Below, in pieces: positions 1 to 64,000 of a DNA stretch of 64,000 bases. A program made the position numbers and the translations under genes. The stretch's first letter is position 1. Every line of letters starts with the position of its first letter. The stretch covers positions 7,072,187 through 7,136,186 of the forward strand of contig NW_025062475.1 in the NCBI RefSeq assembly GCF_000002995.4, read 5' to 3'. The notes under the pieces were generated by a model that was given only the letters and a program-made list of their open reading frames with translations, was not told the origin of the DNA and did not search any database. The stretch comes from Brugia malayi (lineage: Eukaryota > Nematoda > Chromadorea > Rhabditida > Onchocercidae).

Positions 1-1192
1 TTAGATTTTTTAGATTCATTTTTCACGCTTTTTTGTTATCGTAATTTAATGAAATCTACATGCTAATTTTTCGATTTGATCTTGTTACGATCCTTGTACT
101 GTAATTGAGTCTTTACAGTTTCTTGTGTACCCAAATGAACAACTGTTGTAATGTTTGTTGTAAATCATTCCCAGTTCTGAACACATATATAAACCATAGA
201 CTAACAAGCAGAAAAAAGGAGAAGAAAAAAACTGTTATGTCAAAAAAAAAAAAGAACAGATAAATAAGAAAAAACACTCTTTTTTTCTGGCTACTCTTTC
301 TATTGGTATTTTTTATTTTTAAAGCTTATTATATCAAAAAAGAAAGATTCAATAATCTGATTGCAGTTTCATAAACTAAGCATAACTTGTGCCAGTAATT
401 TTGCTTCCAAGTTAAAGGTAACACTATTGTTGCTATATCAGTAACAGTAGTAAGACATATCGGATGATGTATATTGTGCATTAATTGAACTGTCGTTAGT
501 TTTTGTTTGTCGTGAAAAGTTTGTCGTTAATCAGGAGAAATTCAGAAAATTGGATGGCTTACTCTATACAGTCACAAACTTTTGTGTTTTAGAATCAAAT
601 AAGTTGGCATCAGTTATGCTTAGCTTTATGATACCGCAATAAAATTACTGTATCTTCATTCTTATAAGACATAGAATAACGATTAATCTGAACAGTCAAA
701 CAAGGAAAAGAAGGAGAGAAATTTTTCGTGTTATCATTAGTCTTTTGGAAGAAAAGGAAATATGAATTGTTTATGGTCTAAAGAACTTTTTGTTTATAAT
801 ATTGCATTTATATATAAGAATTGAGTGTGTTTACAATAAAACATTATGATTAAACCTTAAAATATAAGAATTGTGACAAACTCAAATCAGTAGGTAAACA
901 TGGGATTATTAATTAGATAAAAATGACAAAGAAATCACATGAGAAATGAATCTATGATGAACCTAAGAATATCGCATGTTACAATAAAACATTATGATTA
1001 ATGTTTCGCGATATAAACTGCCTATTCTACAATCAAGATAAATCCTTTAGATTCCTGTTTGTTCCTGGTCCTTGACAAAACCTTTCAAGACAAAAAAAAT
1101 TCACGACACCGTGCTTGTATTGGATAACATGATGCACTATTATGAAGAAAAAAAATTAGCAGTGAAAACATAAATGTTTCCTTTTATTGCAG
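1..1192. other. AT-rich stretch, no confident gene
   Basis: No long reading frame or recognisable domain is seen. A possible 51-nt plus-strand exon (about 367-417) is bounded by an attgcag acceptor and a gtaaca donor, and would join in phase to the exon at 1193. A near-perfect direct repeat (acaataaaacattatgatta) occurs near 831 and 980. The stretch could be the last introns of a plus-strand gene that starts before the window. Confidence 0.4.
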
Positions 1193-1400
1193 TTATTTTG
1201 TCGCATACCCTTTTCTGAGAAAGTTAAGAGAACCATTATTCTCGCTCAGAACTTCCGTTCATTCTTTGAGAAAGTGAAATTCGACATTCGTTATCCCAAT
1301 AACCTCTATTACAAAAGGTACAAGATTTCTTATCTCACTACATTTAGGTCTTTAAATTTTTGGTTCTCGTTTTTTTTTTAATTTACTTGATTTCAGATAA
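1193..1400 (+). CDS. Possible 3' exons of an unrecognised gene
   Basis: A good acceptor (cttttattgcag) precedes an open stretch at 1193-1317. It encodes about 41 residues with a coding-like, basic composition (it opens LFCRIPFSEKVKR and ends NNLYYK). A gtacaa donor follows. The next acceptor (tttcag, ending at 1396) gives A plus TAA, which would complete an Arg codon and stop at once at 1400. The model is therefore the C-terminus of a protein whose upstream exons lie further left or outside the window. I do not recognise the family and the call rests only on splice signals and phase. Confidence 0.25.
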
Positions 1401-3197
1401 AGAAGAAACCTCTTCTCTAGAGCTATATGGAATCTAGTTTGATCGGTTTGACTTCTTTCCGTGTCTTTCTGTTCACTATTAAAGGCAACTTCTAATTATT
1501 CTATTATTTATATGAATTAATTCTTCCAGGAACTGTTGGTTGATTTACTAACCACAACCGTTGTTACTCTTTTTGTTAATGCACTTCATTTGAAATTTGA
1601 ACCGGCAATTTACTTTCTACAAGATGTTTACTTTTTTCTACAATTCACTTTCTAAAGGTGCAGTGTTGTAACTTTTAACAAGTATAGCGCCTTCTTTTAG
1701 ACAGGATATTAAGCAACTGGCTTGAAAATGCATAGCAACATCAAAGCTATTCCAAAAATTTCTTCAATATTTTCAGTTGCCATCAGATATCGGTAGTTGC
1801 ATTTGCGATAAATCTACTTCCCTGATTATGTATTGCCTGCATATTGATTTAGATGCTGAACTGCTAGCATACTTTAACTTCACGTCCTTCATTTAATAAA
1901 TTTAAAATACCTTCCTCTTCTCAGCTAACTCAGTTCATATTTGTCTTCGCTTTTCTTTGTCGGGCTCATAGTATTCTGAATATATTTCAGCCAGTTATTA
2001 TTCACTGTTTCGAAAATCCAATAAATTATTCAAGGCGCTCTAATTTACCTTTACCTTTTTTTCTGGCTATTTTCTTAGTAATTGTTGATTTCTGGTGCTA
2101 AATCCAATTCCTTTTCTACTTGATGAAAAAAACTTTCTAATCTTTTTTCTGTCGCGGATTTTAACATCGCAAAGCACTAAATAAATGTTAATAATGCTTA
2201 ACATAACAATCCATTGATGTCTTTTACAATTCAATTAACTTTTGATCTTATATCAATTCATATACTAGGAGCATCTATCATGTAATGTCTATTACAACTC
2301 ATTATAGTAGCCACTTGTCATAATGTCTAGACAACCCACCGTGCTTTCTTTTGTGATACCCATTGTAAAACCTCTTGTTAAAGTAACTTATTATCATGTC
2401 AAGACAATTTATCCTTTGTACAAAAATGTCTAATTATAAACCACTCCCACACCTTAACACATATAATGTAACATATAATTGCTATATAAGGGTTAGCTTG
2501 TTAAAAGATTTGAGTATATGTGTAATTTATTACCAAGAACTGACGATTCCAATTTCAATTGTTCTCTATCAACGTATTGCCCTATTACTTCTGCTAATAA
2601 AGAAATTTGGTATTTTTCGGTTACCTCACGTATTTACATTTACATCCAACAATCTCCCTGCGATCAAAAACCTCTTCCAAAATTAATTAAACGATCAAAT
2701 CTTCCACAACAAAAATTTGCTTCCACGACATTTTCCGTCTTTTTTATTCTGATTTTTTTAATATCGGTTGCTCACCCTTCATTAGAGTAATAGACGTGTT
2801 CTAGCTTATGGCATCAGAATTTGTCATGAAAGTTTCGTTTTTGTTTGATGAGAAATTTCTTTCGAATGTACGGAAAAGCAATTAAAAAAATGCAACTTAT
2901 TAAAAACTGTGCCATAATCCAATGTGATCTTCCGTTCTGTCCCTTGCAATAGGACTTGCCTATGCCATATTGGTGTATCAACATAGACCCTTCACAAATC
3001 TTCGTTCGCGAAACTATGATGTCCTTCATTTAAGACTCAAATTTCACAAAAGCTGTGAATGATTAAGAAAAACCAGATAATATAAAATGTAACGAAAAAT
3101 ATTTTTAGCAGAAACGTTTCCAAAAAATCATCCTGAGATTTGATACAATTCTCGTCGAATTTATAGGAAATGCGTAATAAACTGAAACTGATTTTAT
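1401..3197. other. Intergenic, nothing recognised
   Basis: AT-rich sequence with only short overlapping open frames on both strands, for example two out-of-frame plus ORFs between 2396 and 2790. None has splice context, motifs or composition that would support a gene. It lies downstream of the glomulin-like gene and includes its 3' flank. Confidence 0.4.
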
Positions 3198-3345
3198 TTC
3201 TCCAGAATCCAAAAAAAAATTTCAAAATTGATCAGAAATTTAGAACAAGTTTCAATATATAATCGATCAATTCTCCAGAATCCAAAAAAAAATTTCAAAA
3301 TTGATCAGAAATTTAGAACAAGTTTCAATATATAATCGATCAATT
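3198..3345. repeat. 73-bp tandem duplication
   Basis: Two head-to-tail copies of a 73-bp unit start at 3198 and 3271 and appear identical by eye (each opens ttctccagaatcc). They sit 15 bp beyond the stop codon of the glomulin-like gene, so they would fall in its 3' UTR or flank. The identity implies a recent duplication. Confidence 0.85.
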
Positions 3346-3359
3346 ACAAGATTCATCGG

Positions 3360-6164
3360 TTATAGCATGTGTGCACTATGTAGAAAAGTTTCAGCAAAAT
3401 TTAAAGTTTGTGAATACTGAAATTGGAGCAGTGGTAGTGACTGGATATTTTGTTGTCGACGGGTTTCCATTTCTAAACGCTCCATACTAACAGACAGTTG
3501 ATTGGCGGGCACCTCAAGGCTTCCATGATTTATCTGTTGTTGTTCGATTTTCACCAATTCTGTCCAATCTGATATTTGCGACTACAAACAAATTCGGATA
3601 ATTATTTCTAAAACAGTGGATATTTGATGATCAACAAATTAATATCGATAAGGAATAATTATCAGCAGCGAAATGACATTCAGAAACTGCTTACTAATGA
3701 GTAATTGAAAACCAATAAGTTGTTACAATGTTTTGTTCTCTGAATTTTATTAAGGAATTAATAAAACTATAGCAGCTTTCAAGTGGAAGCAAAAACAGTC
3801 CTAATTAATTTGAAACGAAAACTCTAAATGCTACGGATACTTAATATTCTAAATAGTCGCAAATAATCAACTCAGTAATATTGATAAAGAACCGCTTAAA
3901 ACTGGAAGTAACCTGAATAAAATCGGTTCTTTTCCTTCCATGAAGGACCAGTGTGATCAATACCTTATCATTAAAAAAAATTTTTAAAAAAATAAAAAAG
4001 CCTAGAAGTCTAAAAATGAAGCCAAGAATTAAATAAGATCCAACTTAATATCCTAAACCGAGAATGCTAACTTCATCGTAAAAACTTCGATAAAAGAATT
4101 TTTCAATAATCGGAAAATACCACAACACCTGTAGAGGTTGAAGAAAATGCTTATAAATATTTAATATCAATTCCGGATTCATTCTACGAAGCGCCAATTC
4201 CTGAGCAAATATGAAAACAGACAAATAGTACTGCAATCCATCACTGAGATATGAATAACGTATACTGACCATATCACCCCAGAAAAAACCAAGTTCTCTA
4301 CGAAACACCTCATACTTAAGCTTGGAACGAAACAAGTCAATAATCCATGCCAGAAGTTGTGCCTCGAATTTTAATCTGAAATAAAGCGACAGTTTTAAAA
4401 GTTATATTTCATGATTTCGGATGTTTATTTGCTTGCTTGGTTTTCAAATAAAACCGGCGCATCAATTGTGTGAATCACGTGCTGATCGCTCTTTTATGGT
4501 ATCAAATAAAAGCGGAATGCCAAAAATGTTCAACTGCAGCTTTCTCCAATCAGCTACAATGAAATGATTTACACTATCACATCGAAAAATAAAGAAATAA
4601 ATAAACAGGAATACCTATTCCTTCGTGTAACTCTGCAAAGTTGAAAAAAACGAAACTTACGATTTTTCATCATAAATGTTGATTTTGTGAAAATTTTTCC
4701 TCCTGAAAGGAAACAATGATAAGAATGATGCTTAAGAAATTAGAAATTTTCATCGAAAAATATACAAATGTAGTATTTTGAAATCTAATAAGAATTAAGA
4801 AACAAAAAAAAAAAAAAAAAAAAAACAAGAATGGTAATAGTTCTTATTTTCCTTAATTTACAATGTATGATAATTTCTTATAAAGTATGATGCATTATAT
4901 TTCTGGTTTGTGATAACTCACTGTATTTCGTCCTTTTGAATCATGCCGAACAACTTTCGGATGACAAGTACTTGTGCTACTGGTTCAAATTTCGACAAAA
5001 ATAGTTTGAAAGTATCCATGCATATCACCCGCACTGTACATAAGGTGTATTCTTCACAGCATATTAAGAAATTAGCGAGAAATTCCTGCAATCAGAAATA
5101 GCTGAACAAATGGAATTCGAAAGGATATTATCCAACTACCTTTTCTCAACGATATATTTGTGTCTCCCACCTCCCAAAATTAAGAATCAGATGTATCCGT
5201 GTATTTTTCAAGATCTTCGAGGCCTATACATAATTCTAAATCACTTTCAACATTGAAACTTATCAAGCTTTCGATTTGAAACTTATCAAATATATATATA
5301 TATATATATAAGTAAGCTCGTAGGAAATTTCTTGAACCATACTAAGAAGAACGTCCACTGGTTTCGTCCTATTGACTCATTTTCGACAGAAACCAAACAA
5401 TTTCGCAGCACTAGTACTACGTAACCAATGTTGAACATATTTGAAGTTGAAATATGCAGCGAATAGCAAAGTGGACCAACCGCAAGTTTCAGATAATATT
5501 CAGGTGAAAATACTTGTGGAAGTGGATAAAACTTTGATCTGAAAATCGACCTATATCTAGACTTATCTAAGACACAAAATTTGTTATTCTGACAGATCTC
5601 ATGTTTTTTATTTTCTTATTCTTACAGTTCTCACTTATTACAGTAACAGAGAAAAAGGAAAGTGTACAATTGAAATTAGTTATCAGAAGCAATACAGAGA
5701 TCTGGATCACTAAAGTTCCAGAGTTAAATTCGGCATGAAAGATAATAAAAACGATTATAAGATGACTGGTCATTTATTTTGAGTGTCACAATTTTTACAA
5801 AACACTTACTTCAAAGAATTAACTAAAATAAGTGTATTGAGTGGCAGTTGCCGGTTAGAAAATTTGTAAATTTCATCCAATTTCATAATAAATGCTTCCA
5901 TATAATGACTTTGGATATGAGTGCATGATAACACTTTATCGAACAGCTCATCCAGTAGTTCGTAATTTTTGCTCATTGATAAACTATTAAACAGGAATTA
6001 TCGAGCAAATGATATCATTAACAATTACTTTGCTAACAAAGAAATACCAAAATAGACTAAAATAAATGTAATAAAATAAAACAGTACTAAAATGATAAAA
6101 TATAAAACAATCTGTTCAATAATAATAACTGGTAAAGCTGTACGTGACCCAAAATCTTCGAGTT
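3360..6164 (-). CDS. Glomulin-like protein, 5' end not found
   Basis: Six minus-strand exons join in phase: 6029-6164, 5810-5983, 5343-5538, 4922-5085, 4129-4375 and 3360-3581 (TAA). They give about 378 residues, against about 590 in human glomulin. Matches from memory to glomulin, the HEAT-like protein that binds the RBX1 RING of cullin ligases, are YPLPQVFSPEYYL near the middle, an EFLANFL...LFLSKFEP helix pair, and the C-terminal WTELVKIE (human WTELGNIE). The last matters because the glomulin C-terminus contacts RBX1. The protein is hydrophobic and helix-rich, with no signal peptide. The N-terminal exon(s) are missing: a donor at about 6192 suggests a tiny exon, but the upstream sequence runs into the inverted-repeat block at 6691. 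The gene may be intact with a far-off first exon, or broken. Identification is by short motifs only. Confidence 0.5.
5019..5160. repeat. Source segment copied into both inverted arms
   Basis: About 140 bp covering the 3' splice site and first half of the glomulin-like exon 4922-5085, plus upstream intron, reappears with scattered changes at about 11120-11260 (same orientation) and about 8100-8240 (opposite orientation). Shared landmarks include tcttcacagcatatta and gctgaacaaatg. The exonic copies read EFLANFIICCEE, then hit a stop a few codons later, so they are dead copies. Confidence 0.75.
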
Positions 6165-6192
6165 CTGCAAAAGTAAGCGGTTGAAAACTTAC

Positions 6193-6690
6193 GTGAATTC
6201 TAAAAATTATTTAATATATATCTAGTGATTTCGTTTCCTCCAACCTCGATGTCCCAATCCTTAACGACAATGAACTGAAAGAATTTTTCTCATACAAACC
6301 AATGCCAAAGAGAAACTTAACTATTGGTTCGAATATTCTCACGGAAAAATGACTAGTTTCGAAAAAGAACCCAAGGAGGACATTCTTTCCTAAAAGATGT
6401 AGGTACAATAGTTCCCCATGAGGGAGAGATTGCGTTGGTCAATGAACCTATAAAAGAAATTAAATAGCCAGGATAAAGAAGGGATGATGGAGAAGCAAAA
6501 CTGTCTCAATAGAATTACGGACAAGGAAAAATTCTCAAAGACCAGTGAATATACGAAGGAATTCTTCACCAACAATGTTCGACAAATCAGTTCAGAGTGT
6601 CGATGAACAAAGAATTTGTTTCTCGGCGAAGTAGAAAAGATAAAAAGGTACTCAACCATCCTAGAAGCATTCAGATCATTCAAAAACTTG
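6193..6690 (+). other. Coding-like but broken sequence left of the arm
   Basis: On the plus strand, interrupted frames of coding-like composition occur at about 6228-6350 (for example LNDNELKEFFSYKPMP) and 6460-6690 (for example ITDKEKFSKTSEYTKEFF and EVEKIKRYSTILEAF), separated by stops and shifts. The minus strand also has a 97-codon open frame here (6390-6683). I cannot decide whether this is a decayed transposon on the plus strand or a 5' exon of the glomulin-like gene on the minus strand. The composition favours the plus-strand reading. Confidence 0.3.
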
Positions 6691-8409
6691 AAATCTCGTG
6701 AATTTCCAATTAATTTAAAAAATATATCAAATAAAATTGGATTAATCCATAATACTAAAAGTTGTCTTAATTAAACATTTAAAGAAATATAAAATTGTTT
6801 CAAAATACATTTCATGTAAGCAATCTCATTAATCCAACACTCATCCCGTTTTGGTTGAGCTTATCCGCTGTAGAACAAAGGGTACGCACATTGTTTAACA
6901 TGTCAACCAAATTTGATTGTAATATCGAAGTACTGTAAAAATTTCCTGATCTAATATTCATTCTTATAAGAAACTGATAATATTAAAACCCATCTTTTGC
7001 TATATAAAGAGAAACGATCATCTGATAGCTCTTTACTCATGCATAATCATGCGCTTGTTACAAGTCAATACCCATTATATAAGAATTGGAACTCTTTGTC
7101 TTGTCAATTTTCTGTGCCAGCAAGTTATGATTTTGGCTTCTCTCTCTCACTTATTTAATTTCTTTAAATTCCCCATTAATTTATTCATTTTTTATCTCAT
7201 ATTTGCAGACAAATACTACAAACTTATAAACATATTCTCGGTATAGATTGGTATCGTAGTTATTAGCGAATAAAATCATTATAATAAATCTTTCACTCAA
7301 TGCATTCGCCTTTACCAACTACAATAACAGTTTAGAAAGCTGTTGAGCATATGAAAGTCCAATTCGACTCTAAGCTCTAAGCTGCAAGGCTCAAAGACCA
7401 CAAATTTCACGATAAACACTTCATGTTTTCTTCGTTTACTGGCCCTCCTTTAGCTAAAGAAATCGGGATGCAGTTTCTTTTTGACGAGTGTAGTTCTTTT
7501 TTTTGAGGAATCAGCTGTTATTTTTTTTTTTTTTTTTTTTCATTACACCATTTTTCATTACTCGGAAAGGAAAAATCCTCTGATTAAATCCGGGAATTTT
7601 ATTGGTCCACGATATAAGACATGTTTAAGCTTTTCATCTTTTTAAAGTGAGCTTATGGATTATAAAAGATTCCTAATTTTGTTATGGTATTAGTACTTCG
7701 TAATGAGGTAAGTAATGAATAACATCATTCTTATTCATATCAGAAGACATTTCTTTAATTATGTTGATTTTGTAGCTGTTCCTGCATTCTAAGAAGCTAA
7801 GAAAAAATATCATACCTAAAAAGCTGAGAATCGATTCAGAGTTGATTTAATCAATCAAAATAATGATTAACTTTTGAGATTTTCTATGGACAAAAGACTA
7901 AATATATTGTTGTCCCTTAGTGGTATTTTGTTTAAATTGTTCTAATGCATTTTTCAGATGTTCGTTAACATAGTTACTGGATTCCAGATATTCGCCCTCA
8001 TTGCCAATTGCGTTATGACTTGATTACTCTGATGATGATCAAAGTATAGAGTATACGACACATTTTCCTTAACTATCATTTTCAATTTTTTTGTATTCAT
8101 ATAGTATATTGATGATAGGTATTGGGATGGTATTCTTTCGAATTGCATTTGTTCAGCTATTTTTGATTGTAGGAATTTCTCGCTAATTTCATAATATGCT
8201 GTGAAGAATGCACCTTATGTTAGGAATGCGAGTGATATGCGTGTGTAAAAACAAATTTAGAATTTCTTTCTTACTGCCCTGTTTCCTTGCGAAACAAAGT
8301 CGTTTTCCTTTCTTGATAGTTCACATCGCTGACTTCTTTGTCTTCGATACTGGTACATTCTCGAACCTGTGCTGATTCCGTTCTGTGTACGTGTACTGTG
8401 GGAGTCTTC
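6691..8409. repeat. Left arm of a 1.72-kb inverted repeat
   Basis: This segment is the reverse complement of 10949-12666 over its whole length, with very few differences (one base plus small length changes at homopolymers near 7500 and 7520-7540). The outer end is at aaatctcgtg (6691) and the inner end at gggagtcttc (8409). It carries identical 64- and 65-codon open frames to the other arm, a long poly-T and the captured glomulin-like fragment. No transposase, terminal inverted repeat or target-site duplication was recognised. Confidence 0.93.
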
Positions 8410-10948
8410 GTAAAATACTTTATTATTCAAACCTCAAACTTGAGTAATTAAACCACCTCGCAACCGAGCCATACCAGACAAGGAACTATAATGAATGGCT
8501 TTGTAAGGAAAAAATTGGAAGGGATTTTATGGATGCTAAGGTTACAAAGTAGATTAAAATCACTTACAACAATAGTCTTTGTTCACTACGTTATAGAATC
8601 GCCATTGTGGCGACACTCCCGACTCGAGAAAAATAGCAAACAAAATGACTGGACTTGTTATCAGTCTGCTCTTAGCTCTTTGGCATTGTTTTCCTTCCGC
8701 GGAATCGAGGACGGATGGATATCTTCATAATCTTCTAGTTCGATATTCGGGTCCACGACTTGGTATTATTTGTTTTGACTGATGCTCAGCTCTAAAGGGT
8801 AGAGGTGGTTCAATGGTCTTTTCTAAATGTTTCCACCGGACATTTTAAGTTAGACCGCTCGAATATTACCGGCTTGTACTATTAACTTGGTGATGCTCGC
8901 CAGAGGCCAACATCCTCTGGGTACTGCTCCTGTGTGCACCACGACAATCTCTCTCACTTATAGAATGCGTCTGCGCGTGTGTTCCCTTGTGCTCTCTTTG
9001 TTTGCGGTCTCGTAGTGTTTGAAGGTATTTGGTTTGCCACTTTTCCCAGAATTTATCTGCTATTATTGCATCTTCTTTCCAGTAGTTCAACAGGTAACCT
9101 CGATTATGCGAATCTTGGATGATTCTTCTCGTTAGTAGTGGAGACATTGCGTATCCTTGTGAGCTGAGAAAATCTATAGGTCGTAGTGGCTGCATATTCT
9201 CGTCATCAATTACAATCAAAGAACGAGAATTCATTATTGCTTCAATTTCTATCGCCACTTTATAACGTTGGCAGTTATGTAAAATACGAGATTTAGATAT
9301 TTTTAGATATTTCAAGGAAGAAGAAAATCTTCTTCCTTGAAATATCTAAATTTTGTCAAATTAATACTTGGACCAGCATGCAATGCGTCATTATGGAAGT
9401 CGAATATTAGCAATGATACTATGGGTGAATGTCTATCCAATAAAGCTTGATGGTTCTCGATGTTGCTCATGTTTTCCATGCGAGAAACATGTCGTATAAT
9501 CCCTGTTTTATCTGTTTGCGTAACGTGCTGATTATAGTTTGCTAGTAGTTGCTGGTCTTTCTGAATGACAAAATTTATTGCTTTCTGCCAATATTCGCAT
9601 GAAATGAGCTCTTTCTTCTTAAGCATTCTATCAATATCGCGATAAACTTAACTGACAGTACTGATTAGACTTTTCCAAGAACCAAATTTTTGTATGTCCA
9701 GCAATGTTGAAAGTGGATATGGTGTTCTAACTGTTTGCGCTGTTGTCATCATTATACTTTCTTGGTCCTCTTGAGCTTGTGTTTCATTATTATCCTTTGA
9801 TAAACTTTATATAGGAGGGGTTCAGGTTGGTATGCTTTCTCCATTTTATAGCCATGTTGGTCCATTTCACCACAGGCAGTTTTTAATTCTCCGGGAGACA
9901 TCCTCCTGGACAAGCTATCAGCTGGATTTTCCCTTATCGATACATGTTGAAAGGATACGTTCACTTGCCTGCATTCTTTTAAGCGGTTTTCTACGAATCT
10001 TGATTGTGTGCTAGACTGAATAGTCAACAATGGACTATTTGAGAGTCGCTCCACACCGTTACTGGTAGATTTTTCCTTTGAAGTTCCTTTCGAAGTTGCA
10101 ATTAGTATGGCTAATAGTTCTAACCTGGGAATAGTGATGGCCTTTAGTGATGCGAGACGTGTTTTAGCCAGCCATAATTCTGCAGTTTGACCGGGAATCA
10201 GCAACTATGCTACGACCCTATATGCTTTAGACGAAGCGTCTGCGAAGATGTGTATCGAGCTAGTTTCTTTTATTTTAATATGTCGCATGAGTGGGAATGT
10301 TTCCTGCGTCCATGTCTGGGAGCGTTTGTTCCATTCGGATAATCATTCAACGCTAAGAGGTTCGTCTCAAGATAGTTTATCTCGCCATAGTTCTTGGAGG
10401 AAGGTCTTAAATGATATGAGAATAAGAGAAATCCATCTTAATGGATCAAATAAGCTTATCACTACGGATAGGATGGTTCTCTTTGTTGTTGCTTTTGGTA
10501 ATTCTTTCAGTTCCAGAATTATTTGGTCCGTACTTGTGTTCCATGATATTCCTAACAATTTTACTGTTGTGGTTGGGACGAGATTTTCGTTGGGTAGTGA
10601 ATTGTTGAAATCTTCTTTGTTGATTTAAGTTGCCTTAGGTTCATTTTAATTGAAGCAAAGTACTGCTTCGTTAATTCGTATTTGTGATGAGCTTCTTTGA
10701 GATTTTGAGCTGTTAGTAGAATATTATCAACGTGCATATTTCATTCAAGCTCTCTAGCCAGAGAAGTGTTCATTTTTTGGAGAGCATATCGTATGACTGT
10801 TGCCAGGAGAAGCGGGCTACAGATCATACCAAATGATAATCGAGCGAATTGAAAAATTGCCAAGTTTGTAGTCGTCGGAGGACGATATATGTCCGTAAGC
10901 CAAAGGAATTTTGTAAATTTTGTCATTTATGTGCAAAGTTAATTGATT
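8410..10948 (-). mobile_element. Decayed BEL/Pao LTR-retrotransposon pol
   Basis: Read on the minus strand, the domains appear in BEL/Pao order. Reverse transcriptase is at 10948-10700 (FLWLTDIYRPP, FQFARLSFGMICSPLLL, active-site-like MHVDN). The connection is at 10560-10370 (LLGISWNTS, TKRTILS, LFDPL). RNase H is at 10260-9830 (FADASSKAY, LAKTRLA, IPRLELLA, RFVENRLKE, ENPADSLSR). The integrase zinc-binding region is at 9530-9350 (DKTGIIRH, LHAGPSINLTKFR). The integrase end and C-terminal domain are at 9300-8780 (IEAIMNSRSL, LRPIDFL, RPLNHLYPLE). Stops at about 10745, 10365 and 10208 and frame changes show it is dead. The catalytic core of the integrase is missing between 9350 and 9302, where a perfect palindrome lies. 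Both ends abut the inverted arms, and no LTRs were found. Confidence 0.9.
9302..9350. repeat. Perfect 23-bp-arm palindrome
   Basis: Arms 9302-9324 and 9328-9350 are exact reverse complements around a 3-base AAA centre. It falls at the point in the BEL/Pao pol where the integrase core has been lost, so it looks like the scar of a deletion or inversion. Confidence 0.95.
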
Positions 10949-12666
10949 GAAGACTCCCACAGTACACGTACACAGAACGGAATCAGCACAGGTTCGAGAA
11001 TGTACCAGTATCGAAGACAAAGAAGTCAGCGATGTGAACTATCAAGAAAGGAAAACGACTTTGTTTCGCAAGGAAACAGGGCAGTAAGAAAGAAATTCTA
11101 AATTTGTTTTTACACACGCATATCACTCGCATTCCTAACATAAGGTGCATTCTTCACAGCATATTATGAAATTAGCGAGAAATTCCTACAATCAAAAATA
11201 GCTGAACAAATGCAATTCGAAAGAATACCATCCCAATACCTATCATCAATATACTATATGAATACAAAAAAATTGAAAATGATAGTTAAGGAAAATGTGT
11301 CGTATACTCTATACTTTGATCATCATCAGAGTAATCAAGTCATAACGCAATTGGCAATGAGGGCGAATATCTGGAATCCAGTAACTATGTTAACGAACAT
11401 CTGAAAAATGCATTAGAACAATTTAAACAAAATACCACTAAGGGACAACAATATATTTAGTCTTTTGTCCATAGAAAATCTCAAAAGTTAATCATTATTT
11501 TGATTGATTAAATCAACTCTGAATCGATTCTCAGCTTTTTAGGTATGATATTTTTTCTTAGCTTCTTAGAATGCAGGAACAGCTACAAAATCAACATAAT
11601 TAAAGAAATGTCTTCTGATATGAATAAGAATGATGTTATTCATTACTTACCTCATTACGAAGTACTAATACCATAACAAAATTAGGAATCTTTTATAATC
11701 CATAAGCTCACTTTAAAAAGATGAAAAGCTTAAACATGTCTTATATCGTGGACCAATAAAATTCCCGGATTTAATCAGAGGATTTTTCCTTTCCGAGTAA
11801 TGAAAAATGGTGTAATGAAAAAAAAAAAAAAAAAAATAACAGCTGATTCCTCCAAAAAAAGAACTACACTCGTCAAAAAGAAACTGCATCCCGATTTCTT
11901 TAGCTAAAGGAGGGCCAGTAAACGAAGAAAACATGAAGTGTTTATCGTGAAATTTGTGGTCTTTGAGCCTTGCAGCTTAGAGCTTAGAGTCGAATTGGAC
12001 TTTCATATGCTCAACAGCTTTCTAAACTGTTATTGTAGTTGGTAAAGGCGAATGCATTGAGTGAAAGATTTATTATAATGATTTTATTCGCTAATAACTA
12101 CGATACCAATCTATACCGAGAATATGTTTATAAGTTTGTAGTATTTGTCTGCAAATATGAGATAAAAAATGAATAAATTAATGGGGAATTTAAAGAAATT
12201 AAATAAGTGAGAGAGAGAAGCCAAAATCATAACTTGCTGGCACAGAAAATTGACAAGACAAAGAGTTCCAATTCTTATATAATGGGTATTGACTTGTAAC
12301 AAGCGCATGATTATGCATGAGTAAAGAGCTATCAGATGATCGTTTCTCTTTATATAGCAAAAGATGGGTTTTAATATTATCAGTTTCTTATAAGAATGAA
12401 TATTAGATCAGGAAATTTTTACAGTACTTCGATATTACAATCAAATTTGGTTGACATGTTAAACAATGTGCGTACCCTTTGTTCTACAGCGGATAAGCTC
12501 AACCAAAACGGGATGAGTGTTGGATTAATGAGATTGCTTACATGAAATGTATTTTGAAACAATTTTATATTTCTTTAAATGTTTAATTAAGACAACTTTT
12601 AGTATTATGGATTAATCCAATTTTATTTGATATATTTTTTAAATTAATTGGAAATTCACGAGATTT
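10949..12666. repeat. Right arm of the 1.72-kb inverted repeat
   Basis: Reverse complement of 6691-8409. Its inner edge (10949) cuts into the reverse transcriptase of the minus-strand BEL/Pao pol at VFNQLTLH. Its outer edge (12666) abuts the reverse transcriptase of a second, plus-strand BEL/Pao pol. It contains the second dead copy of the glomulin-like exon at about 11120-11260. The 64-codon ORF at 11210-11404 that spans this segment is probably fortuitous. Confidence 0.93.
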
Positions 12667-13690
12667 ATTTCGAGCTTTCCGACAGTGTTACCATATCAAA
12701 AGAGTTCCTTTCGAGTGATCTCACCCCCCTTTTTATTGTCAACTACCTTAAACTATTAAATAGACATACATTAAGTCAAAATTACGCTGAAATAAGAAAA
12801 AAAATCTTTGCGTCAATAATATAATAGTATTGACTAAAGGAACTGAAGCACTTAGAAAATATCAATAAATGAAATCAATTTCTAATGAAGCTTCAATAAA
12901 TGTAAGAGAATTTTTATCGAACAATCAAGAATTCATTTGAAATTTTAGAAAAGAACAGAGTAAAAATAAGTCAAATTAAGAAAATTCTTGGAATTAACTG
13001 AGTTCATAAAGACAATAATTGTACAATTAAAACCATTGATTGGGAAAAAAATTAACGAAGAGATCCATTTTGCAATTCTTAGCCTCTCTGGAAAAGAAGT
13101 CTAGTATGATCCACTATGATTTCTTGTTCCTACCATGATACAATTTAAATTCTCTACAAAAATTATGGAAGAAGCTATCTCTTAGAATGAAAACATAAAA
13201 ATGGTAAATTATGAAATACACTCACAAATGAATGGCCAAATATCGTATAGGAGTTACTAATCTTTCCACCCTGACGCCTCAAGTGCAGCACATCTCCAAG
13301 ATCAAAGGAAAGAAACATTTTTTTTGGCTTTTACCAAATCTCGTTTTGTACCAACTAATTAAAGGTATGACAATACTTTTATTAAATTAAAGTAGCTGTC
13401 GATACTTATTGGAATAAGAACTACTCAATTTGTAATCAAACAACTAGAACCCGAAAATGTGCGAACAAATTTATGATTTTTCAATGTGCAGTACACTGAG
13501 GACAAAATTATTTCTGACTCTGTCAGCTTTTTGTACAAAATCGAGTTGAAGAAATAAGGAAAGCGATAATTTCGTTCCGTTATATTCCAAGTGAACATAA
13601 TCCAGTTGATGTAGCAACTAAGAAACTTTCACTTTGAAGATTAAAAAATTATAATTTGTGGTGTAAAGGACCAACATAGCTAAAGAAAGA
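12667..13690 (+). mobile_element. Second decayed BEL/Pao pol fragment
   Basis: Across shifting plus-strand frames the pol order is visible. Reverse transcriptase with KRVPF and PPFLLSTTL lies at about 12690-12755, then EALRKYQ and NEASINVREFLS (about 12850-12920). KILGINWVHKD and FLVPTMIQFK follow in the connection (12970-13150). RNase H has DASS, FTKSRFVPTN, GMTI and VLIGI, then FVQNRVEEIRKA and IPSEHNPVDVATK (13280-13630), ending near LWCKGPT at about 13670. There are many stops and frameshifts. Orientation is opposite to the pol between the arms, and the domain overlap shows it is a separate copy. Confidence 0.8.
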
Positions 13691-14796
13691 AAAATCAAAC
13701 AAACATATTCGGAAATCGGAATTAAAGGAAACTATGAAAATGAAAAGGGAGATAAGTTAAACACAAAGGTGACCGGTTAGGTTCCTGTCCAAGAAATAAA
13801 ACTTATTGACGGAAATCATTTGGTAACAAAAGATTCCTTCTCAGTACATTTGCCTATACCAGCTCCAAATCACAACTAAAAGTAGCTCCCTAACAAATCT
13901 TTACAAGAAAATCTCGACTGAAAAAACAAATTACAACAATATCACATATTTATTGAAATTATTTATTTATTTAGCTGACATTCACGATGTAATTTTTAAT
14001 TCATTTTTTCAATGCAAAATACATTGCATCTTACGAAACACGTCCAAAAATTACAAGGCTGAGAAATTTCTTGTCTTCCTTCGATTGAATAGTAGCAACA
14101 CAAAGAACTGGAATGTATGATGAAAATGTCATAAAAGATTATAGAGATAAGCATTTATAAAAATTAACATTGAAAAAATAATTGTGGAGTTACATTGATT
14201 CCTTCAGTGTAACTCCATAATTATTATTTTTTTCATGATGAAGTTTTTTCCTTGATGAAAACGGCAACTGCATCACAAGTTTCCACAAGTGTGGAGAGTT
14301 TTCCAGAATCTTGAAACATAAGCATATGAAACAAGTTGGCTTACTAATTCAAATATTCATTCCTCATCAAATAATAATCAAACTAATCTGTTTCCTACCA
14401 TTGTATCTTTTTTCACCATAATATTAACAATTACTGAGGAGAATAAATTTTTTGAATCTTTCCTTTAAATTTCGTTAGAATTTTCCGAAGAAGTTAAAAC
14501 TAGAAAGGGAATATATTTGAAGAAAATTTCAAGCAGAATAAGCTTAAAATATTGCTAGAACACAAATCAGTTTATAATGGACAGTCACAAATCAGTTTAT
14601 AACGGACATAATTGCAGCTGTGTGTATTATTTAATTATGAATTAAAGAATCCAATATTATTTTCAAAACGATGTTGTTGTTCGAAAAAGACTTAATAATA
14701 TTGCTGACAAATAGATGACATACGTACATTATGCGTACAGTAGTTTAAAATGCGAAAAATGCTTCAGAAAACGTAAAACCACGAGAAACTTCGATT
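13691..14796. other. Intergenic, 3' of EcR
   Basis: AT-rich, no gene seen. It contains a hairpin at 14174-14233 and a short tandem repeat at about 14560-14607 (acaaatcagtttata twice, 24 bp apart). The EcR 3' UTR should lie in the last few hundred bases. I searched the minus strand here by eye for an alternative EcR last exon with a helix-12 motif and saw none. Confidence 0.4.
14174..14233. repeat. Hairpin
   Basis: Exact 10-bp arms tggagttaca (14185-14194) and tgtaactcca (14208-14217) with a 13-base loop. The stem extends outward through A/T-rich matches (aaaaaataatt against aattattatttttt). It may be a worn small inverted-repeat element, or chance in AT-rich DNA. Confidence 0.6.
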
Positions 14797-17700
14797 CTAT
14801 GGATAGCCGGTTGAGGTTGACGATTGATAATGTGTCTGCGTATATAAAGGATACAGCGGTTGTTGTTGCTGCTGTTGTTGTTGCTGTTGATGATGTTGAC
14901 GGTGCTGAAGTTGTGACTTTGTAGTCGTAAATTTCACATCACATGACTGCTGTGATGACGATGGCTTAATGGCAATACTCGTTGAGCTGATTCCCGTGAT
15001 TATTTCACTCTGCAAGATTTAAATTTCCCTGTTATGTAAAATATGCTTTCTCGTGACGCTTTTTTGCTGTATCACTTATCACCAAATAAAAAAAAACATA
15101 TGAACTCGTATGCATGTACCTGTTCAGAGGTAAGGCTTCGAAGATCCGTAAGTTTCATCAACAAACGAGAAAAAATATTCCGTTGTTTAGGTCTTAGGGC
15201 ATCAACGTATGACTGTAATGCGGAAGTATAAACTTCCTGAATATCTTCTACTGATTTGGGTTGAAGTAAACCTGGTCTGTCTGAAGGAAACGTAATTAGT
15301 TTTTAAAGTAATCATTAAATGCTCATTTCAGCAAATTATCTCTCTTTGAACTCAGTACTATATAGATTGGAAAGTGCATCAATTTTATCAATCTGAATAT
15401 CATAACCAAAGTCGATAGAAATTAGATGCCTAAAAATCAAGGAATTGAACGTCGCGGTTCTATTGAAACAATTACGCATTTTGTTTTAATACTTAAAAGT
15501 TATCTTTATTTATAAGGTCATTGTTTGTAACTCTGAATTCCTCTGGTATTTTTTTTTTTTTTGTGGGAGTTAAAAATCAAAATGGTTGTAAGTTGAAGTT
15601 GTCAGTTTGCGGATTCAGTGAATTCAAGATAATTGCTCAAAATTTTATGAGGATTCAAGGGTAAAACATTGAATCAAGCTTGAACAAATCACCAGAAAAA
15701 ATGGCGATCGCAGTGAGCAGAACGTATTCTGCCTGATGTAATTGCATTTTGGACAGAGCATGCGCAAAATCGAACATTAAATCAGCCAAGGGTCCAATGA
15801 ATTCACGATACTGTTCGCGATCGTATCGCCACTGCTTTGCTTCATTTCCGAGAACTACTTTTTCATCAAACATGTCGTAACAACGTGATGTCCTTAGTAC
15901 AAGTACTTCAGTTTTACAAGTCTACAAATACCGTCCACATAATGAATTATTTCATCAAAATGTTGAAAAGGATTTCTTATGTCATCTTCAGTAACCAAAA
16001 TAAGGCATTCATCAACGATAAGCAGATTTACCAATTCATTAATTTAAAAAAAAAAAAAAAAAAAACACTAATAAAGCCTGCATGATAGTGTAATATTACA
16101 TCGAGAATTTTTGAGAGTTTTTGAAAGCTGGTATGTAATTTTAAAATTTCACTATTTGAAAATTAAATGAATTTCTAACTTTATGTAAGGTGCGTTTATC
16201 TTCGTCGGAAAGTTTGCAAAAACCAGGTAAATGCATTGTGAATTGGTGAATTAATTGTAAGCTTAGAATTGTCAATTCAGCAAGCTGTTGGTAGGAATTA
16301 CCCACTTCATTATGCTCCTAAAAAAATCATTTATCATGTATTATTTTCGGAAATTCCCATTTCTAACCTTAATTGCAACTTCATTTTCTTAGCAATTTTG
16401 AACCATAGCTAACGTATCTCTACAAATTCTCTCTTGCTTATTGCATGTTTTTTCAAATAAAGTCAAACCGTGAAACTATGAAATTGAAATGTTCGAAAAA
16501 AAAAAGAACTTAGTCCGTGCAACACTCAAAAGATTTCAGATTTTGATTTCGCCAAATTTTCAGAAACTTCACTGGAATTACCGAAACTTTCATCAGCATA
16601 TCAGTGGATGGTGTGGCAAATTGTTGATCAATTGTTACAATCCGATTAATCAATTCTCTTGTTTCCACTGATAGTGCTACACAATCATCTGGTGATTCCG
16701 ATGAGCTAACTGCTTGTTGTGGACTGACACAATTTGCTTTACGTTGTTGTTCTAATGTCGTACGTAATTTCTGTTTAGCTTCACGTTTGATTCGGCATTG
16801 ATCCTCCGGAATCACAACTAAAGGCACTCGCGAGTCAGCGCGTAATCCTGAATTTTTTTGAGATCCTAGTGAAGTGCAAACTAAAAATTGAAACACATGC
16901 AACAAAACATCAAAAATTAATTGACTTAGTGCAACTTAGGTGTATACGAGATATTTGGAAAGAACAATATAAAAAACAGATCTGAAAGATCATAAATTTT
17001 TCAGTGAAGCAGATTTACGTTGAATACGAATAAGTCGGAAAAAAGCAGTAAAAATAAGCAACAGAATACTTAAATATAATCAAAAGTAGTATTATCTTCA
17101 CTAGAACATGCAAATGTGCAAAGTTCTTCAGATGATTCTTTCTTAACTCTTCTTCTGTAAATAAATTATTATAAAAGTATTCGACAATAGTGAACATTGC
17201 CCTCTGAAAGGAGGTCACAGGATCCACTGATAAACTGCTCCGTATAATAAATCGTTTGTTAGTTCATCACTTATTTATGGTGTTAATAACATAAAAGAAA
17301 GCAATTTTTTGCTGTTTACTAATGAACTCTAAAAATTAAATTAATATATGAAGTATGTAAAGAGTATTACACTTACGTTCGGGTCTCATCCCTATTTCCA
17401 TACATTTTTTCAAACGACAATGTTGACATTTCCGCCGCATATACATATCAATATCGCATGATTCGCCGTATTTACAATGATAAATTGCTTTCCGAGTGAC
17501 AGAACGTCGAAAAAATCCTAGTATTTTGTATTTCATTTAAAAATTATTGAGTTTAATTTCCAACTCAGTTCGAAAAATGTAAATCCACAGTAACACACAC
17601 AGAAAGAATGCGAATGAGAAGACAAACAATAATACCTTTGCATCCTTCGCATGTGAGAGCATTGTAATGATAACCAGATGCTTTATCACCGCAAACTAAA

Positions 17701-19592
17701 CAAAGCTCTTCGGTAACATTATGCATAACCATACCACTTGAGGAAGGCAAAGATGGAGAGCGGACTGCTTGACAACTAATATTATTCGACCTTTTCTTAC
17801 TTCTATACTCACTGTCGCCATTAGATTGCTGGAAACAAATGAGTACAATTTTCAACGATAGAATGGTCAATTACTCTTTTGTTAACCATAAAAATGATCG
17901 GATACGCTGTTTTACTTGTAATCTCAATCAAATTCGGATTCATTCCTTGTGTCGACTACCTAAAATGAGAATGACAAAATCTGAGAACTGATAAGTTTTT
18001 TTTTTTCGTTTCTTTAGTACCCAATTTTTAGAGGAAAGCAATAAGACAGATAACCACAATGTTTATAAAAAAACAATTTCCTTGATCTAATCAAAAGACT
18101 AATATTAAAATATCACTTTGTTTAAAGGCATGGAAAAGTTTTGCATCAATCTAAATCTTTTTGCAAATGGGGCGAAATAATAGGATCACATTTAGAAGTA
18201 TTGCTTTTCTTCCCAAAAGATAATTTTGAAAAAATCAAAAATCAATTTAACATGAGAGTTAAAGAGATAAAAGTAACGCCTTAAAAGAAGGTTTTTCTTT
18301 TTTTAAACAAACAATATTTTGCAAATGATGAATGAAAAGGACACTGCAAATAATATTCAGGTTTTCAAGGTCATCAGTGATATTTCCAATATTTCCACTT
18401 CAACTCAACCGTTGCGTCTCACAGCAATTAATTATGCATTTATATTAAACTGCATTTAGTTGAATGTGTGGCAATAAATGTAAGATAGTTGACCATCACA
18501 GATTCTTTCTCTATCTTAGCAAGAAGTAAACAGAACTTTGATTACCGAAAGCAATCGGATATAACCAACTGAAACTTGCAACTTGAGAATTCACTTCTAT
18601 CTAAGAGATTAGGGAGGGAATAGGTACTTAGCATGATTAATGCAAATATAAGACAAATATCAGTAAGTTCATATTTATTTTTTTTTTACAAAAGTGTAAC
18701 AAACATGAGATGTGATGAGTCTATTCTTTCTTCCGGTTTTTGGTTAATTTTATTAGATCTTCAAACTGTTGTTTTAAGAAATAACTACTGAACGAACGTT
18801 ATCTTTTGCTAAAACTCCAGCAATAAAAGTGCAGTGGGTTGTGGAATACCTGTCGTTGTTGCTGTTGTGTTCCTGATATTGGCAAAGCAACTGTAGTACA
18901 GTGAGTACTTCCATGGGCCACGGAATGAATCTGATGAAATCGCTGAACCGCTGCAGCAGTTGGTGGTGGCGTTGACAGGAAGGATGTAGCCGCCCAGAAA
19001 TTGTCATCTATTTCAACATCTGCAACACGCTGAAATTAATTGCTGTTGTTGCTATAAAATGGATAAATTATCAGCGCACATCAGTACATCACGCGCAAAC
19101 TCATCCACTTCAAATGACCTTCACCTCTTTACCACTTTGGAAAAACCACGTCGTAACTAAATAAAATTTAAAAAATTTTTGGATTTGTAGATAGTTTTTT
19201 AAAAAAGGACAAACAATTGTTGATAATAAAATTATACAGATTTGGTAACAAAAGTGGTAAAATCTGTTTTGATTTTTTTTTACAAAATATGATAAAAACT
19301 AGAACTGACCTGTACGATAATGATTCAGCGACTGAGCACAGAAAATTTCTTGTGATGTCAGCAGTGAATGCTGTTGTGGATGTCGCTGTTCAGTGAGAAC
19401 TTGCGACGATTGCTGATTCTGTTGTTCGATTCCTGATGGTACCGCTGCTACAAATGCCGTAATTGGAGCTGAGGTTGAAGAAGGTGAATTTTGGGTTTGC
19501 TGCTGCTGTTCCTGTTGTTGCAGTTGTTGAGAATCGGATAGCCAGCTTGTAAGAGGTGGCAACTCATGATATGTTACTGTTGCTGTAGTCAT
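14797..19592 (-). CDS. EcR: Ecdysone receptor, nuclear receptor
   Basis: Nine exons join in phase to give 606 residues: 19310-19592 (ATG), 18850-19019, 17636-17828, 17377-17517, 16588-16880, 16180-16317, 15693-15921, 15120-15280 and 14797-15009 (TAG). The ATG has an in-frame stop just upstream. The N-terminus is Gln-rich. The DNA-binding domain starts [17 protein letters not shown]-box CEGCKG, then [33 protein letters not shown] and MEIGMRPE. This is the EcR pattern; EcR acts in the nucleus with RXR/USP on ecdysone-response DNA. The hinge has [11 protein letters not shown]. The ligand-binding domain shows [47 protein letters not shown] and RPGL. A canonical AF-2 helix 12 is not seen; the protein ends in a Ser/Gln tail with a run of about 10 Gln. 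Filarial EcR is known from the literature. Confidence 0.93.
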
Positions 19593-19664
19593 TGAGTCAC
19601 AGGGTCACCAATTTCTGATCCTGAACCAAACGTTACTCGAACAAACTGAGCGACTGTCACCTAC

Positions 19665-19881
19665 TGCAGGTAAATTCTAGCAGAAATAGAGGTGCATCAT
19701 TTGATGTCGAAATAGATGAGCGTCGAGAACAGTCTCCTCCTCTTGGTCGTCTTTTCCCGTATATTGTCGCAATCATTCGCGCGACCTTGAGGGAGAGCTG
19801 ACCTCTGCAGGCAGGTACCGACAATCTTTCAAGGTCTTCTCGATCATGCAATACCACCAACACGTGCTCTTCATACTTCAA
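19665..19881 (-). CDS. Possible alternative first exon of EcR
   Basis: An ATG at 19881 opens 72 codons plus one base up to a gtaggtgac donor (exon end 19665). That phase fits the acceptor of EcR exon 2 (18850-19019), so the exon could replace the Gln-rich first exon. The peptide starts MKYEEHVLVVLHDRE and has a basic KRRPRGGD stretch. GC content is higher than in the surroundings. EcR genes in other animals use alternative N-termini. It could instead be a 5' UTR with a chance open frame. Confidence 0.4.
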
Positions 19882-20961
19882 CTGCCGGCCCTGTTAATAC
19901 CGTTTTCCATGTCATCAAATCACCTTCCATCACTCTATCCACATACATGCATATACACAACACACACACACATACACATCCATATAACATATCTCAATTT
20001 TGTTTACTAAAAATTTTCACTCTATTTCTGTAATTCCTATCCATTCTAGAAATCAGAAAACAAAGAACAAAAGGAAAATGACATGTGAGGGATTATTGAA
20101 CAACTCGATTCTATTTTCTATTTCAATTTCGACCGTATATTATATCAGATATCACGAAGTGATTTCCGTCGAAATTACCAGAATCCACAAATTTAATCCC
20201 ATCGAATAGCACTATTTTCTCTCAAAGGAATGACAGCACTAACTTTTGTGCACATTGTACAAACAAGCAGAAAGACTAAAAAAAGGATTATTTTTCCCGT
20301 TAACTGTGAAACTAATCTACCAATTATTATTCGACTTGAACACATTAGTTAAACTATAGTGAAGTAATCGATCTATTTCGGCACTTTATTTCGTCATTCA
20401 GTAAATGAAAACAGTTACAATTTTTTCCTAACAAAATATCTGCAGAAGAGAAGTAAACAAACGAAATCAAATAAATTAATAACAATGGAAATAAACTATG
20501 CAGATTAAATACTATAAAATTCAATAAATGTACTGATTACTTTCAAAGATCTAACAAATTGTTCAACACCATATTATTTCAGCAGGAGCAACATAACTTG
20601 AGTAAAAATATTCACTGTTCAAAAAAACGATGATGAAGACGAGATTATGCGGAACAGTGATCAATATCTAGTAACAAAAAACGAATTTCTGAGTTTCTTT
20701 CTCCTTCATATTAGAAAATTAATTCGTAAATTTCTGTATGCCAAAAACTGATCAAAACCGATATCATTTCTGCTACGTTGTCACCTAGGCAAAGAAACAG
20801 TAAACACATTAGTAGCTACTTACTTTAAAAAAGTAGTTCTCGTGATTCGAATTTATCTAAACAATAAGATCCAGTGAAAAAAAAAAAAAAAAAAAAATTG
20901 AATTTGTTATACTCAACTCAACGAGTAAAGAAACAGAAATCCACCAAAAGTTTAAAAATGT
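19882..20961. other. Intergenic between EcR and dpy-19
   Basis: Contains a short CA-rich run at about 19955-19980 and a poly-A at 20878-20897. It should hold the EcR promoter on its left and the dpy-19 3' UTR on its right. A 69-codon plus-strand open frame at 20000-20209 has no splice or motif support. Confidence 0.4.
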
Positions 20962-23900
20962 TCAGAGTTCAAAAATGACATAGCTCCTGGCATTATATAC
21001 AATCTTGAACGGTGCAAGGGCTCCCATACGACGTCCACTTAGTACCTCTAAAATTAAATCACATAATGATTCACGCTTTCGATTATCTGGGTCCTGCAAA
21101 TCCCATATTGCTCGATAGCTACATTCCGGTCTGCAAATAATACAAAACATCGATAGTCGCATGAGACACTACCGGAAGGATTTCTATAGTTAAATAAACT
21201 GACCAAAAGCCGAACTACCAGCCATCACATACCAGCGTTCAATTTCTAATTCCCCCTTCTACTCAATTTGAGGTTGAAATTTGATACTGATTTCATATAT
21301 CCTATTTTGACATTTGGTTTTATTTCATTTTTTCAGCAAGAATGCAACTCAGACAATCTTTGTCAAAAATATAGAAGGCATTTAAAGAGAATTAAGTATA
21401 AAAACCAATTAAATTAGATTTTATCTTTATTTTGCGATTTTTTAGAAAATTATCGAAATCGGACATACATTTTATAACAGACTCCCAAATCCTTTACAAA
21501 TTGATTATGCGAAAAGTTCATTTATTTTGCTCATTTCACTATTCATAGAGTTACTGATTGTTTCTTAAACTCAAAAAAATGAGAAACTAACATCAACATA
21601 CGTGAGTCACACCAATTTGGCTGAAAAATATAATAGTTGATACCCATTCCTTTCAAAGTATTGTAAACTTCTATCAGCGGTTTTCGACTAAACATCGAGT
21701 AAACTTTGAGCGTACGAGATCTGAAATGTTGATTTTGAAATTGCACTAAAAAGCTTATTAAAACTGTATGAACATTTATGCAATTTTATAATTGACTTCA
21801 TTATATATGGCTCTTTATCTTTTAAAAAAAGGAAGAAAAAGTTATTTAGTGTGCTGAAATCCATATAACATAGTAAAATGTAATAAAAATTAAATACTAT
21901 ACAAATTTACATTTAAACCCATTGCTGAAAACGCATAGAATTTACACAGATTTTCAGTACTTCTAACAATAAATGATACCTCAATCCAGCATCTTCATAA
22001 TGAGGATGATTTACGATCGGTCTTCCGGTAGACAATTTGACATTGGCCATAACTGGCATAGGACCAGCAAAAACAGAATCTGCAAGCTATTTCACTAAAA
22101 TATAATGAATAATGGAAAATTTTAAAGATTAAGATCCATAAGCAAAATATGCAGTTCCAAGAAATCTTTGGATATTTCGAAAAAAGAAAAAATTCTAAAC
22201 ATTTCTTCTATACAACTATGTATATACCAGATCTTGTTTTACTAGATATCCAATTGAAAAGTGCTTCTTGATCGGGATTACTATACTCTCCCTGAATTTC
22301 CCATTGCTTTTGGATATTTACTATTCCCTGATGACCCATAGTTGCTAATAATATAACAATTAAAATTCGATGTATCCATTCTGGCATGTTAAAATGCACA
22401 GTGTGTATCACGAACTGAAACACTACAAATAATACGATATCAAGAGATGTTCAATCATTCAATGAAGTACATTTTGATAGTTATAAGGACTTCAAGGAGA
22501 CACTGTCAAATTATATTTACCTCATAGTTAGCTAAAACTGTCACAATAATACATAAATGAGGCGTCATGAATAATTTCAAACGCATGATAAGGCAAGCCA
22601 TGATTATAAAACAAATACATTGGATAATATTGTAAACGATCTGAAATAATAAGGAGTCTTTTACAGTTTAACTTTTGACCCATTTAGAATCCATTTATTT
22701 AAAATTTCAGTATACGCCTGTCCATTCAATAGAAAAACTAAGTTTTATCAACACTAGAAAAGAGTATAACTTATTGTAAACAACTTCTACATTAACAGAC
22801 GTTGTAATGTCGGGCACACGTAGTTAACTTAAGCTGAAATGGTTAAAGAATCTTCAAGATGAGTGAAGCGGCACTTTCGCTGAAGAATATTTTTAATTTT
22901 AATATATATGAAAGAAATACCTCTGCACATGGTTTGATTCGAATTTTATCGCGGTATATCAGCGACTCATAATGTAAAAAAAACATGAAGACGAGGAAAA
23001 GCGATAAAGCCGCAGCTGGTAACAGAAGTGTTCTCATAAGATCTGTTAAATCCTACAAATGGTTCCTTTTGAGAAATGATAAAGGAAATGCCATCTCATT
23101 CATTTGCTTAATAAAAGGTAGAAAAAGGAATTTCGATTTAATATGACTATGATTTTCTAAAAATAAATTTTATACTGTCCACAAAGTTTTTCACAAAATT
23201 TCAGCCAATCATCTGTTTCGAAACAAGCCATTATAAACATGAATCATTAGGATTTCAAAGACGTATGACAATACTTCTATAGTTTACCTCCCTTCCTATA
23301 AAATCGAATTCTCTAGCGCAAGTGTACAAACGTGTATGAAAATTTGCAAATGATGTAAATTTGGCACGAAGAAGATCCATTATGTGGGCCTGAAACTATG
23401 CAAATACCAATTTGGAGTTTTTTCCTTCTTTCCTTATACAACATAACAATAAATAAAAACTTCAACACTTTCTCAAGACAACTTTTTCAACATTATATGT
23501 AGAAAGAAACAAAAACTTACGTCATCTTCCACACGCATCAAATGACTTATAGTTAATTTGATACCTACAGTACCAGCAATAAACAGTGTGCTATTCACAA
23601 TAATATAGAATGGCCGATTAGTGATAAGATATAGATACCGATCCAGAGACATAATAATCTGGAGACATAATAAAACAGATACCGATCCAGAGACATAAGA
23701 ACAACAAATGAATTTTTAGATTTTTGAATTCAAATCGATCTCGAGTAAAACAACTGAGAATTTAGAATCTGAAACTCCATTAAATTTAGTACTTAAAAGT
23801 AACTTACCCATAAGGTGATGATGCTTGACAAATAAAAGGAAGTAAGCAGCATTTCGTTACCAAATAGTAGTATAAATGCAGTAAAAAATGCTATCTGTAA

Positions 23901-26900
23901 TCAATCATATAAGTATATATATTGGACTTAAGAACTTCAACTGAACTAATGAAAAATTTTGAATTCAAAAAAATTTTTCGAAAAGTCATAGCTTTGAATG
24001 AAACGTACCGCATGACCATAAACAATAGTGCTCATCGTCCTGATTGGAATAAAATCAAGAACAAAAGTGACGAAAATTGAACCCATTTGAGTAGTGAGTG
24101 CAAATGCAGAGAACTATAATTTAAAAAAAAGATAAAATCATAAATTTTTGAAGAGCGTATTAAAGTCTAAATGCTGTTTTACGAAGCAGTAGAACTTTCA
24201 TATCAGCGCAACATCTACCTGCCAAAAAAGCACAAATGTAGTTGTGAAATAAGCAATGAGAAGAGACCACAAGAAGCCATTTTTGATATATCTGAAAAAT
24301 TTGACATTTGCATCTGCGCATTTTAACAAATTACATCTATAACAGAACTTCAACAATCATTCGAAATAATCCACGTTGAAGTTAAAACTTAAATCACAAC
24401 TAAAATCCACTATAAACATCGAATAGTTACCTTAACACATATGTGATGACAAGTATCTGCGCTAGAAAGACGGGATAACCGAAGGATTCGCGAAGTGGAG
24501 GGGTCCACTGTACTCTCGTGGCTTGTCCATGATTGAAAAAAAAGCAGCAGACTGCAAGTGTGCCACCTAATATTGTGTCACTGAAATTATATGTGTATAT
24601 AATGTTCCTTAAAGATTTCCTCAAATTTTGCGATCTCGAAAAGTAAAGCACTAATGTTTCGTCTATCATGATATGCTTTTGATATATGAGCTCAGGGATT
24701 CTCTTATAAACTGTCCTGCACGCTCTGCTTATATCATTTCATGACGCTTTTACACTTCTTTCCTCTATATGGAGTTTTTTCATATCCCAAACGGAGTTCT
24801 AAATTCAGCCACCACAAAATATTGGAGGAAACAATATATTTTGAATTTAATGTGCTCCACTCAAAAACAAAAATCTTCAGAGTATAATCAGTACAGAATT
24901 AGTTCGGTTGAAAGAAATTCTACTATTGGAAGAAAATGCATGCTGAGGCATCAACAAAGAAGTCATTGTTCTAAAGTATCAACAGCTTCATATAATCTTG
25001 ATGGTGTTTCCAACCAAACATTTTGCTTGAAATCGATGAATGTTAGATGAAACTGGCTTATATCCAATCACTACTTCACAAAATGAGAATGACTCATGAA
25101 CCACGAGAATACATATTCAAAGAAATACTCCTCAAAATCTCAAAATCATTAAAGCAAACCGTAAAAACTTTCTTTTTCAAACCTGAAGATGCCAGCATAA
25201 ACAAGTGTTTCAGAAAGATTCTATTTGTCTTTACTTTGAAGTATAGAAAAATTTTACGCCTAAAATGGTTACGTTTCGATCTATCTTTTTTAGGTTCAGT
25301 CCTGCTGTTTACAATTTGACGGATTAGTGTTCACGTAGTTCCATCAAGTTTTATCTTCGTTTACCCATACACTTTTATCTTTCCCCCTTTCTCACCTATT
25401 ATACATATTCATATCCACACCATTCAAAGGTAATCCTTTCATAGCTTTGAGCAACAATAGTAGCAATCTAACCTGAGCAAAACTCCAAACAAAAATATTG
25501 ATGTAGCGACTGTACTCGCCAAGACGAAAACCATGGTGATATAAAAATAATGTTCATTACCGATTCCTGAAGTTTTAGTTAGATAAAAAGTCAAAAAAAG
25601 AAGATAATGCTTGCTTACTGCATCTCCTTACTATGTTTGAAATAACTGTAACATTTAAGAAAAAGTTATGATGACAAGAATAACATGGAATAACTACATT
25701 AAAAATGTTTGCATGAATTAACCTTCACAGCTGACTACAGGTGGCAAGTCGTCACCCCGATTGACTTGCCAGCATTGTTCCACCACCCAATGACTTTTAT
25801 TAGCTACTTTTTTGAATAATTTGAAGGCTATACCTAAAATCACCTGAAAAGTAATAATAGTTGAAAAGTCTGTATTCGTCTAACCATCACTAAAAGTTTC
25901 GATTCTTCTGAAAATTTCCGCGGAACTCGAATCAAACATCACTCTTATGCTCAATTCCAACTAAGCAATTCCAAAAAAGCATCTAATTATAGCCTTAACA
26001 AAATATTATTATTAATGGTTCAAATTATTTAACAATAATCCTAAGCAGATATATGCATAAATGAGCTATGCAATTATTCACTTTATTATTGTCACCTAAT
26101 AGGCTAACAACAGCAACTTCAATCAAATTTTAAAAAATTGAATTTACCTCAGGATAAAGGTTAAAACGCTTCAATGTATTAATAGTGTGACCATATTCTG
26201 TTACGTTATCGTTTGTAATTTGGTTTAGCACTTCGAAAAAAGATGATTCACCAATCAGTTTTTTATAAAATGAATAATATAATCCCTAAAATAAGTTAAA
26301 GTGTACTGAATGCCAGATATCAATGTATTATAGCAAGAATTACTAACACAGCTTTTTGCAACTAATCTAGCATTAAAACCGAGCTTCATCGTGATCTCTC
26401 AGCAGAATCGTTATTTTCCGGGATTTCTGGAGTAGTGCTTATATTGGTATGTATATTCAGAAAACTGTAATTTTGCTATAAATCTGTGACAAAAGTTCTT
26501 TTAATGATGATACATTTATTCATTTGCTATAATCTCAAAGATTTCAGAATGTATTACACGCATTCATCACTAAGACTACTATTCGTAAGAAGAATCAGGC
26601 AGGAATAAGAAAATGAATTTCCAAGTTATTAATTTCTCTGTAATCCTTAGCTTTTCCATATCTTATACCATTTAAAATTCAGTGCCTTTAAAAATAAAGG
26701 AAAGGCTAGCATCTTTTCGTTTAGTAACATTTACACCATTATCCGATAACATATAAAGTTTCCGTAACAAAATTTCTAATATGACCTAAATCAATTATTA
26801 ATATATTTTCATGCCTTTTCCTGCTTTGGAGTACGTATGTCAATAGTTCTAAATAAATGAAAACAGTATTTAATCATAAATTATAGTAAAATTTAATCTG

Positions 26901-29900
26901 TCCCGAAAGTTAATATTATAAGAAGCTACTAATACTTTCTGAGAATTCCAAATGAAATGTTTTTATCAAAATCATGTGGCGGGAAGTACATGATCATACC
27001 TACTTGCAATAATAATAAAAGCATTTAAGGAACCGTAAAGTCAAATGTATAGAAAAATCTTTCCAAATCTTCTTTTATTTCTCAGAAAAAAGACTAGGGA
27101 ACATTGCGAAATTGGAATATAGGAATAAAAAAATGATAAACTTGAACGATGATCCGCTCTAATTCCAAAAATTTTACCAAAAAATTCGACATTTCCTGTA
27201 TCATATTTCCTTTATTTATTAAACCTGCTCATTATTTATAATTCACAGCTTTGCAGACTTATTCACAATAGTGTCTTAATACTTATTTGTATACTTAACT
27301 TGCTTTTTTAGAGCTTTTGATAAGCAGTATCACTTTATTTTCTTGAATATTTCTTTCATCCACTGATTTTATTTTGACGCTATGCAATTAAAGAAAAACA
27401 AAATTCACTTTAAGTTGTCAGTGAAAACAGCCAACAAATGCGGAAAAAATGGTCGACGAAAAGTATATTTGAAATCAATAAATTATATACTGAAAATCAG
27501 TCCTCCTGAGATTATCAATACGGGTACGATAAAGAAAAAACAAAAAAATTTTCCCCTAAGGTAACATAAAATAAGCAGAAGAGAAAGCAAAATAACTGGT
27601 TAAGCCGCTTTTTTCTATTTCACCTTACCTCAAATTTGATTTGGTTTCACTAAATCACTTCATTCCCGCTCTTTAATTTAAATATTATTTTTGATTCCAG
27701 TGTGAAGAGTATTGTATCTGCTTTAAGTTTTTTAAATAAAGAACGCTTTAGGCAGTTCTCCTAACTCTCATATGTCCATATTTTTATATGATTGCAAACC
27801 TAATTTATATAATTACATAATTGCAAATCTAATTTAAGGAACAACATGAACAATATGCCAAAGATTCAGCTCTTTACTCTTTTGGAAAACTTCATTATTA
27901 TTAAAGCGATGCCACATTCTTGAATACTGCAAGTACTGATTTTACCTTTTCACTAATTAATTAAGTAATATTGGCCCAATAATAAATTTTATCAGTGTTG
28001 ACATATGCAAAAACAGCCATTTTAAGCATATGGACCGCCTTCTTCCGTAGGTAAAGCTATATTTACACTAGTTTTGAATATTTTCATTCGGGATGCCAAA
28101 CCCCGTTATACATTTTATCACACAGTTCGAAGTGATTAAAAGCATTTTTGCTAAATCACAATTCGTCTAGGTATTTACAGAATACAATGGCATATTTTGA
28201 GAATAACAACGATGAAAATTATACGCTTCTGTTAAAATTAAAGATAAAGCAAAGAAATTACAGTGATAGAAATAATTTAAAATTTGACGATAATAATAAC
28301 AAAAACAATAATAACAAATAATAATAACCAATAATAGTAATTAATAATAATAATAATAATAATAAGTGAATCTGAATGATAAGTATACTTAAATTCTCAA
28401 CAAATCTCTCCGTAAAGTTCAAACAGCTTGATCTACATTAAAGTACATTAGAAACCATTCTCCTGTTTGCTTAATGAATTATGAATTAGAGAAATTTAGG
28501 ATAAGTAGCAACGATATGTGACATCATAACCATTGCTTTCGCATTGTATTCTTGGTTACGATAAGAGAAAAAACAACAGCGACACTTTTCGATATTTCGT
28601 TTTGAACAAATTTATCTTTCATTTTCATTATCATTATCATCACCACCATCACTCCTACTAGTGTGCTGCACAGGAGAAATGCGTAAGAGAAAATGTATGG
28701 TTAGTTAAAAGAGTGAAGTTAGAAAAGGAAAGAAAGCGATTTACTACTGGTACTGCTAGAGTAGGTATCAAGGCAGGTTAGGTATGATATATTGAGAGGA
28801 GTGAATGCAATAAATAAATGACAAAGACTATATCATTTTTAATAGACTCGAAAGTGTCAACAATATAGAGGAAGACGTAAAGGTTAGGATGGCAGGCGGT
28901 TTGCAAATGTCACAACTTCGAAAAAGAACCCGATTTACTATCTCATAACCATAATTGTTAACGATACCAACTACCAATTTATCGAAGGAACATGCTTTCT
29001 CATCTCTTTGTTCGATCATCACGCCCATCATCATCAAATACCCCTTCGGTAACAGTTATCTCTTGTTTGATGTGTACAACACATCAACTGTCACAACAAA
29101 CTCGCCTAACTACTACATTTCTACTGGTGTTACCCTCTATTCCATCAACACGAAAACTACTACCATTTCCATATGAAAATACGATAAAAATTTATTCCAT
29201 TAGTCTCGGTATTATCATTATTGCTGCTACTCTTTCAGAAATCTCTTCTTCCTCGTCTTACTTTTTCATCTAGTGGAGAAAGACTTTGCAAACCACAGCA
29301 AGAGTAAACTCAACCCATTTCATTTTTGATGGATGACTCACTCAAACTCATTCTGATGAATCAACTGAAAAAAATTCCTAAGTAATAGAAGGAAGAGTAA
29401 CGTGAATATTTCTGTACTTCCGTTCCTATTATAAAACATTGAAAAAGATTGGTGACTAAATCACCACTACCCCACTTACTTAGAATCACCAATGATAAAA
29501 GTAAGAGTTTTATCATGCAATGCATTATTCATAGAGCAGTGAAATCTAGAAATTTATCATTCACTGACAGTTTTCTTTTGCCTTCGCTTACTCTTCTCAA
29601 CAATACTTACGGCTTTCTTATCTGCTTACTTAAAACCCCGCACTAGCTAATTAGCAGCTTACTTCCTTGTAAACAACCAGTCTTCCTGATCTTTCATGCA
29701 CTTTCACTTTCTTCCAATGAAAAATTTGATAAAAACCTAATGCATTTAATGGTTAGCATGATTAATTTAAACTTTTTTTTTAAAGAAATTTTCCTGACTT
29801 TCCAGGTTGGATCACTGCAGCATGTTTTAAAAAACTAGTTTTCAAACAAAAATTTGTTTTTTAAAGAAAAAATTTAAAAAAGTTTCTCTCGAGCCATTCG

Positions 29901-31080
29901 TTATATGCTTTTTTTATAGTAAACCTTTGTATATTTGTTCGTGCTCGAAAACTAATTTTTAAAACATAACAAAATGCAGGAATAAACACAACCACTTTAA
30001 AATTTGAAATTAATATCCAAAATTATTTCCATTTTTTTAATATAAAATTCATTTGGCAAAATTTCAAAACCAATCTTCACTACATCATTCATTTCTGTAT
30101 CTGTTCACTTATTTAAGATTTATCAATGATGACATCAAAGCGTAGAAAAGCTACATTTTTGAAATACTAGCTCCAGTTCACATTCATTAAATGTACACTC
30201 AGAATAACAACCAACATACTGAACAAATACACAAGTACTGAACGAGTAATAGATTAAAACACTGAAATATTTATTACTTATTTGCTAAATTTATTTTTCA
30301 AACAAATTTTGTCCTTTGTTTATTTAATCGCTTTTCCTACACTTTAATTTAGTAAACTCATCCACATAATCATCCAACGCTTCAATTCTACGACTTTTTG
30401 GAATTCTCCAGTTTAGTTAGAATGATCTTTGTTCACTTTGTTTAGCCCTTCCTTTCGCAATGTCTGTTTTATTGCTTCTCCCTACTTCTTAATGTGTATT
30501 GTCTGGCAACTATTTACTCAGTATATTATTGATCCCGTTATTCTGCATATTATCAATCATCCTGAAAGAACCAACCATTTCAGTCCGATAAGCCATTTCA
30601 CGTTCAAAATCGGCCAAATGAGAAAAATGTCGATCGTTTTCGAATAGAGTACCAATATGTGAATAATTTAGTACTGCTGGTATGAGTGCTGAAATTAAAT
30701 TTTAAAAATATGAAAATCTAGTAAAAATAATTAAAAATCGGAAGAAACCAATAAAATATAGTCGAATTATTAATCTCTTCCAAATCCTTTCTTTTTCCCC
30801 ACCAACGAATCCTTTCACTCCTTTTTTTTTTTTAAATTTAATTCACTTTCACTACAAAACCAGTATAGCACGAAATTTTTTCTAATTCAAGAGATTATTT
30901 AGTGGCACAATAAGAAAATGACAAATCAGTCGCATAATATAAATATCACAGATGATGAAAAGGGGACTGAAAAGCTGATCACATTAGTTAATCAAACAAG
31001 GAAAACTCAGTGAAACAAATTTATAAAATGTTGTAATTACGAATTGGTTCCGCGATACGAGAAAAAATGCACTTTTCCAT
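20962..31080 (-). CDS. dpy-19: Protein C-mannosyltransferase DPY-19
   Basis: Seventeen exons in phase give about 663 residues: 31041-31080 (ATG), 30576-30688, 26148-26285, 25723-25843, 25473-25566, 24431-24580, 24219-24291, 24009-24113, 23808-23894, 23521-23658, 23288-23389, 22921-23052, 22521-22640, 22228-22414, 21980-22079, 21598-21720 and 20962-21130 (TGA). DPY-19 is a multipass ER enzyme that adds mannose from dolichol-P-mannose to Trp in thrombospondin repeats. Family motifs are [113 protein letters not shown] and [10 protein letters not shown]. Intron 2 is 4.3 kb. The first exon is tentative, chosen by phase and an upstream in-frame stop. The 21598 donor was also chosen by phase. Confidence 0.93.
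23632..23700. repeat. dpy-19: Short duplication across a dpy-19 splice acceptor
   Basis: The block agataccgatccagagaca occurs at about 23632 and again 46 bp away at about 23678. The first copy is the beginning of the dpy-19 exon 23521-23658, and the second lies in the intron just upstream of its acceptor. Confidence 0.85.
24769..25319 (+). other. Two abutting open frames inside a dpy-19 intron
   Basis: Two plus-strand frames of 93 codons (24769-25050, starts [12 protein letters not shown]) and 90 codons (25047-25319, starts [12 protein letters not shown]) overlap by the four bases ATGA. They lie in the longest late intron (24581-25472) of dpy-19, on the opposite strand. They are basic and hydrophobic, without a motif I recognise. 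They could be a nested gene with a frameshift, a transposon remnant or chance. Confidence 0.2.
28280..28367. repeat. AAT-type microsatellite in dpy-19 intron 2
   Basis: An imperfect run of AAT/AAC trinucleotides inside the 4.3-kb intron. The rest of that intron (26286-30575) shows only short open frames on both strands, such as overlapping ones at 28955-29273, and nothing I can assign. Confidence 0.85.
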
Positions 31081-32184
31081 ATCTCAAAGACAACTTTGGA
31101 ACTGACTGGAGTTGACAAATTTGACTTGATAGCTTCCATTTATTCTTAGTATTTCTCGTAAACAGTGTGACTATTCCATCTTATGTTTTATAAGATATCA
31201 AACTATTCACTTGTCTGAAGAGAGGAGCAGCAAAAAAGAAGGCCAAGGTCAAAGTGTGGTAGTTCTCGATACCTTTGCAACCAGTGCTTTTTATAATACG
31301 CATTAATTGTTTCAGTGCAGTTGGATAGTTTTTATGTCCTGAGCCTATTAAATAATGACTTCTTAGATGATTTTTTCCTGGAAAAACCATCCACACTTTC
31401 TCTCTCATTAACTAACGGGGTCAACTTTTTATTCTCGTGGCACTATTTCCCAACTTCGTTATGTTATCAAAATTTCATTTCCTTACTTATCAAATTCGGC
31501 ATTTTCGAGTCCCGGTAAATTTGCGTTTACTAGAGGTTACTTCTATACCAGCCTAGCATTCAATTATTACAAGAAATTATTTTCAGGATCGAAAACTTCT
31601 TTTTTGAACTTTGGGTGATAAAACTGGACGAAACAAGTTAAGAATAATAATTCAAGCAAACGTCTCATGAAGATATTTCTTTGCAGGAATTTGCTGAGCA
31701 TGTTTACTTGCGCCTTTGAGACTTGATATTTCTAAGAAAGCACAAAGTTCATCAATTAAACCATTACACTTTGCGGGTAAGTTTAGTTAGAAAAAAAAAA
31801 TGCAAAAATCGCCACTTAGGAAATAAGGAATCCATATTTTACTATAAAGCTATTGTCGAAGTGATAAAGACGTTTGGTTTAAGGCAAAACTAAAATAACT
31901 AAAATATTTTTTTCTATCTTAATCCTTTTTATAAGTGCTTGAAATCTTTAACAGAATAAAAAAATCACATTTTTTTTTTTACGTTTCCTATTTCTTCTAA
32001 CATTATGCATACTAAATTTCTAACATCATAGAATGAACAGAATGAATCTGTTGATCGATTAACTCATTATTTTATCCACTCTTAGGAGAATTGAGTAAGG
32101 GTAGTATTTATGAGTTAAATTAATTGTTAGAATGAATCTATCGGTTTTTTTTTTCTGAAAATTTTTAGTAACATCTCACATTAT
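31081..32184. other. Intergenic, dpy-19 5' flank
   Basis: Divergent spacer between dpy-19 (minus) and an unrecognised plus-strand gene. On the minus strand at 31181-31408 there is a 75-codon frame with a hydrophobic segment (TLAFFFAAPLF) that could be an alternative N-terminal membrane exon of dpy-19, but its donor phase does not fit exon 2. A plus-strand stretch at 31688-31776 ends in a good gtaagt donor but has no usable start. Confidence 0.35.
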
Positions 32185-35100
32185 ATGGAAGTCAACAACA
32201 GAATCATTACTTTCTACGTCTTCTGGACGATCGATTTCTGGGGTAGGTTATATTGTTTCGTGTAGTCTCAAATATTTTTCAAGAAAATCTAAGAGATTTT
32301 TGCGGCAGTGCCAACTAAAAAACTAAAAACTAAAAAAACATCAGAACAGCTCCATGAGACTGAGATCATAAGAAATCAGATAGTCGCCAGCAGCAAAAAC
32401 AAATGAATTAAAAGGAAAAGCTTATCCGAAATAGTTTTTTCAGTAAAAGTGCATTTAGAAGCAAGAAATATACATCTGCTTTTGAAATTACTGGAAGATC
32501 AGATGTGTAAGGTCCCAATGAAGTACAGTGAATAATGGGTTATCGGGATGGAGAAATACATAATTTGAGAAGTTAGTAAAAGCTCCAGAAGATCCATTTT
32601 TTTCACATCAATTTCCACATCACATCAACCACATCCGCTTTGTTCTTTCAAAGAATTAACATTAAAGGAAACTCTATACTTTCCATAAGGAAAAAAGGAC
32701 TATAATTTCATTTTAATGTAATTTTAAATGAAAATAAGTACAATGGAGGGTAAACATTTATTGACGTATCCTTCTCCAAATAAATGAACTTAGTTTCTTA
32801 AGAGATCCTCACATATGCATTACTTTCTTAAATCGATTTGATAAAAACTGTAGCATCAAATACAGAAACAGATAAGGCTCTGTTCAACAGATAAAGACAA
32901 ATCAAGAAGAAAGCACGACATAATTGGAGTTTAAGACTTAAGAGATCAAAATGAGCAAAGCAAATATAAAATAAAAGTTGAAAAATAAAAGCTAATCTTT
33001 AAGCAAAAAAAAATTAAGGTAAGGAGCAATTCAGATTTTAGAATGGAATAAATCCTTCGCAATTTAATTACAGTGACAACAGCTTCACCGGTTGAAACTT
33101 CAAAGGAGAGACAGTTGAACGATACAATTATCAGCTCGTCAAATCTAATTCTCTATTTGTTAAATAACTTAAACACTGCAGAAAGTGCAATTTTGGATAG
33201 GTATCTATGCGAAAAAAATTACGCCTCGCTCAAAGTCATGATTGATCGTAAACGAGCTGAAGTAAGTTAATAATAAAGAAGTCAAGACAATTATTCTTTG
33301 GATTACAAGAACACTTTACTCAAGAAGATACTTTAACGGAATTTTGTTTCAATTTACGCCACGACAAAAGCATATTCATCTTATTATTTTTAACAATCTC
33401 TCATCAATATCATCACTATGCAGACTTGCAAAGGGATTTTAAAAACAATTAGTTTCCCCGTATTATGCTGATGTGAACGTCCCAACTCTCCCGTAGCTAT
33501 TTACATTGTTTTATAAGCTTCTTCTTTAGCTCTAACACAATGCAATATAAAAGTCCAGAATCTTTATAAAGTCAGCCTTTAACTCGAACCAAAAATTGGT
33601 TTCACACTTGAATTTGCAGTTGTTTAAAACAAAAGATAAAGCTCTGAAGAGTGTCGTAGATAATGCACAAAAAGCTCCGGGAAATTTTGCTGCCGACATT
33701 AATGAATTGACCGCAGCTCTATCACTGAATCTCACGCAAGAACAATTTAAATACGCTGAAGCATATCGGGTAAACCTTTTGATCTCTCATTTTTCCTCTT
33801 AAATACCCCAACATTGTTCATACTGAATTAATGATTTCAATTGCAGAATGCCACTATATATAGCGTTATTTGTGCTCTGTGGAACACGAAAGTTGAACAA
33901 GAATTGCCGCAAATCGACCAATACGCCATTCTAGAATACTATAGCGAGAAACTTGCGCAGAAAGAAGCAGAAGAAAATATCTTAATTTGGCTATGGAATA
34001 TAATCAGGAAGCTATTTGAGTAAGTTTTCACACATATTCATTACACCTAACAAAAAATGTGCCATGCAATAGTAGAAAAGTAAATCTTAATAAATTAAAT
34101 ATTAAAATCGTCATAACATGTCAAACGAACCATTTGTTTACCTATAGTTCGAGTTCAACTATGTTGCAGCAAACTTTGGCAGTGCTGCACATCTAATAAT
34201 AGCCCTCTTGATCCCTCCAATCAAATAGAGAACGAAGCTTAGACTTTCACCAACCATTTTTCGCTTGGAACTTTCGGAAATATGCATTTCCAACTATTGT
34301 TAAACTATTTGTAATCAAGTAAAAAAAAAAAAAAAAACACGCATGAAGAAAAACTTATCCTTCATTCAGTAGAGAAAACGACAAATTTGAATGCTATGCA
34401 AATGAACCTAAATGTGTTCGAGCAGTGTTGGACCGCTGCGGTGAGACGGAATTAGAACACCTGCAGCAGGCCACAGATAATAATGAATCCAAGCTCATTA
34501 ATGATTTTATCAAAAAAAAATTAGACGACTCAGAAATGTTCGTGGAATATGACAAATGGAATAATGCAAATGATGTGCCCGGAGCTCTCAAAGAAATAAT
34601 CCACAGTTTGAGCCAAGCACAAAGAAGGTTAATACTTCGTAATCAATTTTAAACTATGGGGAAATCAGTTAAATACCATATCATAACTACAGTAAGTCAC
34701 TGCACTTACTTCAAATCCATTTATATAATAGGAAGAATAATTTTCCGTCTATGCATAAATATAATCCTTATAAAAATACAAATGATTGCAGAGCAATGGA
34801 AAAGTTAAGAAGACTTGAGCTAACTGATAAAATCAAGGACTTCTATCGCGAAAACATCGAAAAAACAAGTCTACCAAAACAGCAGGTTAACGCACTATTT
34901 TTTTGACTACTTTGCCCAGTTCGTTAAAATCAGAGTGTGTTAGAAACAGGAATAAAACTTCAGGAGATCGAACTATTCTTCCGGCGAATGAACACGACTT
35001 TTGCTGGATGCTATAAGCCAAATATCAAGAAAACAAAGGAAAGGCAAGTATTTTTTCTAAAACCCCAGAATTCCCATTTAAAATCTTTAGAACAACAACA

Positions 35101-35260
35101 TAAAAGAGGCTTCCCAGATGTTAGTTGTGCCGAACGTTTTTCGGGAGCAAAATTACTCATTTCGGTTTTTTTAAGATCTTTTTTTGCTGCAACACTACGT
35201 ATTTAAAGCATTAATCAATACTCACTTTTTTTTTTTCAGAATAGCTTTCTAATTTTTTAA
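32185..35260 (+). CDS. Unrecognised helix-rich, probably secreted protein
   Basis: Eight exons join in phase to 351 residues: 32185-32242 (tentative ATG), 33074-33261, 33620-33769, 33847-34019, 34370-34627, 34792-34885, 34934-35047 and 35240-35260 (TAA). The first exon is weaker. It starts MEVNNRIITFYVFW, follows a tttttag site 17 bases upstream of the ATG, and could give a short hydrophobic signal segment. The rest is charged and predicted largely alpha-helical by eye. Landmarks are LILYLLNNLN, KALKSVVDNAQKAPG, YSVICALWNTKVEQELP, FECYANEPKCVRAVLDRCGE (the few cysteines cluster here) and KLRRLELTDKIKDFYREN. No catalytic motif or known domain is recognised. It may be nematode-specific. Exons 2-7 are well supported by splice sites and phase, even though the function is unknown. 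Confidence 0.65.
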
Positions 35261-35916
35261 GAGAAAACTGATTCAAAACTGGTTTTCAGATAAGAAATAT
35301 AATGGTGAAAACATAACGCTAAAATTCAGACTGTTAATAATACTTACGACTGTACAAAAATATATTCTGCATTTGTTAACATATATATAGTGATTATTAA
35401 GGTTGCATAAAGAACTGTTATCAGTGTCTATTTGATTGCAGCCTATTATAAAATCTAATCAAGGAGGAGAAAAAAAATTCCAATTGTAGTAATCAACAAA
35501 AAATAAAGTCTAAAAAGTGCTAAAACTTTTTCTCAAACTAGGTTTTGGCGACAAAAACACTGGTGTTAAATGTTGTACTGTTCGTCAAATGCTCAAAAAA
35601 AAAATTTTTTTTTGCCAGTCACAACAAAAAATCTGCAGAAATAAGTACATGTCTTTCAACATAACACTTGAAAATGAATTATAGCAAATGCTGATAAAGC
35701 TTATGTCAGTCCGTAAAAATCATGTAAAAAGGACGAACGACAGTGCTCTTATATATGACTCTTTCTCTCTCTCTATGTATATACAAGACTCTCTAATTAT
35801 GCATATGTATAATTGTATCGTGTTGATTTTTTTTTTTGGAGGTTACAGTTATGCAGGTAATTGTGGATCACAAGATATAGTCCTTTTCGATCAACAATTT
35901 AGTATACTATGAAATG
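35261..35916. other. Intergenic, 3' to 3' spacer
   Basis: Spacer between the converging ends of the plus-strand unknown gene and the small minus-strand gene. AT-rich, with a short CT run at about 35762-35775. No gene seen. Confidence 0.4.
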
Positions 35917-36099
35917 TCAGAGATCACTGGCACCATATTTAACCATTAAGAAATCGAGGAAGGAACAAGAATAGCACGAACCCGTAAGAGCAACACCAAA
36001 TATCCAACATTTCGTTTTTGCATTCGATTTCTCGAGCGCCTTCCGTCTTTGTTCTTCGCTTACGCAACTCGTTTCCCTCTTTTTCGCTGACTTGCCCAT
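35917..36099 (-). CDS. Small basic protein, possibly SMCO4-like
   Basis: A single-exon frame of 60 residues starts MGKSAKKRETSC. Its ATG (36099) follows a tttcag site at 36105-36110 by five bases, the usual layout for a trans-spliced nematode gene. The N-terminal half is basic and charged (EEQRRKALEKSN). The C-terminal half is hydrophobic (WIFGVALTG, then FLDFLMV) and could be one membrane helix. Size (about 59 residues) and the KK-ET...RK-A-E pattern recall the single-pass coiled-coil protein SMCO4/FN5, but the match is weak. It is head-to-head with ubc-20 across a 0.5-kb shared upstream region. Confidence 0.45.
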   Translation of the reverse strand: MGKSAKKRETSCVSEEQRRKALEKSNAKTKCWIFGVALTGSCYSCSFLDFLMVKYGASDL

Positions 36100-36602
36100 T
36101 TTAACTGAAATTACTGAACAAGTGTGCAAAGTCACCCGAAATCAGTTGATGAGTCAAAAAAGCATCACTTGAAGTCAATCCAAACAACAAACAACTTTAA
36201 CCAGAATAAACCAACGACTTCTGCAATTCAACTAGTTCTACGCAATTAAGATTTTCATTTCACAACTGTCTCGCGGCCTTGTGAGAAGAGAGCGACATTT
36301 TCGTGAAAATTGTGAATCGAGGGGTAGTTGAACATAGTGTCGTTGTTGAGTCTTGGTTGGGTATCTCTTGTATAGGTATAGATATGGACTGCTGTCGGGC
36401 AGACTTCGGATTCATGGTTGCTACAACGGAAGAAACGAGTGTTTAACTTGGGATAGTAAGAAGTTTCTGCAAGTATCTCCTTCATCACTCTTAAGTCTGT
36501 CCAAATTATTTTACGTCCCAAATTAAGTTCTCTCTTTTTTAAGCGTTTAAATTAAAACCAATTGCTTTTCAGTCGATCGATCCAGACCAGGCCATTTTCA
36601 CA
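36100..36602. promoter_or_regulatory. Shared upstream region, head-to-head genes
   Basis: Only 503 bp separate the two divergent start codons, so the promoters must overlap or share elements. A tttcag at 36567-36572 is a candidate trans-splice site for ubc-20. An 88-codon minus-strand open frame (36255-36521) lacks an ATG at its start and was not accepted as a gene. No TATA box or named factor site was identified. Confidence 0.45.
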
Positions 36603-38144
36603 ATGTCTCAGAATATCGCTTTTTCACGTGTACAACGCGAGTGCAAAGAAATCATCACTAATAAAGAAGTTTCCATTCATTCAAAATATATGTGCCAATG
36701 TTTTTAACCTGAGAACTCCTTCCGTATTATTTCCACATATGGCACAGTAGTTGGAGTAACTGAAGAAAATGACATATGTTTTGAGTGGGACAGTATTTAG
36801 AACAAAAAGGATGATCGCAGTTCTTTTGCTGTTTCCGATAGATTCTAGTGAGAATTTTTTGCTTCACAGAAAACTTTGAAGTTCGAACGCATTATACTAA
36901 GCTTTTAGCTGGCTGAAACAGGCGTAATGATTGAAATTCGAAATGACTCATTGACAAAAATACGTGGAGAGATACGAGGCCCACCAGATAGTCCATACGA
37001 AGGTGGTACTTATGCTTTGGATATCACAATTCCAGACGAATATCCTTTCCAGCCACCTGTAGTGAGTTTTATTTCGTAAGATGTAAAGCTGTTTATATGA
37101 TTCAAACTCAGTTTTTCTCTTAAAGTAATATAATTGTTCGGTCAGTGACAACAGAAATGGTTGGAGGTGTTGCATCCTATTTCGATCTTCTCTTTCCTAA
37201 TAAACCATTTAAATACAAGACTGGTTTTTCTCGTTACACCCATCGATGAATAATGTTTTCGTATCGTAGCTACTTTCAAAAATTTGCTATGAATGCGAAA
37301 ATACTTGATGTGCGCATTTTATTTATCCTTTAATTGTTGAATGAATATCTGGTATTTGTTTGCAGTGCAAGTTTATTACAAAAATTTGGCATCCTAACAT
37401 CAGCTCGCAGACTGGGACAATTTGCCTTGATATATTAAAAGAGCAATGGTATGTTGTTGGTGCTATCCAAAAAATTTAGCCTTTCTGTATTTTTCCCCCT
37501 ATGTTAAATTCGATAAACGAAATTCTTTATAATTGGACGTAGTTTTGTAAACGAATTTTAGAATTAGGAATAGTCTTGTAAACGGCATGCTACTGAGTGA
37601 AGATTTTCCCTATTCTAAACTTTTTTTGTTTCAAGTAACTGGTAACTCAAGCTTTTTTCAGGGCCGCTTCTCTAACTTTGCGTACCGTGTTACTGAGTAT
37701 TCAGGCACTGTTAACTTTACCGGAACCAAATGACCCTCAAGATGCTGTTGTTGCTAGGCAATACATGGACAATGCACAACTTTACAAAGTTGGTTAATAA
37801 TTAATTGTAATACATAATCATTAATTTATCGATTTGACTTTTTTCGGGTTTGTAAATTGTTAATTTTAGCGAACGGCTCGATTTTGGGCGCAACATTATG
37901 CCAAAGCCGAAGGTAAGCGGGATGACGAGTTCTGGAACAAAATCGACAAACTCAAAGATATGGGAGTCAAGCAGGTTAAATTCATAGAAGTTGGAGTAGT
38001 CAGGACAAAAAACTGCGAAGTTCAGATTTTCAACCTTTGATTTATTTTTCTGTCTGATTGTAAGTCTTGCAGGAGGACGCTATCTCGGCACTAAGCTGCA
38101 ACTGGTGGGATTTGTCGAGAGCCACTGATTATGTTTTTGGATAA
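36603..38144 (+). CDS. ubc-20: Ubiquitin-conjugating enzyme E2 K (UBE2K/UBC-20)
   Basis: Six exons give 201 residues (human UBE2K is 200): 36603-36668 (ATG), 36909-37061, 37366-37448, 37662-37788, 37870-37974 and 38073-38144 (TAA). It takes ubiquitin from E1 and passes it to substrates, building mainly Lys48 chains. The UBC fold is clear: [20 protein letters not shown], the HPN motif in [12 protein letters not shown], catalytic Cys in [13 protein letters not shown], and [19 protein letters not shown]. The C-terminal UBA domain, which marks class II E2s of this type, covers the last two exons ([33 protein letters not shown]). A tttcag 31 bases before the ATG may receive a spliced leader. It leads a plus-strand run of five genes. 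Confidence 0.95.
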
Positions 38145-39834
38145 AATTATGTTTTTTATCGTATATTACATGGTGCAGTTACGCAGGTCATTTTCATCTT
38201 TCATCTCAAAAGTGACTATCTTCAATCATATTTTTGTCTGACCATGATCTTTAATCGCGGATTTCGAAGGTAGTTCCGTTTTAGGACATTACAAAGTTTC
38301 ATGGCGTTTGCATTGTATTCATTCAGATTTTAAACTTCAAATTTAGGTCTTATTTTTGTTTCATTTACAGAGTGTCTATGAAGTATAACTTTTAATAGAT
38401 TCTTATAAACTATTAAGAAATGAACGGAGTAATTAGACTTAGAATTTAGAGGCTAAGTTTTGGATTCAAATTTGTTGAGCTGATTTTTAGGTGGAACGAA
38501 ATCGATGGTACTGTCTTCTTGGCAGGGAAAAATTGCTTGGTTTGGATTTGCAAACAAGATAAAAGTAACTTTGGTTTTTTTGTCAGTTTCACAACTTTAT
38601 ATTGTTTACTAATACTTCATCGAAATCTTTATAAACACTCTTCTGTACTTTTCTTTATATTAAGGCTATCGTTTAGTCTTAAATAGCTTAACGATAATTT
38701 TCATGTCGATGCGGGACCTCAGATTTCTATCTCAGTATTCTATGCGCTACTGACATTTTTATCGCACTTCTGTCCCCGTAAATATGTTCCTCTATGTCGA
38801 TGAAAACTGTAATTTGATTGCTGTCCATTCCAAAAGTTTCTGCATTGTATTTTTTCAAGTGAGTATCATCTTGCATGGAAGTCTTTCAAATATTGTTCTG
38901 ATATTTCCATTTAGAGGAACCTTTTTTTTTTAAAGAAATTTTAATTATCAATCGAATTACTAGTGTTTTTATTTATCTCGTTATTGAAATAAGGGGGGCA
39001 TTATAAGAAGGTATCTTTTTTTGCACATTAAAAGTCTGTATTTTTATATTTGAATATTGTCAGAACTCATTAGTATTGGTATTGTTTTCGGAAAATGATC
39101 AGGCTACTTTTGTTATTTTTAGCTACTACTGTTTTCGATTAATATTTTTGTTTCAGCCCAAGTTTTCTGTTTCGTAATGCCACTAGAATCCCTCGACTTG
39201 GTTGCCTCGTTTAATTTTATAATTATCTAGCATTTGATGTTTGTGAGCCTCAATTTCATATTGTTAGGATTTAGATGTTTCAGCAGTGGTTTATATAAAT
39301 GTTTTTTCGCTTCTTTTCATTGCCTATATGTTTTTGCATAACTGCATAATAAATACTTCAGTAAAGTGACTTTTCCTTGGAAGATTTCTGTTCATCTTTA
39401 ATGTAGCTCCACGAACTGGAGTTATTTACAATTAAAATGGTTGTTTGTCAAATAAAGAAGTGGAATTGCTGATCTGAAATTTTTTTAGCATCATTTATGA
39501 GTGGTTGATTCATTCGTTACTTTGCGGGTTACTTTTATTTGACGAGCGTTCTTGCGTAGCTCATAAATGCTGTATAGCATACTGAGTTCATATATATGCG
39601 TGAAATGTTGGCTAGAGATGTACTTAGTTCTGATTAGTTGTGTTATGGCTTATAATGTATGTGAGTTGATACATCGAGCCGTGCAGTTATAATGATCTAC
39701 AAAACAATGAATAGGTGTAACTTACATATCGTCAGGTATGTGAGTCAGTGGTGAAGTTCGCAAAGGCTTATGTACATTAATTTATGTAATATTGGTCTAA
39801 CCCAGTAAACATTTACCTAAATCCTGTTTTACAG
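38145..39834. other. ubc-20 3' UTR and intergenic spacer
   Basis: T-rich, with no open frame that looks coding. AATAAA-like signals occur at about 39346 and 39453. The 1.7-kb gap makes it less likely that ubc-20 shares a transcript with COX17. The spacer ends at ttttacag, directly before the COX17 ATG. Confidence 0.45.
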
Positions 39835-40473
39835 ATGAGTGACGGTGAGGGTTGTTTGATATCGTCGAAAGATAATGACTTGAAAAAGCCCAAGCCGTGC
39901 TGCGCTTGTCCAGAAACTAAAAAGGTTAATTTACGTGTCTGAAATATGAGCAGTTTTTAAATTTCTGATAATGACATTATACTAATTTAGCACTGACTTG
40001 ACTAGTAGACACTTTTCACTATATTTGCTTTTATATAGCCTTCAAGTTGATTGTAAACAGAGTAAATTAATTGTTAGAACAAAGTAAAAAAGTTTGGAAT
40101 TTACTTAAAGTCAGCAGAAATTGGATTCTGAATGAAAATTTGTAGGGGTTGATAAAAATCTGTAAAACAAAGGAATTTATTGAATGCATTGAATGCAGAA
40201 ATCAAAGAATGGCATCATGAAATGATATGAAATAATATGGAGTACTTTACGAAATCTATCTAATGCTATCACGATGTTATTAATCAACTTATCATGTTGA
40301 ATGACTCTTGAGATAGTAAAGTCTGTTAATGGTACTTCTTTAGTTCGGTGATTTTGGTAATTCTAAATTTTCAGGCTAGAGATGAATGTATGATTTTGTT
40401 CGGTGAAGAACATTGCGGTGAATTGATAGAAGCTCACAAGAAGTGCATGAGACAGTATGGTTATGAAGTGTAG
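39835..40473 (+). CDS. cox17: Cytochrome c oxidase copper chaperone COX17
   Basis: Two exons, 39835-39924 and 40375-40473 (TAG), encode 62 residues, the normal family size. COX17 carries Cu(I) in the mitochondrial intermembrane space to SCO1 and COX11 for cytochrome oxidase assembly. All marks are present: the copper-binding CC in [16 protein letters not shown] and the twin CX9C helices (C-PETKKARDE-C and [11 protein letters not shown]), which form the disulfide hairpin imported by MIA40. The ATG directly follows a ttttacag acceptor, so the mRNA is probably trans-spliced with essentially no encoded 5' UTR. Confidence 0.96.
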
Positions 40474-40856
40474 TTTGTTGTTGTCATTGTCAACTTATGT
40501 TTAAGAATCTTTATTTCTTATTTGATCATAAATATTCCGGCCAAAAAAATTATGGAAAATGCATAAATTGTAAAATAGTATTCGCATATATTTGATTCAT
40601 TCATGTGGTTTTCCACTTTGTCTCTTGAAATTTGTTTATCAGAAAGTAAAATCTAAACTCTCTAGTTTTTTCTTTCAAAATTTGCAGAGAATTACGAAAA
40701 TCCTTGTCGCAAAGAATACAAGATACTAAACTTTAATTTCAATTATATAACTGTTGAAGAAATAAATCAAATTCCTTACAGTTCGATTTACGTCGGTAGT
40801 TTTGTACAAATTTTGTGCAAGAAGAAATAGACCATATTCTGTTCTTGGACTTGAGG

Positions 40857-42291
40857 ATGCAAAATTTCAATCTTGTGCAGTTGCAAGTTTACCAACAAGA
40901 TATTCTTAAGGCCGATATTGCTGTGAAAAACCATATCGAAGGAATTAGGTTAGTCTGTACTAGTGAAGTGTATGTTCTTGGATTAGTTAAGTTTGAGTGT
41001 GTAGTATGAACCTCATATTTTAAGGTAAGCTCGTGCAATGTTTTATATTTTTGTTGACGAAATAAAGCTGAGAAGTTGAGACTAAAGAGATTCTGTTATG
41101 CTTCCTATGTGATCCATACAATTCATATTTTGTGCGATATAATATATTTCTGTGTCCCTTTTTGTTAAGGCAGCAAAACTTCATGTCAGAGAAAGAAATA
41201 GCCCAATGTACTCGAGACATTAAGGAACAAATGGCCAAACTTGCTCATTTAATTAATGCCTTAGAGAAATTCGCAAACAAGGTAACCTACCTTTTGCCTC
41301 GCTATATAAAATTCATTTTTATTCATTTATTATTTTTCTGGAATTGTTACCCAATTATATACATATTTAGATAAGTTTTCGAAATGATCGTATCGAATTA
41401 TTGACTCAAGTGAAAGAACATCGGAATGAATTAGAAAAGAATCGCCAAATGCTTCGTCAAGCAATTTTTGAATTTTTGAAAGTCATGGGTAAGCTTTCCA
41501 GAAGACTTTGAATTCTCATAAAAAGTTTTACACGTTCTATAAATTAGTGTATCTGTGAGGACATGTTATAGAAGAACAGTCGCGCACTTATTTATTGCAA
41601 GGTGGTGATGATTCTCAGGACATTGAATTCAGAAACCGTAGAAGGCGTGCTGAAAACTTGAAAACACAAACTTTGAAAGTACTTTTCAAATACTTTTTTG
41701 TCGTTTCGCTTATTAAATTGTAAGGAAATTAATTCCTAAATCTTTCTAAAACAAGCCAGATATGTACAGTTGAATTGCTCAAGTTCGAGAGCCTTAGTCG
41801 GACTCATAAAAAATATAGCAAACTTATGAGACTTTTGCTTATACTCTTCTAAATTAGAAATCTGTTTTATTTTGAGGCAACAGAAAGTCTTGCATCACTG
41901 GTGACAAAAATGAGCGATCAGTTGAAGCTATCCGAAGACACAACCTCATCGTTAATCCATTCCTCATTTCTTCTTAAAGACACAGAATCTGAATATTCAT
42001 CGATAGGCGCTCACATACAAGTGATCACTTTCAGCCTTTTAAATTAATGGTGAATTGCTAACGTGAAATATTAAGAGAAGCTGATAGCTTCGATTTTTCT
42101 AGGTATTTTTTTATGTATTAAGGCTTGCCGGATTTTGATGATGCTCTTAATTACAGAGTGGTGGAAAGCTGATATCAAAGTATGGCAGGCGAGAATGCAC
42201 AGACAAAATTTTGATAACTTTTGCCTTATTTTTATATGTTGTTGTTATAATATATATACTAAGAAAACGAGTACTTTCGATTATTTTTTGA
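40857..42291 (+). CDS. sec-20: SEC20/BNIP1-type SNARE
   Basis: Six exons join to 235 residues (human BNIP1 228): 40857-40948 (ATG), 41170-41281, 41371-41488, 41572-41678, 41877-42020 and 42157-42291 (TGA). SEC20 is the ER SNARE that receives COPI vesicles returning from the Golgi. Features in order are an N-terminal helical region (YQQDILKADIAVKNHIEGI), a heptad-rich middle, ELLQGGD-like TYLLQGGDD, a SNARE helix (SLASLVTKMSDQLKLSEDT), then GGKLISKYGRRECTDKILI and a tail membrane anchor (FALFLYVVVIIYIL), ending RKRVLSIIF. The start is the first ATG after an in-frame TAG. A tttgcag at 40681-40687 may be the trans-splice site, 214 bp past the COX17 stop. Confidence 0.93.
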
Positions 42292-42406
42292 AGTTCTCAG
42301 AATAGGAATATTTTCTATAACTGTAATATACTTTTGGTGTCCAATGAAGTTGATGCTGAACTATTTCCTTCATATGGCTGATGCACTGCATTTTTGTTGA
42401 CTTTAA

Positions 42407-42426
42407 TATATATATATATATATATC
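42407..42426. repeat. TA microsatellite
   Basis: About ten TA repeats in the spacer between sec-20 and psmd-10. Similar short TA runs occur at about 5287-5310 and 55349-55377. Confidence 0.9.
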
Positions 42427-42565
42427 TTATGGTGGTAAATGTTGAAGAGGAATAAGCCTTTTGTGTCCTTTAGTCAGTTGTGTTGAAGATGGAATAAAAA
42501 GAAACCAGAAGGATTTACGAATTAGTGACATGGGACTTATGTTATTATTCTTTTTTAGATAAGTA

Positions 42566-44620
42566 ATGTATGAAAAACACACAAAAACATTGGAAGCGGC
42601 GCGAACAGAGCTTGTCGAATCGCTGCGTAAGAATAAAGCAGAAGATGCGAAGCGGTTGCTACAAAAATACGACACATTAAGATCTGGAAAGGATGATGTA
42701 ATTTCTCTGATATGATTTAATGTACCCGTGGGAATTTTCTGTGGAGGTGATCTAGCTTAAGCCCGTTACCTCAGATCGACAAGTGAATTAAAACCAGGAT
42801 TTCAAAAAATCACGTTTCCTAGTGCTAATTCATTAAATCATTAAATTATATAAATTATAAAGTTAATACTAATTCATTAAATTGTATGTTATTGACAAGT
42901 TGTGTTTAATAAATCTGTTTCTAGTCTGGTCGAATAGCAGTTCATTGGGCAGCGAGTGGCGGTTGTTTAGAGATCGTGCAGTTCTGTATATCACAACAAA
43001 AGGATGACGCCATAGCGTTGGATGACGTAAGTCTTGAATCATTAAAGTTAATGTTCCTTTTGTCGAATGTCATTATGTTATGAAACAAGCATCTATACAG
43101 ACATAAAGAAATTGGATCTTCTGGAAATGTGTACAATAATTTCATTCACAAAGAGCTGTGTAAAAGATCGTTGCGTACTTATTTTTATTTGCGTTTCACT
43201 TGCTCCACACATGCCGTAATGAGAGACCTAAATTTACTAAAAACTACAGATGGGTTGGACACCACTGATGATTGCCTGTTCAGCTGGACGACTAGAAGTG
43301 GTTCGATATCTGGTTACTCTTCCCTTGGTGGATGTTAATACTCCAAATAATAATAAACAAACTGCTTTACATTATGCTGCAAGTAAAAATAGACCACAGG
43401 TAATATTTGACATGCGGCCGATATATTATTTCAATCGTTCAAAAGGATGTTTTGCACAACTTAAGTTATAGGTTTGAATTTGTGGTCAATGTTTATATTT
43501 CAAATGTAAATATTTGAGATTACGACAATTTTATTGAAAAATGGTGCAAACGTAAATGCACAGGACAATTATCAAGCAACACCACTACATCGAGCCGCTT
43601 CTCAAGGTCACGAAAAGGTCAGTGACGTAGTAATGTAAGCATATAGACCAAACTTAAGTGAACATGAAGTTCTCTTTCTCATTACAAAGCCTGATGAAAT
43701 GGTTGCCTTCAGATTGTACCTATTTTGTTGAACGAACCAAGCTTAAGGATTAATCTCACCGATTCTGCTGGTTGTACAGCACTGTAAGTTTGTTAGATAC
43801 ATTAAGGAACTGGAAGATTTTTCCTCTGATTAATTTTAGTTAAGCTGCTTGTGTGTTGTCTTTTTTTTTTTCTTTTTGTATTCTGACAACACTTCTTTGT
43901 TAGTTCACTCTTTTTCTAACTGACTGGACCAAGAAAGTCTTATCTATATAAATTCTACTTATTCATATATGCAGTTACTCTTTCTATATCTTCGTTTCTG
44001 CATCAAGTGACTTGTACCTCTGCGATAATTGCTCAATACTTTATATGATTGAAAATGTCTTTTCCATATTGTTTAAGTGCCCAAAAATGTTCTCCTGATT
44101 CCAATTTTTTCCAAATTCTGTTGTATTTTCTTGTTTGTTTCGACTTTATTAATGCAGATATTGCTTTTATTTACTGCCTAAGTAGAGAGGATATTGTAAG
44201 CATCGGAACGAATTATAGGCATTTGGCAGTGGAAGAACAACGAGAAGATATCGCTATATTGTTAGTGGAACACGGTGCTGATTTATATTTCGAAAATAAG
44301 GTATACTTTACTTGAAAATATTTCAGTTGTTTTCAAATTAAGCGCTTCTGGAATTGGCTGAATTATCTTCATTTTCGATGGCAATGTTGGACGAAATTGT
44401 TTTACTCTAGTTTTTTTAGGAGTTTGATGAGTTATTCATACTTACATAGTTTTGCTGATTAAAATGATATTTCCTTCGATCATACTGATTTTTGGTTGGT
44501 TCAGTGGCTTTTATTTTTTTTTTTTAGGAAAAGCAAACACCTTTAGCTTTGGTGAAAACTAGTGAACTACGAATGAAGTTAAAAGTTGCCGCCGACCGAT
44601 ACTCATCCAAAACTCGTTAA
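42566..44620 (+). CDS. psmd-10: Gankyrin / PSMD10 homologue
   Basis: Seven exons give 242 residues (human gankyrin 226): 42566-42697 (ATG), 42925-43026, 43250-43399, 43519-43617, 43713-43783, 44219-44300 and 44528-44620 (TAA). Gankyrin is an ankyrin-repeat chaperone of the 19S proteasome base that holds the RPT3 ATPase during assembly. Six or seven ankyrin repeats are visible: GRIAVHWAASGGCLEIV, GWTPLMIACSAGRLEVV, KQTALHYAASKNRPQ, ATPLHRAASQGHEK, GCTALHLAVEEQREDIA with HGADLYFENK, and QTPLALV. The N-terminal repeat is degenerate. The ATG lies eight bases after ttttttag (42551-42558), 267 bp past the sec-20 stop, consistent with a downstream operon gene. Confidence 0.93.
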
Positions 44621-45290
44621 TTTTTTGTTAGTGTTATATCAGTTTCCATTTTATTACTTGTTTTCAATGGCAAACTTTTTCAAACCTTTTACACGTAAGT
44701 TTCGTACCTTCTTTTGTTGCTTCGAAATAAAAAACTTTATATTATTGATTGGAACTAACTCTTTACCACATGCTCACTCATTCTGAAAAATTAAAATCAC
44801 TTTAATCGCCAAGACGTGATGTCATAATTAAGCTATCTGTAACACAAGCTTTCATTGCCAGTTATCAGATCATTCTATATCTTTTTCTGTAGTCAGGTCG
44901 TTTACATCTCGGACCGGATTACTCGATGTTAAGTGAAGCACAAGAAATTATTCCACTCAAATTGTGCTAAGCATTCTCGAATATATATAATGTCTGCATT
45001 GCCATTGCTTTTTTTTACATAACTGTGAAGTGCATACGTTGAGTTCCCAAATGAATTATGCATATTGAGCATTCTATTCAAAATTAATTTTATGCAAATT
45101 ATGCAAGAAGTTTTAGAAAAATGTTATGAACAGTATAAAATTATTCGTTCATTGTATATTTCATAAGAAGCAGTTGTAGGTGGCTATCCTATCTTTCGCT
45201 GCCTGTCTGTTCCTCTCTCTTTCAATTTTTTTTTCAGTATACTTTTACATTGAAATCTCAGTTATTTTAAGTAAACTTATCCTTGCAGGA
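44621..45290. other. Spacer, psmd-10 3' flank
   Basis: T-rich, no coding-like frame beyond a 66-codon open frame at 44586-44786 that overlaps the psmd-10 last exon in another frame. Ends with ccttgcag two bases before the next ATG. Confidence 0.4.
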
Positions 45291-46615
45291 ATGGCTGAGA
45301 ACACATTCTTAGGCTGTGATATTAAGGTAATATTTATGTGAATTCTGCAACAGATCAATATCAACATTGAAATCTTTATAGCCTAAATTTGGATATAAGT
45401 GTTTTATGCATTGGAATACATGATTAAAATATAGAAAAATATAGAAGTATCTCAGCAGTACTATTGCAAGCATAACCAACTATTTTTATTCAGAATGCGT
45501 ATGGTTATAAAACTGTTTCTGTAGTAATCTCCATCATCTGATCTAATCATCTAAGATGTTTAAGCTTCCCAGACTATATTCTATATTGATGTGATGGTAC
45601 TACAAAAAAGGCATAAGAGAAAAGGTAACTAAAACTGGATTATCTCAAAGATATGGATGTATATTGTGGTTTCTGTTACGGTATTTGCTGGAAGTCTGGA
45701 AGTATATCACACTGTGCGGAACTACAACAAAACTAATAAAATTATTAACAAAATATTATTTATTGGTATACCATTAATCTTTCTTAATGCAGCTATTCTG
45801 GGCTTTATTGCCACATGTTTGGATAACATATGTCTTCTCTGTCCACTTCTAACCATTTTTGTTAGTTCTTTCTTATTTTTATGATCGTACTGAATAACCT
45901 CTAATAGTCCCATCTTAATCTCCAAACTTTTCTTAATTCAGAGGGAGAACTTAGAGTTCAATTTACATAAACTTGACTTGGACAATTTTGTATTAAATCA
46001 TCAACGCCAAATATATCTCTATCGTACTAGAGATCTTGTTCCGAAGAGTCGAGGATGAGTGATGGTAATGCGTGATGGCATGGAGTCTAATTCTATGATA
46101 TAATCTTATGAATACTTCATTTCCTATAATTTAGTCTTCTTAAGAATACTCACAACTTTCAGACAATTTTACTACCACTAATTATTGCATCCAACGTACT
46201 CTTCTATATAAATTGCATGTCCCAATCGGAATGTAAAGGTAAGCATATCGATGATATGCAGTTGTGAATCAAACAAGATGATCTCTTAAATCAAGGGAAT
46301 TCTTGAATGAATAAAACTGATAAAACAAACAAAAGGGTTCACCGTGACTATTCGGTAATCAATGACTGCACTAAATGACTATCTGCTAATGCCAGATTCA
46401 TCAGTCCGTATGATCTTTATTTAAAATTGGATAAATGAAATGAAGAGAAGGAAGTTCTTGTCCTTAAATACTTATATATTTCAAGAAAAATTATACTTTT
46501 TTTAGGTGATGCAATGAGTATTGCTACTACAACAGTTATCTTTATTGTTAGCATAATCATTTGCATATCCACAATGCTAATTGTTTATCGCTATTATCGT
46601 CATATAGCGCAATAA
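45291..46615 (+). CDS. Small four-helix membrane protein, unknown
   Basis: The long model has four exons, 45291-45326 (ATG), 45651-45860, 46163-46238 and 46506-46615 (TAA), giving 143 residues. It starts MAENTFLGCDIK. Four hydrophobic segments follow: IVVSVTVFAGSL, ILFIGIPLIFLNAAILGFIA, ILLPLIIASNVLFYI and VIFIVSIIICISTMLIV. It ends RYYRHIAQ. Cysteines flank helices 2 and 3 (CLDNICLLC; CMSQSEC). A tgcag site two bases before the ATG suggests trans-splicing. A separate phase-0 exon at 45942-46058, with its own stop, offers an alternative C-terminus. The layout is tetraspan-like but I recognise no family. The acceptor of exon 2 (ctcaaag) is weak. Confidence 0.5.
45942..46058 (+). CDS. Alternative last exon of the four-helix gene
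   Basis: After ttaattcag, a 39-codon frame (RENLEFNLHKLDLDN...) ends in TGA. It is in phase with the donor at 45860, as is the exon at 46163. Using it would give a 120-residue protein with two membrane helices and a charged tail instead of helices three and four. Confidence 0.35.
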   Translation, partial: RENLEFNLHKLDLDNFVLNHQRQIYLYRTRDLVPKSRG

Positions 46616-49575
46616 ATACCAGAAATTTAAATCGCCTGGGGAAACAAAAGAAGTTCAAAATAACAATCCTTGAGATGTAAAAAGAGCCTCAGAAATTGTT
46701 CAAATACTTGTGGACAGTACAACTTGTCATTGGGTTTTTTTACAACTTTTAGGATTAAATTGCATAGCCAAATATTTTTATCGATTCTTTACCATATAAT
46801 ATTTACTATTTCTAATGGCAGCGAAAAATATTGGTTCTAAAACATGCAATATGTCCATAAGATTTTCAGACTTCGAAGATTCTACTTTTTATCTCCTCTT
46901 ATCGTTTTACTACATAAATTTAAAGCATTCTCATCATCGAAGATGAAGTGCTCTAACTTAACTATCTCAACTTAGACACCTTTTTGATGTCTTATTCGTA
47001 ATTATAAAACAAAATTAAATGTAGTACATTAGTTTGTTGTAACTCATGCACTGAAAAGATGGAAAAATAAACTTGGGAACATTTTGATTTTTATGGATAA
47101 AGTCAGTTCAGTCCTTATCCAAATCAGTTCCTCAAATTCTTTACGAATTTATACTTTATCATACAGAAAGGTTTATATTAGGAAATCATGCGGAAATTTT
47201 TACATCCATATATTCTTAATTCGAGTTTCAAAATAAAAAAAAAAAAACCAAATGACTTTAAATCCGAAATACCTGTAGATGTCCGAGAAGATGAATTATC
47301 GTCTGTGCTTATTCAGGGATTAAGTTTTTATAAAGATAATGTATTTCTGAAACAATATTTCGAGAAATTTTCTAAGCAGAATACAGCATGAAGTGAACGA
47401 ACAGTTACTGCTGTATTTCTATATTACTGAGTCATCAAATATATTCCACCAACCGCATTATCTTTTTCTAATTTCGATATCGTTATCTTCATCTGAGAGA
47501 ATTATTTTTTAAGAAGCTGATAGGTCAAGTATTAACTTATATAAAGCTTGACATAAGTTATAAAGCATAAGAATATCATTTCCCTTCATGTCACAATTTA
47601 TGATTACCTATGATCATCACTACTTTTGTGGGCTAAATTACACTATCACAAGTTGCGAATGAGGGTATTTTCCGCTGTAAACCTTCAATGATTATTGTTT
47701 AACAAAACTGAAATCTTTCGTAATTTATACCTTGTCTGTTTACTGAGTTCGAATGACTAATGGTCAGTGAAGACTACTTCATCAGAAAGTAGGTGTTTCG
47801 AGTCAAATGTAAAGTCAATTTTATTAGAAATCCTTCAACTAACGCCAGTAATCGGTTATTGCATTTTAATGATCACATGAGTGTTCATTTTTAAATAAGA
47901 TGTATATATATATAACTAACTGAAGTACTTAAAGGATTTAAATTGACATCTGCATTATTTGCAAAGTTTTTTTACAACTGCGCAGATGGTAGCATACTGC
48001 AGATGCGCAGCTAATTATATTTAAATCCAATTACTGCACAAATTGAAGGAACTTGTCCTCTTCTTCCTGATAACGAAACGAAATTATTGCGTAGCGCAAT
48101 TAATTATGATTAACCTTACTTTTTTATTTCTGCTTCCTCTCTTGCATACTTATAACTTATAATACAGGGATTTTAAATGATCTTTGACCTTCCACTTTCT
48201 TCTTTTTCTTGAATGATTCAATCGAATGATTCGAATTGTTTTTAGTTTCCATAACAAAGTTATGAAAATGATTTGAGATAGCAGTAGTAGATGACGCGAA
48301 TTTTTTTTTGCTGACTAATTTGATCGACGAATAGAATATAGAAAGACGGAGAAAGACGGATTGATGCGAAGATGTCGAGCATTTAATTTACGTATTTTTT
48401 AATGTGAAACGTATGTGGTGACTGTGCTAGGAGATTACTCCAATAGTTAAGCTACTATTAGATAAATTTGGGATATACAGAAATGAATTAGTTTTGTGAA
48501 AACTCTGTACACAAAATTTATTTGGTCATAAGGGGCGTTATCATCACTAGATGTGCCACCAAACGCAGCGATGATGACAGTTATGCATTGCTGTCCTCAT
48601 CGTACCACTGCTGTTCGAGTGATTGCTTCGTTATGATTTTTGCTAGGACTCAGAATCGAACCTATTTCGTTCATTTTGGATTGAGAGCTTATTTTCTTAG
48701 AAATAAAAAAGGAAATTACTTTATATTTATAATAAATTTCAAAATCATTAAGAAAAAGAAACATTTGGAATAAAATGAAGGTCTAGAAATCCTTGTATCA
48801 TTCTGTCTTGTCCATTCCGTTTTTTGATTGGATTTTGTTTGTTATATAATTGATCTAATATCTTAATAACTTTATCAGTATTAACTTTTTTTGACTTAGC
48901 ACATATGTCAATGCAACATGAAATGTATTACCAATACCGCAACTGTTTAGGTGAATTTATCACTGATTTTACGTGAATTATCATTTTTTGGGATATTTTC
49001 ACTATGTAAACATATCATTATTGATACGAAATGTAATAGGTTGAATAGCAATTAGCCCAATGAATATGCTATGGTTGACCTCTTCTAGACTTGATGAATG
49101 AGTTCCCAAATGGAGGAAGCTAATTTCCCATGTCTCTTCACATGTGCGAGAGCACACATGTAGGTAAATTGTTGATTTTGTGATATTGCTTGAAGAATAA
49201 TCGATACACTTCGTCCTTTCACTTTCAGTTTTGGGTCAATTTTTGTTTTCCAGCTTTCCGAAAGAAATTTAAATCTCTAAAATATTTGAATATATGCTAC
49301 TCTTCGAGTTTTTTGCGTTTTATCAAATTGTACCAAAATTCTAGAGATTTTCCAAAATTTCATCTTTAATGGCAAGATTCATCAGAGCTGTTATCGGAAG
49401 TGAACAAACATAATTCCTATTACTACCATCCAAAAGGCCAGAAGTGAAGGACATTAGCTTTTGTCGTCGCAGAGCTTTTTCTGTACTCATCGTCAATTGG
49501 CATTCCAACTTCATACATTATTTTTCCTATTCGCTCACCACTGTTTACTGTACTTCAAATGTTTCTATTCCCATT
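46616..49575. other. Gene-poor region
   Basis: Upstream of zig-8. Contents seen are one small ORF at 47188-47391 (separate entry) and a short imperfect repeat around 47980-48010 (gcgcagatg twice). A plus-strand frame at 48522-48773 has no support. A tRNA-like GGTTCGATTC on the minus strand near 48650 lacks matching stems. Confidence 0.35.
47188..47391 (+). CDS. Small open frame, uncertain
   Basis: A 67-codon ATG frame (MRKFLHPYILNSSFKIKKKK..., ending KFSKQNTA) preceded at about 23 bases by tacag. It is lysine-rich at the start and amphipathic later, with no motif. The composition is somewhat coding-like and the length is near the limit of what chance gives in AT-rich DNA. Confidence 0.25.
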   Translation: MRKFLHPYILNSSFKIKKKKPNDFKSEIPVDVREDELSSVLIQGLSFYKDNVFLKQYFEKFSKQNTA

Positions 49576-57767
<8,192 letters not shown>

Positions 57768-60297
57768 CAAGTAATTGATTTCATTAATTGACAGTGCAGA
57801 AATGCTCTCAAGTTGTATATTATGTGATACCTGAATTGTCCATATTTTTGTGAAACAAACAAATAAAACACAATCAGTTATCATGGAGCAATTACAACTG
57901 GACGAAATAATTCATTACCACTGTAATATTTAATTTTCATAGATGACAACTCACGTAGTTGGAAGTTTCTGTTCTTCAATAATCATATCAGTTATTTCAC
58001 ATCTTCCCATGCTTTTACTGATATTTGGAGAACACTTTCCTGAATGAGAAGAGTGATGTAAAAGGAAAGAAAGGAGAGAGAAAAATCAGTTTCTACTAAT
58101 AAACTATTTCTTTTTTTTTATTTGATCAATTTCTGGTCAAGTATTATTTTAAATGAAGAAATCATTTGTTCTCTTTTGACCGAAAAGGACGTTTTTTGCT
58201 CAACCGCTGCTCAAACAGTCATGGATTGTTTAAAATTGTAGTTTCAAGTCCCTTCACCAGGTGGAATAAATGAAGATAGGTAATGAGAAAAGCTTTTAGA
58301 AGCTTTTTAGAAAGTTCTGAAGGATTCATAAGAGTTTGAGTGATCAAAGAGAATCGAAAGGTCAATAGATTATCTTACTCCGGCCTTAGTCAGTAAGTCT
58401 AACGAATTCTGTTTTTTCTTTTTGGAGTAGAAACATTTCTTTAACTTCAACAGAAGTAAGAATTCTCATTATTATATCAAGATTTCGTCTTTCTGAAAGG
58501 AGAAAAAATAAAAGCATTTGAATGAATTTTTGAAATCAAAGATGAAATTACGAGACTCATAAGAGAAGTTGGGTTCAAAAACAAATTTATAGAATCCAAT
58601 CAGTCCGATAATTACAGTTACAGCGATCTTTCATAACACCATTACTACAACATTACCGCGAGCGCCACCATTTTTGCCATCATTCGAAATGTTATAATTA
58701 CTTGTCTATAGATGCTCCAAACAGACAAAGCAAACCTTTGCTGGATATTCCGAAGTGTCGGAGTGTTATCCAGGAACGATCATTTTTCTCAGCGTATATT
58801 CTATAAGAATGAAACAGATAAATGGGTCGCTCACGAAATAATTTCCATCCATTTACACTACTGCACGGTCCCTTTTCTTCTTTTTTTATTCTCAATCCTA
58901 CCAGGTGGTCTTTTTACTGTCTGTTTGATAATGTATCCGCTGATCTCATCAGGAACATTTCTTATCTCTAGGTGCGTGTCTTCGGCCCATTTTTCTATAC
59001 ACATTGTTGTTTAACCCTACAACTGAATTTCTGTGAAATAGCAATTTTCGGCAGAAGTTACTTCACTAATATGCGCAAATATCAAAGACACATCACACCG
59101 AAACTTCTCAACTTAATGTCCAGAACGCACAGAAACGAATTTGTTTCACCTCCAAATGATGGAAAATAGTTTAAAAACAAAATGGTTTTAAAACTGTTTT
59201 TCAATGTTTCCCAGCTACTTCTTGAAATTTCGAATGCTATTCCTCACTAAATTATTATGCTATCATAATTCTAGTAGTAGTTACTGATCTCGTAAATAAG
59301 GAAAAACATTTTCTAAATACTTTAAATATTTCTTCAATATTTTTAATGCCAGCGGAATAAGCTGCTTGAAAAAATGATATCGTGACCGAATTACACTAAC
59401 CACATTATTATTACCATTGAATTTCAATTTCAGTAGCCTAAATCTTCTATTTGAAACTTTCAATTTCATTTCTATTGGCTATATAAAATTCGCAAGCATT
59501 AAAAAAGTCATTAGAATTCCTTCTAGAAATAATGATTTTTATGGACAAAAAAGTTAAAGAAATGAAATGGAATTCCACCCAAGCAGCAGTTTTTGAGTAA
59601 TAATAAGCCATTCTGATCTTTTCACTTCGAATTTCATCCAATATCACGATAAGTAACCCTGCATCTTTTATATATTTCCTTCAAATATGAAATCTGAGAT
59701 GTGTGATGCATCGTAAACAGTCCTTGAATTAATTTTCGGAACTTATTATCAGGAGCTGACTTCTACTGCCAGAAAAAATTAGGCACTGAAGCTCCCACTT
59801 GATTATCCATTCCCACTTTTCTCCTCCGATATATTTTCCTTTATACCCTCGATAATTCCCTCTGATCCTTCCACATTTTCCACTCACTTCTTATTTAATT
59901 GTTGTGTTTTAACGATACTGGAATGACTAATAATTTATTTCATTTTTATTATCTGCTTCAAAAAGAAAAAAGAGCTTGAAGAACGAAAAGAGCTTATCAT
60001 TTGAGGAATTTCCTTGTTTTATTATAACTATTACTGAAATTATTGCTATAATAACTCTCATAAATGTTGTCTAAAACTGCTAATTCTACTTCCATTTCCA
60101 TCATTTACATTGAGTATTTCTGTCATTGTAGTAATATTATAATTAAACTTCCACTGACCATTACGCACTTCTTCCTGTCTTTATTCTGTCCATTTTTACC
60201 TTAAATGATCACTTTATAAGTTATCATTTTTCATTTCGCATATATTAACTTGGAATCTTTTTCGAACATCATTTTCAAAGAAAGTTTCAGAAAAAAG
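57768..60297. other. Intergenic between zig-8 and the cut-6-like gene
   Basis: AT-rich with CT-rich patches (59800-59900). Overlapping open frames at 58698-59169 on both strands have no splice or motif support. The right end should hold the cut-6-like promoter. A gtttcag at 60284-60290 lies seven bases before its ATG. Confidence 0.4.
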
Positions 60298-63200
60298 ATG
60301 TTACCTCTAATTTATGGTACGGTAATAACACTAGTATTAATCGCTCCGACATTGATCACAGCAATCGATTACGAGGACAACGATCTGGCTAAAGGTAATC
60401 AGTCTTCTGAATAGCAATTTCAAAAATATCTAATGCATAATCTTTTGCGATATTGTCAAGTATAAGGTCTATGAGCATAGTGAAGAGCCTATAATAGTGC
60501 CTATTACTATGCCTACAGCAATAGTAATATGATAAAATAGTGTTGCATTGCTCATTACCGCATAAATTAGTCATTAATATCACCTGTACTGCACACCTGT
60601 CACTGATTTAATAATGTCATCTGTTTTTTGAAAAAAATATCTAATAATTAGATCAACTGGGATGCAATCGTTACGTTTACTTAAGAGACATTTCAGTATG
60701 TCGACCTTTGGACCGTCAACTGGACTTGTTGTTCATTCTGGATGGTTCCGGTAGTGTTAGTGGAAGCACTTTCGCAACACAAATGGCTATGTTGAATAAG
60801 TTTGTTATGAACCGTATGGTATTTTAAAAAGAGTGAAATGTATTTCACTATTAATTTTTTATTACTGGGCTTAAACTTATATACTGAGATAGCTAGCAAT
60901 CTCAATACAATTTCAATTTTCCTCTTAAAGAAAACACATTTCAGGATAGTCGATTTGATCGAAATTGGTCCGAAAAATACGCAAATTGCTGTAATGCAAT
61001 ATTCATCATACACACGAGTGGAATTTAATTTTAGTGCCAATCCAGTTGGTTGCTGTTTCAAAGTTTCAAAAACTTCGATGTCAGTCCAAAATATAAAGTG
61101 CAGTGGGTTTTAGGAAATTCCGAAGCACCGAAATGAAGCAAATCAAATCAGGGTTCTCAAAATCTGTTATCCCCCGAGATTTTCTCAAGCTATTCACAGT
61201 AAAAAAATTTAGTAGCCAAAGCAAATGACCCTTTAAATTAAAATTATCCGGGCTATCATGATTAAAATTAAGTGAAATCAGGCAAAAATTTTCTCGTATT
61301 TAAATTAGATAAATTATTTTGCTTTGCATAGATACATATTATGCATGTCAAATGAGATCTACGGAATGAATCGGATAGTATCTGCTGAAATATTTCCTTC
61401 TGAAAATTTTCATTGACAAATGTATGAATTATTTGAAAGCGACATTTGTCAGGACATTGTAAAAAGTTATTGTAATGCCAAAAAATAGAATTTTTTGGGA
61501 GAAACAAAAAAATGATTCAGAAGATGAAAAGTGGAAGTTATTCATTTTCAAAGCAATCATTGCTAACAATTCACTGTCCACTGCCTACTAACAGGTATAG
61601 AAGCACCTCATCGAATTAACCTCTTTAGCTAATTTTTATGTGATCAACTACTCTTTCTTTTATCGATTATTTTTGTTCTACAAGTAACGCAACCTTTTCT
61701 CGTGCCAGTAATGTTCTATTTAACTAAGTGGGGCTACACTGAAAAAAGAAATTGTGGCATTCAAACCTGAATATTTAGAATCTTCAACACTTTTTTGAAA
61801 AATCGTAGAAATCACATTTTTTCGATAAAGTTCACTCCAGATGAAAATACTTGGCTAGCCATGGTTTTTACCTTAGATTTTCTCTTTCTTTTCTTCCTTT
61901 ATAATTCTTTTCTTTTGCTACGACCTTCCAATCCGATACATTTCATACTTAACCCCAATACTTTTTTGTCCCGACATTATGATTATGTCTCCATCCAATC
62001 ACTCATGTCCTCTTTTACCTTCATCTCTCCTTTCCGTCCCTATCTCTCGTCTCTTCCGTCAAAACCATACGTATCCTTTGACATTTTGGATGCGTTCTTG
62101 ACTTCTTGTCTAAATATTTTTCTATAAAGAACTATTAGTGTAGTGACAAAAGATTTTTGAAAATTTTTAGCAATAATTGTAATATATAACCAATAATTTT
62201 TACTGGAAGATGATGTTGAGATCATCAAAAACGACATTTAGATCTCCACTTAATATTTGAACTCATACTGAACTTAAAATTACTGCAGGAAGAAATTTGA
62301 ATTCCTAAAAAAATTATTAAAAATTTTTAACATTTACTTGAAAAACATGAATTTTTCAGAACAAGGAATCACTTCGTGCTTCACTTCAAAAAATTCGACA
62401 CATTTCGGGAACAACGAAAACTGGCAAAGCATTGGACAAAGCCCTTCATGTTTTCTGTCATGATTCCAACTTTGGAACACGATTGAATCAGGATGATGTG
62501 GCACAGGTTTTCAAAATCACTCAACTTCATCTTTTCTTTTTTTAGTTCATATGCAAGGGATGAAACATTCCTCATACATTTTTAATGAACTGTTGAACGG
62601 ATATTTCATTAAAAAAGTTTTCAATTACTACATTAAAAAAGTGTAATTGCAGTGATCTATTGAGTTTTGTTCTTTACAAATTTCTCTTTAATATTTCGTG
62701 ATGAAATGAATGATTTCCTGAAATTACTATTATCAGGTAGCTGTCGTTGTCACCGATGGCCATTCACATGATGATCCAATACCAGCTGCAATGCGACTTC
62801 GTCAAGCTGGTAAATAACAGTAGCTTATCCAAAAATTCAATATTTAACACATTTTTCTTTTCAAAAAAAGTTTAGACTTTTAGTAAAATTTGTGTTTTTC
62901 ATGGCAAGTTTAAACTTTTAAATTTAAATCTTAAATTTAATTTATTGTGTAATTTTTATATAGGTGTTGAAATACTTACTCTTGGTATTGGTGCGCACAT
63001 TAATATGGGTGAACTGGTGGAAATTACGGGTGACCAGAATCTTGCCTTTCAGAATCTAACTTCTCAGGCTTCACTGGATCAGTTCGTGCATCAGTTTAAG
63101 AAAATTGCTGTTGGCGAGCACTGTGACTTTTCGAGAGGTTAGTAACAAATTTCATGCTTTATTAGAAAAAGTTATTAAATAGAATTGATTAAAAATTAAT

Positions 63201-63986
63201 GAAGCTTTAAAAAAATTCACATTTTTTTTTCAAGAATAACTAGTTAACTCAGCCTCCTGATTTAGTTTCAGTTTTAGAACATTCATTTTTTAGTTTTAGA
63301 ATACCAAAAAATTCTGAAAACTTCATGTTGCACCATTAAAAATGAGATGAAAAGGGTGATGATATTGATGACAAATATAGTCAAGTAAAAAAGACATATT
63401 TTAGGTCTTTTTGGAGCTGAAATAAATTGTCACAGTGATTCTGTCGAAATCATTGTTTCGACAGTTAATCCATTCTACGGACATCTCTACGTACCTGGTT
63501 ACTTTCACGTTCCAGAGTGCGCTGCAACTGCACAGAACTCATCTTCCAGGGAGATTCGCTTTTCAATAGATCTTACTTCTTGTAACATCCAAAAGCAGAT
63601 AAAAGTAAGTGATTTGTATTTGATTTTTTCATCGCTTTACTTTTTAACCGTTTAGGTACACCTTGTCTCTCTTTTTTTTCAAATTGCTGTTAAGTTTTGT
63701 ATTATAACGTATATGAGAGAATACAGTCTTCACTGATTGGCGTGAGGATGCAATGAGTCTTACTATGTTATTATTCCTACTTGATTCTTACTATAAAATG
63801 ATTCTCAGTATGGATATTTCAGCAAAATCTTATGGGTACACTATTCGAAACAAATGTTTTGCTGAAATTTCATCCATCATACAATACAAAAGCGGATAAG
63901 GTTTTCAAGGTGCAATGTTTTTATCCTGAAAAAGTACCAAAATTGCCGAGAAAATATATGGACAATCCAGTGGCTACTAGTAATAA
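60298..63986 (+). CDS. cut-6: CUT-6-like cuticlin, vWA plus ZP domains, 3' partial
   Basis: Eight exons are seen before the window ends: 60298-60394 (ATG), 60652-60818, 60931-61044, 62360-62506, 62737-62809, 62964-63137, 63405-63604 and 63823-63986, running on after a gtaaat donor. The product so far is about 344 residues. A signal peptide (MLPLIYGTVITLVLIAPTLI) is followed by a von Willebrand A domain with metal-site residues: DGSGS in LLFILDGSGSVSGS, GTTKTGKAL, and VVVTDGHSHDD. A ZP domain then begins with INCHSDSVEIIVST, FYGHLYVPGYF and PECAAT. vWA plus ZP is the architecture of C. elegans CUT-6, an apical-matrix protein of the cuticle. Exon 3 uses a weak cttaaag acceptor, because the stronger tttcag 14 bases later would break the frame. 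Confidence 0.88.
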
Positions 63987-64000
63987 GTAAATGTCCTTTC

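What the first reader, a model, noticed from the sequence alone, without database searches (positions are those of the whole stretch)
6691..12666. Large near-perfect inverted repeat (2 x 1.72 kb) around a retrotransposon fragment
Two arms of 1719 and 1718 bp are reverse complements with only a handful of differences, while the 2.54 kb between them is a heavily decayed BEL/Pao pol. The arms look much younger than what they enclose. BEL/Pao LTRs should be direct repeats, so this is not a normal element. It could be a foldback or long-TIR element, an inverted duplication by break repair or gene conversion, or an assembly artefact. Transcription across it would give a long hairpin RNA, a natural source of small RNAs in nematodes.
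Basis: partly seen in the sequence, partly recalled or inferred. Interest (0 to 1): 0.75.

Follow-up and report, generated by a model that had tools for sequence, protein, structure and literature searches.

The report
Flippable inverted duplication in filarial worm
A 1.7-kb stretch of chromosome 1 of the filarial worm Brugia malayi appears twice, back to back in opposite directions around a dead retrotransposon, and a second assembled contig carries the block the other way round, so it looks like a small DNA segment that can flip; such segments are known elsewhere, and this one shows no sign of a function.

Summary
The inverted repeat is real as assembled: 6691-8409 against the reverse complement of 10949-12666, 99.88% identical. 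The genome is Brugia malayi v4, chromosome 1 (contig sizes). A foldback or long-TIR element is not supported: the only four full-length arms returned are two here and two on unplaced contig C131, and each arm is 1553 bp of non-LTR DNA plus 166 bp of a BEL/Pao LTR. C131 carries the locus with block 6691-12666 reversed: flipping it in silico cuts substitutions against C131 from 1179 to 43, and the one arm substitution travels with the block. C131 also keeps 517 bp of pol that the window lost. Relatives suggest that the left inner and right outer junctions are old and the other two new. Best reading: recent inverted duplication by break repair, whose arms then recombined and flipped the middle. 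Allele versus unplaced paralogue is unresolved, because C131 ends at the arm edge; an assembly error is less likely but not excluded. Three more near-identical inverted repeats were found in regions picked for close inverted hits. New member of a known kind. Hairpin RNA was not testable.

The parts
6691..8409 (+). left arm of the inverted repeat (1719 bp)
   Evidence: self-alignment 99.884% to 10949-12666 reversed
10949..12666 (-). right arm of the inverted repeat (1718 bp)
   Evidence: self-alignment; full-length near-identical copies returned only here and on C131
8410..10948 (-). spacer: truncated, decayed BEL/Pao pol fragment, read on the minus strand
   Evidence: Pfam PF05380 on pieces 10367-10624 and 9752-10204; domain match with 3 stops
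8244..8615 (-). 3' LTR of the BEL/Pao fragment, about 100 bp shorter inside than in other copies; crosses the left inner arm edge
   Evidence: 25 of 43 matches of the arm start at arm 1545-1558 and run to the query end; spacer 45-206 or so matches many copies; layout in held loci. LTR edges are inferred from match ends
8433..8454 (-). 22-base SL1-like sequence inside the LTR, 1 mismatch to the SL1 printed in PMC7181701
   Evidence: association of SL1 with PAO elements is published (PMC7181701 section 7)
9259..9262 (.). scar of a 517-bp deletion with 4-bp microhomology; C131 (L009:2571-3087) keeps the 517 bp
   Evidence: the C131 frame across the edge matches other pol frames of the genome without a break
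8409..8410 (.). junction J2, left inner: old (inside a continuous LTR)
   Evidence: arm tail and spacer head side by side in 17 of 18 held loci, some of which are near-copies of each other
12666..12667 (.). junction J4, right outer: probably old
   Evidence: of 10 held copies of the outer repeat, 6 reach the arm edge; 4 of these 6 match the right flank (p at most 0.0045), 0 of 6 match the left flank (best p 0.07)
6690..6691 (.). junction J1, left outer: probably new
   Evidence: left flank not matched by the outer-repeat copies; J1 is also on C131 at 6500/6501
10948..10949 (.). junction J3, right inner: new (pol interior joined to LTR interior)
   Evidence: also on C131 at 4780/4781; the pol side of it is covered by no other match
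2890..6206 (+). left flank, itself a near-identical segmental duplicate of chr1:7030014-7033263
   Evidence: 99.2% over 383 columns and 99.7% over 2943 columns, 3 substitutions in all

Best explanation
A recent inverted duplication that has become a small flip-flop segment. A 1.7-kb piece spanning the end of a dead BEL/Pao element and its neighbouring DNA was copied in reverse to the other side of the pol remnant, most simply by templated repair of a break or stalled fork. The two near-identical arms then recombined with each other and inverted the 2.5-kb middle. The chromosome sequence has one orientation and contig C131 the other. Shown: the inverted repeat, the reversed block on C131, the spacer deletion, and the inner arm edge inside a continuous LTR. 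Inferred: that the copy was made by repair, that the flip came from arm-to-arm recombination, and that both orientations segregate as alleles in the sequenced worms. I see no sign of a function; the locus most likely does nothing for the worm.
For: Arms 99.88% identical. Full-length arms were returned only for this locus and C131. C131 read in reverse is left flank, arm, reversed spacer, arm; flipping 6691-12666 in silico lowers substitutions against C131 from 1179 to 43. The single arm substitution (arm position 814) stays with its side of the spacer in both contigs, as a flip of the whole block predicts. J2 and J4 look old, J1 and J3 new: in the C131 orientation the two old junctions would sit on one arm, and C131 also keeps the undeleted spacer. 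C131 differs by the 517-bp indel and by 18- and 29-column gaps in the left flank, so it is not just a copy of the same consensus. PacBio subreads of N50 8,771 bp can anchor one arm on both sides (PMC7291094).
Against: C131 stops exactly at the arm's outer edge (C131:1), so its junction to the right flank is not seen; the flip rests on three of four junctions. No second near-identical copy of the right flank was returned. Near-identical paralogues exist close by, so C131 could be a paralogue. The part of C131 that matches window 869-5257 is noisy (97.9%, 7 substitutions, 70 gap openings). In the left flank it is C131, not the window, that departs from the copy at 7.03 Mb, so C131 is not the less changed form everywhere. 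In the yeast analogue no flip was seen in about 53,800 mitoses and 950 meioses (PMC9731477), and in human Y palindrome P6 inversions were rare (3 against 56 conversions, PMC3723533), so flips need not be frequent. I had no reads or depth. One substitution between the arms cannot separate recent duplication from gene conversion. J4 being old rests on short extensions in 4 of 6 copies.
Confidence: 0.6

Rival explanations
1. One-step staggered-break inversion: paired breaks 1.7 kb apart at one end were filled in while the pol piece inverted, giving the window order directly; C131 is a later re-inversion.
For: An old inner junction on one side and an old outer junction on the other is what this model gives. 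Model described in PMC7584159 (passages).
Against: Needs a long staggered overhang; C131, which would then be the doubly changed form, keeps the undeleted spacer, though that does not exclude it.
Confidence: 0.2
2. C131 is not an allele but a second, unplaced copy of the region (for instance on the poorly assembled Y), so the two orientations are fixed in two places.
For: Near-identical segmental duplication occurs here: the left flank itself has a copy 45 kb away with 3 substitutions.
Against: C131 also matches window 6207-6690 and 869-2889, into which the copy at 7.03 Mb does not continue; no third place was returned.
Confidence: 0.2
3. Assembly error: the true locus has one orientation only (or one arm), and C131 or the chromosome was joined wrongly at the arms.
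For: Contig end exactly at the arm edge; the contigs were scaffolded and edited by hand with older data (PMC7181701 section 17).
Against: Subreads (N50 8,771 bp) exceed an arm by far; both contigs have both arms joined to spacer or flank; the two contigs differ by indels of 517, 29 and 18 columns; no N in the window.
Confidence: 0.15
4. Foldback or long-terminal-inverted-repeat transposon.
For: Long arms around a retroelement piece.
Against: Whole arm not dispersed (4 full-length copies returned); inner end inside an LTR; no target-site duplication by eye.
Confidence: 0.02
5. A natural hairpin locus: read-through transcription gives double-stranded RNA and small RNAs against this BEL family.
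For: Geometry only; part of the LTR lies in the arms.
Against: No RNA data at hand; 1553 of 1719 bp of the arm are not LTR; the listing (10 of 33 papers shown) has no such report by title or start of abstract.
Confidence: 0.05

Closest known systems
Saccharomyces chromosome XIV flip/flop region (PMC9731477; abstract and section 9 read)
   Same: Two orientations of a segment between near-identical inverted repeats, explained by arm homogenisation and re-inversion
   Different: 24-kb segment with 15 genes and 4-kb repeats, shown in many strains; here 2.5 kb of dead retroelement, two contigs only
Drosophila subobscura IR1/IR2 at the O7 distal breakpoint (PMC7584159; passages read)
   Same: About 1.1-kb highly identical inverted repeats around a short spacer that segregates for a microinversion
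   Different: Spacer 250-407 nt; established by several assembled lines
Staggered-break inversions with inverted duplications at the ends (model as told in PMC7584159)
   Same: Same alternation of old and new junctions
   Different: The other orientation also appears in the assembly here
Human Y palindrome P6 (PMC3723533; passages read)
   Same: Inverted arms kept alike, with rare arm-to-arm inversions
   Different: Arms there are far longer, and conversion and inversion were shown on a phylogeny
B. malayi PAO elements with SL1 (PMC7181701; sections 6 part 1, 7, 12, 14, 17 and 24 read)
   Same: Spacer and arm tail are a relic of this kind, SL1-like 22-mer included
   Different: Truncated, decayed and rearranged

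Membership tests
Inverted-repeat-mediated (flip-flop) inversion polymorphism | near-identical inverted repeats flank the segment | tested here: met
Inverted-repeat-mediated (flip-flop) inversion polymorphism | both orientations exist with the same two flanks | tested here: inconclusive
   opposite orientation with the left flank on C131; the right flank is not on C131
Inverted-repeat-mediated (flip-flop) inversion polymorphism | orientations segregate as alleles | not testable with these tools
   no reads or depth at hand
Staggered-break inversion | duplicated sequence at both ends in inverted order, old and new junctions alternating | tested here: met
   for J2; for J4, with support from only 4 of 6 copies
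Staggered-break inversion | ancestral state without the duplication in a relative | not testable with these tools
   the genome tool states that no relatives are held
Foldback / long-TIR element | dispersed copies with the same ends | tested here: not met
   (40 of 236 candidates scored)
Foldback / long-TIR element | target-site duplication | tested here: not met
   flanks printed share no direct repeat at the edges, by eye
BEL/Pao retrotransposon (spacer) | Pao-type pol domains | tested here: met
BEL/Pao retrotransposon (spacer) | two direct LTRs around an open pol | tested here: not met
   no direct LTR pair in the window self-alignment; pol ends at 10948 and is broken by stops and a deletion

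The most novel reading that the evidence does not exclude
B. malayi carries a set of young, near-identical inverted repeats that act as active inversion switches; this locus is one caught in both orientations within one laboratory population.
Probability: 0.25. Interest if true: 0.5.

Novelty: new member of a known kind. Interest (0 to 1): 0.33.

Why it matters
If both orientations segregate, this is a simple marker for inversion by inverted repeats in a filarial worm, testable with existing PacBio reads. It also warns that short inversions and near-identical inverted duplications in this assembly may vary between haplotypes. No function is indicated.

Tried and rejected
Foldback/TIR element: not supported on copy number, inner edge and lack of a target duplication. 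C131's extra 517 bp as an insertion: rejected, because the frame across the edge matches other pol frames without a break. Against this piece Pfam gave nothing near a cut-off and the protein database nothing at E 0.01; at DNA level only C131 covers it among the 7 matches; and the relative L036, 84% alike up to that edge, does not continue into it, which I explain by a break in L036 but did not test. Rfam: 0 matches in the window. Nucleotide diversity of the laboratory strain: passages of PMC8575316 gave ratios but no absolute value that I used. Papers: the searches (10 of 10 listed; 8 of 8 listed) show nothing that by title or start of abstract describes this locus or such repeats in Brugia; the library holds open-licence papers only, and supplementary files could not be read.

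Full report
What is there. The window is contig C135:7072187-7136186 of an 86.8-Mb assembly of 139 contigs. The lengths of its five largest contigs seen here (24,943,668; 14,701,151; 14,214,749; 13,951,302; 13,467,244) equal chromosomes X, 1, 2, 3 and 4 of Brugia malayi in Table 1 of PMC7181701, so the window lies on B. malayi v4 chromosome 1. The spacer is a broken BEL/Pao pol on the minus strand.

The arms are not the borders of an element. A genome search with arm bases 1-1710 returned 43 matches (40 of 236 candidates scored, so lower bounds): 4 full arms (two here, two on C131); 27 matches of 134-166 bases at the arm's inner end, 25 of which start at arm 1545-1558 and run to the query end; and 12 pieces of an older repeat in the outer part, 68-83% identical. 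The inner end is the end of a BEL/Pao LTR that goes on into the spacer: in 17 of 18 held loci tested, arm tail and spacer head lie side by side; the one exception, L041, lacks the tail. These loci were fetched because they match, and some are near-copies of each other. So the left inner junction (J2) is old, and the right inner junction (J3), pol interior against LTR interior, is new. On the outside, 10 held copies of the outer repeat were compared; 6 reach the arm edge, 4 of these continue like the right flank (p at most 0.0045 against 2000 random window pieces), one is a tie (L019) and one weak (L007, p 0.17); none continues like the left flank. So the right outer junction (J4) is probably old and the left outer one (J1) new.

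The reversed block. Unplaced contig C131 (12,279 bp) begins exactly at the arm's outer edge, runs through arm, spacer and arm, and then on into the window's left flank in reverse, down to window base 869. Read in reverse it is left flank, arm, reversed spacer, arm. Aligned with the window as it stands there are 1179 substitutions; with 6691-12666 flipped, 43. Those 43 were not sorted one by one; by BLAST the three pieces that cover arms, spacer and near left flank show 0, 0 and 1 substitution, and the far part of C131 is noisy (7 substitutions and 70 gap openings in 4435 columns). The four arms differ by one substitution, at arm position 814, besides six single-base gap columns; T goes with the LTR side and G with the pol side in both contigs, as expected if the whole block turned.

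Differences between the two forms. C131 has 517 bp more in the spacer, with 4 bases shared at the edges. The C131 frame that crosses one edge (153 aa, of which residues 1-29 are also in the window) gave 104 match rows in the genome, C131 itself and the window's own remnant included; the 20 best other rows run from residue 18 or 19 to 120, at 44-52% identity, and several lie in the same open frames as Pao-peptidase matches. Hence the window lost 517 bp, probably through the 4-base microhomology. Against this, relative L036 (84% alike) stops matching at that very edge. In the left flank C131 lacks 18 and 29 columns that both the window and the copy at 7.03 Mb have, so there C131 is the changed one.

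How it probably arose. With the middle in the C131 orientation both old junctions would sit on one arm. The simplest history is: a BEL relic with flanking DNA; an inverted copy of 1.7 kb placed on the far side of the pol remnant (templated repair; inferred); then a flip by recombination between the arms (inferred), giving the window form. A staggered-break inversion gives the window form in one step and needs the flip afterwards (model in PMC7584159, passages). Both need one flip. The near-identity of the arms may reflect youth or conversion; one difference cannot tell. The left flank (2890-6206) is itself a near-identical duplicate of a stretch 45 kb upstream.

Is it an artefact? PacBio subreads had N50 8,771 and mean 5,930 bp (PMC7291094, whole text), against a 1.72-kb arm. 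Both contigs contain both arms. The exact contig end at the arm edge is what one would expect where two orders meet (inference), but it also leaves J4 unseen on C131. I cannot exclude a wrong join or a paralogue.

Context. Three other near-identical inverted repeats were aligned: chrX 1,255,627-1,261,536 (arms 2.83 kb, 99.7%, spacer about 250 bp), chr2 7,500,620-7,509,500 (arms at least 3.64 kb, 99.9%, cut by the fetch, spacer about 1.6 kb), chr1 13,954,006-13,957,012 (arms 1.42 kb, 99.3%, spacer 169 bp). The sample is biased: these regions were chosen because hits came as close inverted pairs. A fourth chosen the same way (L045) has only about 450-bp arms at 94%, 6.4 kb apart, and L037 holds a 380-bp pair at 98.4%, cut by the fetch. 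None of these was checked for orientation variants, apart from searches that showed no haplotype contig for the chrX and chr2 repeats among the matches listed (the list was cut).

Known kinds. Flip-flop segments between inverted repeats are known in yeast (PMC9731477, abstract and one section), Drosophila (PMC7584159, passages) and human Y (PMC3723533, passages). In yeast the orientation was stable in the laboratory and in P6 inversions were rare, so the two forms here may be old alleles rather than frequent flips. This is a new example if confirmed. No function is indicated.

Noticed in passing
window 2890-6206: Near-identical segmental duplicate of chr1:7030014-7033263 (3 substitutions in about 3.3 kb); beyond 6206 the other copy continues into what looks by eye like coding sequence, so the window copy may hold a truncated gene piece.
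   Followed up: partly
L040:1128-7037 (chrX 1.256-1.262 Mb): Inverted repeat, 2.83-kb arms 99.7% identical, about 250-bp spacer, with SL1-bearing LTR pieces in the arms.
   Followed up: partly
L041 (chr2 7.5006-7.5095 Mb) and chr2 7.2479-7.2537 Mb: Inverted repeat with arms of at least 3.64 kb, 99.9%; a second, partly truncated copy about 250 kb away.
   Followed up: partly
L055:107-3113 (chr1 13.954-13.957 Mb): Inverted repeat, 1.42-kb arms 99.3% identical, 169-bp spacer.
   Followed up: partly
chr2 975,910 / 980,267; chrX 2,836,737 / 2,839,213; chrX 7.53 / 7.635 Mb: Inverted pairs of Pao peptidase matches with equal scores, suggesting more near-identical inverted duplications, one pair about 100 kb apart on X.
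   Followed up: no
window 8433-8454, minus strand: SL1-like 22-mer with one mismatch inside the LTR relic; other copies have about 100 bp more right next to it.
   Followed up: partly
window 53588-54816: Long tandem array of a short unit of about 12-13 bases, seen in the self-alignment.
   Followed up: no
window 3198-3345: Perfect 75-base tandem duplication; the duplicate copy at chr1 7.03 Mb seems to have it once.
   Followed up: no
window 9302-9350: Short near-palindrome inside the pol remnant.
   Followed up: no
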